Part shown: in pieces, positions 1 through 64,000 of the stretch
How the letters are laid out: each line of letters opens with the position of its first letter
Numbering within the stretch: position 1 is the stretch's first letter
From: Fibrobacter sp.
GTDB lineage: Bacteria; Fibrobacterota; Fibrobacteria; Fibrobacterales; Fibrobacteraceae
NCBI GenBank assembly: GCA_017475045.1
Contig: JAFVGH010000140.1
Coordinates: forward strand, 1 to 64,000
Direction: 5' to 3'
DNA length: 64,000 nucleotides
The notes under the pieces: generated by a model
What the model saw: the letters and a program-made list of their open reading frames with translations, nothing else
What the model was told of the DNA's origin: nothing
The model's database searches: none
Made by a program: the position numbers and the translations under genes

Positions 1-833
1 CCAATCACGCCGATGGATTCCACAATCTTGAAGGCCTTTTCCTTCAGTTCTTCTTCGAGCTTCTTGTCGATGGTGAGGAACGGGGCTGCGCAGAAGGAGT
101 CGCCGGTATGCACGCCCACCGGGTCGATGTTTTCGATGAAGCAGATGGCGATCATCTGGTTCTTGGAGTCGCGGACCACTTCGACTTCGAGTTCTTCCCA
201 ACCGAGGATGGATTCTTCGATGAGGCACTGGTGCGTCATCGAGAGTTCAAGACCGTTGGAGCAGATGGTGCGGAGTTCTTCCACGTTGTAGCAGAAACCG
301 CCGCCTGCACCGCCCATGGTGTAAGCCGGGCGAACAACGACCGGGTAACCGATTTCGGCCACGATCTTTTCGGCTTCTTCCACAGAGTGGCAAATGCCGG
401 AGCGCGGAGTCTCGATGCCAAGCTTCTGCATGGTTTCCTTGAAGACTTCACGGTCTTCGCCGCGTTCGATAGCGTCGAGGTTCACGCCGATGACCTTCAC
501 GCCGTACTTGTCGAGCACGCCGGCCTTGTTGAGGGCGCAAGCGAGGTTCAAGCCGGTCTGGCCGCCCAAGTTCGGGAGGAGGGCCTGCGGGCGTTCCTTC
601 TCGATAATCTGGGTGAGGCGGGCAACGTTCAGCGGTTCGATGTAGGTGGCATCGGCCATGACCGGGTCGGTCATGATGGTAGCCGGGTTAGAGTTCACGA
701 GCACAATCTTGTAACCCTGTTCGCGCAGGGCCTTGCAAGCCTGGGTGCCGGAATAGTCGAATTCGCAAGCCTGACCGATCACGATCGGGCCAGAACCGAT
801 GATAAGGACTTTGTCGATGCCTTCAATCTTCAT
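1..833 (-). CDS. carB: Carbamoyl-phosphate synthase large subunit, N-terminal part (cut by window edge)
   Basis: The reverse-strand frame is open from an ATG at 833 to the window edge, giving about 277 of the roughly 1070 residues usual for CarB. The N-terminus has the glycine-rich IGSGPIVIGQACEFDYSG segment and continues through the first ATP-grasp (carboxyphosphate) half, including GGQTGLNLA and RPAYTMGGAGGG. CarB makes carbamoyl phosphate from bicarbonate, ATP and ammonia delivered by CarA, feeding pyrimidine and arginine synthesis in the cytoplasm. The start has a usable ribosome site (CGGAGAAAACAAA before ATG). carA is not the upstream neighbour. Instead there is a 190-base leader containing an intrinsic terminator. 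Confidence 0.97.
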   Translation of the reverse strand, partial: MKIEGIDKVLIIGSGPIVIGQACEFDYSGTQACKALREQGYKIVLVNSNPATIMTDPVMADATYIEPLNVARLTQIIEKERPQALLPNLGGQTGLNLACALNKAGVLDKYGVKVIGVNLDAIERGEDREVFKETMQKLGIETPRSGICHSVEEAEKIVAEIGYPVVVRPAYTMGGAGGGFCYNVEELRTICSNGLELSMTHQCLIEESILGWEELEVEVVRDSKNQMIAICFIENIDPVGVHTGDSFCAAPFLTIDKKLEEELKEKAFKIVESIGVI

Positions 834-851
834 TTTGTTTTCTCCGTATGA

Positions 852-986
852 CTAATTAAACCCTAAAAAAAATGCCGAACCAAAAGGTTCAGCATAATCA
901 AAATCAGAAAACGAAACAACTTCGACTGCGTCGGAACGGTGTGTTCCGCAAGGTGCCTTTGCATCCATAATCTTCTGCAAAATCAT
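852..986 (-). CDS. Candidate 44-residue leader peptide upstream of carB
   Basis: An ATG at 986 opens 44 codons ending in TAG at 852-854, 18 bases before the carB start. The frame runs straight through the terminator stem at 872-895. A strong Shine-Dalgarno site is missing; only an A-rich AGAAAAAG precedes the ATG. The peptide has no run of arginine codons, so it does not look like an amino-acid-sensing leader. The architecture resembles the E. coli pyrBI leader, where ribosomes following a polymerase paused in a U-rich run keep the terminator from folding. It could also be a chance open frame. Confidence 0.4.
   Translation of the reverse strand: MILQKIMDAKAPCGTHRSDAVEVVSFSDFDYAEPFGSAFFLGFN
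865..895 (-). terminator. Intrinsic terminator inside the carB leader (attenuator candidate)
   Basis: Read on the minus strand, a stem ATGCTGAACC / GGTTCGGCAT with a TTTT loop (872-895) is followed by seven or more T. The 5' side is preceded by a U-rich stretch (roughly 896-925). It lies downstream of the previous gene's own terminator (1065-1094) and of a promoter-like element at 1024-1031. It can therefore only act on the carB transcript or on a short RNA from that promoter. Confidence 0.75.
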
Positions 987-1023
987 CTTTTTCTAGCCAA
1001 AATTCGTTCAGTTCAAACTTGCG

Positions 1024-1031
1024 CAAATATA
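1024..1031 (-). promoter_or_regulatory. Promoter -10-like element TATATTTG for the carB leader
   Basis: The minus strand reads TATATTTG, matching the TAnnTTTG form known from Bacteroides promoters; a TTG lies about 20 bases upstream. It is placed just after the terminator of the preceding lipoprotein gene, so carB must have its own promoter here. Predicted transcription start is about 1018, giving a leader of about 185 bases. No convincing sigma70 -35 box is visible. Confidence 0.5.
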
Positions 1032-1064
1032 GACAAAAAATGTAAAACATGCAATACGTTTTTA

Positions 1065-1094
1065 CAAAAAATGTTCCTCCACAAGGAAGAACAT
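1065..1094 (-). terminator. Intrinsic terminator after the small lipoprotein gene
   Basis: The minus strand reads ATGTTCTTCC TTGT GGAGGAACAT, a ten-pair stem with one G-T pair at 1071-1094, followed by six T (1065-1070). It ends the transcript of the gene at 1137-1352. Confidence 0.8.
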
Positions 1095-1136
1095 TTAATA
1101 GTTTGAATAGCAAAGAGTTACGATTCTAACGTTCTT

Positions 1137-1352
1137 TTACATTTCCTCGTCGACAACTTCCTCAGGTTCCTCAACAACCTTTTTTTCAACCTCTTCTTCA
1201 ACGGGCCGCTTCTTTTCGTCTTCGTTTTGGGCACATTCCGGCAAATTCGGATCATCCGTACAAGGATCCTTCGCTTCGTTAGACGAAGAACCTCCACAAG
1301 CTGCGATCAAGAACGAAATTCCCAGCAGCAACCCAACAAAAAATTTATTCAT
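1137..1352 (-). CDS. Small acidic lipoprotein, function unknown
   Basis: The 71-residue product starts at the ATG at 1352, which has GAGGGTGG five bases upstream; a further in-frame ATG at 1367 lacks a good site. A lipoprotein signal peptide ends in the lipobox IAAC at about residues 17-20. The mature part is only about 50 residues: a Ser/Asn stretch, then a strongly charged Glu/Lys tail. No enzyme domain is recognisable. It is probably a lipid-anchored envelope protein. It is monocistronic between two terminators. Confidence 0.75.
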   Translation of the reverse strand: MNKFFVGLLLGISFLIAACGGSSSNEAKDPCTDDPNLPECAQNEDEKKRPVEEEVEKKVVEEPEEVVDEEM

Positions 1353-1399
1353 AAAAACCACCCTCATTTGTTTATACTACTTAATATAAAAAAAAACAC

Positions 1400-1430
1400 A
1401 AAAAAAAGACTACCCTTGGGTAGTCCTTTT
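1400..1430 (-). terminator. Intrinsic terminator after the HU gene, possibly bidirectional
   Basis: A perfect eight-pair stem GACTACCC / GGGTAGTC with a two-base loop spans 1408-1425. On the minus strand it is followed by a seven-T run (1401-1407); on the plus strand by CTTTTTG. It ends the HU transcript 20 bases after its stop codon. Confidence 0.85.
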
Positions 1431-1450
1431 TGAGTATCTCAAGAAGACTA

Positions 1451-1750
1451 TTACTTCTTGGCCTTGCTCTTGGCAGCGTCAGCCTTGAGAGCGGCACCGG
1501 CCTTGAAGCCAACGGTCTTGGAAGCCTTGATCTTGATGGTAGCGCCAGTCTGCGGATTGCGACCGGTACGAGCAGCGCGGCTCTTCACGGCGAAAGTGCC
1601 GAAGCCGATCAGCTGAACGTTGCCGTCCTTCTTGATACCGGCGGCGATACCGTCGAGAACGGCATCAACAGCGCGGCCAGCAGCAGCCTTGGATTCAAAA
1701 CCAGCTTCCTTGTTAGCGAGGATGGCTTCAATGAGATCTTGTTTGTTCAT
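1451..1750 (-). CDS. HU-family histone-like DNA-binding protein
   Basis: The 99-residue protein starts MNKQDLIEAI and has the HU/IHF fold throughout. The DNA-contacting beta arm carries the family motif GRNPQTGATI (about residues 63-72), and GFGTF precedes it. The C-terminus adds an Ala/Lys-rich tail (ADAAKSKAKK) beyond the usual 90 residues, as in other basic-tailed HU proteins. It should bend and compact DNA as a dimer. AGGAGTTAATAAA precedes the start, with a TATAAT box about 42 bases further upstream. Confidence 0.95.
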   Translation of the reverse strand: MNKQDLIEAILANKEAGFESKAAAGRAVDAVLDGIAAGIKKDGNVQLIGFGTFAVKSRAARTGRNPQTGATIKIKASKTVGFKAGAALKADAAKSKAKK

Positions 1751-1791
1751 TTTATTAACTCCTGAGTTAGGTTTAAGAAAGTTATGCGTAT

Positions 1792-1797
1792 ATTATA
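1792..1797 (-). promoter_or_regulatory. TATAAT -10 box of the HU gene
   Basis: The minus strand reads GGTATAATATACGC. A TTGACA occurs only 10 bases upstream (1808-1813), separated by an A-run, which is too close for a normal sigma70 spacer. Only the -10 is therefore called. The expected leader is about 35 bases and contains the Shine-Dalgarno site. Confidence 0.5.
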
Positions 1798-1870
1798 CCT
1801 TTTTTTTTGTCAAATGGGGAACTTTTTTCAAAAAAAATTTTTTTTCTTGATTTACCCCAGCCCCCTAAAT

Positions 1871-2998
1871 TCAAGCCTCGGGGGGCGGTTCGGGCAAGTC
1901 AGAAGCGTCTTCATCGTCATGTTTAGGCAACTTCTGCAAGTACACCAAGCACAGACAAGTGAACGGGATCGCGACAAGTAACCCTAAGAAGCCCAACAAC
2001 TTACCCCATATCGAAAGGGACAAAATAATGCCCACCGGAGGCAGATTCATAGAGCCTCCGACAATGCGCGGGACTAAGAAGAAGTCCTGAATAATCTGCA
2101 CCACCAGGTAGATTGCGCCTACAATCAGCGCAACTTCCCAGAAAGGCATTCCCGTGTTCAGCGCATGAACGACGGCCAAAAGCAGGGCCAAGGGGATAGT
2201 GGTGAGCTGCAAATAGGGAATCATGTTGAGCGCTCCGGAGAAGAGCCCGAACGCCACACCCATGGGGAGCCCCATTATACCGAATCCGATGGCATAGAGA
2301 ATTCCCACCGTCAAGGCCACTAGGGACTGGGCACGGAAATACGTACCCATGAACCGATCTGTCTCGCGGGCGAAAGAACTTGCACGTACCTTGAACTTTT
2401 CGGGAATAAGGGTTAGAAGCCCTCGACGGAGCTTAGGCATGTCCAGCATGATAAATACAAGATACATGAAAATCACAGCCGCCCCAGAAAACCAAAGAAC
2501 GATGGTTCCCGTGTAAGAGAGTACGCCCCACGCTCCAGGCAAGACCTTTCCGGCAATATTCTGCACCTCGCTCCAGAAATCCAGACGCTGCATGGCCACG
2601 GCCAACTGGTCCCAAGAGACAAGCGAATGGATTGTCTCGAACAATCCACCCGGCATCAAGCTCGCAATCCGAGAAGACCATTCCGAATCGTTGAACATTT
2701 TCGCAATCAACATTCCAAGATTCTGAATCTCGGTTATCACCATGGGAATAAACAGCCGGAGAGCGCCTCCGATAATAAGCCCCGCTACAAGAAGCACGAT
2801 GATGACAGCGACAACCCTATACTTGACCTTTGTTTCAAGCCAGTTCACTATGGGGTTTACGATGTAGGCCATAAGGAACGCCGCAAAAAACGGGAACAAG
2901 ACACCCCTCAGGTAATAAACCAGGAGTATCCCCACCGTAAACAGGACAAGGAACTTAAGAAAGCGCATGACCCTATCCAGGCTCCAGTATCTAGTCAT
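1871..2998 (-). CDS. AI-2E family transporter (PerM/YdiK-like membrane protein)
   Basis: The 375-residue polytopic protein has the layout of the AI-2E exporter family. Two hydrophobic segments lie in the first 80 residues, followed by a long amphipathic region and a cluster of four or five membrane segments in the second half with GLPMGVAFGLFSG and the late PPVGIILSLSIWGKLLG motif. Substrates vary across the family (autoinducer-2, ions, unknown). The start ATG at 2998 overlaps the stop of the upstream gene by four bases (ATGA), so translation is probably coupled to the membrane-regulator genes. The C-terminus is a short acidic tail. No terminator hairpin is evident after it. Confidence 0.85.
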   Translation of the reverse strand: MTRYWSLDRVMRFLKFLVLFTVGILLVYYLRGVLFPFFAAFLMAYIVNPIVNWLETKVKYRVVAVIIVLLVAGLIIGGALRLFIPMVITEIQNLGMLIAKMFNDSEWSSRIASLMPGGLFETIHSLVSWDQLAVAMQRLDFWSEVQNIAGKVLPGAWGVLSYTGTIVLWFSGAAVIFMYLVFIMLDMPKLRRGLLTLIPEKFKVRASSFARETDRFMGTYFRAQSLVALTVGILYAIGFGIMGLPMGVAFGLFSGALNMIPYLQLTTIPLALLLAVVHALNTGMPFWEVALIVGAIYLVVQIIQDFFLVPRIVGGSMNLPPVGIILSLSIWGKLLGFLGLLVAIPFTCLCLVYLQKLPKHDDEDASDLPEPPPEA

Positions 2999-3900
2999 TT
3001 TTTCCTCCTGTATTCCAGTGGTGTCAACTTGTAGACCTTTCGGAAATTCCGTTCCAAGCAGGAGACCTTCTTCTCCCCTACATCAATGGCTATTTCCGCC
3101 AGAGACTTGTCCGTCGTCTTCAAAAGCCGAGCCACTTTTTCCATCTGCAGCTTCAGCGCACCATGATCCATCGGTTTACGGAAAGCCCTGTAGATAAAAC
3201 ATACAAAGAGAACAATCAAAAATCCCAGGCCAAAGAACATTCCCTTCTTGAAATCTCGATTTTCTCCCCACAAACGTACCGATTTCACCTGAATCCCGTC
3301 AGGGATTCCTCGTAAAGTACCCTGGCCATTGAAAACTTCCAAGAGCATGGCCCTATATAGGTAGGTAAGACCATCGTCTTTTTCTAACCCCATGCCCGCA
3401 AGCCACCACTCTGCCGTTTTGAAATCAGCAATAGCCACTTTGGCCAAACCAAATGACCTTCCTGCAGGGGCCCGGGTTTCAAGAGGACGATAACTCATGT
3501 ACAGCCCCTTCTGTGAATACTGGGGGTCATCTGTCAAAATGCGGAGTCCTATGGAATTCATCCGTACGGTGGAGACATTCAGTTCCAGAGAATCAAACCT
3601 GGACAAGTCCATATAGCCTGTAGGCCTTCCATTTTGGGACATCAGGTTAAGGCCGAACCCTGCAAACGGGAACGCCTTTCCGCTCCGGATATTCACCACT
3701 GCATCTACAAGAGAATCCGCCACCGTCACTTCGGAGGTAGAAAAACCTTGGGCTTCGTGATCTGTCAGGGTATATACTTCAAAAGTCTTTGCAGGGAAAA
3801 GCTCCAGTGAATTCCCCTTGAACAACGTAAAGAAAAGCCCCCACAGAGCGAAGGCTAAAATAAAAAGCGAGAAACCTATTACCTTATTTCTGTTTCTCAT
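2995..3900 (-). CDS. Membrane-anchored regulator: extracytoplasmic sensor with half an AraC-type HTH
   Basis: The 301-residue protein has one membrane segment (about 8-28), a roughly 190-residue extracytoplasmic beta-rich domain, a second segment (about 220-242), and a cytoplasmic tail. The last 50 residues match the end of the AraC/XylS DNA-binding domain (LAEIAIDVG, then RNFRKVYKLTPLEYRR). Only the second helix-turn-helix is present, whereas the family normally has two. The sensor domain resembles that of the upstream gene product. The start overlaps that gene by 17 bases and the stop overlaps the next gene by four. Inference: it senses an envelope signal and regulates DNA from the membrane, perhaps with its paralogue. 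Confidence 0.7.
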   Translation of the reverse strand: MRNRNKVIGFSLFILAFALWGLFFTLFKGNSLELFPAKTFEVYTLTDHEAQGFSTSEVTVADSLVDAVVNIRSGKAFPFAGFGLNLMSQNGRPTGYMDLSRFDSLELNVSTVRMNSIGLRILTDDPQYSQKGLYMSYRPLETRAPAGRSFGLAKVAIADFKTAEWWLAGMGLEKDDGLTYLYRAMLLEVFNGQGTLRGIPDGIQVKSVRLWGENRDFKKGMFFGLGFLIVLFVCFIYRAFRKPMDHGALKLQMEKVARLLKTTDKSLAEIAIDVGEKKVSCLERNFRKVYKLTPLEYRRKK

Positions 3901-4630
3901 CGTCCTTTTCCGACTCGTCCTTGAGCTGATGGCGCCTGCCTACGGCAACGATGGTCAGCACCACGAATATGAACAGTACTATGCCAAAACTGAAATTGCT
4001 GTTACCGATGGCCTTGATGCCGTGAATTTTCAGCGAGAACGTCTTTCCACGGGCCTGATTCCAGCCCGGAGCGATTTCCAACCTGGCCGACGTTTCCAGA
4101 TGGGTATGCTTGTTGCCCGATTCCGTCTTCACATCCTCGTACCAGAAATCCGGCGTGTAGAGCTGGTCCATGGGAATAGCCACGCGGTTGTGACCCATCT
4201 GCAGGGGCAGTTCTTTCATCAACAAACGGAATGTCTTAGCTTTCCTGATGTCAGTAATGTCGGGGTCATATGTCCATAGCTTCACTAAAACTTCCCGTGT
4301 TCCCTGGACTTCCATGTCAAAAATCAGGGAATCTACAAGAGACCAGTTACGATAAAGTTTGGCACTATCGGGGTCAAAATTCCAAAGGAGTCCACACCAA
4401 GCGGCAAGGGTGGTATCCTCCCCCAGCGTGCAGCGGAACGAAATACCGTCGGCATCCTTTCCAAATTCAATCCTGGACATTCCCCCGTCACCCTGATCGT
4501 CATAGGCAAGCAAGGACACGCCCTGCTCCGTAGGGAACACCACGTCTTCGAAGGTGACCTTGGGCAGCAGCAAGTAGACCAGCAGGACCACTACCGCAAT
4601 TGCCGAAAGAATGATATAGGTCTTTTTCAT
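3884..4630 (-). CDS. Membrane sensor paralogue without a DNA-binding domain
   Basis: The 248-residue protein has the same layout as its downstream neighbour: a membrane segment at about 5-24, a beta-rich extracytoplasmic domain, a second segment at about 212-232, and a short charged cytoplasmic tail (KDESEKDDEKQK). Shared features include the SLIFDMEV / SLELNVST strand, a following T-x-D-P, and a basic segment before the second membrane helix. It lacks any helix-turn-helix. It overlaps the neighbour by 17 bases, so the two are probably made together and may form a complex. The family is not recognised with certainty; a carbohydrate-binding fold is possible for the sensor domain. Confidence 0.6.
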   Translation of the reverse strand: MKKTYIILSAIAVVVLLVYLLLPKVTFEDVVFPTEQGVSLLAYDDQGDGGMSRIEFGKDADGISFRCTLGEDTTLAAWCGLLWNFDPDSAKLYRNWSLVDSLIFDMEVQGTREVLVKLWTYDPDITDIRKAKTFRLLMKELPLQMGHNRVAIPMDQLYTPDFWYEDVKTESGNKHTHLETSARLEIAPGWNQARGKTFSLKIHGIKAIGNSNFSFGIVLFIFVVLTIVAVGRRHQLKDESEKDDEKQK

Positions 4631-4633
4631 GTG

Positions 4634-5137
4634 CTATTCGAAGAATTTTTTCAGGTGGATCTCGTAGGGGATTGCATCCAGGGGGTCAACCTCCGGTTGT
4701 TTTTCACCGAACAATTTAGAAACAACGGAATCTATGGCGCGGATAAAGAAGAAATGATGCTTGCCACTGGATGCCGGTTTCTGGAACGGCGTATCAATGG
4801 TCCGCTTTAAGATGCGAAGGACCATAGAGGGGGGCAAGTGAAACATCTTGCAGCAGGTGGCGACCTTACCTTCGTAACCGTAATCGGGAATCTTGCCATC
4901 TACCAGGGGCTCGCCGTGGTCAATACAGCAGGCACCAGTCATATCCGGGTCAGAAACGTTCTTTGCCAGCAAAGCGTTGTACCATAGTTCACGGGAACGG
5001 TCCGGCAGATCACCACGCAGGGCCGTCGTTTGGCCACAGGGGAAAAACACCGAAAAACACTTGGGACACATACGTAGGTCCAGGTGTCCGATTCTCATCT
5101 GGGCCACTTCGGATTTGCAGAACGGGCAGGTACTCAT
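4634..5137 (-). CDS. Zinc-ribbon protein, function unknown
   Basis: The 167-residue product begins MSTCPFCKSE, with a second CPKC at about residues 24-27, an N-terminal zinc ribbon of the TFIIB-like type. A second cysteine cluster follows in the middle (CC-x-DH, then CC at about 93-94). The rest has no recognised domain. The start at 5137 is preferred over upstream codons because those lie inside the divergent gene, and because a TATATT element ends seven bases before it with no Shine-Dalgarno site. It is first in a four-gene operon, three bases before the membrane sensor gene. Confidence 0.65.
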   Translation of the reverse strand: MSTCPFCKSEVAQMRIGHLDLRMCPKCFSVFFPCGQTTALRGDLPDRSRELWYNALLAKNVSDPDMTGACCIDHGEPLVDGKIPDYGYEGKVATCCKMFHLPPSMVLRILKRTIDTPFQKPASSGKHHFFFIRAIDSVVSKLFGEKQPEVDPLDAIPYEIHLKKFFE

Positions 5138-5170
5138 GGTTTTGAATATAGTTAATTCTATATTTATATC
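5138..5170. promoter_or_regulatory. Divergent promoter region for two leaderless genes
   Basis: Only 33 bases separate the two divergent ATGs. The interval contains the palindrome AATATAG TTAATT CTATATT (5145-5164). Each arm supplies a TATATT -10 element: minus strand 5145-5150, seven bases before ATG at 5137; plus strand 5159-5164, six bases before ATG at 5171. Neither gene has a Shine-Dalgarno site. Any -35 contact would lie inside the opposite coding region. Confidence 0.6.
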
Positions 5171-5995
5171 ATGGCAAAAGTTGTACAGATTACTAGTGAA
5201 AATTTTGAGACCGAGGTGGCCCTGGCTTCCGAAACCCGTGCCGTAGCGGTGCTTTTCTCCTCGGCAGAATACCCTGACTGCGCCCCCTACTCCCAACTGC
5301 TGGGTCAACTTTCTACCAGCATGGACTTTACCCTGGGCGTGGTCAGCTGTGACGAACGGGAAAACATGCAGCTCATCCAGGCTTTCCGGGTACGGTCGGT
5401 ACCCGAGGTCCACATCGTAGACAAGGGCCAGATTGCTGACGTTATCCAGGGCGTACTTCCCGAAGCAGACCTAAAAAAGCGGCTCGAGAAATTCTTCGTA
5501 AGCGACGAGGCCAGGTTCCAGATGGCCCTGGAAGACGCCATCGCCCAGAAGAACTTTGACCAGGCCCTCCCCATGCTGGACGAGGCGCTGGCCAAGACCC
5601 CCGACGACAAAAAGTTGCAGCTCCTGTGGGCCAAGGCAAGCCTTGGGCTCGGCGATACCGAAAAGGCCAAAGAAGTGCTTACCAAGTTCAACGAGGCCGA
5701 CGACCAGTATCGCGAAGCCAAATCCCTGCTGGAACTGCTGGACTTTCACGCCGAAGCCGCCAAAAAAGACGTACAGGGCAAAGAGGCAATCGTGTACCAC
5801 GAGGCCTGCAAACTGGCCTGCCAAGAAGACTTCGAAAGTGCCCTCCAGGCATTCATTAATTTGTTCGTAGAGGCTCCCGAGTGGAACGACGGGGCTGCCA
5901 AGAAAGCCATGCTCACCCTTTTCGGGGTACTAGGCCCCAAGCACGAACTTACCTGGAAATACCGGGCTAAACTCAATACCATGATGTTTATATAG
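5171..5995 (+). CDS. CnoX/YbbN-type thioredoxin-fold co-chaperone with TPR region
   Basis: The 274-residue protein has an N-terminal thioredoxin fold and a C-terminal helical TPR-like part, the layout and length of E. coli CnoX (YbbN). The redox site reads C37-A-P-Y, so only one of the two usual cysteines remains, in line with the holdase rather than oxidoreductase role of CnoX. VRSVPEVHIVDKGQ contains the conserved cis-proline loop. The end, KYRAKLNTMMF, matches the family's KYRRQLYALLY-like C-terminus. Expected role: it binds chlorine- or heat-damaged proteins and hands them to GroEL/DnaK in the cytoplasm. The start codon is six bases after a TATATT element, so the mRNA is probably leaderless. 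Confidence 0.8.
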   Translation: MAKVVQITSENFETEVALASETRAVAVLFSSAEYPDCAPYSQLLGQLSTSMDFTLGVVSCDERENMQLIQAFRVRSVPEVHIVDKGQIADVIQGVLPEADLKKRLEKFFVSDEARFQMALEDAIAQKNFDQALPMLDEALAKTPDDKKLQLLWAKASLGLGDTEKAKEVLTKFNEADDQYREAKSLLELLDFHAEAAKKDVQGKEAIVYHEACKLACQEDFESALQAFINLFVEAPEWNDGAAKKAMLTLFGVLGPKHELTWKYRAKLNTMMFI

Positions 5996-6008
5996 CCACC
6001 AATTATCT

Positions 6009-6014
6009 ATATTT
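6009..6014 (+). promoter_or_regulatory. TATATT -10-like element of the carboxyltransferase gene
   Basis: CTATATTTTCC lies 56 bases before the start codon at 6070, so this transcript would have a leader of about 50 bases. The start has AGGAAAACACT before ATG, a moderate Shine-Dalgarno site. This contrasts with the leaderless arrangement of the preceding gene. Confidence 0.4.
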
Positions 6015-6069
6015 TCCCCCGTATTTTATTGAAAAGATCAACAAGGGATTTATCCCACAGGAAAACACT

Positions 6070-7647
6070 ATGAAAAAGATCAAGTTCCAGGATACCTCGT
6101 TCCGCGATGGTTTCCAGTCTATTTTCGGTGCCCGCGTTTTCGCCAAGGACTTTATGCCCGCGGTGGAAGCTGCCGTAAAGGCCGGTATCACCCATTTTGA
6201 AGCAGGTGGCGGTGCCCGTTTCCAGGCCCTGTACCAGAACTGCGGCGAAGACGCTTTCGACATGATGGACGAATTCCGTCGCGTCGTGGGCCCGAAGATT
6301 CGCCTGCAGACCCTTGCCCGCGGCATTAACGTGGTGGCCTTGGCCCCCCAGCCCCGCGACATGATCAAGCTCCATGCCGACATGTTCAAGAAGCACGGCA
6401 TGACCCGTATCCGTAACTTTGACGCCCTGAACGACGTGAACAACCTGATCTACTCCGGTAAGTGCATTACCGACGCCGGTCTGGAACACGAAGTCGTGGT
6501 AACCATGATGGAACTGCCTCCGGGATGCGACCTGAACGCCGCCCACAACCCGGAATTCTACGAACGCATCCTCAAGAACATTCTGGACGCCGGCATCCCG
6601 TTTGCCTCCGTGTGCTTCAAGGACGCTTCTGGTACCACGAACCCCACCAAGGTTTACGAGACCTTCAAGCGCGCCCGTAAGCTTCTCGGCAACGACGTGG
6701 AACTCCGTATCCACAGCCATGACACCTGCGGTACCGGTGTGGCCCAGTACAAGGCCGCTATCGAAGGTGGTGCCGACGGTGTTGACCTGAGCCGCAAGCC
6801 CCTCTCCGGTGGTACGGCCCAGCCCGACCTGTTCTCCATGTTCCACGCTCTCAAGGGCACCGACTATAAGCTGGCCCTTGGCGAGGACAGCATTGTGGAC
6901 GACCACATTGCCGAACTCATGGAAGCAAACAACGTGGCCGTGGAATGCCTCAAGGACTACAACTTCCCGCCCGAAGCCCGTCAGATTACGACGGACGTGA
7001 TTTTCAGCCCCATGCCGGGTGGTGCTCTTACCGCCAACACCCTCATGATGCGCGAAAACAAGACCTTCCACCTGTTCCCGAAGGTTATCGAGAACATGAG
7101 CGAATGCGTACGCCGCGGTGGCTTTGCCTCTTCTGTGACGCCGGTTTCTCAGTTCTACTTCCAGCAGGCCTACATGAACACCATCAACGAGAACGCTGGC
7201 CGCGACCGTTGGTTCAAGATGACGGAAGGCTACGGCAAGATGCTCCTCGGTTACCAGGGCAAGACTCCTTGCGAACCGGATCCGGAGCTGGTGAAGATCG
7301 CTGCCGACCAGTTCAACATGAAGCCGTTCAAGGAAGCCTATCCGGGCATCCAGTGCGCCGAAGAAATCCTTCCGCCGGGCATCCCCGCCGCCAAGAAGCT
7401 CCTCGAAGAAAATGGCCTGCCGGTTACCGACGAGACCATCTTCATCACGGGCTGCCTCCAGACGAAGGCTGGCAACAAGGGTATCGAATTCCTCAAGGGC
7501 AACCGCCACATTGGCGTGCCCAAGAAGGACCCGAACGCCGCTCCGGCCGTGGACACCAAGAACATGAAGGCCGGTGCTGCAAGCACCTACCGCATCGCTC
7601 TTGGCAACCAGAGCTGGGACGTGCAGGTTCAGACCCTCAGCAAGTAA
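6070..7647 (+). CDS. Carboxyltransferase subunit (oxaloacetate decarboxylase alpha / transcarboxylase 5S type)
   Basis: The 525-residue protein belongs to the HMG-lyase-like carboxyltransferase family, which moves CO2 between a biotin carrier and pyruvate/oxaloacetate. Metal and catalytic motifs are visible: FQDTSFRDGFQS at the start (family DTTLRDAHQS), FKDASGT with the lysine normally carbamylated, and HSHDTCG for the metal histidines. The end, YRIALGNQSWDVQVQ, matches the C-terminus of the transcarboxylase 5S subunit and the linker before a biotin domain, but no MKM biotin site follows. The biotin carrier must therefore be a separate protein. A role in the succinate/propionate branch of central metabolism is likely. 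A strong terminator follows. Confidence 0.9.
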   Translation: MKKIKFQDTSFRDGFQSIFGARVFAKDFMPAVEAAVKAGITHFEAGGGARFQALYQNCGEDAFDMMDEFRRVVGPKIRLQTLARGINVVALAPQPRDMIKLHADMFKKHGMTRIRNFDALNDVNNLIYSGKCITDAGLEHEVVVTMMELPPGCDLNAAHNPEFYERILKNILDAGIPFASVCFKDASGTTNPTKVYETFKRARKLLGNDVELRIHSHDTCGTGVAQYKAAIEGGADGVDLSRKPLSGGTAQPDLFSMFHALKGTDYKLALGEDSIVDDHIAELMEANNVAVECLKDYNFPPEARQITTDVIFSPMPGGALTANTLMMRENKTFHLFPKVIENMSECVRRGGFASSVTPVSQFYFQQAYMNTINENAGRDRWFKMTEGYGKMLLGYQGKTPCEPDPELVKIAADQFNMKPFKEAYPGIQCAEEILPPGIPAAKKLLEENGLPVTDETIFITGCLQTKAGNKGIEFLKGNRHIGVPKKDPNAAPAVDTKNMKAGAASTYRIALGNQSWDVQVQTLSK

Positions 7648-7683
7648 TTTCTCGCAGCGAAAGCCGCGAACCCCAATTAGAAA

Positions 7684-7713
7684 AGCCCCGGAAGAAATTC
7701 CGGGACTTTTTTT
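7684..7713 (+). terminator. Intrinsic terminator after the carboxyltransferase gene
   Basis: The perfect stem CCCGGAA / TTCCGGG with a GAAA loop (7687-7704) is followed by AC and seven T. It lies 40 bases after the stop codon and before the convergent gene ending at 7753. Confidence 0.9.
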
Positions 7714-7752
7714 GCGTGAACAGCATTTGGTATCGGCGAACTTTTCCTTAAG

Positions 7753-8553
7753 CTAGAAGGAGAAGGTCTTACCCAGGCTTATGGAGAAAAGCTCCTGCGT
7801 CGAAGTGGACACCCCGCCATGGAATCCTGACGGATGGTAATAGACAAGGCCCATGGACATGGCCGACCCTACGCCACCGATCAAAGAACCTTCATCGGAC
7901 AAATGGCCCGAAAAGACCATCCTCGTCTCGCTCTTGATGACTCCGTAGCGAGCTTTTTTTCCAAGGTTGAAACCATACCAGAATCCAATCATTGGGAATA
8001 TTTCGTTACTTTCTGCAGGACTGTTTATGATACCTATTTCCGCTAGTTCCTTACGTTTGTCTTCGTAGTCGCCGTTGGATTGAGACAGCATAACGCCACC
8101 GCCAAAACCGAACTGAACGAGCCCTATGTTGAAATCCAGCCCGAGCATCGCCTGTTCCTGCAAGGACCAGAACGAGTGGGAATCTTCACCCTCTTTGGAA
8201 TCCATCCATTTACGGTAGTTGTCCCAGCAAGGACCATCGTTACAGTCAAACTTCAGAGTGCCCCCGTTCCCTGCAAACGCAGCCTGAACAAAGAACACGT
8301 CCAAGAATCGGTACTGTGCAAAGAGGTCACCGCCTACGGAATGAACCTCGTCCACATTCTGGCCTATTCCATAGGGAGTCCCGAACAAGCCTACACCCAT
8401 GGTAAAATTCTTCTGTTGCTCTCCAGACCATCTAGGTTCATGGTAGACTGGCATGGGGTTAGAACCCATGGTCTGCAAAAAAGGTTTATTGCACCCCGCA
8501 AGCAGACACATCACAACAGATAAAAGTAAAAACACAGTCAATTTATTTTTCAT
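7753..8553 (-). CDS. Lipoprotein with beta-barrel-like body, function unknown
   Basis: The 266-residue protein has a lipoprotein signal ending in LLAGC (about residues 17-21). The mature part is rich in alternating hydrophobic and glycine-containing strands (GLVQFGFGGGVML, FPMIGFWYGFNLG) and ends in phenylalanine (GKTFSF), as outer-membrane barrel proteins do. No named family is recognised. The start ATG at 8553 has GGAAGG eight bases upstream. A possible promoter TTGATT-18-TAATAT lies between it and the upstream lipase gene, so it may be transcribed separately from the overlapping gene pair upstream. Confidence 0.65.
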   Translation of the reverse strand: MKNKLTVFLLLSVVMCLLAGCNKPFLQTMGSNPMPVYHEPRWSGEQQKNFTMGVGLFGTPYGIGQNVDEVHSVGGDLFAQYRFLDVFFVQAAFAGNGGTLKFDCNDGPCWDNYRKWMDSKEGEDSHSFWSLQEQAMLGLDFNIGLVQFGFGGGVMLSQSNGDYEDKRKELAEIGIINSPAESNEIFPMIGFWYGFNLGKKARYGVIKSETRMVFSGHLSDEGSLIGGVGSAMSMGLVYYHPSGFHGGVSTSTQELFSISLGKTFSF

Positions 8554-8609
8554 ATTTCATCCTTCCAAGGTTCGAAAGATATTATTTTATTTTCAACGCT
8601 TCAATCAAT

Positions 8610-11093
8610 TTACTCAAGTGTTATTGAACGGATAATACATTTTTCGCCACTCTTCATCGCCTGTAAACCCAGGCGGGAAGCGGAAAGAGAGCCTTTAGGT
8701 GTAATATCCGTATTTATCAAATCGGACAATGGTAATTTTTTACTAACAAATCCATTTTGCAAACTACCGTTGCCCATATTCACATTTTTCTTGGATTTTG
8801 CATCAAAGAAAACGGATGTATTCTGACAGGTTCCTGGCCAATAAGACACCACTAGATTCTTGTAATTATTCATAGAATAAGTCCGCATTAAATCAAAATG
8901 GGCCCCGTCATAATTAGATTTAAAGTCAATAGACAGGCCGGAGCCTAGGCCATCGGAATAGTCCCTAACCTTAACCGTATCGGACCAGGGGAAGACCTTG
9001 TAAGATGTATTAGGATAGATTTTTGCCGAAGGAATCGCAGACGGGATAGCCACGAAATTATTCGTATTGATAATAAGACGGGGACGACGAAGAGTCACAA
9101 TACCGCCATTAGAATTCAGCACCAATCTAAACCACCGGAAATTTTTTAAGGCTCCTGCAGTAGCAGGCATTTGCCAACGAATAGTGTGGAAAAGGCCATC
9201 TTGCGGGACCTCCTTTTCCGCAAATTGAATTTGATATCCTCCATCTTTACGGCCTTTCAGCAAAAGTTCCGCAAACATCCAATTACTCTTGGGTCGCTGG
9301 ACCCGTATTTCTACCTCAAATATACTAGAAGGCGGAACATCCAAACCATTATCCGCAGCGGCAACCTTCTGCCAACCTGCAGGAAGTTCAAAGGTCACCT
9401 GGCTTGAACGTTCTGTCTCAGCGCTATTATAGTCATAACGTACATAGCCAAAGGACTTATTCTGAAGGACTCCTCCGTTCTTGACAACGGCAGGTATTTT
9501 ACTTTGGTCCATGCACGACGTACTCGGTGAGAAAAGCCCTCCAAGTTTCGGATTGCGGAACTGTTTTTTCACAGGATTATAATCGGCCTTCGCCACCTCA
9601 CAAAGAACACGCCAAATGTCCACCTGCATACCAGCAAGAACATTCTTGTCAATGGATCCACCTCCCTTATTCGGAGACTCAATATGACGACCGCTCATAG
9701 CTTCAGAATACCTTGGATGGCTTGGGTCTACAGCGTACACTGCCTTGGCGGAACTTCTTGATTCCGGCCTTTCAAAGGCAAGGCCGGACGAAGCTTGACT
9801 ATGGGCACAGCCTTTTCGAATAGCCAAATCCCCATCGCATTTAAGATCCATAGCACTTACCGTGGGTATAAAAGTGCTGCTTGCCTGATAAAGCGTATCG
9901 TTGTTCCAATAGGATTTCAAAGGAAGACTTGCAACAGTAAGCCCGGCAACTTTGACCTTCTTATCCCAGTTTTTGGGCATAGCCTCTTCCATGCCATCCC
10001 GCAGGGATTCATACAAGGTTTTTGCAAAGGGATACGTACTTCCCTGGACAAAATCGAGTTCCGTAACGCCCTTCTTGGACACCTCTTCCACATCGGTATT
10101 AAATTCGTACTTGCGGTTACGAGCATATTCTCCTGATTCTGCTGTAGAATAGGAAAGGGAACTTGTGGCGCGACCCATAACCTTGGACAATAGTTCTGTA
10201 CGACGTTCCAAATCATAGTACTTGTTCTTATGGGCCGGATCCTTGCCCTTTAATTGACCCTGGGCAACAAGAACAGAGGGGAACCCTTTATACTCGGCGG
10301 CCCTACGGTAATCTCCAAAAAGGAACCTATTGCTGCCCGTTCTTGGCTTATACGTCGTATTTCCCATTTCCGTATCGTAAAGGAGCAATTCTCTTGCACC
10401 CGGCGAGGAAATCAAATCATAAAAAGCCTCCGCTGCAGGAACTTCCGCCTCATTAGCCCAAAAATCAATGGATGCCACCAAACCACGGGGCATTACCGCC
10501 CCCTGATGTGGAGAATCTAAAGAGGCAAAGAACCTGACCGGTGGATCATTATCGGTTCTACTAGCATCGTAAAGATAAGCTCCATACCGTCCAATAATTC
10601 CGCCCTGGCTAATTCCAAGAATCACGAAGCCATCCCGTTTCTTATATGGGAACGGAATATATTCGTTTTTTCCTAAATATCTCAGCAACGCTGCAAATGA
10701 CTTGCTGTTTACCTCAAGAGACCTGATTACCGTTTCTGAAAATTGCACAAGAACCGGCGTATATCCAAGAGACTTTAACATTTCTGGAATACCAAACTCT
10801 TCCGTCTCACGCTGTAATTGCGAAAGAGTCCTTTGTTCATCAACGCTTAAATGGATTCCGTCAATGATAAAGAAAGGTCTTTCCAGATAAAAGCCAAAAG
10901 GCGCCGAATTCATTTCCGGAGGGTCAATTACACGAAGCCTTATGTCGGGCATCATTGTACGGACAAGCTCCGTATTGACATTAACAAGACGGGGTGGGAA
11001 GCGGTCCGTAAAATGCAAATCAATCGTTTCTGCACATAAGAATCCCGCAAAGGCCAGCAGAGCCACCATTATTTTTTTCAAAAGATTCATCAC
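8610..11093 (-). CDS. Secreted alpha/beta-hydrolase (lipase/esterase) with C-terminal beta domain
   Basis: The 827-residue exported protein has a signal peptide (about 1-21, ending FLCAE). The nucleophile elbow GISQGGIIGRYG (about 158-169) fits the G-x-S-x-G pattern and is followed by FASLDSPHQGA, the segment typical of PGAP1/DUF676-like lipases. STFIPTVSAMD further on resembles a block seen in Bacteroidota hydrolases. A histidine candidate for the triad lies in the region CAH or PSHPRY. The last 300 residues look like a jelly-roll binding domain. It probably acts on lipids or esterified plant polymers outside the cytoplasm. The start overlaps the upstream gene's stop by four bases (ATGA). 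Confidence 0.75.
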   Translation of the reverse strand: MMNLLKKIMVALLAFAGFLCAETIDLHFTDRFPPRLVNVNTELVRTMMPDIRLRVIDPPEMNSAPFGFYLERPFFIIDGIHLSVDEQRTLSQLQRETEEFGIPEMLKSLGYTPVLVQFSETVIRSLEVNSKSFAALLRYLGKNEYIPFPYKKRDGFVILGISQGGIIGRYGAYLYDASRTDNDPPVRFFASLDSPHQGAVMPRGLVASIDFWANEAEVPAAEAFYDLISSPGARELLLYDTEMGNTTYKPRTGSNRFLFGDYRRAAEYKGFPSVLVAQGQLKGKDPAHKNKYYDLERRTELLSKVMGRATSSLSYSTAESGEYARNRKYEFNTDVEEVSKKGVTELDFVQGSTYPFAKTLYESLRDGMEEAMPKNWDKKVKVAGLTVASLPLKSYWNNDTLYQASSTFIPTVSAMDLKCDGDLAIRKGCAHSQASSGLAFERPESRSSAKAVYAVDPSHPRYSEAMSGRHIESPNKGGGSIDKNVLAGMQVDIWRVLCEVAKADYNPVKKQFRNPKLGGLFSPSTSCMDQSKIPAVVKNGGVLQNKSFGYVRYDYNSAETERSSQVTFELPAGWQKVAAADNGLDVPPSSIFEVEIRVQRPKSNWMFAELLLKGRKDGGYQIQFAEKEVPQDGLFHTIRWQMPATAGALKNFRWFRLVLNSNGGIVTLRRPRLIINTNNFVAIPSAIPSAKIYPNTSYKVFPWSDTVKVRDYSDGLGSGLSIDFKSNYDGAHFDLMRTYSMNNYKNLVVSYWPGTCQNTSVFFDAKSKKNVNMGNGSLQNGFVSKKLPLSDLINTDITPKGSLSASRLGLQAMKSGEKCIIRSITLE

Positions 11094-12364
11094 TTCACCT
11101 CCAGGAATAGTTTCTGTTCAAAAGTCTGGCTTCCAGAATGAATTTTGACCAAGATTTTCTGCAGTCCAGCAGACTCAAATTCAAGAGTTCCTTCCGTTTT
11201 AGGTGTTAGTTCCAGACATTTCCCTCCCGTACACAGTTCTATGGCAGGGAGTTGTCCACTAGGCGTTATGGTAAAGTAGGGGTCATAGACAATTCTCACC
11301 TTAGACGTTGCCACGTAAGATACCGGTAGCCCCGTCAATACCAGATGATAATCCTCTATTTCCCGTTTTGTGCATGCGCTATCTCCACAAAAAGAGACGC
11401 CATAATCAATATCGGCAACCAGCAAAGGCAGCACAGTATTATCGCTCAAAGCCGTAAGAATTCCAGCTTCTTCAAAAATCTTCTTTGAATTAGGAACAAA
11501 ACCTTCGACAAGGCTTCCTTTTTCCACAAGGAACAAGCTATTATACCAACCGCGCCAGGACTCCCTAGCCGACAAATCATTAGCATTCTTGAAATTGAGA
11601 ATGCGCATTTGATTTTCTTCGGGAACCACGATTTTTGCACTGGTTTTTGTTTTCAGGGTTTCCTTCTCACTGGCCGTATAGCGCGACTGAACAGGCCGTT
11701 CGTAGGCATCTTCAAAAAGGCCCTCTCGTACAGGAGATGCCGGATCCACGTCTACAAAAACATAAGGGCCCAGTTCTTTGACCGTGGCCAACCCCGACGA
11801 GCCCTGCACTGAAGGCTCGGCCTCCTGGACGCAACTCAGAACGATATCATCCACAAACAATGTGGTATACTGGTTGGCGGGAACACCGATCAAGCCTATT
11901 CCCACCTTGTCCACCTCCACAGAAGACCCTTCCATCAAACTAGAGACGGGGATTTCCAGGGAGTGGGTCTTCCCCACTTCTAGCGTATGGAACGACATCT
12001 TCCCGTTTCCGCTAGGACCCGAAAGCCAGACACCCAAGTTTCCCGCCTGGGTAGAACGGGCCTTCAGCTTCAGGGAACCTCCCTGCACCACGACAGGCAA
12101 GGCGTCAAAGACCAGGGAACCGGTCCAGTCACCACGGTAGTTACGCATGCCGGAAAGCCGGATATAGGGCGATTTCATGTTATCGAAATCGCCCCAGTTG
12201 GCAGACCATTCCGGAGCCTCGGGAAATGACCGGGTAGACTCTTCCATAAGGCCTTTGGAACTGCCGTTTTCGTATAAGACAAGGTTCTTGCAATTAGCTG
12301 CAAATGCTGCGGAGGAGAGCAAGGCTCCTCCAAGGGCCAAGGGGCCCCAAATCCTATTTCTCAT
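11090..12364 (-). CDS. Exported beta-sandwich protein paired with the lipase
   Basis: The 424-residue product has the start at 12364 chosen for its GGAGG site seven bases upstream and for the signal peptide that begins there (MRNRIWGPLALGG, cleaved after SAAFA). Residues about 30-190 look like a carbohydrate-binding or CIA30-type beta-sandwich ending in TTLFVDDIVLSC. The second half has several short strands and no recognised catalytic motif. The stop overlaps the lipase start by four bases, so the two are translated together. A role as binding partner, or as a chaperone or anchor for the lipase, is an inference from this coupling. Confidence 0.6.
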   Translation of the reverse strand: MRNRIWGPLALGGALLSSAAFAANCKNLVLYENGSSKGLMEESTRSFPEAPEWSANWGDFDNMKSPYIRLSGMRNYRGDWTGSLVFDALPVVVQGGSLKLKARSTQAGNLGVWLSGPSGNGKMSFHTLEVGKTHSLEIPVSSLMEGSSVEVDKVGIGLIGVPANQYTTLFVDDIVLSCVQEAEPSVQGSSGLATVKELGPYVFVDVDPASPVREGLFEDAYERPVQSRYTASEKETLKTKTSAKIVVPEENQMRILNFKNANDLSARESWRGWYNSLFLVEKGSLVEGFVPNSKKIFEEAGILTALSDNTVLPLLVADIDYGVSFCGDSACTKREIEDYHLVLTGLPVSYVATSKVRIVYDPYFTITPSGQLPAIELCTGGKCLELTPKTEGTLEFESAGLQKILVKIHSGSQTFEQKLFLEVK

Positions 12365-12709
12365 AGGAATCCTCCAAAAGAGAATCATCTGGAAAAAGGC
12401 GGAAAGGGGCCCGCCACGAAGACTATCAAACAAAAAAGGCACACTCCCCGAAGGGACATGTGCCAATACTCGTTTTCAATCCAGGGCGAAAAATAAATAA
12501 ATCTATCGGCCTGTAAAGAGGCGCCTTGGGAAATTTAATTTTACCGAAAAAGTCGGCAACTTTTCCGAAAAAATAAGTCATATAGGGCATTTTTGCCCAT
12601 TTTTTGCATTGATAAACATAAGATATATATATGTATCCGAAAAACACTCCAACAAGCCCTGCCGGTCCGACCAAAAGCAAAAAAAACCTTGTTACATTTA
12701 GCCCCGAAA
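12365..12709. other. Long intergenic region with two hairpins and a minus-strand terminator
   Basis: This 345-base gap separates divergent genes. On the minus strand it holds an AT-rich promoter-like TATATATATCTTATG (about 12613-12627), a small hairpin GGGCA AAAA TGCCC (12587-12600), an imperfect CGGAAAAGT / ACTTTTTCGG hairpin (12543-12566), and the terminator at 12432-12464. The terminator lies 68 bases before the start of the downstream gene. Either a short RNA of about 170 bases is made here, or the leader of that gene is attenuated. No known riboswitch is recognised. Confidence 0.4.
12432..12464 (-). terminator. Intrinsic terminator in the leader of the exported beta-sandwich gene
   Basis: The minus strand reads GGCACATGTCCC TTCG GGGAGTGTGCC, a stem with a small internal mismatch, then six T. 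No minus-strand protein gene upstream could need it, because the next gene in that direction is on the plus strand. Confidence 0.65.
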
Positions 12710-13846
12710 ATGTTCTGGACGGTACTCACATACGTTCTCATAGGGCTGCTTTCCCTGTTCGGGCTCTTCTACCTGTGGTTGGAAGTGCGCTTTTACCGGG
12801 CCCTCGGAACCGTCCGGGAGGGCCGTTCCACAGTAAACCCGCCTCCGAGGGTCAGCGTGCTTATCGCCGCCCGAAACGAGTCCGCAGGCATTAGGGCCAC
12901 CCTGGATTCTGTGCTTGACCAGGATTATGCAGGCGTTTGGGACGTGTGGGTGGCCGACGACCGCTCCGACGATGACACCCCCGCCATCCTGGAAGAATAC
13001 CGCGCCCGCCATCCAGAACGGCTCCACATTCTGACCATCAAGGACCTTCCCGAAGGCGTCAGCCCCAAGAAGCACGCCATCAGCAAGATGATCGAAGCCT
13101 GCGAAGGGGACATTCTGTGCCTTACGGACGCCGACTGCATTGTCCAGCGGGAGTGGCTTACGGGCATTTTGCGAGAATTCGAACCCGGAATCGAACTGGT
13201 GGCAGGGCATTCCTACATTCCCACCGTCCCCGGCAAGTCTCCCTTCATTATCTGCATGCAGGCGGTAGAGACCCTCATTTACCGGGTGGCAGGCACTGCC
13301 GGGCTAGCCATGCACCTGCCCCTTACCAGCACGGGCAACAACCTGGCCTACCGCAAGGACTTTTTCAAGAGCGTGAACGGGTTCGATAACGTCATCAAGA
13401 TCCAGAGCGGCGACGACGACCTGCTGATGCAGAAACTGGCCACCGACCGGCCTTTCGCCATGCGCTACTGCATTACCCCCTCCACCTTCGTGACCACAAA
13501 CGGCAAGGAGACCCTAAAGGAACTCTGGGAGCAGCGCAAGCGCTGGGCCTCCAAGACCATCTACTACTCCCCGAAAATCGTGTTCGTACTCTCCATGGTT
13601 TTCCTGTTTTTGACCATGCTCTGCGTCACGGCAGCGTTTTCGCCCTTCAGCACCAAAGTTTTAATTGCAACCCTGGTCGCCTTTGCCCTCAAGAGCCTGG
13701 GCGACCTGATCCTCATTTTGCGTGGTCTCAAGATTTTTAGGCAGGAACACCTGCTCAAGTGGTGCATTCCTGTAGAAATTGTCCACGCCCCCTTTACCGT
13801 CCTTGCCGTACTATTCGGCCTGTTCGGACGATTCAAATGGAAGTAA
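12710..13846 (+). CDS. Membrane glycosyltransferase, GT2 family
   Basis: The 378-residue protein has an N-terminal membrane segment (about 4-26), a cytoplasmic GT-A domain, and C-terminal membrane segments (about 285-305, 315-335, 350-370). GT2 landmarks are in order: VADDRSDDD for the nucleotide, LTDADC as the DxD metal site, SGDDDLLMQK, and QRKRW near the end of the domain. It should transfer sugars from nucleotide donors to a lipid or growing polysaccharide at the inner membrane. The start is preferred over upstream codons because a TACATT element ends 11 bases before it. topB follows after one base, so the two form an operon. Confidence 0.9.
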   Translation: MFWTVLTYVLIGLLSLFGLFYLWLEVRFYRALGTVREGRSTVNPPPRVSVLIAARNESAGIRATLDSVLDQDYAGVWDVWVADDRSDDDTPAILEEYRARHPERLHILTIKDLPEGVSPKKHAISKMIEACEGDILCLTDADCIVQREWLTGILREFEPGIELVAGHSYIPTVPGKSPFIICMQAVETLIYRVAGTAGLAMHLPLTSTGNNLAYRKDFFKSVNGFDNVIKIQSGDDDLLMQKLATDRPFAMRYCITPSTFVTTNGKETLKELWEQRKRWASKTIYYSPKIVFVLSMVFLFLTMLCVTAAFSPFSTKVLIATLVAFALKSLGDLILILRGLKIFRQEHLLKWCIPVEIVHAPFTVLAVLFGLFGRFKWK

Positions 13847-13847
13847 A

Positions 13848-16283
13848 ATGGCTACCAAAACCAAGACTCCTGAAAAGACCCTGATTATCGCCGAAAAACC
13901 CAGCGTCGCGTCTGACCTGGTTAAAGTCCTGGGTGCAAAGAATTTCAAGAAAGAGACCGCCTACTGGGAAAGCAACACCACCATCGTGAGCCACGCCATC
14001 GGCCATCTGGTAGGCATCGCCGACCCCAAGGATATTGATGAACGTTACAAGGCCTGGGACATGAAGACGCTCCCCATGCTGCCTGAAAAGTTCCCCCTGG
14101 TGGCCCTCCCCACTACCAAGAGCCACCTGACCGCCCTTGGAAAGCTTATCAAGCGTAAAGATGTTACCACCATCATCAACGCCTGCGATGCGGGCCGCGA
14201 AGGTGAACTAATTTTCTTCTATATCCTGGATTACGTTCTCAAGGGAAACTTCAAGGGCAAGACTCTCAAGCGACTCTGGATGCAGAGCATGACCCCCACG
14301 GCCATTAAGGATGCCTTTGAACACCTGCGTACCGCCGAGGACATGGAAAACCTGAAAGACGCCGCTCTCTGCCGCTCCGAAGCAGACTGGCTGGTGGGCA
14401 TGAACGGAAGCCGCGGGCTTACCGCCTACAACAGTTCCATGGGCGGGTTCCAGATTACCCCCTGTGGCCGTGTACAGACCCCCACCCTTGCCATTATCGT
14501 CAAACGTGAAGAGGAACGCCTGCAGTTCAAGCCCGAAAAATTCTGGACCATCACCGCTGATTTCGACAACAGCGGAAGTAACTACCAGGGCAAATGGTTC
14601 AAGACGGACGGCAAGGAAAAAGCCAAGCAGATTTTTGACGAAAAGGCGGCAAAGGCCATCTTGGAAAAGTGCAAGGGCAAGGCCGGATCCATTGAGGAAA
14701 GCACATCTGAAAGCCAGCAGAAATGCGCCGGCCTCTATGACTTGACCACGCTGCAGCGTGAAGCCAACAGCCGTTTCGGTTTCAGTGCCAAGACCACCCT
14801 TTCCATTGCACAGTCCCTGTACGAACACCACAAGGCCACCACATACCCCCGTACCGACAGCCGTCACTTGCCCGAAGACTATGTGGCTCCCGTAAAGGCC
14901 ACCCTGGGTAAAATTACCGGCCCCCTGGAAAAGTTCGCCCAGGAAGCCCTGGACAAGAATTGGGTCAAGCGGACTCCCAAGGTATTCGACAATTCCAAGA
15001 TTTCAGACCACTTCGCCATCATTCCAACCGGTGTGATGCCCAAGTCCCTTTCCGAAGCGGAACAGAAAATCTACACCATGATTTGCCAGCGGTTCATTGC
15101 CGTGTTCTTCCCACCGGCACAGTACCTGAACACCACCCGCATTACCACCGTCGAAGGCGAGACCTTCGTTACCGAAGGAAAGATTCTGGTAGATCCGGGA
15201 TTCAAGGCGGTTTACGGCAAGGATTCCGACGACGAATCCAACATCCCGAAGCTAAGCGGCAACAAGGCGAAGACAGTTTCCATCGAAGCAGAAGAAGACT
15301 TTACCAAGCCCCCCGCCCACTACACCGAAAGCACGCTGCTTTCCATGATGGAAAGTGCCGGTAAGTTGGTAGAAGACGACGAGCTCCGGGACGCCATGAA
15401 GGAACGGGGCCTTGGGACCCCCGCCACCCGAGCAGCAATCATCGAAAAGTTGGTGAGCGACAAGTACGTAGTCCGCGACGGCAAAGACATGATTCCCACG
15501 GCCAAGGCCTTCGACCTCATCAAGGTGCTTTCGGCCATGAACATCGAGGCACTTACCAGCCCCGAACTGACCGGTGAATGGGAATACAAGATGGACCTGA
15601 TTTCCAAGGGAAAGGAATCCAGGGAAAGCTTCATGAAGGGCATTGTGGAAATGACCCGCACCATGGTTAAAAACATCAAAGGCTTCAAGGAAGAAAACAC
15701 TACCGGCGAAGCCAAGTTCAGCCCCGTGAACGGCAAGAAGGTCTTTGAAACAGTAAGCCGCTACCGCACCGAAGACGGCATCGTAATCCGCAAGATGATT
15801 GGTGGCAAGCGCCTTACCGACGAAGAGATTGTAGAACTTTTGACGAAGCGCAAAATCGGGCCCCTCACGGGATTCCGTAGTAAAAAGGGTTCTGAATTTT
15901 CTGCAGTGGTCATTATCAACGACCAAAATAAAATTGAGTTTGTCTTTGACGACAAACCCGAAGAAATCGATACCGGCAAGAAAGTGGGCCAGTCTCCCGT
16001 AGACGGAACCGATGTGTATGAAACACTCACCGGATATGTTTCTCAAAGCTACGTAGACAAGCTGCCATCGGGAATTTCCCTGCCCAAGATTCTCCTTGGC
16101 AAGGAACTTCCCTTTGAGGCCATTCAGAAACTCCTGGCCGGCGAAAAGACTGACCTAATCAAGGGATTCCGCAGCAAGAGCCATCGTCTGTTCGACGCCT
16201 ACCTGTATCTGGAAAAGGGCAAACTCAAATTTGACTTCCCGCCCAGAGAATTCAAGCCTCGCCGTTTTACAAAGAAAGGATAA
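13848..16283 (+). CDS. topB: DNA topoisomerase III (type IA)
   Basis: The 811-residue protein begins with the Toprim domain (LIIAEKPSVASDL, later NACDAGREGELIF with the acidic metal ligands). The catalytic tyrosine sits in TTYPRTDSRHLP (about residues 339-350). The C-terminus carries two repeats ending in GFRSKKG and GFRSKSHR, resembling the terminal repeat domain of some TopB proteins, with no cysteine zinc fingers. It relaxes or decatenates single-stranded DNA joints. The start ATG is one base after the glycosyltransferase stop (TAAAATG). Confidence 0.95.
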   Translation: MATKTKTPEKTLIIAEKPSVASDLVKVLGAKNFKKETAYWESNTTIVSHAIGHLVGIADPKDIDERYKAWDMKTLPMLPEKFPLVALPTTKSHLTALGKLIKRKDVTTIINACDAGREGELIFFYILDYVLKGNFKGKTLKRLWMQSMTPTAIKDAFEHLRTAEDMENLKDAALCRSEADWLVGMNGSRGLTAYNSSMGGFQITPCGRVQTPTLAIIVKREEERLQFKPEKFWTITADFDNSGSNYQGKWFKTDGKEKAKQIFDEKAAKAILEKCKGKAGSIEESTSESQQKCAGLYDLTTLQREANSRFGFSAKTTLSIAQSLYEHHKATTYPRTDSRHLPEDYVAPVKATLGKITGPLEKFAQEALDKNWVKRTPKVFDNSKISDHFAIIPTGVMPKSLSEAEQKIYTMICQRFIAVFFPPAQYLNTTRITTVEGETFVTEGKILVDPGFKAVYGKDSDDESNIPKLSGNKAKTVSIEAEEDFTKPPAHYTESTLLSMMESAGKLVEDDELRDAMKERGLGTPATRAAIIEKLVSDKYVVRDGKDMIPTAKAFDLIKVLSAMNIEALTSPELTGEWEYKMDLISKGKESRESFMKGIVEMTRTMVKNIKGFKEENTTGEAKFSPVNGKKVFETVSRYRTEDGIVIRKMIGGKRLTDEEIVELLTKRKIGPLTGFRSKKGSEFSAVVIINDQNKIEFVFDDKPEEIDTGKKVGQSPVDGTDVYETLTGYVSQSYVDKLPSGISLPKILLGKELPFEAIQKLLAGEKTDLIKGFRSKSHRLFDAYLYLEKGKLKFDFPPREFKPRRFTKKG

Positions 16284-16322
16284 GAGTGCGAGAATGTGAC
16301 AAATGCATAAGGCGAGTGCCGC

Positions 16323-16388
16323 GTCCAAGTATGCTTGGACATGGCCGAGCCGAGCATTTGGTACTTGAGCGAAGCGAAAGTACAAATG
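16323..16388. repeat. Two adjacent stable hairpins between topB and the GH3 gene
   Basis: First hairpin: GTCCAAG TATG CTTGGAC (16323-16340), a perfect seven-pair stem. Second: CATTTG-G-TACTT / AAGTACAAATG (16355-16388), eleven pairs with one bulged G and the loop GAGCGAAGCG. There is no T-run, so these are not ordinary terminators. The layout resembles dispersed intergenic palindromic elements. Only one copy was noticed in this window. Confidence 0.55.
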
Positions 16389-16399
16389 TGGGATGTGGA

Positions 16400-17602
16400 A
16401 TGTGGCTTAGGTTTATTCCCATAATTTTCCTGCTTTTCGCTTTTGCTAAAGCGGACGCTGTCGCTGTTATCGCTGCTGATACAGCTGCCGTTGCTGACAC
16501 AACACAAGCCGACACCGTTCGCACCGGAAGTACCACCGACACCATTGCACCTAATCCCTACGGGTTGCCCGATGAGCTGATGCCTCTCTGGAATTCCATG
16601 AGCATCAAGCAAAAAGCCGCCCAGATGGTCATGGTGTATCTTTCGCCAGCTCAATTCCTGATAGAGAACGAATTCGGTGCCGTACTGGTCATGAAGAACC
16701 ACCTGAAAGACACTGCCGCCTTCAAGCAAAAAATACGCGAGGCCAATGAGGGCCTTAGAATTCCTCTACTCGTTGCAAGTGACCAGGAAGGGGACTTTGT
16801 AAACCGTCTGGGAGGCATTTCCGAAAAGTGGAAGCACGCCCCTAGCGCCAAGGAAATGCGGGATATGCCCACTGACTCCGTGAAGTTGATTGCCGAGGAC
16901 ATCGGTGGAGAACTGATGGAGTTAGGCATCAACATGAACCTGGCCCCCGTGCTGGACCCCGCCAAGGACCACCGCAAAAAGAATTCCTTCATGGAAGAGA
17001 GCGCCCGAAGTTGGGAAAAGGATTCTACCAGTACAGAGAAAGTCCAGGCCTTTGTCCAGGGCATGAGACAGAGTGGGGTCGTCTGCGTATCCAAGCATTT
17101 TCCCGGTTACGACAGTTGGACCAACAGCGATCACCAGATCGCCATCAGTGCAAGCCCCAAGAATAAAATCGCCTACAACGTGGAATTTTTTAAACGGCTC
17201 TCTGACGACATTCCCGTGACTATGATGAGCAGCGTGCGGTTTATACGCATATCCAACCGCCCAGCTGTCTTTGAGCCGAAAATCGTAAAGATGGCCCGAG
17301 ACATGAACCCGGAAACGGTCATCCTCACCGACGATCTGTGGGGCGTTTCCCTGCGTGCCTGGGTCAGCGGCACCGAGCGAGTCAAGAGCAAAGGATACCC
17401 CCGTAAAGATTTCCGCAAACTTATCCGTACGGCCCTCACAGCGGGAAACGACATGTTCATGATAACCTACCCGGCCAAGGCGGTAGAAATGGTGAACTAC
17501 CTGGTCCAGATTTCCAAGAACAACAAGAGTTACCGCAAGCGTATCGAAGAATCCGCCGCCCGCATCATCAAGATGAAGTACAATGCGGGAATGATCAAAT
17601 AG
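16400..17602 (+). CDS. Exported GH3-family glycoside hydrolase (NagZ-like)
   Basis: The 400-residue protein is started at 16400, where a signal peptide begins (MWLRFIPIIFLLFAFAKADA); the longer open frame upstream translates the hairpin element. The GH3 barrel is recognisable from MVMVYL, LLVASDQEGDFVNRLG, GINMNLAPVLD and KHFPGYDSW, with VILTDDLWG holding the probable nucleophile aspartate. NagZ enzymes normally read KHFPGHGDT-xx-DSH. Here the Asp-x-His dyad is replaced by NSDH, so catalysis or substrate may differ. Expected role: removing beta-linked N-acetylhexosamine or similar sugars in the periplasm. It converges on the exonuclease gene with a three-base gap. Confidence 0.8.
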   Translation: MWLRFIPIIFLLFAFAKADAVAVIAADTAAVADTTQADTVRTGSTTDTIAPNPYGLPDELMPLWNSMSIKQKAAQMVMVYLSPAQFLIENEFGAVLVMKNHLKDTAAFKQKIREANEGLRIPLLVASDQEGDFVNRLGGISEKWKHAPSAKEMRDMPTDSVKLIAEDIGGELMELGINMNLAPVLDPAKDHRKKNSFMEESARSWEKDSTSTEKVQAFVQGMRQSGVVCVSKHFPGYDSWTNSDHQIAISASPKNKIAYNVEFFKRLSDDIPVTMMSSVRFIRISNRPAVFEPKIVKMARDMNPETVILTDDLWGVSLRAWVSGTERVKSKGYPRKDFRKLIRTALTAGNDMFMITYPAKAVEMVNYLVQISKNNKSYRKRIEESAARIIKMKYNAGMIK

Positions 17603-17605
17603 CGG

Positions 17606-18148
17606 CTAGCACTTGGGCATGTTCTTCACTTCTTTCAAAAGCTTTTCCGGACCGATCTTTTCGTAGACCAGTTTCAAAATCTCAGCGGCAGCCATAGCAT
17701 CAGCCAGTGCTCTATGGTGATTAAATTCAGGCAGTTCCAAGGACTGAGTCAGATTATGCAAGCTGTAGCTGGGAAGTCCGGGGAAAAACCTTCTAGAAAG
17801 TTTTACGGTGCAGAGCCTGGGCGGGTCAAACTTGATACAGCAGCGTTTCATTTCCGCTATCATGAACCGGCTGTCGAACTGCACATTGTGAGCCACAAAG
17901 ATTCGGCCCTGCAACAGTTCTCTCATGGTCTCGGCGACACTGGAGAACTGAGGTTTGCCCTGAACCATTTCATCGGTTATGCCAGTAAGCCGCTGTACAA
18001 AAGGCTGGATAGGCATCCCAGGGTCCACCAGCGTCTGAAACGTATCCACCACATTGGTGTCATCCATCAGAACGACACCAATTTCGGTAATACGGCCATC
18101 GGCAGGTTTTCCTCCGGTGGTTTCCAGATCCACAACGGCAAATTTCAC
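17606..18148 (-). CDS. DEDDh 3'-5' exonuclease (DnaQ/epsilon-like)
   Basis: The 180-residue stand-alone exonuclease shows all DEDDh motifs: VVDLETTGG (Exo I, residues 5-13), HNVQFDSRFM (Exo II) and HHRALADAMAA (Exo III with His and Asp). This type resembles the exonuclease domain of PolC or the epsilon proofreading subunit. It has no extra domain. It starts with GTG at 18148. No good Shine-Dalgarno site is visible, and a TAGATT lies only three bases upstream, so the true promoter position is uncertain. Confidence 0.9.
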   Translation of the reverse strand: MKFAVVDLETTGGKPADGRITEIGVVLMDDTNVVDTFQTLVDPGMPIQPFVQRLTGITDEMVQGKPQFSSVAETMRELLQGRIFVAHNVQFDSRFMIAEMKRCCIKFDPPRLCTVKLSRRFFPGLPSYSLHNLTQSLELPEFNHHRALADAMAAAEILKLVYEKIGPEKLLKEVKNMPKC

Positions 18149-18178
18149 GACAATCTAATCTCTTAATAGTCCAGACTA

Positions 18179-18763
18179 TCACTGGATGGGAACATCAATA
18201 TCCAGCGTCTGCTTTGCGGCACGATTCTCTACACGGGCCTTCATGACCTTGGCCTTTGGACGGCCATAAACGGGAACAACCAGCAAATTGGACACTCCCG
18301 CATCTTCGCTGGGCGTAGCCTCTGTTTCAGCCACAGTCTTGGTAAAGATGGGGTTCTTGCCCTTGTCGTAGACGGAATAGGTGAACTCGCGATTCAGGCC
18401 CTTCTTGATTTGCTTGGTAGGCACCTGGAAATAGATAATCCCGCCCTTGGGAACCTTACGCAAACTGTCCTTGATTTCTTCTTCGGTAGCAAAGTCCGCC
18501 TCTAGGGCCATGCGCACATTCTTCTTTATTTTATCAGCGCTTTCATACAGCACGGATACGTTGAACTTTGCATCTTCGGGAATTGCTTCAGGGCGGACAT
18601 CCCGAATTTTTGCATTGTTCTTGTAATATTCCCATCGACCGTTGTCATGCAATATCACCGTAGAACCATTGGACGTTGTTGCTATAATGTCATCAGCAAA
18701 AGAGTTCGTTGCACCAAGGGCAACAAAACACAGACAGCCCATCACCAATCCACTCAATTTCAT
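18179..18763 (-). CDS. Exported protein of unknown function
   Basis: The 194-residue product has an N-terminal signal peptide (MKLSGLVMGCLCFVALG, cleaved near SFA). Early in the mature part is SNGSTVILHDNGRWEYY, a G-x-x-V-x-L-x-x-x-G-x-W pattern seen in small exported SH3-like modules. The middle carries a conserved-looking EEEIKDSLRKVPKGGIIYF segment and the end is beta-rich. No named family is certain. The ATG at 18763 is preferred to the GTG two codons earlier. A TATATT lies about 28 bases upstream on the minus strand. Confidence 0.6.
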   Translation of the reverse strand: MKLSGLVMGCLCFVALGATNSFADDIIATTSNGSTVILHDNGRWEYYKNNAKIRDVRPEAIPEDAKFNVSVLYESADKIKKNVRMALEADFATEEEIKDSLRKVPKGGIIYFQVPTKQIKKGLNREFTYSVYDKGKNPIFTKTVAETEATPSEDAGVSNLLVVPVYGRPKAKVMKARVENRAAKQTLDIDVPIQ

Positions 18764-18803
18764 ATACACCCCGATTGTTTATCGTTTATGGTAGAAATAT
18801 AGG

Positions 18804-18816
18804 ATTAGTAACTAAT
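18804..18816. promoter_or_regulatory. Palindrome ATTAGT A ACTAAT between divergent genes
   Basis: A perfect 13-base palindrome sits in the 83-base gap between the exported-protein gene (minus) and gluQ (plus). It lies just upstream of the TATATT element of the minus-strand gene, and 18 bases upstream of the plus-strand TATATT at 18834. That is a plausible operator position for either gene. Confidence 0.35.
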
Positions 18817-18846
18817 GTTTTGTGACAAGTGGTTATATTTCACCCT

Positions 18847-19707
18847 GTGAAAGGCAAAACCAGATTCGCACCAAGTCCCACAGGGTACCTCCACGAAGGC
18901 CATCTACTTTCGGCTTTGTACGTGTGGGCATCTGCAAGAAAATGGAACTTGGACGTTCACCTCCGCATCGAAGACCATGATCAGGAACGAGCCCGTCCTC
19001 AGCACGTGCAAGCCATCTACGAAGATTTGGAATGGCTGGGCTTTACATGGCAGAGCGAAAGTGTCCAAAGCAGGCATTTTGACAGGTTTCAAAAAAAACT
19101 AGAAGATCTACAAGAAAAAAAGCTAGTCTACCCCTGCTATTGTAGCCGCAAGGAACTTGATGCAGAGAACCCCAAAAATGAGTTTGGCGAGATCATCTAT
19201 CAAGGGAAATGTTTTTTGGGGGCGAGAGATTTTTCTTTACCACATAATCTACGAGTTCATATTCCAGACAAAGTAATACGCTGGCAAGACTTACGTCTAG
19301 GCATTTTCGAAGAAAATCCAAAACTTCAATGCGGCGATTTTCCTATTCGGGACCGGATCGGCCAATGGACCTACCAGTTTGCCGTCTGCGTTGACGATAT
19401 TGAAGAAGGGATAACGCACATTATCCGCGGTGAAGACATCAGAAACTCCACCGCAAGACAAATCGCCCTAATGGAGCTTATGGGCAGGGAAACCCCACCC
19501 AAATACCTGCACCACCCTCTCATCGTGGATGATTCAGGCAAGAAGCTTTCCAAGCGAGAAAAGGCCCACAGCATCCGACAAGATCGAGAAGCCGGAATTT
19601 CCCCTCAAGAACTCCTGGGAAGGGTCCTTTTCAAGGCCGGAATACGAGGCGTCCCATCGCCAATAGACCTGGACGAAGCCCTAGATCTGATTTGTTTAAT
19701 TTTCTAA
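18847..19707 (+). CDS. gluQ: Glutamyl-Q tRNA(Asp) synthetase
   Basis: The 286-residue protein consists of a GluRS-like catalytic core without an anticodon-binding domain. TRFAPSPTGYLHEGH contains the HIGH-type motif and KLSKR the KMSKS-type motif. The zinc-binding region CYCSRKEL ... YQGKC is typical of GluQ. The enzyme activates glutamate and attaches it to queuosine in tRNA-Asp, not to tRNA-Glu. The GTG at 18847 is preferred over the GTG at 18829: homologues begin close to this KTRFAPSP, and a TATATT element at 18834-18839 ends seven bases before it, suggesting a leaderless mRNA. Confidence 0.92.
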   Translation: MKGKTRFAPSPTGYLHEGHLLSALYVWASARKWNLDVHLRIEDHDQERARPQHVQAIYEDLEWLGFTWQSESVQSRHFDRFQKKLEDLQEKKLVYPCYCSRKELDAENPKNEFGEIIYQGKCFLGARDFSLPHNLRVHIPDKVIRWQDLRLGIFEENPKLQCGDFPIRDRIGQWTYQFAVCVDDIEEGITHIIRGEDIRNSTARQIALMELMGRETPPKYLHHPLIVDDSGKKLSKREKAHSIRQDREAGISPQELLGRVLFKAGIRGVPSPIDLDEALDLICLIF

Positions 19708-19710
19708 ACA

Positions 19711-19748
19711 TGGCTGGACAGCCATTTCCTTTACTAGCAACTAGTAAA
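19711..19748. promoter_or_regulatory. Hairpin and palindrome upstream of the DUF4011-type gene
   Basis: TGGCT GGAC AGCCA (19711-19724) followed by TTTCCTTT may be a weak terminator for gluQ. TTTACTAG CAA CTAGTAAA (19730-19748) is a perfect eight-base inverted repeat. It ends 26 bases before the TATATT element at 19775-19780, just upstream of where a -35 contact would be, so it is an operator candidate. Confidence 0.4.
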
Positions 19749-19786
19749 CAAGAACAAGCAACTTCCAAAATATGTATATTCAGGGC

Positions 19787-20074
19787 ATGTCCAACACAGC
19801 CTTGTCCGCCACCTTATTGAAGATTCGTCAGGAATCCGCACTTTTCGATTCCAAAGATTCCCTCCTGAATTTCAGTACCAAGGGTCTATACCAGACGCCT
19901 CTCATGCTGGAAACCGGAGACCTGTTCTTCGAGAAATGGAAACAGACCCAAGGCCCTCTGCCGCTGGACTCGTTCTTGCCCCAGTCAGGAAACTTCACGC
20001 CTCAGCAAAAGTTGGAAGTCAAAGAACACCTCCTCCATACTCTCAAAGAAAAGATGGAGGATTTCGGGAGTTAG
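19787..20074 (+). CDS. N-terminal fragment of a DUF4011/SF1-helicase-like giant protein (ends at in-frame TAG)
   Basis: This 95-residue piece starts at ATG 19787, six bases after a TATATT element. Its beginning resembles the DUF4011 entry motif of large helicase-nuclease proteins: LLKIRQESALFDSKDSLLNF compares with the family's LLDLSxRNxLLNF. The TAG at 20072-20074 is followed in the same frame by GAT TTG TAC, continuing as LYLLLGFLKW, exactly where DUF4011 proteins continue (LYLALGFLxW). The two halves are therefore one gene interrupted by a single amber codon. Readthrough, restart, recent mutation or a sequencing error are all possible. Confidence 0.7.
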   Translation: MSNTALSATLLKIRQESALFDSKDSLLNFSTKGLYQTPLMLETGDLFFEKWKQTQGPLPLDSFLPQSGNFTPQQKLEVKEHLLHTLKEKMEDFGS

Positions 20075-20077
20075 GAT

Positions 20078-23000
20078 TTGTACCTGCTACTAGGGTTCTT
20101 GAAGTGGGAAGGAAACGCACTTTCTCCAAGTCTTCTTATGCCCCTGGATGTAAACTTCCAGACTCAGACGGTATCACTTTCTACAAGGCCTCCTCTAGAA
20201 AACATCGTTCTGCGGGAGCGTTTAAAAACAGAAGTTTCTCTCCCTCGGGTAGAAGACGCCACCTTAAACGGCCAATTCAGCATTCTCCTGTACTTTTCCC
20301 TTTTCGAAAAGGCCGTGGCAGCAAAGAAGAACTGGAAGTTCACACGCCACGGGCTATGCCTTGCCTTCTTTGATTCAGTCAAACTAGGCCTTAAAAAATG
20401 CCTAGAGCAGGGATTAAACGAATCCAATACTAGCGCCACATCTACCGTACAGGCTCTATTTACTGCAGAAGGATTCCAGACCAAGGATTCCAAATTTGAC
20501 GGTGAAAGTTTCGACCGGATTTATTCCCCGTTGGACCACTACCCCCTGTATGTCACAGATTCTCACACCACAAAAGTCGTAGAAGACGCCAAGGACCCGG
20601 ACAACAAGGCCTATGCTATCCAGGTTTTGCCCGGCACAGACTGGGCAAGAGCCTCTGCAAACTTGGTAGCCGATTCCATCGCCGAAAAAAAGGCAACCCT
20701 GGTGGTTTACCGCAGAGCCTCTACGGCACAAAAGTTTAAGGACAGCCTGTTTCCGCAATTCCGCAACTTCAACGGCCCCGAAAGGGACGCCCTTCTGCCG
20801 GACCTCCAGAAAGCCCGAGATGGTTTCTTGCGTTACTACGAGGCGGTGAACAGCAACATCCAACCTTCCAACGCTCCGCTTTCGGACCTGTTAGCCGAGT
20901 TTGTCCAAAACCCGGCCGTCAAGATTAAATCTTCCGATACTCTTTTCCAGAAAATCGCGAACATTCCGTACAAAGACTACAAGGAACTAAAGGCGAACCT
21001 GGACGAAATTCTTTACCTGTACTTTGAAAAGAAAGGTAAAGAAGCCCGAAATGCATTCAAGGACGTTCACGTACCAAGTCTTACTGTAGAAGAGCAAGAG
21101 TCCATTGCCAAAGAGCTTTCCTTTGCCTCCACCAAGGTAAACGAGCTAAAGCCCCTTATTGCACTGGTCGAAAAGACGGGACTTTTCCCTACTGGAATTT
21201 ATCTTTCCGGTCTTTCAGACATCATCGACCTGATTCTCAAGAATTTCAACCGGAGCACGCCTGTATTCGAAGAATGGGAGCTTCGTTCCAACAGTTGGGA
21301 AGACTACCAGGATTCCCTAAAGGCCCTCCCCGAGGCGGGCGACAAGTGGGTACGCTACCGCAGACAAACATCGGATATCTATACCGACAACGCCGTAGAC
21401 GAAAACGTCCTTTCCGTCCGTGATGAATTTGCAGAAAGCCTGAAGGCAACCCTCAAAGGCCTTTCGGACCGTTACCGCAGTTCCAAGAAGAAACTTCTAA
21501 AGGTTCTGAAAGACCCGAAGTCGGTCACTTCTGACAACCAGCTTCTAGACCTGATCGACACCCTTATTGAACTACAAGAAAACAAGCGTGCCTACAAGGA
21601 CACATCTGTACTTGGGAACCACCTACTGGGCCGAGACTGGCTTTACGAGCGATCCAACTGGTTCGAACTGAACAAGAAAATCACCTACATCTACGACTTC
21701 AGGGAAACCCACAAGAACGATCCGCGTCTGGACCTGTTGCTCCAAATTCTAGAGCAATGGCAGCTGTTCAAGGATACCCTGCCGCAGATGAAGGATTACG
21801 CAAAGATCGTAAAGGAACTTCAGGAATCTACCCGCAAGATTACAAAGGGACTAGCGCTGGAAACCCCGCTAGAAAGCCTCTGCATCGAAAAATGGCTAGA
21901 CGAGATCCAGCAGTGGAATGCCAACTGGGGCAATTTGGAAATCCATATTCGGACAACCTCTCTTCTGCAGTCTATCGAGAGCCTTGGTGCAAATGAGCTG
22001 TGTGACTACCTGAAAGACCCAGACAATGTAAACCAAAACATTGCTCAAGCATTTGCCCATTTCTGGGCTGGCACACAGATCCAGCAAGTAAGCAAGGAAT
22101 CTCCCGAATTATTTTCTCTGCAGCCAAAGGCAAGAGCCCAGAAGACAAAAGACTACCGTTCACAGCTGGACCAGTTCTGCAATGCAAACTTCAGACTGGT
22201 ACACGACACTGTCAAAAACAATCCCGGTATTTTTGAATTCGTTCCTTTGGAAAAGAGCTATTACCTGGCTTCATCCAAGAACTTCCAAACACTGGTAATT
22301 TTGGATGCAGACTGCATTACAGTCAGCGAAGCTCTTCCTGCCATTTTCAAGGCGGAAAAGACGGTACTAGTCGGAGACCCCAAGGCTCCGCTTTTGGAAC
22401 ACCTGCCTCTAGACGGATTCAGCGAAGACCTGACTCCTCACACGCAAGCATTCCAGGAATCCATCCTCACCATGAGCCTAAGGCAAGGAATCCCGACCAG
22501 AGAGTTGTGGTTCTCCACCACCTACGCTCATTCCTCCATGGTGGATTTCGCCAACTATAAAATTTACGGAGGCGGAATCAGTCAACTGCCTTCCCCCAGC
22601 CGAGAAACCGTAAAGAACCAGTCTCTCAAAGTGGTTCCCGACAAGATCATGGAAATTGCGAAGGCCGCCATCCATCATGCCGAACGGCAACCTGGACGTA
22701 CCTTGGGAATTATCGCGCAACACCAGTCCACCTGTCTGGAGATAGAATCGGCCATCAACAGCCTTACGCCCAAAGATTCTCCGGCCGCAAGATTTTTCCA
22801 GCCTAGCAATCCGTCCATCAGTTTCTACGTAAAGACCCCCGAAAGGGCCGTAAACCGTCTTCGCGACACAATCCTCGTATGCGCCGAATACGACGCAACC
22901 GAAAAGAAATCCATCAATTCCAAGCTTTCGGTCTACACCACTCTCGCTAAAAGCGAACTTAAGGTATTCATTTCCGAAAGCGACATGGCCAAGAAACCCA

Positions 23001-23896
23001 AGGAAAAGCCGGATCTTTTCTGGGAATGGATTCTTTATTTGCAACGAGTTCTCACCCTGGAACTCCGGGACGAGAAACCCAAGGAATCCGTGCTCTACCC
23101 GCAGGCGCTAAAGGCCCTGCAAGACGAAAACATTCAGGCGGAGCCCTATTTCTGCCAAGGCGGAATTGCCGTAGGCCCTGTAATTGTAGACGCGAACAAC
23201 TCCAAGCGGTTCCTCGCCATGGTGGAGGACGACTGTACCACGGAACGATTCAGAGAATCTATTGAAGACCGCATCTACATTCGCCACACCCTGCTCCGTC
23301 AAATTGGCTGGAAAGTGCTAAACCTGTGGACGCCCTTCTGGTATATGGCCTACAACGACGAAGTAAGCCACATGGTGACCACAATCGCCATCGAGCAAAG
23401 TGTGGCTCCGCCACCCAAGGACATATCCGAAGAAGAATCCGAAAGCGCAGACACAATTTCTGCAGAAAACCTGAGCGTTTTGCCCTATACGGTGCTGCAC
23501 CCCAAAATCGAGGGAACTCCCCACGACAGGCCTATCCAGGAACTTTCTGCAGCGTCCATCATCACGCAGCTCAAGTTCTACGTAGACCATGAGTCTCCCA
23601 TTCACGAAGAACTCCTGCAACAGAGGCTTTTTGAACTCCACAAGGAACCCTGGCCAAACCCAGCACTTGTACCCCAAATTACGGACGCCATCAAGCAGGG
23701 CATCAAGAGCCAGAAGTTCATCCAGACCGGCAAGTTCCTGTATTCCCTCAAGAACCCAGCCGTAGAACTGAGAGACAGAAGTTTCCGTCCGTCTTCAGAA
23801 CGGAAGATGATCTACGTATCTCCGGAAGAAAGAATGTTCATCCCGTCATCCATGGACGAACGGGATATCAAGCAGTTGCTTGGTTTGCTGGAGTAA
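20078..23896 (+). CDS. Main part of DUF4011/SF1-helicase/Vsr-like/DUF3320 protein with degenerate ATPase motifs
   Basis: The 1272-codon frame follows the amber codon; the first possible start is TTG at 20078. The order of regions matches large anti-phage-type helicase-nucleases. DUF4011 remainder comes first. A helicase region follows: IQVLPGTDWARAS stands where GPPGTGKSQT is expected, and ILDADC ... LVGDPKAPLL where DEAS ... VGDxxQLPP is expected. A Vsr-like nuclease region (about 1020-1090: VIVDA, AMVEDD, then IGWKVLNLWTPFWY) and a DUF3320 region (PIHEELLQQRLFEL) come last. Lysine and serine of Walker A are missing, so ATP hydrolysis is unlikely. A role in defence is inferred from family architecture only. 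The long frame without further stops argues against old decay. Confidence 0.7.
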   Translation: MYLLLGFLKWEGNALSPSLLMPLDVNFQTQTVSLSTRPPLENIVLRERLKTEVSLPRVEDATLNGQFSILLYFSLFEKAVAAKKNWKFTRHGLCLAFFDSVKLGLKKCLEQGLNESNTSATSTVQALFTAEGFQTKDSKFDGESFDRIYSPLDHYPLYVTDSHTTKVVEDAKDPDNKAYAIQVLPGTDWARASANLVADSIAEKKATLVVYRRASTAQKFKDSLFPQFRNFNGPERDALLPDLQKARDGFLRYYEAVNSNIQPSNAPLSDLLAEFVQNPAVKIKSSDTLFQKIANIPYKDYKELKANLDEILYLYFEKKGKEARNAFKDVHVPSLTVEEQESIAKELSFASTKVNELKPLIALVEKTGLFPTGIYLSGLSDIIDLILKNFNRSTPVFEEWELRSNSWEDYQDSLKALPEAGDKWVRYRRQTSDIYTDNAVDENVLSVRDEFAESLKATLKGLSDRYRSSKKKLLKVLKDPKSVTSDNQLLDLIDTLIELQENKRAYKDTSVLGNHLLGRDWLYERSNWFELNKKITYIYDFRETHKNDPRLDLLLQILEQWQLFKDTLPQMKDYAKIVKELQESTRKITKGLALETPLESLCIEKWLDEIQQWNANWGNLEIHIRTTSLLQSIESLGANELCDYLKDPDNVNQNIAQAFAHFWAGTQIQQVSKESPELFSLQPKARAQKTKDYRSQLDQFCNANFRLVHDTVKNNPGIFEFVPLEKSYYLASSKNFQTLVILDADCITVSEALPAIFKAEKTVLVGDPKAPLLEHLPLDGFSEDLTPHTQAFQESILTMSLRQGIPTRELWFSTTYAHSSMVDFANYKIYGGGISQLPSPSRETVKNQSLKVVPDKIMEIAKAAIHHAERQPGRTLGIIAQHQSTCLEIESAINSLTPKDSPAARFFQPSNPSISFYVKTPERAVNRLRDTILVCAEYDATEKKSINSKLSVYTTLAKSELKVFISESDMAKKPKEKPDLFWEWILYLQRVLTLELRDEKPKESVLYPQALKALQDENIQAEPYFCQGGIAVGPVIVDANNSKRFLAMVEDDCTTERFRESIEDRIYIRHTLLRQIGWKVLNLWTPFWYMAYNDEVSHMVTTIAIEQSVAPPPKDISEEESESADTISAENLSVLPYTVLHPKIEGTPHDRPIQELSAASIITQLKFYVDHESPIHEELLQQRLFELHKEPWPNPALVPQITDAIKQGIKSQKFIQTGKFLYSLKNPAVELRDRSFRPSSERKMIYVSPEERMFIPSSMDERDIKQLLGLLE

Positions 23897-23904
23897 TCCT
23901 AAAA

Positions 23905-24318
23905 CTAGCGAACCTTCACGACGAAGGCGCTGATATTGTAGGCCGACAGTTCACGAGCCTTGTCGTCGGCGGCCTTCTTGTTGTTCCAGCCACCGGCACG
24001 GAGCTTGTAGAAGGGGGCGTCGAACACTACCTGGATAGCATAGCCCGTACTGGCGGAGAGTTCCGCACGACGGCGCTGAGCCGCATCGAAATCGCCAACG
24101 GCCTCAAATTGCAAGACATACAATTCCTTGGATTCCTTCTTATCGGCGTTGGCCTTGCCCGGCACAGCGGGGCCCGCAGAAGCGGATGTGTCGCGCAGCG
24201 AGGCGGAAAGTTCCGGAGAATATTCGTTTCCACGGAAAAGGGAATCCATATCCGTAGGGTCGCCAGCAAAAGACAAGGCAGCGGCAAATCCGACAATAAA
24301 GGCAATAGACAATTTCAT
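23905..24318 (-). CDS. Exported SPOR-domain protein
   Basis: The 137-residue product is started at ATG 24318, where a signal peptide begins (MKLSIAFIVGFAAALSFAG). The last 75 residues form a SPOR domain: YVLQFEAVGDFDAAQRRRAEL, then YKLRAGGWNNKKAADDKARELS. SPOR domains bind denuded septal peptidoglycan, so a cell-division or envelope location is likely. It begins four bases after the ABC gene stop. No Shine-Dalgarno site is present; TATAAT (24326-24331) ends seven bases before the ATG, but it is also the last two codons of the ABC gene, so the overlap may be chance. Confidence 0.82.
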   Translation of the reverse strand: MKLSIAFIVGFAAALSFAGDPTDMDSLFRGNEYSPELSASLRDTSASAGPAVPGKANADKKESKELYVLQFEAVGDFDAAQRRRAELSASTGYAIQVVFDAPFYKLRAGGWNNKKAADDKARELSAYNISAFVVKVR

Positions 24319-24322
24319 GGCA

Positions 24323-25990
24323 CTAATTATAAAAAATTTTCTCTGTTTCCACCCCTGGCATTTCGGCAACAGCGCTACGGTGGGTAATGAAAATCATGGT
24401 CTTGGCCGGATAGGCCTCGAAAAGTCTGCGGAAAAGCTCCCGCTCCGTCGGTTCGTCCAAGGCCGAGCTGATTTCATCCAGCAACAAAATGCCTCCAGGC
24501 CGCAGGAGCCCGCGGGCAATGGCAATTCGCTCCGCCTGGCCTTCGCTGAGTCCCATTCCCCGCTCCCCCAGTTCCGTATCCAAGCCATTCGGTAAATCGA
24601 ACACAAATTCGGCACAGGCCACCTGAAGCACACGGTGCAATTCCTCGTCTGTAGCGTCAGGCTTTGCAAGCAGAAGATTGTAACGAACCGTCCCGCTCAT
24701 CAGTGTGTTCCCCTGGGGAACATAGACAAAGTAGTCGCATGTCTCGGCTGAAACAGTCTGTTCGGTAACGCCTGCAGAGTAAATAAACGCGCGACCTTCC
24801 TGGGGCTCCACAAGGCCAAGCATCAGGCGGAACAGCGTCGTCTTGCCGACCCCGGTCTCCCCCATGATGGCGGTTTTGCTCCCAGGCTTAAAGTTGTGAG
24901 TGTAATTCCGGACGGCATCATGATCGGCACCGGCATAGCGGAAGCGGACGCTTTCCAGGCGGACTCCAAAGTAAGCCAAACCATCAGTCGCCTTCGTCTC
25001 GACATTGGCCGCGGGAGACGCTCCCTTCCCGCTCAACGAACCGCCGTCGCCCTGCAGTTCCTGCAGGCGGTCGATGCTGGCAGTAGCATGAATCAGGCGG
25101 GGAGCGTTGTTCAGGAGCGAGAGGATGGGGCCCTGAATCTGCCCCACCAACTGCAAGAAAGAAGTCATGACGCCGAAGGTGATGGTTCCGTTCCGGAGTC
25201 CGAGACCGCCCCACACGAAGGCCATCAGGTATCCAAGCCCGAAGGCGCCACCAAACGCAAGCCTGGATATTACCGAGAAGCGGGTCTGGCGCACCACATC
25301 GCGATGGAGTTCGTTCTGCATGGAATCCAGGCGTTCCGAAACCCAGGGAGCGCTGCCCAGACTGCGGAGAACAGCGTTGTTCTCCACGCCTTCCTGCACA
25401 TGCATCTGGATACGGCTTTCTCCTTCGCGGATTTTCAGAGTCATTTTACGCAAGCGATAAGAGACGAACTTACCGAACACAAGAGCCAGCGGCGTGAGAA
25501 TTACGAGAGCCCAGGCGAGCCGAGGGTCAAACCAGCGAAGCATCAGGAACGCCCCAAGAAGCTGTATGGCCGTCACTATCATCTGGGGAACCCTCGCCGT
25601 AGCCACCTCGCTGACCAACTCCACATCCTTGGAGAATCGAGAGGTCACGTCCCCCGAAAGAAGTTCCTTCTCACTGTAGAGCTTGCGGGTGAACAGACGA
25701 CCAAACATCGAGAGCCTAAGCGCATTGGACTGCCTTATGGTAGCCACCGACGTGAGGTAGTAATACACCTGGCGAAGCACCACGTTTCCCACCACCGTAA
25801 GCACCAGCAGGCCCACCATAAAGAACACATCGTCATCACTGCCGTTTCTGATAGTATCGTCAATGAAACGCTTGCTGAGCCAAACCATGGCAAGCCCCAG
25901 AGACACCTGCAATGTCCCTATCGCCACGCGGAACGCCACATTCAGGCGTACTCCGCGGACACTCCGCCATAGCCATGCTACGTAATTCAT
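24323..25990 (-). CDS. ABC exporter, fused membrane and ATPase domains
   Basis: The 555-residue half-transporter has an N-terminal six-helix exporter domain (about 1-310) and a C-terminal ATPase. The ATPase shows Walker A GETGVGKTT (about 370-380), signature LSEGQAERIAIARG, Walker B GILLLDEISSALDE and switch FITHR. There is no C39 peptidase domain, so it would not cleave a leader peptide itself. The start at 25990 gives an ATGA overlap with the PqqD-like gene; an upstream codon at 26014 is within that gene. Pairing with a PqqD-type protein suggests export of a modified peptide, but no precursor or maturase gene is seen nearby. Confidence 0.9.
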   Translation of the reverse strand: MNYVAWLWRSVRGVRLNVAFRVAIGTLQVSLGLAMVWLSKRFIDDTIRNGSDDDVFFMVGLLVLTVVGNVVLRQVYYYLTSVATIRQSNALRLSMFGRLFTRKLYSEKELLSGDVTSRFSKDVELVSEVATARVPQMIVTAIQLLGAFLMLRWFDPRLAWALVILTPLALVFGKFVSYRLRKMTLKIREGESRIQMHVQEGVENNAVLRSLGSAPWVSERLDSMQNELHRDVVRQTRFSVISRLAFGGAFGLGYLMAFVWGGLGLRNGTITFGVMTSFLQLVGQIQGPILSLLNNAPRLIHATASIDRLQELQGDGGSLSGKGASPAANVETKATDGLAYFGVRLESVRFRYAGADHDAVRNYTHNFKPGSKTAIMGETGVGKTTLFRLMLGLVEPQEGRAFIYSAGVTEQTVSAETCDYFVYVPQGNTLMSGTVRYNLLLAKPDATDEELHRVLQVACAEFVFDLPNGLDTELGERGMGLSEGQAERIAIARGLLRPGGILLLDEISSALDEPTERELFRRLFEAYPAKTMIFITHRSAVAEMPGVETEKIFYN

Positions 25991-26256
25991 TCCAGCACGT
26001 TCACCTTTTGCCAACTATCTACAATGGCCTGCACATCGGCCGCGGCGCGCGTGCGTTCCACTTCGTATTCTTCGCAAAGTTTTTCCGTCAGGGAGTCCAC
26101 GGTAAAATCTCCCTGCTCTACGGCTGCATTCCACAAAAAGGCCGCCGTCTCGTTCAGGCACAAGAGTTTCCCAAAGTCGAGAGCCCCGATGCCCTCGCCC
26201 ATAATCACCTGTTCACCACAGACTTCACGCAGCACAAAACCGTTCTTGATTCGCAT
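25987..26256 (-). CDS. PqqD-like peptide-recognition protein (RRE)
   Basis: The 89-residue protein has the PqqD fold signature: early strands (NGFVLREVCGEQVIMGEG), then LNETAAFLWNA, then VDSLTEKLCEEYEV and a C-terminal helix AAADVQAIVDSWQ. Such proteins bind leader peptides of ribosomally made, modified peptides and present them to maturases. The gene is coupled to the ABC exporter by a four-base overlap. The start has AAGGAGAGG ten bases upstream. A TCTATCTTAGA palindrome 17 bases before the ATG is shared with the galactanase gene. Confidence 0.8.
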   Translation of the reverse strand: MRIKNGFVLREVCGEQVIMGEGIGALDFGKLLCLNETAAFLWNAAVEQGDFTVDSLTEKLCEEYEVERTRAAADVQAIVDSWQKVNVLE

Positions 26257-26273
26257 AGATAAACCTCTCCTTA

Positions 26274-26286
26274 TCTAAGATAGATT
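26274..26286 (-). promoter_or_regulatory. Shared element AATCTATCTTAGA, copy 1 (upstream of the pqqD-like gene)
   Basis: The minus strand reads AATCTATCTTAGA, whose core TCTA-TCT-TAGA is a perfect palindrome and includes a -10-like TATCTT. It ends exactly 17 bases before the start codon at 26256. The same 13 bases occur at 27621-27633, also exactly 17 bases before a start codon. Confidence 0.5.
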
Positions 26287-26304
26287 TTTCGGAGCCTCCA
26301 CACA

Positions 26305-27603
26305 TTAGGGGCCGTATTCGTCAAAGGACCTTTTGTCTGCATAAAGGTCGTTCCCTTTCCATTCAAAAAGGGCTGCGCCCCAGTCTCCTCCCTGGGTTGG
26401 TTCCCATAAAAAGGCGCCAATCCAACGATCCAGCCCGCGTATCATCTGGTCAGTGTGTTTGCGCGAACCGTCATATCCATAATGATTACTTTTGTCTCCG
26501 CCGTTGTACTCTGCAACTATAAATTCCAGATTCGGGTATTTCGAGGACAGTTCCTCAAACAGGCTTTCCCAATTCTTCGGAGGGCCGTCACCATAGGCCG
26601 TATAAGCCGAAAAGCCCATCACTTCGGCAGGAACCTTCTGATTCTTGAAAATCTCTTCCATCCACCAATTGATGGTCTGGGGTTTGCGGATACTTTCAAT
26701 ATGCAATACCGTCTTGGTCTGGGGAGAAACCGCCTTGACAGCGCGAATACCCGCCTTAAAATACTTGGCCGCATTGGCCTTTCCGCTAGAAGTTCCCATA
26801 TCGCCATTTATACTCGCAGGAGCCTTGTCGACACCATTACCCCAGCAGTCCGTTCCGCTATTAGGGACATGTATCAGTATTCCGGGGGTGGTCTCGTTGC
26901 CTATCTGCACCATGTCGGGTGTGGCATTCACTTTTTTCAACGCGCTAATCATATCATAAGTGTATCGATAGACCGAATCCGCCATCTCGTCTGAATCCTT
27001 GGATCCACGCCAACGGCTCGGGATAATCTGCTTACCCGGATCGGCCCAGTTGTCACTGTAATGAATGTCGAGGAGGAACGCCATGCCCGCCGCCTTAACC
27101 TTTTGCGCATAGGCAACCACGTGTTCCTTATCGCCGTACGATTCTTCGGCATGGCCGCAACCTGCCGATGCGTATCCGTATTGCGCACTAGGCGAAACAA
27201 AGGTCCTCAAGCGAACCGCATTGAACCCATGCCTTTTGAGCAGGGTAAATATATCCGTTTCAGAACCGTCCACATCAAAAATACGGGTATGGTAACGCTC
27301 GTATTCCTGAACTGTCGAAATGTCGGCACCCCTGTAAAAGTCAAAAACAACCGAAGACGAAACAGGCTTAGCCACACTCGAAGAAGATTCCATAGGAACT
27401 TCGGACAAAGAAGACGACTCGGACACATCAGACGAAGAGGTTTCAGCAACACTAGAATAAGGCTTATCCACAAACGAAGAGGATTCTGCTGTTGCCGCCG
27501 AGGACAAGCCCAACTCAGGCATATCCAAAGACACCGACGAACTGGAATCTTCGCTGCAAGCCCATAAAAGGCAAACACACGACACTAGCAACAGAATACG
27601 CAT
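26305..27603 (-). CDS. GH53 endo-beta-1,4-galactanase, lipoprotein
   Basis: The 432-residue protein has a lipoprotein signal ending LLWAC (about 12-16), a Ser-rich linker to about residue 85, then a GH53 catalytic domain. Family landmarks are RGADISTVQEYE, NAVRLRTFVSP, FLLDIHYSDNWADPGKQ, the acid/base Glu237 in VQIGNETTPG, and the probable nucleophile Glu365 in FIVAEYNGG. GH53 enzymes cut beta-1,4-galactan side chains of pectin. Lipid anchoring and the linker suggest display at the cell surface or outer membrane for plant cell-wall breakdown. AAGGATTCTCGT precedes the start. It ends 48 bases before the pqqD-like start. Confidence 0.93.
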   Translation of the reverse strand: MRILLLVSCVCLLWACSEDSSSSVSLDMPELGLSSAATAESSSFVDKPYSSVAETSSSDVSESSSLSEVPMESSSSVAKPVSSSVVFDFYRGADISTVQEYERYHTRIFDVDGSETDIFTLLKRHGFNAVRLRTFVSPSAQYGYASAGCGHAEESYGDKEHVVAYAQKVKAAGMAFLLDIHYSDNWADPGKQIIPSRWRGSKDSDEMADSVYRYTYDMISALKKVNATPDMVQIGNETTPGILIHVPNSGTDCWGNGVDKAPASINGDMGTSSGKANAAKYFKAGIRAVKAVSPQTKTVLHIESIRKPQTINWWMEEIFKNQKVPAEVMGFSAYTAYGDGPPKNWESLFEELSSKYPNLEFIVAEYNGGDKSNHYGYDGSRKHTDQMIRGLDRWIGAFLWEPTQGGDWGAALFEWKGNDLYADKRSFDEYGP

Positions 27604-27620
27604 ACGAGAATCCTTCTAAG

Positions 27621-27633
27621 TCTAAGATAGATT
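27621..27633 (-). promoter_or_regulatory. Shared element AATCTATCTTAGA, copy 2 (upstream of the galactanase gene)
   Basis: This copy is identical over 13 bases to the one at 26274-26286, with the same 17-base distance to the start codon (27603). It lies just upstream of the divergent TATATT element (27645-27650) of the SNF2 gene, so a bound protein could affect both directions. Confidence 0.5.
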
Positions 27634-27659
27634 ATTGCGCTTTCTATATTTGGCCCACT

Positions 27660-30600
27660 ATGGTCGAAGAGGCTCTTGAAATGGACGTGCCTGCCGAATC
27701 CGCATTGGTGCGGGCCGTGGCCGGTGAGCGGGTGACAGAGGCGCACCCGCAGCTTCCCGATTTTGACTTCAAGAGCTGGAAAGACTATTCCCATATTTTG
27801 CCAGCCATGTTGCCGAACTTCCCGGATTTCTGCCCCGCCGGCAACTTCCGCAAGAGCTTTGCCGACGAGATGGAATCCTGCGTCAAGTTCATGGGGGCTT
27901 ACGAGGACTTCAAAACCTTCACGGAGCATTTCAGGGCCTACAACTTCAAAACCTTCCTGATGGAGGGCGAGAACCTGAAGATGTTCCACAAGCCGGGCTG
28001 GCACTGGACATTCCAGCAAGAAAAAGACGGAACCATCATCCAGTCGGGGCTTGCAGTAGCAGGTATCATGGGAGCCCTGTGCTGTATTTCGCCGGGGAAC
28101 TTCTCGTGGCACCACTACACGGTGCGTTACTTGCACCTGATGCTACAAGTGGCGTTCCACCTGGTACGCAAGGGCTGCATCTACCCGCAGATTTTCTGGG
28201 TCCAGAAGGACACCGCCCAGATACGTTGGGTACCGACTACATTCCTCCCCGAAATCAGGACTCTTGTAGAACAGCTGGAAGCAAAGGCTCCCGTCACCTT
28301 CGCCTTTACTGCCAAGGACGAGGAGCACCTGGAAATTTCAGAACCCGCAAGGCACGTACTCTCCCTGTTTACTGGGGAACTGCTCCGCTTTGCAAGAAAG
28401 TACAAGCGTCCCGGTAAGTCTAACCACGGGAACCTGCTTACCTTCTTCTTTGACGGAGTCTCCGGAAAGCTCGGTCAAAGCGGGCATGCCATTCCCGGGA
28501 AAATCCGGCAGTGGTTCTCTGTCTACGGGCATTTCGACCTGCGGAGCCAAATCCTCTTCAAGGCGTGGGAATCCGGCGACGACGTGTCGCTGGAAGTCTT
28601 CGTAGACGGACAGTCCCTTTCTACCCTGTTCCAGACAAACGATTCCAGGCTTGTGCCGTTACAAAAAATCCTCTACGGTGTAGCGGAATTTTTCAAGCCG
28701 CTGGAGGCCTACCTGGATTCCCGAGGCGAGACTCCCGTATCCCTCCAGGGAGCGAAACTGCTCCAGTTCTTGCAGGACAGCCTGAAGAAACTGGAAATCA
28801 TGGGCATCCGCACAGAGATTCCCGAAAAACTTCTGCACATCGGCAAGCCCAAGGCCAAAATGCGTCTGCAAGGGAGCGTGAGCTTCGGTGCCTTTGCCGC
28901 CAAAGACCTGCTGGATTTCGACTGGCAGGTGGCCCTGGGCGATGAGCATATTTCTCCAGAGGAATTCTTGGCGCTGGCCGAAAAAGCGGACGGCCTGCTG
29001 AAATACAAGTCTGAGTACATCGAGATTTCGGCACAGGATATCGAAGAAATCAAAAAGCAGGTAGAAGCCCCGAAAGAGACCGCTCAGGCGGAGCAATCCA
29101 AGCTGGTGCAAGCCGCCCTCACCGGAGAGTGCGACGGTGTTCCCATCACCCTTACGCCAGAGACCAAAGCCCAGATCGACGCCTGGCGTGGCGAAACCGA
29201 AATCCCGCTGCCAGAGGGTCTGAACGCCACCCTCCGCCCTTACCAGAAACGGGGATACTCCTGGATGTACAAGAACCTGGAAATCGGCTTCGGGTGCATT
29301 CTGGCCGACGACATGGGCTTAGGAAAAACCCTGCAGGTCATCGCCTACCTGCTGAAAATCAAGGAAGAGGGAAAGTTCCAGCAGAACAAGGCCCTAGTGG
29401 TAATGCCCGCGGGCCTGCTATGCAACTGGCAGGTAGAAATCAAGAAGTTCGCCCCCGCCCTTACCTTTACGGCCTACCACGGCGGAAACCGAAATTTGCA
29501 AAAATTCGATTCCGACGTTCTGCTCACCACCTACGCCACCTTCCGCAAGGACTTTGAGGCCCTGAAAGCCATGACCTGGCACGCCGTAGTCATTGACGAA
29601 GCCCAGAATATCAAGAACGCGGACAGTGACCAGAGCAGGCTTTTGCGAAGCATGGAAGCCCCCGTAAAGATTGCCATGAGCGGCACTCCCGTAGAGAACC
29701 GCCTTATGGAATTCTGGACCATCATGGACTTTGCGAACCGGGGATTCTTCCCCTCGGCCCAGGAATTTCGGGAAAAGTACGAGACGCCTATCCAGAAGAA
29801 CGGCGACAAGGTGGCCGCTGAAACCTTCAAGAAGATTACCGCCCCCTTCATGCTCCGCCGTCTCAAGACGGACAAGACCATCATCAGCGACCTGCCCGAC
29901 AAGATTATCCAGGACGAATACGCAGAACTGACCCGCAGCCAGGCGGCCCTGTACAAGCGGACCCTGGACAAGTTCATGGCAGAGCTAGAAGAAGAAAAGC
30001 AGCTGGCCGAGCTTTCCAAGGATAGCCACGGACTGTTCAAGCGTAAGGGCATCATCTTGCAGATGATTCTCGCCCTGAAGCAAATCTGCAACCACCCCGC
30101 CACATTCCTAAAAGGCGCAGATTCCGACGCCAACAGTACCACCCTGACCTCCGGCAAGCTCCAGCTGCTGCTGGACCTGCTCACCTCCATCCAGGAGCAG
30201 GGCGAAAAGACCCTCATCTTTACCCAGTTCGCTGAAATGGGTTTCCTGCTGCAGGAGTCTATCGAGAAGGAACTGGGAATCACCGTGAACTTCTACCACG
30301 GAGGCTGCACCCAGAACCAGCGCAAGGAGATGGTGGACAGTTTCCAACAGGACCCCGAATCCAAGATCCTGATTCTTTCACTTAAGGCGGGCGGCACAGG
30401 CCTGAACCTTACAGCAGCCTCACAAGTCATTCATTACGACTTGTGGTGGAACCCCGCCATCGAGGCCCAAGCCACTGACCGGGCCTTCCGTATCGGCCAA
30501 ACCCGGAACGTGCAGGTCCACCGGTTCATCACCAAGGGAACCTTCGAAGAAAAAATTAACGCCCTCCTGGAAACCAAGAAGGCGATTGCCGAAATGACGG

Positions 30601-30692
30601 TGAGCGCAGGAGAAACCTGGCTTACAGACCTGAGCGATAGCGAGCTAGGCGAAGTCTTTAGGCTCGATAGTCCTACTCCGCCGGGAGAATAA
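27660..30692 (+). CDS. SNF2/RapA-type DNA helicase with N-terminal DUF3670-like region
   Basis: The 1010-residue protein has a poorly conserved N-terminal 500 residues that resemble the SNF2-associated DUF3670 region. The SF2 core follows: RPYQKRGYSWM, ADDMGLGKTLQ (Walker A, near 548), DEAQNIKN (near 646), MSGTPVENRL, then the second RecA domain with LSLKAGGTGLNLTAAS and ATDRAFRIGQTR. Such ATPases move along double-stranded DNA and remodel bound complexes, RNA polymerase in the case of RapA. The ATG at 27660 is preferred to upstream codons because a TATATT element at 27645-27650 ends nine bases before it, and further upstream the frame enters the divergent gene. It overlaps the convergent gene by 20 bases. 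Confidence 0.92.
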   Translation: MVEEALEMDVPAESALVRAVAGERVTEAHPQLPDFDFKSWKDYSHILPAMLPNFPDFCPAGNFRKSFADEMESCVKFMGAYEDFKTFTEHFRAYNFKTFLMEGENLKMFHKPGWHWTFQQEKDGTIIQSGLAVAGIMGALCCISPGNFSWHHYTVRYLHLMLQVAFHLVRKGCIYPQIFWVQKDTAQIRWVPTTFLPEIRTLVEQLEAKAPVTFAFTAKDEEHLEISEPARHVLSLFTGELLRFARKYKRPGKSNHGNLLTFFFDGVSGKLGQSGHAIPGKIRQWFSVYGHFDLRSQILFKAWESGDDVSLEVFVDGQSLSTLFQTNDSRLVPLQKILYGVAEFFKPLEAYLDSRGETPVSLQGAKLLQFLQDSLKKLEIMGIRTEIPEKLLHIGKPKAKMRLQGSVSFGAFAAKDLLDFDWQVALGDEHISPEEFLALAEKADGLLKYKSEYIEISAQDIEEIKKQVEAPKETAQAEQSKLVQAALTGECDGVPITLTPETKAQIDAWRGETEIPLPEGLNATLRPYQKRGYSWMYKNLEIGFGCILADDMGLGKTLQVIAYLLKIKEEGKFQQNKALVVMPAGLLCNWQVEIKKFAPALTFTAYHGGNRNLQKFDSDVLLTTYATFRKDFEALKAMTWHAVVIDEAQNIKNADSDQSRLLRSMEAPVKIAMSGTPVENRLMEFWTIMDFANRGFFPSAQEFREKYETPIQKNGDKVAAETFKKITAPFMLRRLKTDKTIISDLPDKIIQDEYAELTRSQAALYKRTLDKFMAELEEEKQLAELSKDSHGLFKRKGIILQMILALKQICNHPATFLKGADSDANSTTLTSGKLQLLLDLLTSIQEQGEKTLIFTQFAEMGFLLQESIEKELGITVNFYHGGCTQNQRKEMVDSFQQDPESKILILSLKAGGTGLNLTAASQVIHYDLWWNPAIEAQATDRAFRIGQTRNVQVHRFITKGTFEEKINALLETKKAIAEMTVSAGETWLTDLSDSELGEVFRLDSPTPPGE

Positions 30693-30885
30693 TCTCGATG
30701 TGGCTCGTGCTCACATTCAGGAAGTGGGTACGGAACAGGTCCTTTTCGTTCTTGTCGCTGACCTTCACCTGGGTCACGGCGATAAAGTCCTTGTTCTCGC
30801 GAATGTAGTCGGTAAGGCGTTCGTCACGGAGTGTATCGATCTCGCCGGTGATAATAAAGCTGTCTGTCCAGATTTTTACTAGCAT
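30673..30885 (-). CDS. Small conserved-looking protein of 70 residues, function unknown
   Basis: The product has alternating beta and helical segments: FIITGEIDTLRDERLTDYI, then KDFIAVTQVKV, then FLNVSTSHIEIILPAE. The G-E-I ... R-L-T-D-x-I ... F-I-x-V-T-x-V pattern resembles small bacterial proteins of the DUF6812 type, but this is a weak match. A TATATT element (30892-30897) ends six bases before the ATG and there is no Shine-Dalgarno site, matching other leaderless genes here. Its 3' end overlaps the SNF2 gene by 20 bases on the opposite strand. Confidence 0.65.
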   Translation of the reverse strand: MLVKIWTDSFIITGEIDTLRDERLTDYIRENKDFIAVTQVKVSDKNEKDLFRTHFLNVSTSHIEIILPAE

Positions 30886-30998
30886 ACTCTAAATATAACG
30901 ATTTTTTCAAATGAAAGCAAAAAAAAGTGTTTTTTTGTTGCTTTTTGGGGTTTCTTAAGGTATTTTGTCATAGAAAAAGATAAGCAAAGGAGACTACC

Positions 30999-31799
30999 AT
31001 GGCTGCAAAAAATAAAAAGGCTATTTCGACGATTCCCGGCAAGATGATTTACCACAACATGGACTTTATCGATAGCGAAATTGGCCGCCCTATCAGAATT
31101 ATCGCCGAATTCATGGCTCCCAACCAGATTTTCCAGCAGGAAGGTGTCCAGAACACCATCGTGTTCTTCGGTTCGGCCCGTACGCTTCCCATGAGCGAAA
31201 TCAAGAAACGTCTGAAAGGTTGCAAAAACAAGAAAGAGGTAGCTCGCCTAAAACAACTAGAAGCCGTAGCGGAATACTATGACGCCGCCCACGAACTGGG
31301 AGCAAAGCTGGGCCGTTGGGCCAACAAGCAACACAAGGGCTTCGCCATCATGACCGGTGGCGGCCCGGGCATCATGGAAGCAGGCAACCGTGGCGCCAAC
31401 GACGTGGGGACCTCTTCTGTGGGGCTCAACATCAGGCTTCCCTTCGAGCAGCACCCGAACCCCTACATTGATGATGAACTGAACCTGCAGTTCCGCTACT
31501 TCTTTATCCGCAAGTACTGGTTCATGAAGATGGCCAAGGCCCTGGTGGTGTTCCCCGGTGGGTTTGGCACCCTGGACGAAATGTTCGAGATTCTCACACT
31601 CATCCAGACCAAGAAATATGGTGACCGCATGCCCGTAGTGATTTACGGAAGCAAGTACTGGAACAAGGTCATCAACTGGAACTACCTGGCCGAGACGGGA
31701 ATGATCGACAAGGACGACATCAAGCTATTCCATTTCTGCGATACGGTAGAAGACGCCTACAACGTGATTACCAAAGCCTTAGAGAAGACGATGGAATAG
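30999..31799 (+). CDS. LOG-family protein (TIGR00730-like, possible nucleotide-phosphoribohydrolase)
   Basis: The 266-residue protein carries the two signatures of the LOG/lysine-decarboxylase-like fold: GGGPGIMEAGNRGA and PGGFGTLDEMFE (about 186-197). Bacterial and plant LOG proteins release free bases from cytokinin nucleotides or act on other nucleoside monophosphates. The N-terminal 90 residues (IPGKMIYHNMDF) extend beyond the short LOG form, as in YgdH/PpnN-like relatives. The start has AAAGGAGACTACC upstream. Confidence 0.88.
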   Translation: MAAKNKKAISTIPGKMIYHNMDFIDSEIGRPIRIIAEFMAPNQIFQQEGVQNTIVFFGSARTLPMSEIKKRLKGCKNKKEVARLKQLEAVAEYYDAAHELGAKLGRWANKQHKGFAIMTGGGPGIMEAGNRGANDVGTSSVGLNIRLPFEQHPNPYIDDELNLQFRYFFIRKYWFMKMAKALVVFPGGFGTLDEMFEILTLIQTKKYGDRMPVVIYGSKYWNKVINWNYLAETGMIDKDDIKLFHFCDTVEDAYNVITKALEKTME

Positions 31800-31812
31800 C
31801 TACATTTATTCC

Positions 31813-32910
31813 ATGCTGCGGAACATCCTTGCAGAAACCTTGGACAGGGTGTCAAGAAACTTGGCACTCCGTCCGCACTACACCATGGAAGAATACCAGA
31901 GGTGGTTTGACCAGAACCCGGAATTTCTCCATAACGGGGCTATGGAAAAGATTGAACTTCTAGAGCCCCTGACTCTGGAAGGCACAAACAACCTGTACCG
32001 TGCCAATTTCTGGATACAGCACGCCGGCGACAACACCCATTACGGCGAGCGCGAAATCGTCGTGAAAATCTGTAAGTTCTGGGCGGCACCGGGCAAGAAC
32101 AGGCTCCACCGCCTAAACATGCTCCTGAGCGCCTTCCAGGACGAAATCCGCATCAACAACCTGATCCGCGCCACCAATATCGAAGGCGTGGTCCAGAGTT
32201 TTGGCGGAGGTGTCGCCGGCAGGCACCCTTATCTCAAGATGGAGTTCATCAAGGGGTGCTCCCTGGACAAGATGTTCAAGACAAAGCTTACCGATGACGA
32301 AATCCTCCACCGCATCGCCCAGATCGCTTATCTAGCCAACACCATTAGCCAGTTGCACTACTACCAGGTTATCCACAAGGATCTAAAGCCAAAGAACCTG
32401 CTTTTGTGCCAGAACCCGTTGCACAAGAACAACCACAAGATTCTCATCTGCGATTTCGGCTACGCCCAGGCAAAGCTCCGGGAGACCGTCAACGAATATG
32501 GCGGACAGCTCACCCCTTGCTACAGTGCCCCGGAACAGGCCATCATGGGCGAAAACCTCTCGCCCTCGGTAGATTATTTCAGCTTCGGAATCATCGTGCA
32601 CGAATACCTGACCGGTGAGAAACTGTTCCCCAAGACCATGGACATCTTTACCGAAGACGGCTACCGCATTACGGACCGCTACCTGGAATACCTAAAGAAG
32701 GGCCGCGAGAACAAGTTCCATGACTCCCGTTTCCCAGAACTGTCGGAATGGATCGACAGACTCACCATCTTTGATAGTTTCGAGCGAATGCAGAATTGCC
32801 CGAACCTCTTTGAAATCGCCCACAAGCTGAGGGAGCGGGTAAACGCTCTCGGGTACCGTGACGTGAATACCGATTTCTTGTGGAACCAACTTAGGGAATA
32901 CAACCGATAG
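31813..32910 (+). CDS. Serine/threonine protein kinase-like protein
   Basis: The 365-residue soluble protein has a kinase fold. The VAIK-like lysine is in REIVVKICKF, the catalytic loop is VIHKDLKPKNLL (about 185-196), the metal site ICDFGYA (about 212-218), and APEQ closes the activation segment. The glycine-rich loop is replaced by LEGTNNLYRANF and is atypical, but all catalytic residues are present. TACATT at 31801-31806 ends six bases before the ATG, suggesting a leaderless mRNA. The membrane/TPR-like gene follows eight bases after its stop and is a likely partner or target. Confidence 0.88.
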   Translation: MLRNILAETLDRVSRNLALRPHYTMEEYQRWFDQNPEFLHNGAMEKIELLEPLTLEGTNNLYRANFWIQHAGDNTHYGEREIVVKICKFWAAPGKNRLHRLNMLLSAFQDEIRINNLIRATNIEGVVQSFGGGVAGRHPYLKMEFIKGCSLDKMFKTKLTDDEILHRIAQIAYLANTISQLHYYQVIHKDLKPKNLLLCQNPLHKNNHKILICDFGYAQAKLRETVNEYGGQLTPCYSAPEQAIMGENLSPSVDYFSFGIIVHEYLTGEKLFPKTMDIFTEDGYRITDRYLEYLKKGRENKFHDSRFPELSEWIDRLTIFDSFERMQNCPNLFEIAHKLRERVNALGYRDVNTDFLWNQLREYNR

Positions 32911-32918
32911 GTTTATAG

Positions 32919-34433
32919 ATGAAAGACTTGCTAGAAGACATCAAGAATTTTTTCAGAGGACTCAAAATCCACCACTACGTCATTTTGGGCCTTGTACTCG
33001 CTATAGGCATCTTCAACGCCGTCACGGCCCTCTCCCCGCAAATCAAGCAAAAGCAACGGGAATCCAACATTGAGAAAGTCTTTGAGCAATGGTGGGAAAC
33101 CGAAGGAGCTAAGCAGTTCGAATCCGTGGGACTCAAAGCCGATGAAAAGACTCGAAACGAAGAATTCGAACAGTTCCGTGACCGCTACCTAAAAGAGAAC
33201 GGGACTTTCGTCATTGAGGACCGCATCGAGGAGATGAAAAAAGAATTCCGCGAATGGTGGGAAATCAAAGGTGGCAAGGAAGATTTCACCAAGGAAAAGG
33301 GCTACTACCCTAAAGAAAACGATTTTATCCGCGAGCAGAACAAGTGGATAAAGAACTTCACCGATAAAAATATCCGCTACCGCTTAGCGTTTGTCCCTGA
33401 AGAGGGTGAATATGACCGGCTTTTGACTAGCTGGATTTTATTCCCCGGCGTACTGAGTTTCTTGATTTTTGCGGGTTTCTTCTTCTTTGCCTACTACAGG
33501 CTTTCTGACCGGTGGGGCATTTTACCGGCGGTTGGGATAGCACTTGGACTTATCCTTTTGGGAGGCGTCCTCGTTTCCTGCTTTACGGCCACATCCTTCT
33601 TTGACCACTATGCAGTGGAACGTTACATGGGCTGTAGTGTCGCCCTATGCTTTATGCTTGGAGCCGTAGCCTTTCCGCCTTCCAACGACAAGGTTTCCCT
33701 CCTTACGAAAGCGGCGGCCATGGCAGGCGTTGTCCTGGATGTGCTGGTAAACTGGGGATTAAACGGAGGAATTTTTGGAGCCGTAGGTCTTGCAAGCCTT
33801 GTGGCTTTCGGCCTCGGAGCGCTAGCCGGATCCAAGATTCCCCGCAGGCTCAAGACCCTCCAGGAGCACCAGGCGGACGCCCTGGCAGAGCGCCTCAAGA
33901 AAAACGCAACAGCAAATCCACTAGCAGCACGAAAAGCCCACAACAGGGCCCTTATAGACAAGGGCCTCGACGAAGCCAACAAGGCCCACTATGAATCGGC
34001 ACAGCGTATCTTGAGCCAGGCACTGACGGCAATGCTGCAGGAGCACCCCATTGACGCTCCCGCCGTCAAAAAGCTCGCCGACCTGATGACCAGCCCCAGC
34101 GTATTCATCGAGGTCCCTAGCGCCCAGTGGCTGGAATGGGGCGAAACAGCCAAATCCAAAACCAGCCTGGATTCTGCGCTAGTTCTTCTGGAAAAAGGCC
34201 TTTCCCTGGAAACCAATGTCACCCTGGCACGGCGCGCCCTCTACAACATCGGAGAAATCCGAGTGAATAGGAACTGGGACTTGGATCAAGGCGTCGCAAG
34301 GCTCAAAAAGGTTCTGGAACTGGGCGACGGCGATATCCTGGCCGTACAAGCAAGAAAGATGCTGGCCAAGGCCGAAAGCCTTATGTCCACCAAAGAAGAT
34401 TCCGATGCCGCCGAATCGAAGTCCGAACAATAG
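32919..34433 (+). CDS. Membrane protein with coiled-coil loop and C-terminal TPR-like region
   Basis: The 504-residue protein has one membrane segment at about 18-38, a 130-residue charged region with predicted coiled-coil character (KVFEQWWETEGAKQFES and a later similar EEMKKEFREWWEIKGGKEDF repeat), then four membrane segments (about 170-285). About 200 cytoplasmic residues follow, with repeated helical pairs like TPR units (KAHYESAQRILSQALTAM, LEKGLSLETNVTLARRALYN). The W-W-E-x-x-G-x-x-x-F pattern occurs twice and may be a small internal repeat. The family is not recognised. It sits eight bases after the kinase gene, so it may be its anchor or substrate. Confidence 0.6.
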   Translation: MKDLLEDIKNFFRGLKIHHYVILGLVLAIGIFNAVTALSPQIKQKQRESNIEKVFEQWWETEGAKQFESVGLKADEKTRNEEFEQFRDRYLKENGTFVIEDRIEEMKKEFREWWEIKGGKEDFTKEKGYYPKENDFIREQNKWIKNFTDKNIRYRLAFVPEEGEYDRLLTSWILFPGVLSFLIFAGFFFFAYYRLSDRWGILPAVGIALGLILLGGVLVSCFTATSFFDHYAVERYMGCSVALCFMLGAVAFPPSNDKVSLLTKAAAMAGVVLDVLVNWGLNGGIFGAVGLASLVAFGLGALAGSKIPRRLKTLQEHQADALAERLKKNATANPLAARKAHNRALIDKGLDEANKAHYESAQRILSQALTAMLQEHPIDAPAVKKLADLMTSPSVFIEVPSAQWLEWGETAKSKTSLDSALVLLEKGLSLETNVTLARRALYNIGEIRVNRNWDLDQGVARLKKVLELGDGDILAVQARKMLAKAESLMSTKEDSDAAESKSEQ

Positions 34434-34462
34434 TCCATTCGTCATTTAGTATATTTCGCAAT

Positions 34463-34657
34463 ATGAAAAGACTGGTCCACAACAGAGAGAAATGCCTGGA
34501 ATGTGCAGGCTGTGTCGGCACATGCCCTGCCATGGCATTGGACATGTATAACCTGGACCTTCAAATCAACCACGAAAAATGTACCAAGTGCGGTTTATGC
34601 ACCAAGGCTTGCCCCGTAGGGGCGCTAACGCTTGAGGAGGCACCCGATGCTCCGTGA
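34463..34657 (+). CDS. 2[4Fe-4S] ferredoxin
   Basis: The 64-residue protein has two classical clusters: C11-x2-C14-x2-C17-x3-C21-P and C40-x2-C43-x2-C46-x3-C50-P. It carries electrons at low potential. The gene overlaps the following flavoprotein gene by 11 bases, so it is very probably its electron donor. A TATATT element at 34450-34455 ends seven bases before the ATG, and no Shine-Dalgarno site is visible. Confidence 0.93.
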   Translation: MKRLVHNREKCLECAGCVGTCPAMALDMYNLDLQINHEKCTKCGLCTKACPVGALTLEEAPDAP

Positions 34658-35846
34658 AGAATATGACGTGGTTGTAATCGGTGCAGGCCCCGGAGGCTCC
34701 GTAGCCGCCCGTGAACTGGCAAAGTTCGGACGCTCCGTATTGCTCCTGGAAAAGCGAGAAAAAATCGGCTACCCGGTGCGCTGTGGAGAAGCAAGCACAA
34801 ACCTCTCCGACCTGGAAAGTTACGGCCCTATCGACGAAGACTGCATCGAGACCATCATCAACGGCATTTATATCTACGGCCCTGCCGGCGTGAACATCGA
34901 GGTTCCAAAGCCAGGCATGGGACTTATGCTGAACCGCGAAAAGTTCGACCCCTGGCTTGCCCACCTGGCAGAAAACGACGGCGTGGAACTGGTGACCCTT
35001 GCCAGAGCGGAAACCGTCAGCGACGTGATGGGCAAGGAACCCCAGGCCTACCGCACCGTCCGTATTGTGGAAGGCTTCGGTGAAGGCGAAAAAATTTCCG
35101 AAGTCCGAGCCAAGATGGTCATTTCGGCAGAAGGCGTAGAAGCCCGTATCGGTAGGCAAGTGGGCCTCGCCTGCTTACAAAAGCCCACCATGACCTGCAC
35201 CGGCGTAGATATCCAGGTGGAAGGCTTGCTGACCAAGCCCGACTACCTGACCTTCTGGCAGGGCCACGACTTTATCAATGACGGCTACATCTGGAGTTTC
35301 CCGAAGCAGAAATCGAACGTCACCAATTTCGGCGCCGGATTCCTGTTCGGCGGCAAGCACGAGAAGAATATTTTGGAAACCACCCAGGAATGGCTGGACA
35401 AGCTGTTCCCCGGTTCCAAGGTGAACAAGGTCGTAGGCGGGCTGGTACCTGTTTCCAGCACCCTCAAGAGTTACATCCTGGACCGTTTTGCCCTGGTGGG
35501 CGATGCGGCCCACCACACGAACCCCCTCACCGGAGGCGGCATCGCGGCGGCCATGCGGGCCGGACGGTATTGTGCCAATACCGTGCACCAGGGCCTCGAA
35601 TGCGGAAACCTTTCCAAAGCCTTCCTCAAGGCCTACGAAAACAAGTGCTACCTTCAGTTCGGAAGCACCCATGACTTTGAATTCAAGTTCCGCAAGTTCC
35701 TGCTGAACATCGACCGCGACGAACAAATCGGGCTTTACCGCGTACTGCAAGGGTTCGCCCTCAGCGGTTACAAGAAATCCGCATTCCTGAAGACCCCCAT
35801 GCAGTCAGCCAAATACCTCTGGAAATTCCTGAAGTTCAAAGGCTAG
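34647..35846 (+). CDS. Geranylgeranyl-reductase-family flavoprotein
   Basis: The 399-residue FAD protein has the dinucleotide-binding VVVIGAGPGGSVAARELA at the start, the family motif PVRCGEA, the GYIWSFPK block that forms the substrate cavity, and the second FAD motif GDAAHHTNPLTGGGI. This family reduces prenyl double bonds in archaeal lipids, chlorophyll side chains or menaquinone tails. In a bacterium such as this, partial saturation of menaquinone is the most likely job, but this is inference. The start at 34647 has GAGGAGG upstream inside the ferredoxin gene, and the two reading frames overlap. Confidence 0.88.
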   Translation: MLREEYDVVVIGAGPGGSVAARELAKFGRSVLLLEKREKIGYPVRCGEASTNLSDLESYGPIDEDCIETIINGIYIYGPAGVNIEVPKPGMGLMLNREKFDPWLAHLAENDGVELVTLARAETVSDVMGKEPQAYRTVRIVEGFGEGEKISEVRAKMVISAEGVEARIGRQVGLACLQKPTMTCTGVDIQVEGLLTKPDYLTFWQGHDFINDGYIWSFPKQKSNVTNFGAGFLFGGKHEKNILETTQEWLDKLFPGSKVNKVVGGLVPVSSTLKSYILDRFALVGDAAHHTNPLTGGGIAAAMRAGRYCANTVHQGLECGNLSKAFLKAYENKCYLQFGSTHDFEFKFRKFLLNIDRDEQIGLYRVLQGFALSGYKKSAFLKTPMQSAKYLWKFLKFKG

Positions 35847-35883
35847 GCTCGTTTACACATCATTGCCATTTTGCTAAATTTGA

Positions 35884-35902
35884 CCTTGAAAATTTATCAA
35901 GG
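35884..35902 (+). promoter_or_regulatory. Hairpin covering the Shine-Dalgarno site of the barrel-protein gene
   Basis: CCTTGA (35884-35889) and TCAAGG (35897-35902) form a perfect six-base inverted repeat with an AAATTTA loop. The right arm includes four bases of the AAGGAG ribosome site for the ATG at 35912. A TAAATTTG promoter-like element lies at 35875-35882, so the hairpin would be within a few bases of the 5' end of the mRNA. Confidence 0.45.
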
Positions 35903-35911
35903 AGTTCAAGC

Positions 35912-36718
35912 ATGTTCAAAAAAATCGCACTCGCTGCGGCCCTCATTACAAGCGCCGCGTTTGCTACTTGGGACTACTATCCCGTTCTGGAAGCCGGTAA
36001 GGGTTCTGCCGAAGCTGGCATGTACTACGACTGGTATCACAAATGGTCCCAGGCCGGTATCAAGGTCGGCGGGCGCTACAGCCTAATCCAGGGTCTTGAA
36101 GTTTCTCTTCAAGGTTGGGGTTACCAGCTGTGGGCAGAAGAAGATTGCGACCATTGCGCAAACGGTGGTGACGGCCTTCGCGACTTGACTCTGGGCGTCC
36201 GTTACGAAATCGCCCCCATGATTACCGTTTTCTTGGACTTCAATCTGCCCATCGGTGGAGACGAAGTGACCAGCGATGAAATCGCTCTCTACGGCGGTGC
36301 ACAGTTCAGCATGCCCATCAACGATGTTCCTGGCCTCAAGTTCGGCACCGAAGCCGGTATCTTCTGGGGTTTTGCACACGGCGATAACGATTACGAGCGC
36401 GGCCTTGAGATCCACCTGGGCGGTGAACTGGCCTATACTGTTCCCAATGTGGGAGTCACTCCCCTTGTCGGAATCCAGCTCAAGTACCGCATTACCGAAA
36501 GCACCTGGGAAGACTGGGACGAAGGAAAGAAAAAGAAAGTGGAAAGGGGCGACGATTCCGATGGCGACAACCAGTTCATTCTCTGGCTCGGTGCCGGTTA
36601 CTTTGTAATCCCCAACCAGCTGGAACTCAAGGCTAAACTGTTCGTTCGTAGTGGCGACCATGCCGAAATGGGTGGCGATGCAAGCGGTATCTACGTCGGA
36701 GCCGAATTCTTCTTCTAA
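35912..36718 (+). CDS. Outer-membrane beta-barrel protein
   Basis: The 268-residue protein has a clear signal peptide (MFKKIALAAALITSAAFA). The mature part consists of alternating amphipathic strands with many Gly and aromatic residues (LRDLTLGVRYEIAPMITVFLDF, VTPLVGIQLKYRI), ending AEFFF with a terminal Phe as BAM-inserted barrels do. It may have about ten to twelve strands. The ligand is unknown; it resembles the transporter-like OmpW/OMP_b-brl class only in general form. AAGGAGTTCAAGC precedes the start, and a terminator follows. Confidence 0.8.
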   Translation: MFKKIALAAALITSAAFATWDYYPVLEAGKGSAEAGMYYDWYHKWSQAGIKVGGRYSLIQGLEVSLQGWGYQLWAEEDCDHCANGGDGLRDLTLGVRYEIAPMITVFLDFNLPIGGDEVTSDEIALYGGAQFSMPINDVPGLKFGTEAGIFWGFAHGDNDYERGLEIHLGGELAYTVPNVGVTPLVGIQLKYRITESTWEDWDEGKKKKVERGDDSDGDNQFILWLGAGYFVIPNQLELKAKLFVRSGDHAEMGGDASGIYVGAEFFF

Positions 36719-36750
36719 GAACTACAAAAACGCATTAAAACAAGGATGTC

Positions 36751-36784
36751 ATGCCCGCCACCGAGCGGGCATCTCCTTTTTTAT
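36751..36784 (+). terminator. Intrinsic terminator after the barrel-protein gene
   Basis: The stem ATGCCCGC / GCGGGCAT with a CACCGA loop is followed by CTCC and seven T. On the minus strand it is followed by GACATCCTTGTTTTAA, so it may also serve the convergent gene ending at 36832. Confidence 0.85.
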
Positions 36785-36831
36785 TCGAACTGAAAAAGAG
36801 ATCCCGGCTCAAGGCCGTGACGTAGGGCGAA

Positions 36832-38640
36832 TTACTTCACGTCGTATTCCGGCACGGGAAGCGATTCGCCGGCCTTCATGGCCTTGTCGAGAGCTGCGGA
36901 CTTCGTGGGGTCTAGCCACCAGTAAACCGGGATAGCGTCTTCGCGGTTGAAGCGGTCAAATACCTTGTCAGGAGTTCCATAGCGGTTCCAGTAGAGAATG
37001 CGATGATGATCGCATTGCCACATGAGCACATAAGGCACGATTTCGGCGAGGCGGTTGTCTAGCGCCTTCAGAATTTCGTTGCGCTTTGCCAAATCGAATT
37101 CGGTCTTCTGCAAGTTAATAAGGCTATCCACCACCTTGTCCTGCACGCCGGCTAGGTTGTTCGTCCCCTTCTGGAGTGCAGTCGTTGAAAGCCAGCTAGC
37201 TTCCGGATCGCGAAGGCGGCCTGCGCCCCAGTTCACCCAGTACAAATCAAAGTCGGCATCGTCCAGACGCTTGCGAAGCGTGCTCTGCGACATCTGTTCG
37301 ATGGTTGCCACAACGCCCACCTTCTTCAGGTCTTCCTGGAACAGCGTGAGGTGGCGCAAGTCTTCTTGGCTGGTGATAAAGTTGATAGCGAAGGGCTTGC
37401 CGTCTTTTTCAAGGACGCCCTGGGCATTCACCTTGTAGCCCGCTTCTGCAAAGAGGGCGCGGGCGCTATCCGGATTGAACTTGTAGAGGGTCGCAGTCGG
37501 ATTCTGGTTGCCTTCCCACAGGTCGGGGTAATAGCTGTTGAGCAAGAAGTACTGGTTGTACATGTACTTTTCGTTCATGGCTTCGCGGTTCAGGAGCATA
37601 TTGAGAGCACGGCGCACACGGACATCCTGGAACTGAGGCTTGCGCAAGTTGATAGCCATGCCCTGGAAACCGATGGGTTCCTTGTTAAATATTCTCTGCT
37701 TGACCGCCCAACCCTTCTGAATGGCATCGAAGTCGGTCTGTTTCATCCAGATGCTGCTGGTGTAGATGGCGTAGGCGTTGATATCCTGCTTCTTGAAGGC
37801 TTCCAAAGCCTTCGTCTGATCATTCATAAAGCGGTAGCGGATCTTATTGAAGTTGTACTTACCGCGGTTCCAGTTCTTCTTGAAGCCCCACCAGTTGGTG
37901 CGGCGGGCCAGTTCCACATAGCGGTCTTCGCGGAATGTCTTGATCTTGTACGGTCCGGACACCACCGGGAATTCGTAACGAATCTGGTTGAAGTCCTTCC
38001 CCGCCCACACATGCTTCGGGAAGGCGAGCATGCCAGCGGCTTCCCAGAAGTTACCCCAGTGGGATTCCTTGGCGGTCATCTTCACCGTAAGGCTATCGAC
38101 AACTTCGGGGCGGTCAAAGCGACTGAGCCCCACCTTAAAAATGGGCGTGAGGTTCTTTTCGTCCATGATGACGTCGTAGTAGAACTGTACATCTTCGGCG
38201 GTCACCGGCTTGCCATCGCTCCACTTGGCCCGCGGATCCACATGGAAGGTAAACGTCTTGCCATCTTCGGACACGTTCCAGCTGTCGGCGAGGATTCCCA
38301 CTTCACGATCTTCGGTGCTATGCAGGCTCACGAGGGGTTCGAACATCATGCTCATGAGTTCCGCAGAGAAGCTGTTGTAATCTTCCCACATGTTAAAGGA
38401 CTTGGGCATGGCGGAGCCCCACAAGGTAATCGAACCGCAAGGGCGGGCATCCTTAGAGGCGATGGGGTCAAACTCGCCCGTGGCTTCGGGATCTTGCGGC
38501 AATTCGGGACAGTTCAGCTCGGCACTTTTAGTGGCGGCTCCCTTGGATGCACCAGACTCGTTACAAGCAGTGAGGGCTAGGGTCGCCAACAGCGCCGTTG
38601 CGGAAACCAGCACCTTCATTTTTAATTTTTCACTTTTCAT
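36832..38640 (-). CDS. Oligopeptide/dipeptide-type solute-binding lipoprotein (SBP family 5)
   Basis: The 602-residue protein has a lipoprotein signal ending LALTAC (about 21-26). Family-5 features include EPLVSLHST, the hallmark FTFHVDPRAKWSDGKPVTAEDVQFYYD, and PVVSGPYKI near the hinge. Such proteins capture peptides or similar ligands for an ABC importer. No permease genes adjoin; an OppF-like ATPase is far away at 51466. The start at 38640 overlaps the rnc stop (ATGA) inside a heptanucleotide repeat. An alternative ATG at 38619 would give MKVLVSATALL and is equally compatible with the signal peptide. Confidence 0.92.
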   Translation of the reverse strand: MKSEKLKMKVLVSATALLATLALTACNESGASKGAATKSAELNCPELPQDPEATGEFDPIASKDARPCGSITLWGSAMPKSFNMWEDYNSFSAELMSMMFEPLVSLHSTEDREVGILADSWNVSEDGKTFTFHVDPRAKWSDGKPVTAEDVQFYYDVIMDEKNLTPIFKVGLSRFDRPEVVDSLTVKMTAKESHWGNFWEAAGMLAFPKHVWAGKDFNQIRYEFPVVSGPYKIKTFREDRYVELARRTNWWGFKKNWNRGKYNFNKIRYRFMNDQTKALEAFKKQDINAYAIYTSSIWMKQTDFDAIQKGWAVKQRIFNKEPIGFQGMAINLRKPQFQDVRVRRALNMLLNREAMNEKYMYNQYFLLNSYYPDLWEGNQNPTATLYKFNPDSARALFAEAGYKVNAQGVLEKDGKPFAINFITSQEDLRHLTLFQEDLKKVGVVATIEQMSQSTLRKRLDDADFDLYWVNWGAGRLRDPEASWLSTTALQKGTNNLAGVQDKVVDSLINLQKTEFDLAKRNEILKALDNRLAEIVPYVLMWQCDHHRILYWNRYGTPDKVFDRFNREDAIPVYWWLDPTKSAALDKAMKAGESLPVPEYDVK

Positions 38641-38648
38641 TTTTCATT
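38614..38648 (-). repeat. Five tandem 7-base units at the rnc / solute-binding gene junction
   Basis: On the minus strand the units read AATGAAA, AATGAAA, AGTGAAA, AATTAAA, AATGAAG. The stop of rnc and both candidate starts of the binding-protein gene lie inside. Because seven is not a multiple of three, gain or loss of a unit would alter the rnc C-terminus and the coupled start. Confidence 0.7.
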
Positions 38649-39386
38649 CTCTTTCAAAAGCATTTCCAGGGTCACGCGGGAGGCCTCCTGTTCGGCCTTC
38701 TTCTTGTTACCGCCCTGGCCACGGCCATAGACCTTGCCATTCACGTGGACTTCGGTGGTGAACAGTTTCTGGTGCTCGGGCCCGGACTCTTCTACCAGCA
38801 CGTACTCCGGTACCGTATGGAGCTTGCCCTGCAAGTATTCCAGCAGGGCGCTCTTGTGGTTCACGAAGTCCTCGGCCACGATAATTTCCTTGACCCTCGG
38901 GAAATGGAACTTGTTCAAGATAGCACGGACCTCTTCTAGTCCGCCATCCAGGTACACCGCCCCGAGAACAGCCTCGTAAGCGTCAGCCAGAATGCTCTCC
39001 TTGCCGCGGCCGCCCATCTTGGCTTCGGCCTTGCCCATCTTGATGTACTCGCTCAGGTTCCATTCCTTGGAAGACTGGGCGCAGGCATGCCCAGAGACAA
39101 TGGCGCTCTTGCGCTTGGAAAGCTCCCCTTCCGGATCGTCGGGGTACATCTTGTAGAGGAACTCGGTAGTGAGCATGTTCAGCACGGAGTCGCCCAGAAA
39201 TTCCAGGCGCTCGTTGTTGCTCTCGTAGGGCAGGTCCGTCCCAGACAGGAACGACCGGTGGACCAATGCATGGGCCAGCAGTTCCGGGTCCTTGAACCTG
39301 TACCCGAGCTTCGCCTCAAGCCCGCCACCGGACTTCTGGCGAAACCAGAGTTTTAGGATCTTGTGTAGTAGGTTTGTTTTTTCCAT
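38637..39386 (-). CDS. rnc: Ribonuclease III
   Basis: The 249-residue protein has the RNase III signature NERLEFLGDSVL (about 58-69), the second acidic site ADAYEAVLGAVYLDGG, and a C-terminal double-stranded-RNA-binding domain (KSALLEYLQGK ... GNKKKAEQEASRVTLEML). It processes rRNA precursors and cuts double-stranded RNA. TATAAG (39394-39399) ends seven bases before the ATG and no Shine-Dalgarno site is present. This promoter-like element begins within the T-run of the acpP terminator. Location next to acpP-fabG-fabD is common in bacteria. Confidence 0.95.
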   Translation of the reverse strand: MEKTNLLHKILKLWFRQKSGGGLEAKLGYRFKDPELLAHALVHRSFLSGTDLPYESNNERLEFLGDSVLNMLTTEFLYKMYPDDPEGELSKRKSAIVSGHACAQSSKEWNLSEYIKMGKAEAKMGGRGKESILADAYEAVLGAVYLDGGLEEVRAILNKFHFPRVKEIIVAEDFVNHKSALLEYLQGKLHTVPEYVLVEESGPEHQKLFTTEVHVNGKVYGRGQGGNKKKAEQEASRVTLEMLLKENEK

Positions 39387-39398
39387 AGATTCTCTTAT

Positions 39399-39433
39399 AA
39401 AAAGAAAAGGGCAGCCTCATCCGGGCCACCCTG
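39399..39433 (-). terminator. Intrinsic terminator between acpP and rnc
   Basis: The minus strand reads GGGTGGCC CGGATGA GGCTGCCC, eight pairs including two G-T, followed by TTTTCTTTTTAT. The rnc promoter-like TATAAG starts at its end. Confidence 0.7.
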
Positions 39434-39462
39434 TCCAGTTTCTTTATCGAACCAGGCCTAGA

Positions 39463-39705
39463 TTATGCCTTCTTGGATTCGATGAAGGCAACCACATCGG
39501 CAACCTTCTGGAACTTCTCGGCGTCGGAGTCGAGAATTTCGACTTCGAATTCGTCTTCGAGAGCCATCACCAGTTCGACGCGGTCCAGAGAGTCGGCACC
39601 GAGGTCGTTGCTGAACTCGGATTCCATCTTCACGTCCTCGGCCTTCACTTCCAGCTTGGAAACGATAACGTCGGTGATCTTCTTAAAAATTTCTTCTTGT
39701 GTCAT
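39463..39705 (-). CDS. acpP: Acyl carrier protein
   Basis: The 80-residue acidic protein has the phosphopantetheine site GADSLDRVELVMALE (serine at about 38), as in all bacterial ACPs. It carries growing acyl chains for the Fab enzymes encoded just upstream and for PlsX. TGGAG precedes the ATG at 39705. A TAAATTT element lies in the 47-base gap after fabG, so it may have its own promoter, consistent with the high need for ACP. Confidence 0.98.
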   Translation of the reverse strand: MTQEEIFKKITDVIVSKLEVKAEDVKMESEFSNDLGADSLDRVELVMALEDEFEVEILDSDAEKFQKVADVVAFIESKKA

Positions 39706-39752
39706 TGTTTACTCCATTTGGATTTGTTTAGCTTAAATTTAGAAATTTATGG

Positions 39753-40499
39753 CTAGGCGTTCAAGCCCCCGTCCACACCAATTATCTGACCCGTGATGTA
39801 CTTGGCGTCGTCCGATGCCAAAAAAGCCACCAATTTGGCCACATCTTCAGGCTGGCCCAGACGGCCCAGAGGAATCTGGGATGCGTATTTTTCGCGAATT
39901 TCGGCACCCAACTTGGCAGTCATGTCCGTATCGATAAATCCGGGAGCCACGGCGTTCACCGTAATGCCCCTGGCGGCAAGTTCCATGGCGTTGGTCCGAG
40001 TAAGGCCGATAACCCCCGCCTTGGCGGCGGCATAGTTAGACTGGCCGGCCTGGCCACGCAGGGCGTTGATGCTGGAAACGTTCACGATATGGCCGCTGCG
40101 GTTGCCCATCATGGTCCGGGCCACGGCACGGGTGCAAAGGAACACGGAACGCAGGTTGGTAGCAATCACGGCGTCAAAGTCCTCGTCCTTCATGCGCATC
40201 AGCAGGCCGTCGCGGGTAATTCCGGCGTTATTCACCAGAATGTCTACCGTGCCCATATCGGCGATAATCTGCTTGAACACGGCCTGAACCGTAGCGGAGT
40301 CCGCCACGTCACAGGCATAGCTCTTGACCTGGACTCCAAGTTCGGAGCTCAGCTTTGCGGCCAGATCCTCTTTGACAGAGGTGGAGAGTATTGCCACGTC
40401 GGCACCCTCGCGGGCCAGTTCGGTGGCGATGGCGAGCCCGATTCCACGAGAAGCGCCAGTGACAATAGCCTTTTTTCCTGTAAGTTTACCCATATTCAT
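39753..40499 (-). CDS. fabG: 3-oxoacyl-ACP reductase
   Basis: The 248-residue short-chain dehydrogenase has the cofactor motif VTGASRGIGLAIA, NNAGITRDGLL, and the catalytic Ser (VNVSSIN), Tyr and Lys (YAAAKAG). It reduces 3-oxoacyl-ACP with NADPH in fatty-acid elongation. The start overlaps the fabD stop by one base (TAATG); an ATG two codons later (40493) is also possible. Confidence 0.97.
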   Translation of the reverse strand: MNMGKLTGKKAIVTGASRGIGLAIATELAREGADVAILSTSVKEDLAAKLSSELGVQVKSYACDVADSATVQAVFKQIIADMGTVDILVNNAGITRDGLLMRMKDEDFDAVIATNLRSVFLCTRAVARTMMGNRSGHIVNVSSINALRGQAGQSNYAAAKAGVIGLTRTNAMELAARGITVNAVAPGFIDTDMTAKLGAEIREKYASQIPLGRLGQPEDVAKLVAFLASDDAKYITGQIIGVDGGLNA

Positions 40500-41419
40500 T
40501 ACCCCTTCAATGCCTGGAAGGCTTCGATGGTTTCCACCGGAGTGACCTTCACTTCGCGGCTAATCTTTCTCATGAGGCCCATGAGCACCTTGCCCGAGCC
40601 CACTTCCACGCCCTGGGTCACGCCCAGAGACATAGCCTTGTTCATGCAATCGTTCCAACGGACGGGGCTTACCAGCTGGCGCACCAGCAGATCGGCGATT
40701 TCGCTGCCCTTGGTGACAGGTTCAGCCACCACGTTGGCAATGACCGGCTTTTCTACATCCTTGAAGGTGGTCTTTGCGATAGCCTCGGCAAGGCCAGCCT
40801 GGGCGAACTGCATCAGCGGGCTATGGAAAGCGCCAGACACGGCCAGCGGAATGGCCTTGATACCGGCGGCACCGCAGTTTTCTACAAGTTTGTTCACGCC
40901 AGCAACAGCGCCGGACACCACAATCTGGCCCGGGCAGTTGATGTTGGCCGGAACCACCACGCCGGCATCCTTTACCGCCTCGCAGAGTTCCAGGATTTTG
41001 GCCTCGTCCTGACCCATGATGGCGGCCATGGCGCCCGGGTTCTTGGAGCCGGCACTAGCCATAAGTTCGCCGCGGGTACGCACCAAGCGTAAGCCCTCTT
41101 CAAAGCTGAAACCGCCGGCGGCGTAGATGGCAGAATATTCACCCAGGGAGTGGCCAGCCACATAGTCAAAGGCAAAGCCTTCGGACTTCAAGAGTTCCAT
41201 CACCATGGCAGACACGGTGAACAGGGCGGGCTGGGTATTGTCGGTGCTCTTCAACACATCTTCCGGGCCTTCGGCCATGAGCTTCGAGAGAGAGAAGCCG
41301 AGAATCTCGTCGGCCTGCATCATGATCTTCTTGGCCGGTTCAAAGGTGGAAGCGAGGGTCTGGCCCATGCCCACATACTGGGCTCCCTGACCAGGGAAAA
41401 GCAGAATCGTCTTAGACAT
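40499..41419 (-). CDS. fabD: Malonyl-CoA:ACP transacylase
   Basis: The 306-residue protein begins MSKTILLFPGQGAQ and has the catalytic serine in GHSLGEYSA. The start at 41419 is chosen for the GGAGG site six bases upstream and for agreement with the usual FabD N-terminus; in-frame codons further upstream add an untypical extension. It loads malonyl groups on ACP. A TAAATTTG element lies at 41459-41466. Confidence 0.97.
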   Translation of the reverse strand: MSKTILLFPGQGAQYVGMGQTLASTFEPAKKIMMQADEILGFSLSKLMAEGPEDVLKSTDNTQPALFTVSAMVMELLKSEGFAFDYVAGHSLGEYSAIYAAGGFSFEEGLRLVRTRGELMASAGSKNPGAMAAIMGQDEAKILELCEAVKDAGVVVPANINCPGQIVVSGAVAGVNKLVENCGAAGIKAIPLAVSGAFHSPLMQFAQAGLAEAIAKTTFKDVEKPVIANVVAEPVTKGSEIADLLVRQLVSPVRWNDCMNKAMSLGVTQGVEVGSGKVLMGLMRKISREVKVTPVETIEAFQALKG

Positions 41420-41458
41420 TACAACCTCCGCGGGAAACCGCGATTTCTTGTTACTTCC

Positions 41459-41466
41459 CAAATTTA
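41459..41466 (-). promoter_or_regulatory. TAAATTTG promoter-like element upstream of fabD
   Basis: The minus strand reads TTTTTTAAATTTGGGAAG, 39 bases before the fabD start. It follows the plsX terminator (41568-41600), so fabD-fabG-acpP need a promoter here. The same octamer form occurs before the barrel-protein gene (35875) and, as TATATTTG, before carB. Confidence 0.5.
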
Positions 41467-41567
41467 AAAAAGAACAGGGGTATTACTAGGGCAAGCAGGC
41501 AAAAACCGCGAATTCCCCGCAAATAAAAGCATATTGGAATGTTTTTGTAAGGTCGGGGCGCAATACA

Positions 41568-41600
41568 CAAAAAAAGAACGGAGCTTTTCAACTCCGTCCT
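41568..41600 (-). terminator. Intrinsic terminator after plsX
   Basis: The minus strand reads GGACGGAG TTGAAAAG CTCCGTTC followed by seven T. It separates yceD-rpmF-plsX from fabD-fabG-acpP. The remaining bases to fabD (41420-41567) hold only the promoter-like element. Confidence 0.85.
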
Positions 41601-41638
41601 TAAAAGCCTGTTACAGATAAACTAACAAAGACTTTCTA

Positions 41639-42619
41639 TCAAGCCTCGGCAGGTTCGTCCTTGATGGCGGCAAGGCGTTCGTTCACGTTCTTGAACACGC
41701 CCTTCTCGGCATACTTGGCGGCCACCTCGACAGCCTTCTCGATGGCGAGAGCGTCGGAGCGTCCGTGAGCGATAATGCCCGTGCCGTTCAGACCCAAGAG
41801 CAAGGCGCCACCGGTCATGCGGTAGTCCCACATTTCGGCAAAGCGACGGCCCGCTTCGGTATCGATGGTACCGAACATCTTCTGGTGCAGTTCGAAGAAG
41901 CCTTCCAGCATCTTCAACACCACGTTGCCCGTAAAGCCAGAGGTCACCACCACGTCGGCAGCACCCATGATGAGGGTTTCGCCTTCGATGTTACCGATAA
42001 AGTTCACCGGGGCGGACTTCAACAGCTGGTGTGCTTCCTGAAGCACGGCCGGACCCTTGTGTTCCTCTTCGCCCATATTCAAGAGGCCGACCTTCGGGTT
42101 CTGGTATCCGAAGTAGGTCTCGGCGAAGGCGGAACCCGCAATGGCAAAGTCCACCAGGGTAGAGGCGCGTTCGTCCACGTTGGCACCGGCATCCACCAAG
42201 ATGATGGGACGGTCAACGGTGGGAATCACGCAACCGATAGGCGGACGGCTGAACTTTTCGCTGGACTTGCCCAGAAGCATGAGGCAGCTCGCCATCATGG
42301 CACCGGAGTTGCCGGCGCTCACGGAGGCGTCTACCATGCCCTTCTTCTGGAGGGCGACACAGGTCACCAGGCCAGAATGGGGCTTCTTCTTGAGAACCTG
42401 GACAGGGTGTTCGTCCATGGCCACCGGATCGGGGGCATCGACGACAGAGATTCCATTACCCGTATAGCCAAGCTTTGCAAGCTTTTCCTTGACTTCGGCC
42501 TCGGGGCCGCAAAGGACAACATGGACATTGGGGTTCTTGTTCACCGCATTGACGGCGCCTTCAATAACCACATCGGGGGCGAAATCACCACCCAGAGCAT
42601 CCAGAGCTACACGAATCAT
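41639..42619 (-). CDS. plsX: Phosphate acyltransferase
   Basis: The 326-residue protein starts MIRVALDALGGDFAPD, the PlsX N-terminus with its GGD motif, and contains the family segments SAGNSGAMMA and DGFTGNV-like VTSGFTGNVVLK. It makes acyl-phosphate from acyl-ACP for phospholipid synthesis. GGGAGG lies seven bases before the start. It follows rpmF, the usual order. Confidence 0.97.
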   Translation of the reverse strand: MIRVALDALGGDFAPDVVIEGAVNAVNKNPNVHVVLCGPEAEVKEKLAKLGYTGNGISVVDAPDPVAMDEHPVQVLKKKPHSGLVTCVALQKKGMVDASVSAGNSGAMMASCLMLLGKSSEKFSRPPIGCVIPTVDRPIILVDAGANVDERASTLVDFAIAGSAFAETYFGYQNPKVGLLNMGEEEHKGPAVLQEAHQLLKSAPVNFIGNIEGETLIMGAADVVVTSGFTGNVVLKMLEGFFELHQKMFGTIDTEAGRRFAEMWDYRMTGGALLLGLNGTGIIAHGRSDALAIEKAVEVAAKYAEKGVFKNVNERLAAIKDEPAEA

Positions 42620-42652
42620 GGAATCCTCCCTTTGATCTTCAATTTAGAACAA

Positions 42653-42841
42653 TTAGGCTTCGGCACCCTTCATGTCGACAACTTCTACGCCATTGTAGAA
42701 ACCGCAGACCGGGCACACGCGGTGCGGGCGCTTCACGGAACCGCAATGATCGCAAGTAGCCATAGCCGGGGCTTCCATCTTCCAATGGGTACGGCGCTTG
42801 TCACGACGGGCGGTAGAGGTCTTTCTTTTAGGTACGGCCAT
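42653..42841 (-). CDS. rpmF: Ribosomal protein bL32
   Basis: The 62-residue basic protein starts [19 protein letters not shown] and has the zinc-binding form with CDHCG and CPVCG. It lies two bases after yceD and 33 bases before plsX. AGGAG is upstream of its start. Confidence 0.97.
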
Positions 42842-42843
42842 TT

Positions 42844-43374
42844 TTAACTCCTATTTTCCATTTTGCTCTTTAGAGCTTTTAGTTTTTCCCAACGGGGGTC
42901 CATGGGGCTTTCGGCACCAGGGTCACCTTCGTCGGCTTGATTGTTTGATACAAAGATAAAATCTTCTTCGGGATTTTTCACGGGAGCCTGCGGTTCTTGC
43001 AGGATTACAAGCTCCCGAACGCACTCCGAGACCTCTACGAACTCCTGATTCTGGGGAATCCGGTAGGCATACACGTCGGCGTCCTCCTCGTCAAGCTCCT
43101 GATTGGCCACCTGGCTGCGGGTCACTTCCACCACCATCTCGGTTGAGAAGGGACGGTCGAAAGGTTCCAGCGTCCTGGAGCAGGTGAGATTCTGCGTGCC
43201 AGAAAGCTTGCCCGTCAAAAGGAAACGGTCTCCGGCTTCGGGGCTTACCAGCAGTTCGGCCACAAGCTCGCCCACCAGGTGCAGTTCATCGAACAGCTCG
43301 GGGGCATCTTCCCTGGACCAGACCGTGCGGCGGTCCTCGGGTTCAGCGAGAGTCTTGACAAGTTCTATTTTCAA
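42844..43374 (-). CDS. YceD/DUF177 family protein
   Basis: The 176-residue protein is recognised by its place before rpmF and by [20 protein letters not shown] and the C-terminal [11 protein letters not shown], which matches the DPRxxxLxxL ending of DUF177. These proteins are linked to 23S rRNA accumulation in plants and bacteria. The usual zinc-like cysteine pairs are mostly missing; one Cys remains. The start is TTG at 43374; a TAAATT element (43384-43389) ends nine bases before it and no Shine-Dalgarno site exists, which suggests a leaderless mRNA with a TTG start. Confidence 0.85.
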
Positions 43375-43408
43375 AGCGGGCTAAATTTAGCAAAAAGGGG
43401 CAAGAAGT

Positions 43409-45733
43409 TCAAGAGAGGCGGAGCTTGTCCTGGTGAGCCTTCAGGGCCGCAAGGAAGGCCTGACGCCTGGAATCGTCGGCAAGAGCCTCCACCACCTTGA
43501 CAATTTTCCTCATGTCGGAGACATAGACCACAGGGCCTAGAGCCTCCGGAGCAAGCCTTACCGCGGCAAGCCTGTCGGTGACAATCCCGCCACCGACCAC
43601 CAAGACCGTGCCTATGTCGTTCTTCTTGAATTCCCGGACCACGTGCAGCATCTCGGAGAATCCCGATGCAAACTGGGCCGACAGGTACACGATGTCGGGC
43701 TGCTCGCACACCAGGGATTCCATAATCTTCTCGCAAGAGCATCCACTGCCCAGGTCCACCACCGGGAATCCGTAATTCGAAAGAATCTTGCCCAGAATAT
43801 CCCTGTCGATGTCATGGACAATGGAATCCATAGACGCCAAGACAAACTTCGCTGCAAAGGGCGGACGGGCAGACGGATTCAGCTTCAGCTCAGCAAGCCT
43901 CTTTTCCAGGCGGGGCATGAAGATCTTCCCGGAGGCGCCACCGGCCTTGCTCCTTGCAGAGGCCTCCGCATATTCAAGCAAAGCGTCCGTGGCGTCGGCA
44001 CTGCGGTTGAACAGCAGGTCCTCGATCAGATGACGAAGCTCCAGCGGGACATCCTCGTAAGCAGGCAGGGAGCCTGTATCCCCTATGGCAAAATCCATAC
44101 CGGCAAGCCCCGCGTGGTACAGGAACACAGAGTGCATGCAATCTCGAAGGAGAGCGTCCTCTTTATAAGCGTAGTTCAAAAGGGAGACATCCCCTATCAC
44201 ATGAGCTCGGGGAAGCTTTTCTTTCACATAGCGGCAGGACTCAAAAAAGTCCTTGGCGGATTTCGGATATTCATCCCGGCCCGTGCCTATGGGGCTAACA
44301 CACGGATCAAACAGGAGGTCTTCGGGCAAGAAGTCCAGCCGCCCCACCAGCAAGCGGTACATTTTCTCGAACAGTTCCACCCGACGACCGTAGGTAAGGG
44401 CCAAGCCATTTTCATCTTCCGCCTTGCACACTACGGCAAAGCCATGGCGCCGGATTTCTTCGGCCCGGGCAAGGAAAAGGTCCTCGCCCTCCTTGAGGCT
44501 AATAGAATTCACGATTCCCTTGCCCTGCACGCATTCCATGCCGGCCAGTAGGACATCCCAACGGACCGATTCGATCATGACAGGACGCTCTGCCGTCGCC
44601 GGCTTTTTCAGAAGTTCCTTCAAAAAGCTAGGCATTTTAGACTTAGGGTCTTCCAAGCCGGCATCCAGGTTCACCCGAATGACCTTGCCGGCCCTTTCCG
44701 GCGCGGCCACGTCCACAAGACCACTCCCGGGAGCCACCTCCATAGGGTCGAGCCCGCTCAACAGCAGATCGAAGTTGCGGGAAGGAACTTTGCGAGGGTC
44801 ACGGCCCGCTAGGGCTCGCATAAAGGTACGGATGGTCTCGGGCGTCGTTCCACGACCACCCACCACATTCACCAAAAGGTCATTTGGAATATACCCGTCC
44901 GTAAAGGCACTCACCCGCACACAGGCATCTTTCACATTCCGCAAATGGGGCAACACATCTGCCGCCGAAGGCCCTTCGAAACCGACACTGAAAATAGGGA
45001 AACTGGAAACGCTATGCCACAGGGCCCTAGCCGTCTGCCCGGACTTTAGGCGACCACGACCGTCGTCAATGGTTGCCGACACCATGATAGGGTAAAGTTC
45101 ACCCCGCTTCTCGCACTCCTTGCAGATGGCATACAGGGCGGCCTTGCAGTTCTGGGTATCAAAAACCGACTCCACCAAAAGTACATCCGCGCCACCATCC
45201 AGCAGACCACGGACCTGCTCACCGTAGGCTTCCGCAAGTTCGGCAAAGCTTACGGCGCGGTCCATAGAATCATTTCCGCCGGGGCAGACACTCGCCATCT
45301 TGCCCGTGGGGCCAATGCTCCCCACCACGAACTTGGGCGTTATCATGGTACCAAGAGCGCCTCTCCGCTCGTTGTACTCCTTGATCGCCTCCCGGGCCAC
45401 CTGGGCCCCCGCCTTGGCAATGTCATAAGCCATGTTCTGCAAGCGGTATTTCGCCTGGCCAAAGCTTGTAGCGCCGAAAGTATCGGTCCTTATCAGATCG
45501 GCTCCCGCTTCAAGATAAGCGAGATGAACGACCTTCACCTTGTCGGGAGCCGTCAGGCACAGCACATCGTTGTCGCCTTTCAGTTCCACGTAATGGTCGG
45601 CAAACATTGTCCCACGAAAATCCGCTTCTGTCAGGTTCTGCTGACAAAGCACTGTCCCGAACCCGCCGTCCAAAAGCATGATCCGGTAGTTACAGCAAGA
45701 AATCAGATCCTGGTAAGACTTGGAAAGATTCAT
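43409..45733 (-). CDS. MetH-like protein lacking zinc-binding cysteines (probable pseudoenzyme)
   Basis: The 774-residue protein is alignable to cobalamin-dependent methionine synthase over the homocysteine domain (DGGFGTVL, NLTEADFRG, EAGADLIRTDTFG), the pterin domain (QGKGIVNSISLKEG) and the B12 domain, but it ends before the AdoMet activation domain. All three zinc ligands are missing: family GLNCALG reads VGFEGPS (about 250-256) and GGCCGTTP reads GGRGTTP (about 292-298). The folate segment GERTNVTG is deleted. The cobalamin motif GDVHDIG reads SIVHDID, keeping only the histidine (640). Methionine synthesis by it is unlikely. The frame is intact, so some other binding or regulatory role is inferred. 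Confidence 0.85.
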   Translation of the reverse strand: MNLSKSYQDLISCCNYRIMLLDGGFGTVLCQQNLTEADFRGTMFADHYVELKGDNDVLCLTAPDKVKVVHLAYLEAGADLIRTDTFGATSFGQAKYRLQNMAYDIAKAGAQVAREAIKEYNERRGALGTMITPKFVVGSIGPTGKMASVCPGGNDSMDRAVSFAELAEAYGEQVRGLLDGGADVLLVESVFDTQNCKAALYAICKECEKRGELYPIMVSATIDDGRGRLKSGQTARALWHSVSSFPIFSVGFEGPSAADVLPHLRNVKDACVRVSAFTDGYIPNDLLVNVVGGRGTTPETIRTFMRALAGRDPRKVPSRNFDLLLSGLDPMEVAPGSGLVDVAAPERAGKVIRVNLDAGLEDPKSKMPSFLKELLKKPATAERPVMIESVRWDVLLAGMECVQGKGIVNSISLKEGEDLFLARAEEIRRHGFAVVCKAEDENGLALTYGRRVELFEKMYRLLVGRLDFLPEDLLFDPCVSPIGTGRDEYPKSAKDFFESCRYVKEKLPRAHVIGDVSLLNYAYKEDALLRDCMHSVFLYHAGLAGMDFAIGDTGSLPAYEDVPLELRHLIEDLLFNRSADATDALLEYAEASARSKAGGASGKIFMPRLEKRLAELKLNPSARPPFAAKFVLASMDSIVHDIDRDILGKILSNYGFPVVDLGSGCSCEKIMESLVCEQPDIVYLSAQFASGFSEMLHVVREFKKNDIGTVLVVGGGIVTDRLAAVRLAPEALGPVVYVSDMRKIVKVVEALADDSRRQAFLAALKAHQDKLRLS

Positions 45734-45745
45734 AGCGATGTTCCA

Positions 45746-46219
45746 TTACCACTGCTGGTTCTTGCTCTTGACTTCGCCAGGGAGCAACTGCCCGGGGCTT
45801 GTCCGTTGGCCGTCCCGACCCGTAAAGTTCGGATTGTACTGCTTTATCTGCGCCTGCTTCGCCTCAGCCTGGACCTCCTGCAGGTGCTTTTCCCAGTCCT
45901 GCACGGCATCGTCCAGTTCACCACGGGCCTGGAGCATCAGGTCCCGCAGTTGCAAAAGTTCCAGCATCTGGTCGCGCTTCATCATCCACAGTTCCTCTTC
46001 TTCGGGCATACGCTCGATATTGAAGAGCAGGTTCAAATACTTCTGTTCGGCTTCAGCATAGGCCTTGTAAGTCTGCTCATAAACAAGGTAGCGGTCATCC
46101 ACCATGGTCTGCTGGGGCGAAGGGTGGTTCGCGCATGCCGAAAGCAAGCCCGCCACAAGTGCGGCCAACACGACGGGAATCTTCCCCGCTATCCTATTTT
46201 TCACCCTAGCCCCGATCAC
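45746..46219 (-). CDS. Coiled-coil lipoprotein, function unknown
   Basis: The 157-residue product has a lipoprotein signal ending LLSAC (about 25-29). The mature part is one long charged helix region (YEQTYKAYAEAEQKYLNLL onwards to about 125), probably a coiled coil, then a Gln/Pro-rich tail. The start overlaps the upstream lipoprotein gene by four bases (ATGA). It ends 12 bases before the MetH-like gene, so the genes may share a transcript. Confidence 0.65.
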   Translation of the reverse strand: MIGARVKNRIAGKIPVVLAALVAGLLSACANHPSPQQTMVDDRYLVYEQTYKAYAEAEQKYLNLLFNIERMPEEEELWMMKRDQMLELLQLRDLMLQARGELDDAVQDWEKHLQEVQAEAKQAQIKQYNPNFTGRDGQRTSPGQLLPGEVKSKNQQW

Positions 46220-47148
46220 TGTTCGGCACTCTCCTCGGGCCTTTTCAGGTTGAACAGGCGCTCGTTGGTAATGTGACTTTCAAAGACCACCGTATCCTTG
46301 GTCACCGGGTGGACCATGGTATGCTTGCCCACCTTCACCTCGCGTTCCTGGCAAGGGATTCCCGTCTCGGGTTCCATCATCACCTCGAAGGCCGTATTGT
46401 ATTCCGCCTTCAGGCCAGAATTATAGGCCTTGTACTTTTCAGGGATAATGTTGCTGTTCACGTGCTGCTCCCAGATATAGTAGGGGAAGCTTTCCGTTTC
46501 GGTAAGATAAACCACGTAATCCAGGCAGCGGCGGTGGTCCCGGTTCTCAAAGCCCTTCACCACCACAGAATCAATCTTGATCAGGGCAAAGTTCAGGCGT
46601 CCCTGGTCCTGCAACATTTTGGTGATGTTCCCCTTGGTAGGAATCTCACCCGTAAGCAAATGGGACATTTCCCAACGATGCTTTTCCAGGCGTTTCAGGT
46701 GGGGCTTGTAGTCCGGATTCAAAAGCTGCTTGCGCCAGCGTTCCGGCATGGGAATGTGGGCCAGAAGGGAATCATAACCATCGTCAATTCCTTCCAATGA
46801 TGTTACGGCACGGTCCACCGCCGCAAGGTCCACTTCCTTAATGCGGAAGGCCAGTTCAGAAGGCATGAAGTTCTTCAGGTAACCACGGGACTTGTCCATC
46901 ACGTACTTGCGCTTCACCTTTACGGTGTCGCCGCTGGAGGAATAATTCAGGTCGGCATAGGCAGCCGTTATGGTTCCCATCTGCTCGGTACCTTCCATGT
47001 CCACCGTGGCAAAGTAACTTTCGGCGTACAAATCCAAATCCACAGGAGTCTGGAGTTTGTAACCCACAGTCACCGTAGCCTCGTTACAGCCCGACAAAAG
47101 CAGAAGGCCCAAAGCGGCACCCAAAAAAGCAAAACGTCTCATGCGCAT
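46216..47148 (-). CDS. Lipoprotein, function unknown
   Basis: The 310-residue product has a lipoprotein signal ending LLLSGC. The mature part has an early beta region and a long helical middle (PERWRKQLLNPDYKPHLKRL), no recognised domain. An ATG at 47142 (MRRFAF) is as likely a start as 47148. The stop overlaps the coiled-coil lipoprotein gene by four bases, so the two may form a complex. Confidence 0.65.
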   Translation of the reverse strand: MRMRRFAFLGAALGLLLLSGCNEATVTVGYKLQTPVDLDLYAESYFATVDMEGTEQMGTITAAYADLNYSSSGDTVKVKRKYVMDKSRGYLKNFMPSELAFRIKEVDLAAVDRAVTSLEGIDDGYDSLLAHIPMPERWRKQLLNPDYKPHLKRLEKHRWEMSHLLTGEIPTKGNITKMLQDQGRLNFALIKIDSVVVKGFENRDHRRCLDYVVYLTETESFPYYIWEQHVNSNIIPEKYKAYNSGLKAEYNTAFEVMMEPETGIPCQEREVKVGKHTMVHPVTKDTVVFESHITNERLFNLKRPEESAEQ

Positions 47149-47175
47149 TCCAATAAGTCTTTCAAAAAAGTCAAG

Positions 47176-47613
47176 TTACTTGTTTTTGGTCAGGGTCAGT
47201 TCCTTGGCAGCAAGGACACGACCCTCGGTGCTGAATTCCACTACCACAGAGCCTGGATTCTTCTGGTGCGTGAGTTCACGGGCAGTCATGAGGCCCCCGT
47301 GCTTGGACTTACCCTGCAGGGTATAGGCGCCCAGCTTTTCGGTCACGGCCACATCGCGGTCCCAAATCTTCTTGCCCTTGCTAGCGAGAGTCCCTTCATA
47401 GAACGTGATGGTCATCTTGGTAAAGTCAAAATTCTTGCCGTAGCGGAACTGCACAATCAGCGGGTCGTTCAGGGCAAACTCGCCAGCCGTATCGGCTACC
47501 ACCTGGGTGCCCGGGTTCCATTCCCTGCCGCATACCACAGCGGGTTCCTCGGTAGAGCAAGCCGAAAGCAAAAGCCCAAAGGCAACAAACATCAAAAACA
47601 ATGATTTTCTCAT
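47176..47613 (-). CDS. Lipoprotein, function unknown
   Basis: The 145-residue product is started at ATG 47613, which has GAGGTGATT upstream and directly begins the signal MRKSLFLMFVAFGLLLSAC. The mature domain is beta-rich (DPLIVQFRYGKNFDFTKMTITFYEG, then PGSVVVEFST) and looks like one Ig- or jelly-roll-type fold. It precedes the two other lipoprotein genes by 27 bases, forming a probable three-lipoprotein operon. Confidence 0.65.
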   Translation of the reverse strand: MRKSLFLMFVAFGLLLSACSTEEPAVVCGREWNPGTQVVADTAGEFALNDPLIVQFRYGKNFDFTKMTITFYEGTLASKGKKIWDRDVAVTEKLGAYTLQGKSKHGGLMTARELTHQKNPGSVVVEFSTEGRVLAAKELTLTKNK

Positions 47614-47663
47614 AATCACCTCGTCTTTACCGCCACAATTTAACAAAATACGGGTGTACGTTA

Positions 47664-48872
47664 CTAGCGGACCAGCACGAACATCATTTCCAGATGGGGC
47701 GTCTGGGGGTAAAAGGCAAAACCTTCCGCACGCTTCAGGGCAAATCCCGCAGCCCGGAACTTCGCAAAATCCCGAGCCAATGTCACCGGGTCACAGGATA
47801 CGTAAATCACCCGGTTCACCGAGCTTTTCACGATGGCCCCAAGCGCTTCCGGCGGAAGCCCCGTCCTAGGCGGGTCCACAATCAGGGTGGCGGGAATATC
47901 CACCACGTTCCTTACCAGCCATTCCTCCGCCGGCGCGGAAACATTTTCAACGGAGTTGGTTTCAGATAAATTAACCTTCGCATACTGTAAGCACAGCCCG
48001 TCACGTTCCACCGTGGTAATCCGCTTGAACTTATCCTGCAGCAAGGCGGCAAAGAACCCCACCCCACTGAAAAGGTCTATGAGCCATTCATCGGACGCCG
48101 CACCCGAGGCTATTCCCTCGTCCACTGCCTCCCGCACGGACTGAACCAGCCTAGGCAACAGGGAGAGGTTACTCTGGAAAAACACCGAGGCATCGCTCGT
48201 TATTTGCCTGGCCCCTATCTTAACGGTGCTGACGGAACTTTCACGCTTACGGGCCTCGGGCATTCCTCGGTAATAGTAGGCCACTCGGCCCGTGCCGTCG
48301 TCGAAAATGTTCAGGTCCAAGTCCCTCGGGATACGCTTTAGCCCCTTGAAAATTTCCGAGGGCCTGGCGTTTTTCAAGAAATCGTTCAGTCCAGGGGTAA
48401 GTACGGGGCAACTTTCGATAGCCACCACCCCGTTGCTCTCCTGCTTGCGGAAACCGAAACGGCAGCGCCCGTCACGCTCGCCCAGGTAAACCACCCGGGC
48501 CCGGTTCCTGTAGCCCCAGGGCTCGCCCTGATGGATTACAAAATCGGCAGGAAGTTCCTCGTGGGCGATCCGCTTGAAGTTTTCCCGCTCCACACGTTCC
48601 AGGTAAGGAACCTGTTTCGCGGAGTCCAGATGCTGCAAACTACAACCGCCACATTTTCCGTACAGCGGGCATTTCGGCTGCGCGCGGTCGGCGCTCTTTT
48701 CCAGAACTTCCACGACCCGACCCCGCGCAAAGTCCTTCTTGCCACCGGTCAGTTCCACACGGCAGCGTTCCCCGGGCAGGCCTCCCCGCACAAAGCACAC
48801 GCGGCCATCGGGCAGGCGGGCAAGTCCCTCGCCCCCCTGCACCAGCTTTTCTATGGAAAGTTCATGCACCAC
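47664..48872 (-). CDS. Class I RNA (uracil-5-)-methyltransferase, RumA/TrmA type
   Basis: The 402-residue protein has an N-terminal TRAM domain, an iron-sulfur cluster region (CPLYGKCGGCSLQH and a later ESCP), the SAM-binding loop DLFSGVGFF, DPPRTGL, and the catalytic cysteine in YVSCDP. The family makes 5-methyluridine in tRNA or 23S rRNA; which target cannot be told from sequence alone. The start at 48872 follows the FISUMP gene by ten bases. Confidence 0.92.
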   Translation of the reverse strand: MVHELSIEKLVQGGEGLARLPDGRVCFVRGGLPGERCRVELTGGKKDFARGRVVEVLEKSADRAQPKCPLYGKCGGCSLQHLDSAKQVPYLERVERENFKRIAHEELPADFVIHQGEPWGYRNRARVVYLGERDGRCRFGFRKQESNGVVAIESCPVLTPGLNDFLKNARPSEIFKGLKRIPRDLDLNIFDDGTGRVAYYYRGMPEARKRESSVSTVKIGARQITSDASVFFQSNLSLLPRLVQSVREAVDEGIASGAASDEWLIDLFSGVGFFAALLQDKFKRITTVERDGLCLQYAKVNLSETNSVENVSAPAEEWLVRNVVDIPATLIVDPPRTGLPPEALGAIVKSSVNRVIYVSCDPVTLARDFAKFRAAGFALKRAEGFAFYPQTPHLEMMFVLVR

Positions 48873-48882
48873 GTAGCGTTTT

Positions 48883-49887
48883 TTATTCCTTCATCCAGTC
48901 CAAATCTTCTTTCACCCACGACCATTCCAGGGTAGATTCGTCCTGCTTGCACACGGCCTTCTTGTAGTCATGAGCCACATAGGCCGTCTTGTCCTTCAAG
49001 GTTTCGCTACAATTCATTTCCGGTTTACCCAGAAGGTCTATCTCGAGGTAATTCACGATGTAGTCAAATCCTTCGGGATCCATGATGCAGCGAACATAGA
49101 AAGAAACATTATAAGCACCAGCATTGGACATATAACGGAGGTTCGATTCACTGCCCCCAATAGTGACACCCTGACTCCTAGTGTAGGTAATGCCTGTACT
49201 AGTCTCCCTCCACGTCGTTGTATCAGAACTCAAGAAATCTATTGCCGCCTCCTCACGATAGGTACGCCAATTCGTTCCACCGGGTAGAGCGCTAAAACCA
49301 GAAGCATTGGTACATTTCTCATAATTTTTTTCACTTGCCCCGGCTTCTATCCACAAGACGCCATCCAACACATCTTCACGGAAAAGAGTCTGCCATTCCT
49401 TCATGCTAGGAACATGCCATCCTGAAGGACACTCAACCTGATAGGCTAGGTACATATCGCCATATTTTTCATCCCTATCATTAGAGTAAAGTGAAATGGA
49501 TCTCATATTTTCCGCCATCCAGGTGTGGTTGCCAATCTTGATGGTCTTGTAAACAATTGGACCATCGTCAGTTTCATCGACCAACTCACCATAGGAAAGG
49601 TTCTTGTTCAAATGCTGCCAAGCATAGCGTTCACTGGAACTGGATTCTTCTTCGGCAGAAGAGCTAGAAGATTCTTCTTCACCGCCCTCTTCCGCGGCAG
49701 AGGAAGAAACCTCGCCTTCACGGGAATCAGAACTTTCGTCTTCGTCGGAATCGGATGCCGGTTGACTATAGGCGGAGTCCGAAGACGCATTTTCCGGATC
49801 CGGGGACGACGAACTGTCATCCCCACAGGCAGCAAACAGGAATACCAGCGAAAACGGGGCCAATATTTTCAAAAAAACGTTTTTCAT
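48883..49887 (-). CDS. FISUMP-domain lipoprotein
   Basis: The 334-residue product is started at ATG 49887, where AAAGGAAAATG precedes it and the lipoprotein signal ending FLFAAC begins. A 70-residue Ser/Glu-rich linker follows. Then comes a FISUMP domain (Fibrobacter succinogenes major paralogous domain, TIGR02145): TIKIGNHTWMAENM, CPSGWHVPSMKEWQTL, GFSALPGG and YVRCIMD. The last 60 residues form a separate small domain with two cysteines. The domain's function is unknown. A TATATTGG element lies about 41 bases upstream, in the gap shared with the divergent lipoprotein gene. Confidence 0.88.
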   Translation of the reverse strand: MKNVFLKILAPFSLVFLFAACGDDSSSSPDPENASSDSAYSQPASDSDEDESSDSREGEVSSSAAEEGGEEESSSSSAEEESSSSERYAWQHLNKNLSYGELVDETDDGPIVYKTIKIGNHTWMAENMRSISLYSNDRDEKYGDMYLAYQVECPSGWHVPSMKEWQTLFREDVLDGVLWIEAGASEKNYEKCTNASGFSALPGGTNWRTYREEAAIDFLSSDTTTWRETSTGITYTRSQGVTIGGSESNLRYMSNAGAYNVSFYVRCIMDPEGFDYIVNYLEIDLLGKPEMNCSETLKDKTAYVAHDYKKAVCKQDESTLEWSWVKEDLDWMKE

Positions 49888-49955
49888 TGCATTTTCCTTT
49901 GTAAATGGACAAACTAGCGGCACCAATATAAAAAAATAACCTATATTACCGCATT

Positions 49956-50312
49956 ATGAAGAAAACAATCCTACTCCCCATTTTGGCCCTTACGGCCATC
50001 TCCCTCACGGCCTGTGGCGGACACTTCGCCAAGACCCAAACCACTGAACAGCAGAACGCCCCCATGGACTGCACCGGGCTTCACATGAAGAACGCCCAGT
50101 GGCACTTCACCGACGCCAATGGACTTGCCCTAGACGTAAGTGGAACCTGCCACCAGGGTATGAAGCACGGAAACTTCGAATTCCTCGTCGACGGCAAGAA
50201 GGTCGCCGTCACCAAGTTCATCAAGGACAGGGAAGAAAAGACCTCTTGCTCCGCCACCGCCGAAAAGACCAGGGACCCGCTGGAAAAGTGCCTCGCCAAG
50301 GTGGGCAAGTAA
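49956..50312 (+). CDS. Small lipoprotein, function unknown
   Basis: The 118-residue product has a lipoprotein signal ending SLTAC (about 15-19). The mature part has NAQWHFTDANGLALDVSG and GMKHGNFEFLVDGKK, a pattern similar to MORN-like or YwqK-like repeats, and three cysteines besides the lipid one. TATATT (49942-49947) ends eight bases before the ATG without a Shine-Dalgarno site. A strong terminator follows. Confidence 0.7.
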   Translation: MKKTILLPILALTAISLTACGGHFAKTQTTEQQNAPMDCTGLHMKNAQWHFTDANGLALDVSGTCHQGMKHGNFEFLVDGKKVAVTKFIKDREEKTSCSATAEKTRDPLEKCLAKVGK

Positions 50313-50332
50313 TCTTAACCACCTTTGCTAAC

Positions 50333-50357
50333 GAGCCGCGGCAACGCGGCTTTTTTT
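50333..50357 (+). terminator. Intrinsic terminator, overlapping the next promoter
   Basis: GCCGCG GCAA CGCGGC (50335-50350) is followed by seven T. The T-run continues into TATATTGTG (50356-50364), the likely -10 element of the next gene. Confidence 0.88.
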
Positions 50358-50388
50358 ATATTGTGAAAAACACCCGGTAGGAGGCATC

Positions 50389-51453
50389 ATGCAACACACC
50401 CGTGCATTTTACGACAAGAAATACGTCACAGGCGTTTCTCTTGCCCTGATCCTTTGCATCGGAGCGGCCGCCCTTTCTGCCTGTAGCGACGACAGTTCCT
50501 CCAACGTAAGCGACGAGCCGACAAAATCCAGCGAAACAAGCTCCCTGGAAGTAGACGAGAAGAACCACACCCTTACCTGGACAACCGACAACGCCAAGGA
50601 CCTGTGCGTCCTTGAAAGCGGCAACTTCTCATGGAAAACCATCAGCCTCGGTTCCACGACGGAATCTGCCAAGTATGAATTCCGTGGAGACACCCTGGTA
50701 CTTTACCCCCTGGTTTACAACAATGGGGAACGAGAACGATTCGGCCACATGTACACAGGAGGCGAAGCCGGCAATGTCTACGGCACCTGGAAAGACATCT
50801 TCTGCGATTACGACCCGCAAGGAAAGTCCACCTACTGCGCCCAGGGTGCAGCATTCGCCATAAGGACACTCACCCTTTCCAAGGGTAAAAGGATTCTCGA
50901 AACCGAATACGACTTCGAAGGGTACAACGCTTCAAAAAACGACAACCTGATTCTTTCTGAACTGACCGCGGACCTTTTCCGGGCCCTGAAGGGAACCATG
51001 GAACTCTACATCCCGGGCGCGTTCCTGAACGATTCAGCAAGGGTCAAAAGCCTTATTCAAGAATACAAGATTTCCACCACGTCGCAAACCAAGACTTCCA
51101 TCGGTTTCAAGATGGACGGGAAAGAGTTCTCACTCAAGTACACAGACGCCGAAGAAACCCTTGCAAAAGACGGAAGCGGAAGGCTGAACCGAGTCGTAAA
51201 GCTCACGCTATCCACGGGCAAGACCGTCTGCAACCTGGACTTTGAACGGACCTTCATGGAGAAGGACCTGTGCAAGGCTGAAAACAAGGCCTTCCTGGAC
51301 ACGGAAAAAGAAATCGACAATGACGGAAACTACGTCGAACATGCGGTCGCCTACCTGGTTAACAGCCAAGAAGATTTCGAGAAGTGCGTCAGGTCCATCG
51401 CCACGGTTCCAAACAGTAGCGGCAGCGAAGGCTATAACGACGAGCTCAACTAG
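50389..51453 (+). CDS. Lipoprotein, function unknown
   Basis: The 354-residue product has a lipoprotein signal ending ALSAC, followed by a short Asp/Ser linker. The mature part has two beta-rich halves with Asp-rich segments; no family is recognised. GTAGGAGGCATC precedes the start. It converges on the OppF-like gene with a 12-base gap and no terminator hairpin. Confidence 0.65.
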   Translation: MQHTRAFYDKKYVTGVSLALILCIGAAALSACSDDSSSNVSDEPTKSSETSSLEVDEKNHTLTWTTDNAKDLCVLESGNFSWKTISLGSTTESAKYEFRGDTLVLYPLVYNNGERERFGHMYTGGEAGNVYGTWKDIFCDYDPQGKSTYCAQGAAFAIRTLTLSKGKRILETEYDFEGYNASKNDNLILSELTADLFRALKGTMELYIPGAFLNDSARVKSLIQEYKISTTSQTKTSIGFKMDGKEFSLKYTDAEETLAKDGSGRLNRVVKLTLSTGKTVCNLDFERTFMEKDLCKAENKAFLDTEKEIDNDGNYVEHAVAYLVNSQEDFEKCVRSIATVPNSSGSEGYNDELN

Positions 51454-51465
51454 CCTTTTCCGACT

Positions 51466-52272
51466 CTATTTCCGAATTGTCGGTACAGCCTCTAATAGCT
51501 TCTTGGTATATTCGTGCTGCGGGTCGGTCAACACCTTGCGGGATTCTCCCCGTTCCACGACCTTCCCGAAATACATGACCAACACCAGGTCGCTCAAGGC
51601 CCGAACCACCTGCATGTCGTGGCTGATGAACACAATGGAAAGGTTCAGCTCGTTCCGCAGGTCGTCAAGCAGGTGTAAAATCTGGGCCTGTACCGAAACA
51701 TCCAGGGCGCTAGTCACCTCGTCGCACAGCAAAACCTTGGGCCTAACCATCAGGCTCCGGGCTATGCATAGCCTTTGCCGCTGCCCCCCCGAGAATTCGT
51801 GGGGGAACTTTTGGAGCGAACCCACCGGTAGGGAGACCCGCTCCAAAAGCTCCTTTGCCCGTGCTTCCGCCTCAGCAAACTTCACGCCACGGGCAAGCAG
51901 CGGCACTGTCAGAATTTCAGAGACCGTCTGTCTAGGGTTCAAGCTACTGTAGGGGTCCTGGAAAACCATCTGCACCAGGTCCGAGACCCGCCTGCCAGAT
52001 TTTCCGAGACGCCCACTCAAAACATCTTCGCCAAAAAGTCTAAACCGGCCCTGCTCCATAGGGACAAGCCCCACCAAAGATTTCACCAGGGTAGTTTTTC
52101 CGCAACCAGACTCCCCCACGACAGAAAGGATCTTTCCCTGGGGCAAGCTGAAGGACACCCTGTCTACGGCGGTAAAGTAATCCTGAATCTTGCCGAGCAC
52201 ACCTCCACGACGCGGGAAGCGGATCGTCAGATCCTCCACCTCCATCGCAGGAATTTCGGCTATTTCGGACAA
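51466..52272 (-). CDS. ABC ATPase of the oligopeptide/dipeptide importer type (OppF/DppF-like)
   Basis: The 268-residue protein has Walker A GESGCGKTT (about 54-62), the Q-loop in MVFQDPYSSLNPR, which is typical for OppF/DppF, signature FSGGQRQRLCIARS, Walker B VLLCDEVTSALD and FISHDMQVV. The C-terminal zinc or iron-sulfur tail of some relatives is missing. No permease genes adjoin, so it may serve subunits elsewhere, possibly with the binding protein at 36832. It lies six bases after xseB. Confidence 0.92.
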   Translation of the reverse strand: MSEIAEIPAMEVEDLTIRFPRRGGVLGKIQDYFTAVDRVSFSLPQGKILSVVGESGCGKTTLVKSLVGLVPMEQGRFRLFGEDVLSGRLGKSGRRVSDLVQMVFQDPYSSLNPRQTVSEILTVPLLARGVKFAEAEARAKELLERVSLPVGSLQKFPHEFSGGQRQRLCIARSLMVRPKVLLCDEVTSALDVSVQAQILHLLDDLRNELNLSIVFISHDMQVVRALSDLVLVMYFGKVVERGESRKVLTDPQHEYTKKLLEAVPTIRK

Positions 52273-52278
52273 GCGGAA

Positions 52279-52500
52279 CTACCCCTGTTCCTTGAGAGGT
52301 TCTTCATCCAAGCTTTCCAGGGCCTCCTGGACGCTCTGTTCCGTCTTCAGCAGTATCTGACGGCATTTTTTCAGCAGTTCCGTAGCCTCCTTGACCCGCT
52401 CCGAAAGCTCGTCAATACCCATTTCCGAGTTGTCGATACGCTCCAAAATGCTTTCCAAGCGGTCCATGGAGTTCTTATATTCAAGATTTTCTGTGCTCAT
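52279..52500 (-). CDS. xseB: Exodeoxyribonuclease VII small subunit
   Basis: The 73-residue helical protein has the XseB pattern: MDRLESILERIDNSEMGIDELSERVKEA, then a second helix with KTEQSVQEALESL. It forms the stalk of ExoVII with XseA, which is not in this window. TATATT (52508-52513, minus) ends seven bases before the ATG and no Shine-Dalgarno site is present. Confidence 0.9.
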   Translation of the reverse strand: MSTENLEYKNSMDRLESILERIDNSEMGIDELSERVKEATELLKKCRQILLKTEQSVQEALESLDEEPLKEQG

Positions 52501-52529
52501 ATTCGAGAATATAGTTAGATTTAACGGAC
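52501..52529. promoter_or_regulatory. Divergent promoter region for two probably leaderless genes
   Basis: Only 29 bases separate the divergent start codons. For xseB the minus strand has TATATT seven bases before ATG. For the lipoprotein operon the plus strand has TAGATT (52516-52521) eight bases before ATG. The palindrome ATATTC GA GAATAT spans 52499-52512. The layout closely matches the region at 5138-5170. Confidence 0.55.
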
Positions 52530-53231
52530 ATGGATTTCGGCATACGGCATAGGGTCCCTGTTTTCAAGCAGGTCCGTCTCCTCTCGGCGGTGACGGCGGC
52601 ATTCCTGCTTTGCGCCTGCTTGGACATTCCGGACTCCCCCGAACCAAAGAACTCGGCATCCTACGTGACCGTCTATGCCATCCAGGAAGACAAGGCCGAT
52701 TCGGCAAGCCTAAAAATCCACCCCGAAAGTCCGGCCACCTTAAAAGCAGAAGTCTACCCCAAGGACCTGGAACCTGAATTAAAATTTGCCTGGTACAGGG
52801 ATTCCTTATTGGGCAACGGCACAAACTTTTCGATTCCAGCCTATGCAGAAGAAGAATCCATTCCAAACAAGCTTGTGGTAAAAGATGGCGAAGGAAATAC
52901 GGCCACCGTCAACTTCGAAATTACGGTCAATAGCCCGCCTACCTTCACCGAGGATTTTTCACCGGCACAGGGCGACACCCTATATGGCACCCCACGAACT
53001 TCCTTTGCCTTCAGCTGGAAAGCCTTTGACAGCGAAGACCGTTCCCTAGACTATGTTCTGGAACTGGACACGGCACACTACTACGTAGGCGCCCTGGAAA
53101 AAATCCAGCAGTCAGGTCTACAGTCAGGAACTCACGTTTTCCGCGTCATCGTGAAAGATTCGGAAGGCGATACCGACACCCTTCCACTGGTCAAGTTCTA
53201 CGTGGTCGACACTTTGGAGGCGAAAAAATGA
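52530..53231 (+). CDS. Lipoprotein with Ig/PKD-like domains (first of three related genes)
   Basis: The 233-residue product has a lipoprotein signal ending FLLCAC. Two beta-sandwich-like repeats follow: the first ends NTATVNFEITVNSPPTF and the second contains FAFSWKAFDSEDRSLDYVLELD. The same order (x-x-V-x-x-PP linker, then F-x-W-x-x-x-D, then Y-x-L-E) recurs in the next two genes. It opens an operon of five genes. The stop overlaps the next start by four bases. Confidence 0.7.
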   Translation: MDFGIRHRVPVFKQVRLLSAVTAAFLLCACLDIPDSPEPKNSASYVTVYAIQEDKADSASLKIHPESPATLKAEVYPKDLEPELKFAWYRDSLLGNGTNFSIPAYAEEESIPNKLVVKDGEGNTATVNFEITVNSPPTFTEDFSPAQGDTLYGTPRTSFAFSWKAFDSEDRSLDYVLELDTAHYYVGALEKIQQSGLQSGTHVFRVIVKDSEGDTDTLPLVKFYVVDTLEAKK

Positions 53232-54649
53232 TATCTCGCCTTCTAAAAATACGGCTTTTCACCATCATCGCCATGGCGAGCCTTTCTGCGCTCACATCCT
53301 GTAGCGACAGCGATCAGTACCTCTACGATGACGAAGATATGGTCGCCCTCCAGGTCCATGCCGAGATGGCACGCACTTTCGAGATTGATTCGGCACGTGT
53401 CAAGGCAGACACGATTACCTCCAAAGACACCATCGTCTTTATCGGAGAAATCACCCCAAGCAGGCAAGCCCACTACCGCGAGTATTACTGGACCCTGGAT
53501 GGCGAGGATTTTTCCAATGACATGAATTTCCGCAAACCCGTCACGAAGGCCGGCTACCACCAGGTATGTTTCGTCGTGACGGACTACTTTGGCGATACCC
53601 TGCGGGACACCCTACACCTTTGGGTAACGAACCCGCCTACCATAGAGCCCCGGGGGTTCATCCCCGCCATAGGGAGCCAGGGTCTTTCCCCAAAAGAAGG
53701 CATCCACTTCGCCTGGCATGGCTACGACCCGGATTCCATCTCGAAAGTGTATTACCGGCTCGAAATTCAGGAACCTCGAGGTATCCGCTATACCGACGAC
53801 CGAAATCCAAAACTCTATACGGTCGGCCATTCTATCCTGGACACCCTTATCGAAACACCGCACTTCACCTACTGGGACAACTCGAATTTCTACCACCGGC
53901 TAGAAAACTTGAAGTTCTACACCTGGAGTGTCCGCGCCATCAACGAGTTCGGCCAGGAATCGGACAGCCTTATCCAGGGGAATTTCTTCACCAAAGGGAT
54001 TCGGAATGAGGGCGGAGTCCAAACGTTCATCCGTTTCTCCAACGAATCCCTTTACGACCGCTACAGCCGTAATGGAAATATCCATCTTGATATTCTGGAT
54101 TCATTGTCAAATCTGGTCGTTGAGCACGAGATTGGTCTAGACACGAATCAATTCGTCGTTTCGCCGCTGAAACCCGGCAAGTACAGAATTATCGCTAGCT
54201 TGTCGAAGCTTACGGATTTTAACCCCGACACCGCCGATGTAGTGGTTCTACCTGGGGAAATCGCCATTGCAGACACGCTACGGCTGCTGGACACCATTCC
54301 GCCATCCAACAAGTACCTCACCCCTGAAGGTCTAGTCCAAGACGTCGATACCCTGGATTTCAAGGACACCCTCCGATTCTACTTTGAAGAACATGGCGGC
54401 AACTTCTACCAGAATTTTTTCTGGAACGGGCAGGAACTGCGAGGCTCCTCTTTCTTCCGTGAAATTTCCTACAATGAGGACCGGACTGCAGACACAGTCT
54501 TCTTAGTGCTACCCAAGACATACAAGAGCTGGACCTACCAGTTACTGTCCATCAGCGCCTATGACTACAGTGGCAATCTGAATTCTAAGACCTACGTCAT
54601 CAGGCCAAGCCTTGAAAGACCCGAACCGGAAGGAGGCAAAGATGAATAG
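53228..54649 (+). CDS. Lipoprotein with Ig/fibronectin-like domains (second of three related genes)
   Basis: The 473-residue product has a lipoprotein signal ending ALTSC (about 21-25). The first domain ends GDTLRDTLHLWVTNPPT, followed by IHFAWHGYDPDS ... YYRLEIQ, matching the domain pair of the preceding protein. A long C-terminal part adds two more beta domains. It is probably an extracellular or periplasmic binding protein. It overlaps its neighbours by four bases upstream and eight bases downstream, so production is tightly coupled. Confidence 0.7.
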   Translation: MISRLLKIRLFTIIAMASLSALTSCSDSDQYLYDDEDMVALQVHAEMARTFEIDSARVKADTITSKDTIVFIGEITPSRQAHYREYYWTLDGEDFSNDMNFRKPVTKAGYHQVCFVVTDYFGDTLRDTLHLWVTNPPTIEPRGFIPAIGSQGLSPKEGIHFAWHGYDPDSISKVYYRLEIQEPRGIRYTDDRNPKLYTVGHSILDTLIETPHFTYWDNSNFYHRLENLKFYTWSVRAINEFGQESDSLIQGNFFTKGIRNEGGVQTFIRFSNESLYDRYSRNGNIHLDILDSLSNLVVEHEIGLDTNQFVVSPLKPGKYRIIASLSKLTDFNPDTADVVVLPGEIAIADTLRLLDTIPPSNKYLTPEGLVQDVDTLDFKDTLRFYFEEHGGNFYQNFFWNGQELRGSSFFREISYNEDRTADTVFLVLPKTYKSWTYQLLSISAYDYSGNLNSKTYVIRPSLERPEPEGGKDE

Positions 54650-56057
54650 ACCTTTCTTTGCCATTGTCCTCACCTGCTTTTTACTGCTTCTTGCCGGCTG
54701 CCGTGAGGATGCCGTAATTTCCAGGACAGGCATCCAGTTCCTGGAACAAGGAATCCAGGTTTCCTTCTGGAACGACGAGGAACATTTTATCCGGTACTCC
54801 GAGCTACTAGACACGCTCTATATCAATCAAGACGAGACAGTCTTATTCACCGCCATTTATGCACTAAACGGAAACAGCATTTCTTCGGATAGCGCCCTAA
54901 ACCTATACCAGTCTCATTACTGGGAACTCGGCGACAGTACATTTAACTCAACCTCATTCGAATACACCTTTGATTCCACCGGATACCGCTTTGGCGTCTT
55001 GAATACCATTGATTTTGCAGGCGACACCCTGAAAGACACCATCCACATTTTTGTGGGCACACCCCTGAGCATCAACCTCGTAACACCCCCTTTGAACGCA
55101 GGCATTGAACCTTTATCCGACGACTATATCGAACTCAACTGGGATATTTCGGGCATTGATCCCTGGGAAAAATCCAGTTGTGCGGTCTACGCCGCAGTCG
55201 CCGAAGGGGTCTCTCTTTCCAGGAATACCCACTGGCTTGACATTCTGGATTCCGTAAGCGCCATTTCCGAAGGCGACTGTAAAAATGGAATGCGCCTCAA
55301 GGGCCCCCTGATTTCGGAAACGTGGCTCGAAATGAACGGCCTCGACCTCAAGGACACGTCTCTCACGGTCTACTGGGGAGTCAAGGCCACGGCTTACACG
55401 GACTTCGGTTTCGAGGAACAGGCCAAGGACGCATCCTCTTTCAATACAAAATTCACAGAAAAGAATGTTTCCGTTCTCCAAGTCAAGCCCATCTACGAAT
55501 CCCTTACTCCGGGTACCAAGGTTTCCACGAAGATTACCTTGATCAATGCTCGGGGAGATACCCTAAAAACCGTAAACTTTGAAAATCCCAACGAGGCCAT
55601 CAACATCAACGCACAACCCCAAAGCGGGCTACGCATCTACGCATACGAGACGAAACTTACGGACTACGAGGCTACACCCATCACAATCGATGTTCCCGAG
55701 CGTTCCATGCTCCGCCTAGCCGACAGTATCATCTTTACAGACAAGATTCCACCTAAGGCATCTCCAGTAAAGACGGCCCTCGCACTCACCGACAGCGTCC
55801 GGTTCTACTTTATGGACAACGGGTCGGGAATCAACCCCACCCAGAAAAAATTTGTCATTGCCGATTTCGACACCGTCAACGCGGCCTACGAATCAAACAT
55901 CCTTTCTTTTGCCAACCCTTGCCGTAAGGATTGTCAAATAAGGGTTCCTATCCCGGATAACGCCAGGAACCGCAATTCCGAATTGTTCTGGAGAATGGTT
56001 CCGGATAAGGATTCACTCCGGATTACAGGTCCCTTTGTCCAAACGGAGGATCAATAA
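54642..56057 (+). CDS. Lipoprotein with Ig-like domains (third of three related genes)
   Basis: The 471-residue product is started at ATG 54642, preceded by GGAGG and beginning the signal MNRPFFAIVLTCFLLLLAGC. The middle has GDTLKDTIHIFVGTPLS and IELNWDISGIDP, paralogous to the two preceding proteins, and the C-terminal part resembles that of the second (DSIIFTDKIPPKAS compares with DTLRLLDTIPPSN). The family is otherwise unknown. The stop overlaps the next start by one base (TAATG). Confidence 0.7.
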   Translation: MNRPFFAIVLTCFLLLLAGCREDAVISRTGIQFLEQGIQVSFWNDEEHFIRYSELLDTLYINQDETVLFTAIYALNGNSISSDSALNLYQSHYWELGDSTFNSTSFEYTFDSTGYRFGVLNTIDFAGDTLKDTIHIFVGTPLSINLVTPPLNAGIEPLSDDYIELNWDISGIDPWEKSSCAVYAAVAEGVSLSRNTHWLDILDSVSAISEGDCKNGMRLKGPLISETWLEMNGLDLKDTSLTVYWGVKATAYTDFGFEEQAKDASSFNTKFTEKNVSVLQVKPIYESLTPGTKVSTKITLINARGDTLKTVNFENPNEAININAQPQSGLRIYAYETKLTDYEATPITIDVPERSMLRLADSIIFTDKIPPKASPVKTALALTDSVRFYFMDNGSGINPTQKKFVIADFDTVNAAYESNILSFANPCRKDCQIRVPIPDNARNRNSELFWRMVPDKDSLRITGPFVQTEDQ

Positions 56058-56695
56058 TGATTTCCAAGAAAGTCATTCCCGCCCTCCTCCTTCTGCTTTT
56101 GGGACTTAGTTTCGCTGACGAAAGCACTCCTCGGGAGCGTTACCTGCATGTGTCCACCAACCCTTCCGGCGCAGACCTCTATGTAGGCGACGCCCATCCC
56201 AATTTTTCCAGCGCCCCTGATTACCGGATTCCAGCATTTGTCCCCGTCCCCCTGGACAAGGACCAGATTCTCATCACCCTGTTCCGCCCCGATTTCAAGG
56301 ACACGAGCATCAGCGTGACCTTATCCCCGAAGGACACCTCGTTCCTGATCGTAGCCCTTTCGCCCGCCTTTGACGAGACCCTTCTGCAAGAACAGCAAGC
56401 CGATCTCCGTCACCGGAGCAGGCGCAGTCTGGGCCAGCGGCTCATGATAGCCTCCCTAGTTCCACTGGCAGCAAGCGCCGTCGCTGCCGGTGTCACCGCG
56501 TACGAAATCAACAAGGCCAACGACTGCAAAAAAGACATCAAGAACACAGTCATTACATCGGGAGACAACTATCAACAAGACAAAAAGGATTTCAAGGAAT
56601 ACCGCGACAACGCAAAAACAGCCAAAAAAACAACACTAGTTTCCCTTGTAGCTGGCGGTATTATCCTTTCTGTCGGACTCTTGCTATCTTTCTAG
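56057..56695 (+). CDS. PEGA-domain membrane protein (short form)
   Basis: The 212-residue product has a signal peptide (about 1-20), a PEGA-type domain (YLHVSTNPSGADLYVGD ... TLFRPDFKDTSISVTL), then two membrane segments (about 131-152 and 192-211) separated by a charged loop. The C-terminal module (helix, loop containing SGDNYQQDKKDFKEY, helix ending LLLSF) is repeated in the next protein. PEGA domains are thought to bind envelope polymers. Confidence 0.75.
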   Translation: MISKKVIPALLLLLLGLSFADESTPRERYLHVSTNPSGADLYVGDAHPNFSSAPDYRIPAFVPVPLDKDQILITLFRPDFKDTSISVTLSPKDTSFLIVALSPAFDETLLQEQQADLRHRSRRSLGQRLMIASLVPLAASAVAAGVTAYEINKANDCKKDIKNTVITSGDNYQQDKKDFKEYRDNAKTAKKTTLVSLVAGGIILSVGLLLSF

Positions 56696-56702
56696 GTATA
56701 TC

Positions 56703-58253
56703 ATGAAACCCACGAGCCTTGCCTTAATCCTCTTGCTTGTCCAGGTCCTGCTTGCCGCAGAACCACAAGGCCCATCTGTCAATGTGGAACTCCTTTCCGG
56801 CACCAAGCAGAAAGCCCAGTTCCTCGGCATTGTAAACGACACCGTTCAGTTGGGAGGTTTCATCAACAATAAGTTTACCGTGGTCCGAATCGCCAGGGAA
56901 AAGTTCAAGTCCATCGTAGATTCTTCGGGCACGGATTTGCTCCAGGCTCCCACCGCCGATTCCGTTCAGACAGTCCCTTCGGACAGCGCCGCCATTGCAA
57001 GCGATTCTACACAGATTCAACCAGACTCTCTCAAAACAGATGACGCCCCAAAGCCACTCGAACTTTCTTCGCACACCGTTCTGGTAAGCTTTGAAGACGA
57101 AATCGCCGACTCAGCCTTGGTATTGCAGATCAACACTCTTGCGGCAAGGTTCCTTTTGGAAAGTGGCGAAAAAATCCATATTCTCAAGAAAAAAGACATT
57201 CCCGACTGTAGTGACAACATCTGCCTTCAAGAAAAGCTTTCTTCCTTAGGCGCCACAACCATCTACTTTGGAAAAATAGTTTCCGTTCACAAAAAAGATT
57301 CCCTAGAACTCCAGCTTGTACGGGTGGTCTACGAAGAGGAACTGCCCACCCTCTACAAGAGCTCCTTAAAGATTTCCCGTTCCAAGGCCGTAAGCGACCT
57401 CCTTTCTAACGATCAACTACGGATTTTCCTGCTAGAAGCCCAAGGCAAAGACGCCTCTGACCTGAGGGAGAACAAGGGATACCTTTACATCGAGACCGAC
57501 CCCGAAGGGGTGACTCTTTCGATGCCCGAAGAAAATGCACTTTGCAGGTCGCCCTGCACCATTCCCGTCACAGACACAGCCACAGTAACCATCCATGCAT
57601 ACTGGAACGTAGATCAACACCTGTGGGGAGGTTCGGTCACCATGCGTCCGGTCATGGGAGACACCGTAAGGGCCTCTATAAAGCTGAAACGTGTCAATCC
57701 AGAACTACGCATTATCACCAACCCGGCAGGAGCGGAAATTTTCTCCAGCAAGGGCGAAATCACTAAGCACAGCAAGACCATCGGTGTCACGCCAGCTCGC
57801 TACCCCATTCTGGAACCGGGTATTGTCAAATTCAAGCTCCGCAAATTCGGATTCAAGGACACCCTGATGACTGTCTATGTTCCACCAGTCTCCGACGTAA
57901 CCGTCAATGTAAACATGGAACAGGAAAACCAGTTCGGCGAGATTCAGAAGCAACAGGAATGGGAAAAAGCCCGCAAGAAAATCCGTCTGGGCCACACCAT
58001 GATGGGAATCTCTATCGCGCCCATAATCGTAGGCGCCCTGTTCACCTACCTCGGCCAGCTGGATTACGACGATGCCAAGGACATCAAGGACGAACTGAAC
58101 TATTCCGCTACTGTAGGCGGGGAATTCTACCAGGAAAAAGTGAAAGAGAACAAAGACCTGGTTCACGACGGAGACCAGAAAACCATCATAGGTCTTACAC
58201 TCATTGGGGCCGGCATCCTTGTTCTCGGGGTCGGGTTCTTTATTTCTTTCTAG
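56703..58253 (+). CDS. PEGA-domain membrane protein (long form)
   Basis: The 516-residue product has a signal peptide (about 1-19), then a short SH3/Sm-like strand domain (TKQKAQFLGIVNDTVQLGG), a low-complexity Ser/Asp stretch, and an alpha/beta domain (TVLVSFEDEIADSALV ... GATTIYFGKIVSV) resembling periplasmic TolB/CsgG-like N-domains. Two PEGA-type repeats follow (YIETDPEGVTLSMPE; RIITNPAGAEIFSSKG), then the same two-helix module as in the preceding gene (VGGEFYQEKVKENKDL loop, ending GFFISF). It ends the compact operon that starts at 52530. Confidence 0.75.
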   Translation: MKPTSLALILLLVQVLLAAEPQGPSVNVELLSGTKQKAQFLGIVNDTVQLGGFINNKFTVVRIAREKFKSIVDSSGTDLLQAPTADSVQTVPSDSAAIASDSTQIQPDSLKTDDAPKPLELSSHTVLVSFEDEIADSALVLQINTLAARFLLESGEKIHILKKKDIPDCSDNICLQEKLSSLGATTIYFGKIVSVHKKDSLELQLVRVVYEEELPTLYKSSLKISRSKAVSDLLSNDQLRIFLLEAQGKDASDLRENKGYLYIETDPEGVTLSMPEENALCRSPCTIPVTDTATVTIHAYWNVDQHLWGGSVTMRPVMGDTVRASIKLKRVNPELRIITNPAGAEIFSSKGEITKHSKTIGVTPARYPILEPGIVKFKLRKFGFKDTLMTVYVPPVSDVTVNVNMEQENQFGEIQKQQEWEKARKKIRLGHTMMGISIAPIIVGALFTYLGQLDYDDAKDIKDELNYSATVGGEFYQEKVKENKDLVHDGDQKTIIGLTLIGAGILVLGVGFFISF

Positions 58254-58342
58254 AAACAATCCTCCAAAACCGCCTAGAAAACCCGCGCATTCCACTTTAG
58301 CAGGGGTGGGAAAATCCCCCGAAAAAGCTAAATTGTGGTGCG

Positions 58343-59896
58343 ATGCGTAAAGTATTACTTATTTCTCTGTTTTTTGCCGTGGCTACCATGGCAGCCGATT
58401 TCGAGCGCTCCAATTGGAGAATGCAGCTCTATGTGCAAGGTGAAGTCGCCTTTTTGAATTTCCAGGACAAGAATCCCGAACTCCTGCTGGACAAGATTGA
58501 CAAGGAGTTGATGACCTTCCCCATCAATGCGGGTTTCCTCTGGAGCCCCCTCATTACCCCCTTCTACAAGGCCGACATTCCCTTCACCATCTGGCTTGGT
58601 GTGGAAGTCAATTCCATCCAGTTTGGCGAAATCGCCAAAGACCCTAAGTTCTACTTTGAAAGCGACAACTGCGACAAGACCACAGGCTGCGGTGACGCCA
58701 ACAAGGGCGAATCCCTTTCCTTCCGTTCTTACGCCCCCTCTGTTCTGGCCGGTTTTTCGTTTAATTTGATTGGCGGTTTAGACATTAGACTGCTTGGTGG
58801 CTACGGCTTCCATTTCTTCTCGTTCTACGACGAACGTTTTTCCCACACAGACCAGAAGACCACAGTTCTCCCCACCGCTTTTGCCTCTGGTGCACTTGAG
58901 TACAAGGTCGGAGAACTATTCAAGGATATCGACTTCAAGATCGGCGTTAACGTCCGCAGGGAATTCCTGCCTTACGAAGACATCAAGGCCACCGGAAAGG
59001 CCCCCAAGACCAACGAAGACGCAAGCATTCCCGCCGGCTATTCCGGCATCGAATTCGACAAGATATCCTACAAATGGCCCGTACGTGTCGGGTTGGAGCT
59101 CTCTCTTGATTTCGGTCGTGAAAGCCGCAGGGACCGCCGCATGAGGTTCGTGCTCCATGACCGCGACGACGTGCTCCGCAAGAACAGCGAAGTCAAGGAC
59201 ACCCTCTCCGACTGGGACTGCATGGCCATCGAGCGCGACTACCGGTTCTTCCTGGACGAAGACGGCAACCTGCCCGACATGAGCGAAGCCTTCACCAAGA
59301 CCCAGTTCTCCGATGTGCTGGAAAGCTTCCTCGCCTTCTGCCACCCCGAGGACCTGGCCACCAAGGAAAAGCTTTACGCCACCCTGGATACCGGAAAGGT
59401 CCAGTTGAAGGAATACCAGACTCGTCAAGAAGATTCTCGTTTCGAACAGGTTATGTCCAGCAACGATCCCGAAATGCTCGCCATGTACCTGGAATACTAT
59501 CCGGACTCTCCCCACAGAGCCGAGGTGGAAGCCAAGCTGCAGGTGCTGGGTGAATACCACAAGTTCCGCGAGATCCAGGCCCAGAACACCTTCAAGGCCT
59601 ACCTCACCTACCTGAACGACAATCCCAACGGAGCCTTCCGTGACGAAGCCGAAGCAGGAATCTTCGAACTGGTCAAGGGCAGTGGCCGCCTGAAGGATTA
59701 CGAAATTTACCTCAAGCGCTTCCCCGAAGGCAAGTTCGTTGAAGAAGCCAAGGCAGCACTCAAGAACGCCGACGCCTCTGCACCTTCCATGATCGAGGTC
59801 CAGACCGGCGAGAGCGAAGAAGAAGTCGAGAAGGCCCCTGCCAAAAAGCAGAACAAGAAGGCCTCCAAAAAGGCTAAGGGCAAGAAAAAGAAATAA
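58343..59896 (+). CDS. Outer-membrane barrel protein with periplasmic TPR-like repeats and basic tail
   Basis: The 517-residue product has a signal peptide (MRKVLLISLFFAVATMAA), a barrel-like first half with strand pairs (SFRSYAPSVLAGFSFNLIGGLDIRLLGGYGFHFFSF cut into short strands) up to about 265, and helical repeats of the kind found in TolB/YbgF-like TPR proteins (YLEYYPDSPHRAEVEAKL, YLTYLNDNPNGAFRDEAE, YLKRFPEGKFVEEAKAAL). A Lys-rich tail ends it. TAAATT (58329-58334) ends eight bases before the ATG without a Shine-Dalgarno site, so it is transcribed separately from the preceding operon. A terminator follows. Confidence 0.7.
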   Translation: MRKVLLISLFFAVATMAADFERSNWRMQLYVQGEVAFLNFQDKNPELLLDKIDKELMTFPINAGFLWSPLITPFYKADIPFTIWLGVEVNSIQFGEIAKDPKFYFESDNCDKTTGCGDANKGESLSFRSYAPSVLAGFSFNLIGGLDIRLLGGYGFHFFSFYDERFSHTDQKTTVLPTAFASGALEYKVGELFKDIDFKIGVNVRREFLPYEDIKATGKAPKTNEDASIPAGYSGIEFDKISYKWPVRVGLELSLDFGRESRRDRRMRFVLHDRDDVLRKNSEVKDTLSDWDCMAIERDYRFFLDEDGNLPDMSEAFTKTQFSDVLESFLAFCHPEDLATKEKLYATLDTGKVQLKEYQTRQEDSRFEQVMSSNDPEMLAMYLEYYPDSPHRAEVEAKLQVLGEYHKFREIQAQNTFKAYLTYLNDNPNGAFRDEAEAGIFELVKGSGRLKDYEIYLKRFPEGKFVEEAKAALKNADASAPSMIEVQTGESEEEVEKAPAKKQNKKASKKAKGKKKK

Positions 59897-59902
59897 ACCG
59901 TG

Positions 59903-59930
59903 AGGTGCGATTCATGTCGCACCTTTTTAT
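59903..59930 (+). terminator. Intrinsic terminator after the barrel-plus-repeat gene
   Basis: AGGTGCGA TTCATG TCGCACCT is followed by TTTTATTT. It ends seven bases before the dedA start, so dedA must be expressed by readthrough or from a promoter within the hairpin region. Confidence 0.85.
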
Positions 59931-59936
59931 TTAGAA

Positions 59937-60677
59937 ATGAAACTGAAGACAATCGCTATTCTTCTAGCCTTGTTCTGCGCGTTTGCCGCTGCACAGCCAG
60001 GCGCTGAAACCACCCTACAGAATTCATCCGCCGTGCAAGACGCGGCTTCTGCAGGCATTTACACCCGGATTATCGACTGGTACAACGACAACCTGAACTA
60101 CGGCACCATAACACTGCTTATGGCCGTGGAAAGTTCGTTCATTCCCTTTCCCTCGGAACTGGTGGTTCCCCCTGCAGCCTACAAGGCCCTGCAGCCAGGC
60201 TCCAACCTGAGCATCGTCCTGATTGTTCTGTTTGCCAGCATGGGCGCCCTCATCGGGGCGTTTATCAATTACTTTCTAGCTAAATTCCTAGGTCGTCCTA
60301 TTGTGTACAAATTCGCCGATTCCAGACTCGGTCACTTCTTGCTGATAGACACCCAGAAAGTTGAAAAGGCAGAAAACTACTTCCGTGACCATGGAGCCAT
60401 CTCCACTTTCGTCGGAAGGCTCATTACGGTCATCAGGCAGTTGATTTCCATACCGGCCGGGCTTTCCAACATGAAGCTCTTGCCCTTTACCCTGTACACG
60501 TTCCTAGGCGCCACTATCTGGAACTGCGTCCTTGCCGTTCTTGGCTACCTGGCCCACGGACAAAAAGACATTATCGAAAAATACAACTCCGAACTGGCAA
60601 TCGCCTTGCTTGCCTTCGGAGCCTTGTTCATCGGGTACATGGTGTGGAGCGCAGTCAAGCCGCGCAAAAAATCCTAG
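59937..60677 (+). CDS. DedA-family membrane protein
   Basis: The 246-residue protein has an N-terminal signal-like segment (about 1-19) and then the DedA/VTT domain: MAVESSFIPFPSELVVPP, FLAKFLGRPIV, and GRLITVIRQLISIPAG with the conserved arginines. DedA proteins flip or move lipid carriers such as undecaprenyl phosphate or phosphatidylethanolamine. The added N-terminal segment is unusual in length. The convergent FISUMP gene overlaps its end by four bases. Confidence 0.88.
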   Translation: MKLKTIAILLALFCAFAAAQPGAETTLQNSSAVQDAASAGIYTRIIDWYNDNLNYGTITLLMAVESSFIPFPSELVVPPAAYKALQPGSNLSIVLIVLFASMGALIGAFINYFLAKFLGRPIVYKFADSRLGHFLLIDTQKVEKAENYFRDHGAISTFVGRLITVIRQLISIPAGLSNMKLLPFTLYTFLGATIWNCVLAVLGYLAHGQKDIIEKYNSELAIALLAFGALFIGYMVWSAVKPRKKS

Positions 60678-61342
60678 TCCTTCACACAGCGGACAGAGAA
60701 AGCGTTATCCGTAGAATACTTGTTCTCGTGGATACTCTCGTCGCCAAATTCCAGTAGACGGGCATAAGCTTTCTTGCTCTTCTTCCCTTTTTCCTTGGAT
60801 GAGCTCCAGAACAAGGCACGTTCTTTTGCCTTGTCCGAGCGTCCTTCTTTGGAAACATATCCCGCAGGCAAAGCCGAGAAGCCAAACTCATCTGTACCCG
60901 TATTTATAACTTCGTACTCATCCAAGTAAATAGCTTCACCTGTATGCTTGTCATAAATTTTTTTCTTTTTCTTTTTGACCTTCCAGTCATCCTTCGATCT
61001 CAAAGCGTTCCCCGGCTTTGACTTGGTGTTTTCGGATACATAAGACACCAGGTCCCGCCATTCCGAACGTGAAGGGAGGTGCCATCCTTCGGGACAGGCC
61101 TTTTCAGCTTTTTTCCAGGTATAGAGCCGGCCGTATTTTTTGCAATTGTCCGTCTTGCGGTCGTAGCACCAAGAGTCATCCATATGCAAATTGAGATTCT
61201 CCGCCATCCAGGTTTGCTTTCCCAATTTGACGGTCTTGTATGTTTTTCCATCGCGGGAATCCTTAAAGGTTCCCTTGGCAGGAGCGGCAAAGGACACGGA
61301 AACAAGGCTCACCGCAAAAAGGCACACAATCCACTTTTTCAT
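60674..61342 (-). CDS. Exported FISUMP-domain protein
   Basis: The 222-residue product is started at ATG 61342, preceded by GAGGGTATCTGT and beginning the signal MKKWIVCLFAVSLVSVSFAA. The FISUMP domain (TIGR02145) fills the rest: YKTVKLGKQTWMAENLNL, CPEGWHLPSRSEWRDL, GFSALPAGY, ALFWSSS, AFSVRCVKD. Unlike the other copy in this window it has no lipobox or Ser-rich linker. A Lys-rich insert (KVKKKKKKIYDKH) interrupts the domain. Confidence 0.9.
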   Translation of the reverse strand: MKKWIVCLFAVSLVSVSFAAPAKGTFKDSRDGKTYKTVKLGKQTWMAENLNLHMDDSWCYDRKTDNCKKYGRLYTWKKAEKACPEGWHLPSRSEWRDLVSYVSENTKSKPGNALRSKDDWKVKKKKKKIYDKHTGEAIYLDEYEVINTGTDEFGFSALPAGYVSKEGRSDKAKERALFWSSSKEKGKKSKKAYARLLEFGDESIHENKYSTDNAFSVRCVKD

Positions 61343-61419
61343 ACAGATACCCTCTTCTTTATTCTTAAATAAAATATATAAAGACTGCGCGATTTGCAAA
61401 CAGATTTGAAGAGATCAGG

Positions 61420-62019
61420 CTAAAAATCACAGTTTTTGACACAGCGATTCGTCTGAAATTCGGCCTCCAGTACCTTTACGCCACGATCATAGCGACGATA
61501 ACTGCCATGACGAAGTCCACGTTCAAAAGTCATTTCCTCTTTCAGGGCACCCAAATCATCATACAGTTGAGCCACCCCATGGATTTGTCCCCGGGAATAA
61601 GGGATTTTCCTACGCAAGGTACCCCGTTCATCCCATTCTTCACTTAGGCCATCGAGCACACCATTCTTATAGACTTCTCGGGATTTCTTTAAACCGTTAT
61701 CATGGTAATTGACACTCACCCCGTTTTCAACACCATCCTTGTAGGAAATTTCTTGCCAAGGCTTTCCGTTTTCATAAAAACTTGAAAAGGTTCCTTCCAA
61801 TAGTCCCTCGCGATAAAACGCCTTTATCGCAATTTTTCCATCTGGGTGATACGAGACCGACCAACCTTCCTTGACATCCGTCCCCTGCCGGACTGTATAT
61901 ACCCGGGCAATACGACCACCCGGATAAATGGTCTTGACCGTGTCCAAAGGCATTTCTCCGGCAACCACCATGGTCGTCGTAAACATCGCCAAAAAACAGC
62001 CAAAAAAAAGACGCATCAT
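61420..62019 (-). CDS. Exported MORN-repeat (YwqK-like) protein
   Basis: The 199-residue product has a signal peptide (MMRLFFGCFLAMFTTTMVVAG). It is then composed of about six MORN-2/YwqK-type repeats with the pattern Y-x-x-G-x-x-x-G-x-x-x-x-Y-x-x-G (for example KDGVENGVSVNYHDNG, KNGVLDGLSEEWDERG). YwqK proteins are labelled as antitoxins in some databases, but the exported repeats here fit better with a structural envelope role. TACATT (minus, 62028-62033) ends eight bases before the ATG; there is no Shine-Dalgarno site. Confidence 0.8.
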   Translation of the reverse strand: MMRLFFGCFLAMFTTTMVVAGEMPLDTVKTIYPGGRIARVYTVRQGTDVKEGWSVSYHPDGKIAIKAFYREGLLEGTFSSFYENGKPWQEISYKDGVENGVSVNYHDNGLKKSREVYKNGVLDGLSEEWDERGTLRRKIPYSRGQIHGVAQLYDDLGALKEEMTFERGLRHGSYRRYDRGVKVLEAEFQTNRCVKNCDF

Positions 62020-62070
62020 CGGGCAGAAATGTAGCTATATCCATGCCGTTTTTGTATTTTGTGTGAGCCG
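62020..62070. promoter_or_regulatory. Divergent promoter region for the MORN and radical SAM genes
   Basis: Only 51 bases separate the start codons. The minus strand has TACATT at 62033-62028, eight bases before ATG at 62019. The plus strand has TATTTTG (62055-62061), ten bases before ATG at 62071. Both start codons lack Shine-Dalgarno sites. Confidence 0.5.
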
Positions 62071-63576
62071 ATGCGCATTACTTTTTTAAATCCGCCGTTT
62101 CATCCGATGTTCAGTCGCGAGTCGCGCAGTCCCTGCGTGACCAAGTCTTCTACCCTTTATTGGCCTATGTTCCTGAGTTACGCCGCCGGCACTGTCGAAG
62201 CCGACGATAACGAGATTCAGCTCATCGATAGCCCGGCCATGGAACTGGACCTTGCGCAGACTTTGGAGGGCATCAAGAAGTTTGATCCCGAGCTCGTGAT
62301 TTGCAGCACGAGCACACCCAGCATTTTGAACGATTTGAAGGTGGTGCATGCCATTAAAGGAGCGCTTCCGAAAACGAAGACCGCCATCATGGGTACCCAC
62401 GCTACCGCCGAACCGCTGGAATCCATGGAAATGGAACCAAGCCTCGACTTTGTGATTATCGGTGAAGCGGACTACACCGCAAGGAACCTCGCCCGCTACC
62501 TGCGTGGCGACATCAAGGATATTTCAAGCATCGCGGGCCTCGCCTTCCGCAAGGCCGACGGCACTGTCGACTTCCAGCCCGAAGGCCCGAAGATCGAAAA
62601 CCTGGACGAAATTCCCTGGGTTTCCAAAGTTTACCGCAAGTACCTTTACAGCTGCTACAAGAAGTATTTCTACGGCGCCAACCTGAACCCGCTGATTGTG
62701 ATTTTGTCGGGCCGTGGCTGCCCGAACCGCTGCAGCTACTGCGTGATTCCGCAGACGCTGAACGGCCACAAGTTTCGCCGCCGCTCTCCGAAGGACGTGG
62801 TGGACGAACTGCAGTACATCAAGGATAACTTTGACGACCTGGGCGAAGTCTTCTTCGAAGACGACACGTTTACAGCAAGCCACGAACACGTTCGCGAAAT
62901 TTGCAACCTGATTCTGGAACGTGGCCTCAAGATTACCTGGAGCTGCAACGCTCGCGCCGACGTTCCGCTGGACTTGCTCAAGCTCATGAAGAAAGCCGGT
63001 GGCCGCGAAATGTGCGTGGGATTTGAAAGTGCCTCCCCAGTGGTTCTCGAAAACATCCACAAGGGTGTCAAGAACACCGACAAGGCCATCGAGTTCACGA
63101 AGAACGCCCGCAAGGCAGGCCTCTTGGTGCATGGTTGCTTTATGGTGGGTAACCCGGGCGACACTCCGGAAACGCTCCGCATGACGCTGGACTACGCCAA
63201 GAAGTTGAACCCGAATACGGCTCAGTTCTACCCCATTATGGCCTACCCCGGCACCGAGGCTTACAAGGAAGCTTTGGAAAGCGGTGCATTACAGACAAAG
63301 GATTACAACCAGTGGCTGGACAAGGACGGTTTCCACCGAACCACCATCCAGCGCGGCGAACTCACCAGCCAGGCACTTGTGGACTTCTGCGACAAGGCCC
63401 GCCGTGAATTCTACCTGCGTCCAAGCTACATTTTGCATCAGGGCATCATGGCTATCAAGAACCCGCGTGAACGCTACCGCGTGATGCGTGGATTCGGCAC
63501 CCTCGTGAAGCACCTGTTCCGCAAGCACGGGCAGCTCGCCCCTGTGGCGCGCCAGGCCCCGACGGTGAAGGAATAA
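62071..63576 (+). CDS. B12-binding-domain radical SAM enzyme
   Basis: The 501-residue protein has an N-terminal Rossmann-like B12-binding-type domain (MRITFLNPPF ... IDSPAME ... MGTHATAEPLESM, then EADYTARNLARYL). The radical SAM core has the C-x3-C-x2-C cluster motif in GRGCPNRCSYC (about 216-226) and the SAM-contact region EVFFEDDTFTAS. The family includes anaerobic methylases and BchE-like cyclases; the substrate cannot be told. The ATG at 62071 is preferred to the TTG four codons earlier. Confidence 0.88.
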   Translation: MRITFLNPPFHPMFSRESRSPCVTKSSTLYWPMFLSYAAGTVEADDNEIQLIDSPAMELDLAQTLEGIKKFDPELVICSTSTPSILNDLKVVHAIKGALPKTKTAIMGTHATAEPLESMEMEPSLDFVIIGEADYTARNLARYLRGDIKDISSIAGLAFRKADGTVDFQPEGPKIENLDEIPWVSKVYRKYLYSCYKKYFYGANLNPLIVILSGRGCPNRCSYCVIPQTLNGHKFRRRSPKDVVDELQYIKDNFDDLGEVFFEDDTFTASHEHVREICNLILERGLKITWSCNARADVPLDLLKLMKKAGGREMCVGFESASPVVLENIHKGVKNTDKAIEFTKNARKAGLLVHGCFMVGNPGDTPETLRMTLDYAKKLNPNTAQFYPIMAYPGTEAYKEALESGALQTKDYNQWLDKDGFHRTTIQRGELTSQALVDFCDKARREFYLRPSYILHQGIMAIKNPRERYRVMRGFGTLVKHLFRKHGQLAPVARQAPTVKE

Positions 63577-63644
63577 GCGCGGTTTTTCTTTTGCAGTCTT
63601 TTTCATTAAACAAATTTTCAAGAGAATCAAGTACAGCGAGAGCC

Positions 63645-63672
63645 CGACAACGAAGCTATACGAAGATTGTCG
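63645..63672. repeat. Inverted repeat between the radical SAM gene and the edge gene
   Basis: CGACAA (63645-63650) and TTGTCG (63667-63672) flank a 16-base centre that itself contains two GAAG copies around CTATAC. No T-run follows in either direction, so it is not a standard terminator. It lies in the 103-base gap between two convergent genes. Confidence 0.4.
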
Positions 63673-63679
63673 TGAAAAT

Positions 63680-64000
63680 TTAGCGACCGGCGAACTGGTC
63701 GCCCTCTTTTATTTCAGTCTCTTTCGCCCCATTCAAATTCACAAGGCGGCTCGGGTCGTAACGCAGATTCTTTGTAAAACACTCACGAAGTTCCTGCAAC
63801 CTGTCAAAGAATTCCTCAGAAGTTTGGGCCGTAAGCAGGGTCTGCCTTACCTGCATGGGAGCTTCATCAGATCCGTCTAAAACAAAGCCCTTGCAAAGTC
63901 TTGCGGCCAATTGTTTGAGTCGCCCCATGGCCCCAAGTTCCGTAGAGCCGTCTTCCAGCTTGAACTTGAAATAAAGCGGAAAAACATCTAACGCCTCGGC
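63680..64000 (-). CDS. C-terminal part of an unknown protein (cut by window edge)
   Basis: The reverse frame is open from the window edge to a TAA at 63680, giving the last 106 residues. An internal ATG lies at 63928, but the frame continues upstream of it without a stop, so the real start is outside the window. The visible part begins with a beta strand segment (FPLYFKFKLEDGSTELGAMG) followed by helices (SEEFFDRLQELRECFTKNL). No family is recognised. Confidence 0.6.
   Translation of the reverse strand, partial: AEALDVFPLYFKFKLEDGSTELGAMGRLKQLAARLCKGFVLDGSDEAPMQVRQTLLTAQTSEEFFDRLQELRECFTKNLRYDPSRLVNLNGAKETEIKEGDQFAGR

Follow-up and report, generated by a model that had tools for sequence, protein, structure and literature searches.

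A conserved five-gene envelope unit encoding three lipoproteins and two predicted PEGA-type proteins in Fibrobacteraceae

The attachment of Fibrobacter to cellulose and its degradation of this polymer are still unresolved, and much of the envelope of these bacteria is uncharacterised. CsgG and LpoB have the same broad alpha/beta fold as PelC and GNA1162. Among the known systems closest to the locus described here is Pel exopolysaccharide export, in which PelC is a lipoprotein anchored by its acyl chains, and a ring of PelC is coupled to PelB, a TPR-plus-barrel protein (PMC12141448). For comparison with this pair we used (i) a PelC-type alpha/beta fold, (ii) an acyl-chain lipoprotein anchor, (iii) a TPR-barrel PelB partner of 16 strands, and (iv) a dodecameric ring. 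In Fibrobacter itself, envelope proteomics of F. succinogenes S85 has recorded numerous uncharacterised lipoproteins along with a single small PEGA protein (PMC4619616, PMC6851124); FSU_1783 is a 20-kDa PEGA protein in these data (PMC4619616).

We analysed five genes, designated LP1, LP2, LP3, PG4, and PG5, and an adjoining gene, BT6, in a 64,000-nucleotide stretch of a Fibrobacter sp. genome (the window; Table 1). Measured against the Pel pair, PG5 carries at residues ~125-246 a predicted domain with the PelC alpha/beta fold (Foldseek probability 1.00, TMt 0.45-0.52, and E ~2e-3 to 1e-2 against PelC and GNA1162, for this single domain only), and a possible TPR-plus-barrel protein, BT6, is encoded next door. 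However, PG5 is not a lipoprotein, its predicted anchor being a C-terminal hairpin; a PelB-type partner is not a regular companion, as at least 23 genomes carry the unit but no detectable BT6; no Pel synthase was seen; and PG5 has, besides the hydrophobic hairpin, PEGA domains and a barrel domain at its N-terminus. PG5 likewise resembles GNA1162 (TMt 0.52 by Foldseek) but differs from the GNA1162/CsgG/LpoB group in its anchor and partners, and a Pfam scan of 28 PG5 orthologues returned no match to the LpoB, CsgG, or GNA1162 families. With the PEGA-domain proteins (PF08308) it has in common the PEGA domain and export, whereas no description was found of a PEGA protein that also has a PelC-like domain and a hairpin and is encoded in an operon with Ig-like lipoproteins. 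The lipoproteins contain the same generic domain types as known PKD/FN3/Ig-like surface lipoproteins, but they match no named lipoprotein family and form three tandem paralogues in a fixed order. No paper describing the set was found, in keeping with a preliminary description of this DNA that did not recognise it as a described system; nor did the open-licence literature, to which our search was confined, yield a paper joining Fibrobacter and the PEGA domain, which is weak evidence of novelty.

A five-gene unit conserved in Fibrobacteraceae

The unit spans 52530-58253 on the forward strand. Its five open reading frames overlap or nearly touch, as had been described: LP1 and LP2 overlap by four bases (ATGA), LP2 and LP3 by eight (the LP3 ATG lies at 54642), and LP3 and PG4 by one (TAATG), while seven bases separate PG4 from PG5. 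A divergent oppF-type ABC ATPase gene flanks the unit on one side and a dedA-type gene on the other, with BT6 beginning 89 bases 3' of PG5. A signal peptide or lipobox is present in each of the five products, and comparison with three close relatives gave dN/dS values of 0.05-0.18 across all five genes (0.10-0.16 for LP1), indicating purifying selection.

Table 1. Genes of the unit and the adjoining gene, with positions in the window, and predicted domains of PG5
Feature	Position	Strand	Product	Domains or other features	Basis
LP1	52530..53231	+	233 aa lipoprotein, lipobox LCAC-LDIP	PKD-like and FN3-like domain	ORF, orthologues at 22 loci
LP2	53228..54649	+	473 aa lipoprotein, LTSC-SDSD	PKD-like, FN3-like, carboxypeptidase-regulatory-like, and Ig-like regions (order inferred)	ORF
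LP3	54642..56057	+	471 aa lipoprotein, LAGC-REDA	Predicted Ig-like beta-sandwich rod, colinear with LP2	ORF, AlphaFold model
PG4	56057..56695	+	212 aa, signal peptide	PEGA-like domain, C-terminal hydrophobic helical hairpin	ORF, hhalign, hydrophobicity of 18 orthologues
PG5	56703..58253	+	516 aa, signal peptide	Multi-domain, C-terminal hydrophobic hairpin	Pfam PEGA, model, Foldseek
PG5 domains	residues of PG5			Signal helix; small beta-barrel 25-73; disordered linker; alpha/beta 125-246; two PEGA-like beta domains 259-404; hydrophobic hairpin (long helices) 411-516	Model
BT6	58343..59896	+	517 aa exported protein adjoining the unit	Lys-rich tail; barrel-like N-terminus and TPR-like C-terminus by eye	

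Searches of 168 Fibrobacterota genomes detected PG5 in 115 (in a few by a paralogue only), LP2 in 111, and LP3 in 107. The matches to LP3 were confined to Fibrobacteraceae and those to LP2 nearly so, while PG5 matches beyond the family were weak. Nearly all Fibrobacteraceae have the unit, which the searches did not find elsewhere in the phylum. Wherever the best matches to both LP3 and PG5 could be mapped, they lay on the same contig and strand (93/93 genomes), separated by a median of 670 bases, which is room for PG4. LP2 was 5' of LP3 in all 94 genomes mapped. The order LP1-LP2-LP3-PG4-PG5 was also read directly at loci from many genera, the short form described below excepted. Conservation of gene order in other genomes, on which the preliminary description had staked its reading, is therefore borne out, and we conclude that the five genes are a conserved unit under purifying selection.

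This unit occurs in at least four different neighbourhoods. In most Fibrobacter it lies between oppF and BT6/dedA; in a second genus, genes for a serine acetyltransferase and an HhH-GPD (nth-like) protein precede it; in a third, a beta-helix gene and an lptF/G gene lie nearby; and in a fourth a reduced unit adjoins an amino-acid-kinase (argB-like) gene. As the unit stays together across these settings, its linkage is not just inherited context. The reduced unit, present in two genera, encodes two short lipoproteins (~130-240 residues) and a PG5 of ~400 residues that is without the N-terminal barrel, and it may represent a minimal core.

The gene following the unit behaves differently. BT6 was detected in 71 of the 168 genomes, lies 36-128 bases 3' of PG5 in 66 of the 68 in which it was mapped, and is more conserved than the unit (mean column identity 67%). 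At least 23 genomes have the unit without a detectable BT6, namely 18 Fibrobacter (near-complete assemblies among them) and five from other genera, and in one further genome BT6 is on a different contig from the unit. The preliminary description had cast the BT6 product as a possible outer-membrane part of the assembly; because so many genomes keep the unit without it, we consider BT6 to be a linked neighbour rather than a core or obligate part, and it may serve as a helper. Its supposed separate promoter also found no support, as no sigma-70-type match lies inside the 89-base gap after PG5. A stem-loop in this gap is not conserved. The barrel-like and TPR-like regions were assigned by eye, and a Pfam scan of BT6 supported neither. 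The BT6 orthologues have an invariant WDCMAIERDY stretch, and most have the Lys-rich tail.

Predicted domains of the five products

Profile-profile comparison with hhalign relates LP1 to LP2 at 98.4%, LP1 to LP3 at 96.7%, and LP2 to LP3 at 100% across 393 columns. By this measure the three lipoproteins are homologous, and they are predicted to be made of Ig-like (PKD/FN3-type) domains; a lack of domains common to the three, which would have told against the preliminary description, was thus not what we observed. The grounds for kinship are the colinear profile matches and not the short motifs first thought to unite the three proteins: the V-x-x-PP linker is found in LP1 (VNSPP) and LP2 (VTNPP) but not in LP3 (VGTPL), the F-x-W-x-x-x-D strand is likewise in LP1 and LP2 but not in LP3 (LNWDISGID), and exact GDTL-x-DT repeats occur in LP2 and LP3 but not in LP1. 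These motifs look like ordinary PKD/FN3-type strand motifs. Neither do the lipoproteins grow steadily from 233 to 473 residues along the operon, the second and third being of nearly equal length (473 and 471 residues).

A simple pattern recognised a lipobox signal peptide in 18 of 23 LP1, 23 of 28 LP2, and 24 of 25 LP3 family members, some of the misses being due to mis-set start codons. Pfam and NCBIfam scans gave no family name for any of the three lipoproteins; scattered CarboxypepD_reg and PKD matches (Pfam) were seen among LP2 members. In the AlphaFold model of LP3 (mb852587de321; pLDDT 83.6), Ig-like domains are strung into a rod, for which PDB structures offer generic Ig-like matches, and the LP3 profile found no significant relative among PDB sequences.

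Turning to the remaining two products, PG4 aligns by hhalign (99.9% over 184 columns) with a stretch of PG5 that comprises its second PEGA domain and its hairpin, so that PG4 is, on profile evidence, a homologue of the PG5 C-terminal region. Both had been called PEGA proteins. This holds for PG5, which passes the Pfam PEGA (PF08308) cut-off (30.4 bits versus 20.8, E 3.8e-7) and whose orthologues have PEGA matches in 27 of 28 cases, whereas PG4 has no PEGA match of its own in the Pfam scan and is PEGA-like solely via its homology to PG5. Identity of PG4 with FSU_1783 was considered and set aside, as the two were not matched and PG4 differs in size. The helix-loop-helix membrane module attributed to both proteins was confirmed in all the orthologues of PG4 and PG5 that we examined, with a loop of 40-48 residues; it forms a conserved hydrophobic hairpin that ends each protein, and the final Phe is invariant in both alignments.

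The single-chain model of PG5 (m61b627fb2b82; 28 sequences) has a mean pLDDT of 82.0 and a pTM of 0.44, and because the latter is low, the relative placement of the domains is uncertain. The architecture it predicts is new here: a small beta-barrel, a PelC/GNA1162-like alpha/beta domain in which C169 and C174 are conserved, PEGA domains, and the C-terminal hairpin, behind a signal peptide that has no lipobox Cys. The top two Foldseek matches of PG5, both to 6fwv, were set aside (probability 1.00 but TM 0.13 and rmsd ~20) and probably reflect strings of Ig-like domains. The PG5 profile found no significant relative among PDB sequences, and a narrower PG5 alignment scanned on genome contigs returned only Fibrobacter and close relatives, a scan that distant relatives elsewhere could escape. 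A distant PG5 paralogue lies at L054:4837-6516 (contig C53 of genome G000), near DUF1007, RsmB/F-type methyltransferase, and sulfatase-domain genes; its neighbours are unrelated, and none is a lipoprotein like LP1-LP3. Solo PG5 paralogues of similar kind are present in other genera (L061, L062).

Possible roles of the unit

Our best guess, held tentatively, is that the unit encodes an envelope assembly specific to Fibrobacteraceae, a trans-envelope scaffold; we infer the complex, its membrane assignment, the bridging, and the task. PG5 and PG4 would be exported and anchored by their C-terminal hairpins, most likely in the inner membrane, for which these segments look hydrophobic enough. Their PEGA-type domains would reach into the periplasm, as would the PelC/GNA1162-like domain of PG5; domains related to the latter form rings or dock partner proteins. 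LP1-LP3 would be outer-membrane lipoproteins whose Ig-like rods contact the PG proteins, and the resulting scaffold could tether the two membranes or organise an envelope process. Speaking for such an assembly are the fixed gene order (93/93 and 94/94), the touching frames, the retention of the unit in at least four neighbourhoods, the export signals in all five products, and purifying selection; consistent with it, at the level of predicted structure, are the conserved hairpin with its invariant final Phe, the PelC/GNA1162-like domain of PG5, and the LP3 rod. Against it, Lys/Arg-rich residues immediately precede the first hairpin helix in the PG4 and PG5 orthologues (56057-58253) and would be on the periplasmic side, a poor fit to the positive-inside rule; the PelC-like match is to one modelled domain (E ~2e-3, TM ~0.5); and for the lipoproteins a near absence of Asp at +2 is the sole pointer to the outer membrane and away from the inner one. 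As first proposed, the products may form a single assembly that spans the membrane. The accompanying proposal of surface-polymer binding drew no evidence, and neither did adhesion or motility; no ligand can be read from domains as generic as the PEGA and Ig-like ones, and no substrate or partner was identified by any search or model here.

Among the alternatives, an LpoB-like regulator of cell-wall or envelope synthesis, in which the PG5 alpha/beta domain contacts an enzyme in the periplasm, with the lipoproteins sensing or gating it, appears unlikely. LpoB is of the same broad fold class as the Foldseek matches PelC and GNA1162, and near-universal presence in the family is what a housekeeping envelope role would predict. 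However, no peptidoglycan gene is linked in the neighbourhoods read, PG5 with its predicted hairpin anchor differs from the outer-membrane lipoprotein LpoB, and no LpoB profile matched the 28 PG5 orthologues.

We think it quite unlikely that the unit is a PelC/PelB-like accessory for exporting or positioning a surface polymer, with PG5 as periplasmic ring, the lipoproteins lining or guarding the exit, and BT6 as channel where present. PelC is among the best matches of the PG5 domain, and BT6, by eye barrel-like and TPR-like, follows PG5 in most genomes, recalling the TPR-plus-barrel PelB and its PelC ring (PMC12141448). Yet the unit stands without a detectable BT6 in 23 genomes or more, no synthase or polymer gene was found in the neighbourhoods read, PG5 is no lipoprotein, and the barrel-like part of BT6 (by eye, ~250 residues) is small for a polymer channel.

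Surface adhesion, with LP1-LP3 facing outward to bind plant polysaccharide or other cells and PG4 and PG5 as assembly factors, is similarly improbable. Ig-like rods do resemble adhesins, but such folds are generic, and Pfam domain scans of the LP proteins and their family members found no carbohydrate-binding module. Acidic residues directly follow the lipid-bearing Cys in LP2 (CSDSD), LP3 (CREDA), and orthologues (CGDD). Such stretches recall the surface-export signals of Bacteroidota lipoproteins, but we know of no such signal established in Fibrobacterota.

Still less probable is a family-specific machine in which a PelC-like PG5 ring, PEGA collars, and Ig-like lipoprotein struts would export or assemble a surface component needed for plant-fibre colonisation. 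A part in the Fibrobacter type IX secretion system is highly improbable: SprA is present in 159 of the 168 genomes, the source genome included, and is thus phylum-wide whereas the unit is confined to the family (LP3 in 107/168), and no gene of that system adjoins the unit at the loci read.

As an envelope unit ordered across nearly the whole family and missing from the rest of the phylum, the five genes of the proposed scaffold are a well-defined target for work on adhesion, envelope integrity, or export.

Two further features of the window were recorded. A T/A-rich, TAnATTT-like box occurs shortly 5' of the LP1 and BT6 starts (52510-52530 and 58325-58342), recurs in several relatives, and could be a Bacteroidota-like promoter element; an upstream TAnnTTT box was too unspecific to be called a promoter. 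Beyond BT6, positions 60674-61399 encode a protein with a FISUMP (Fib_succ_major) domain (TIGR02145, E 7e-54).
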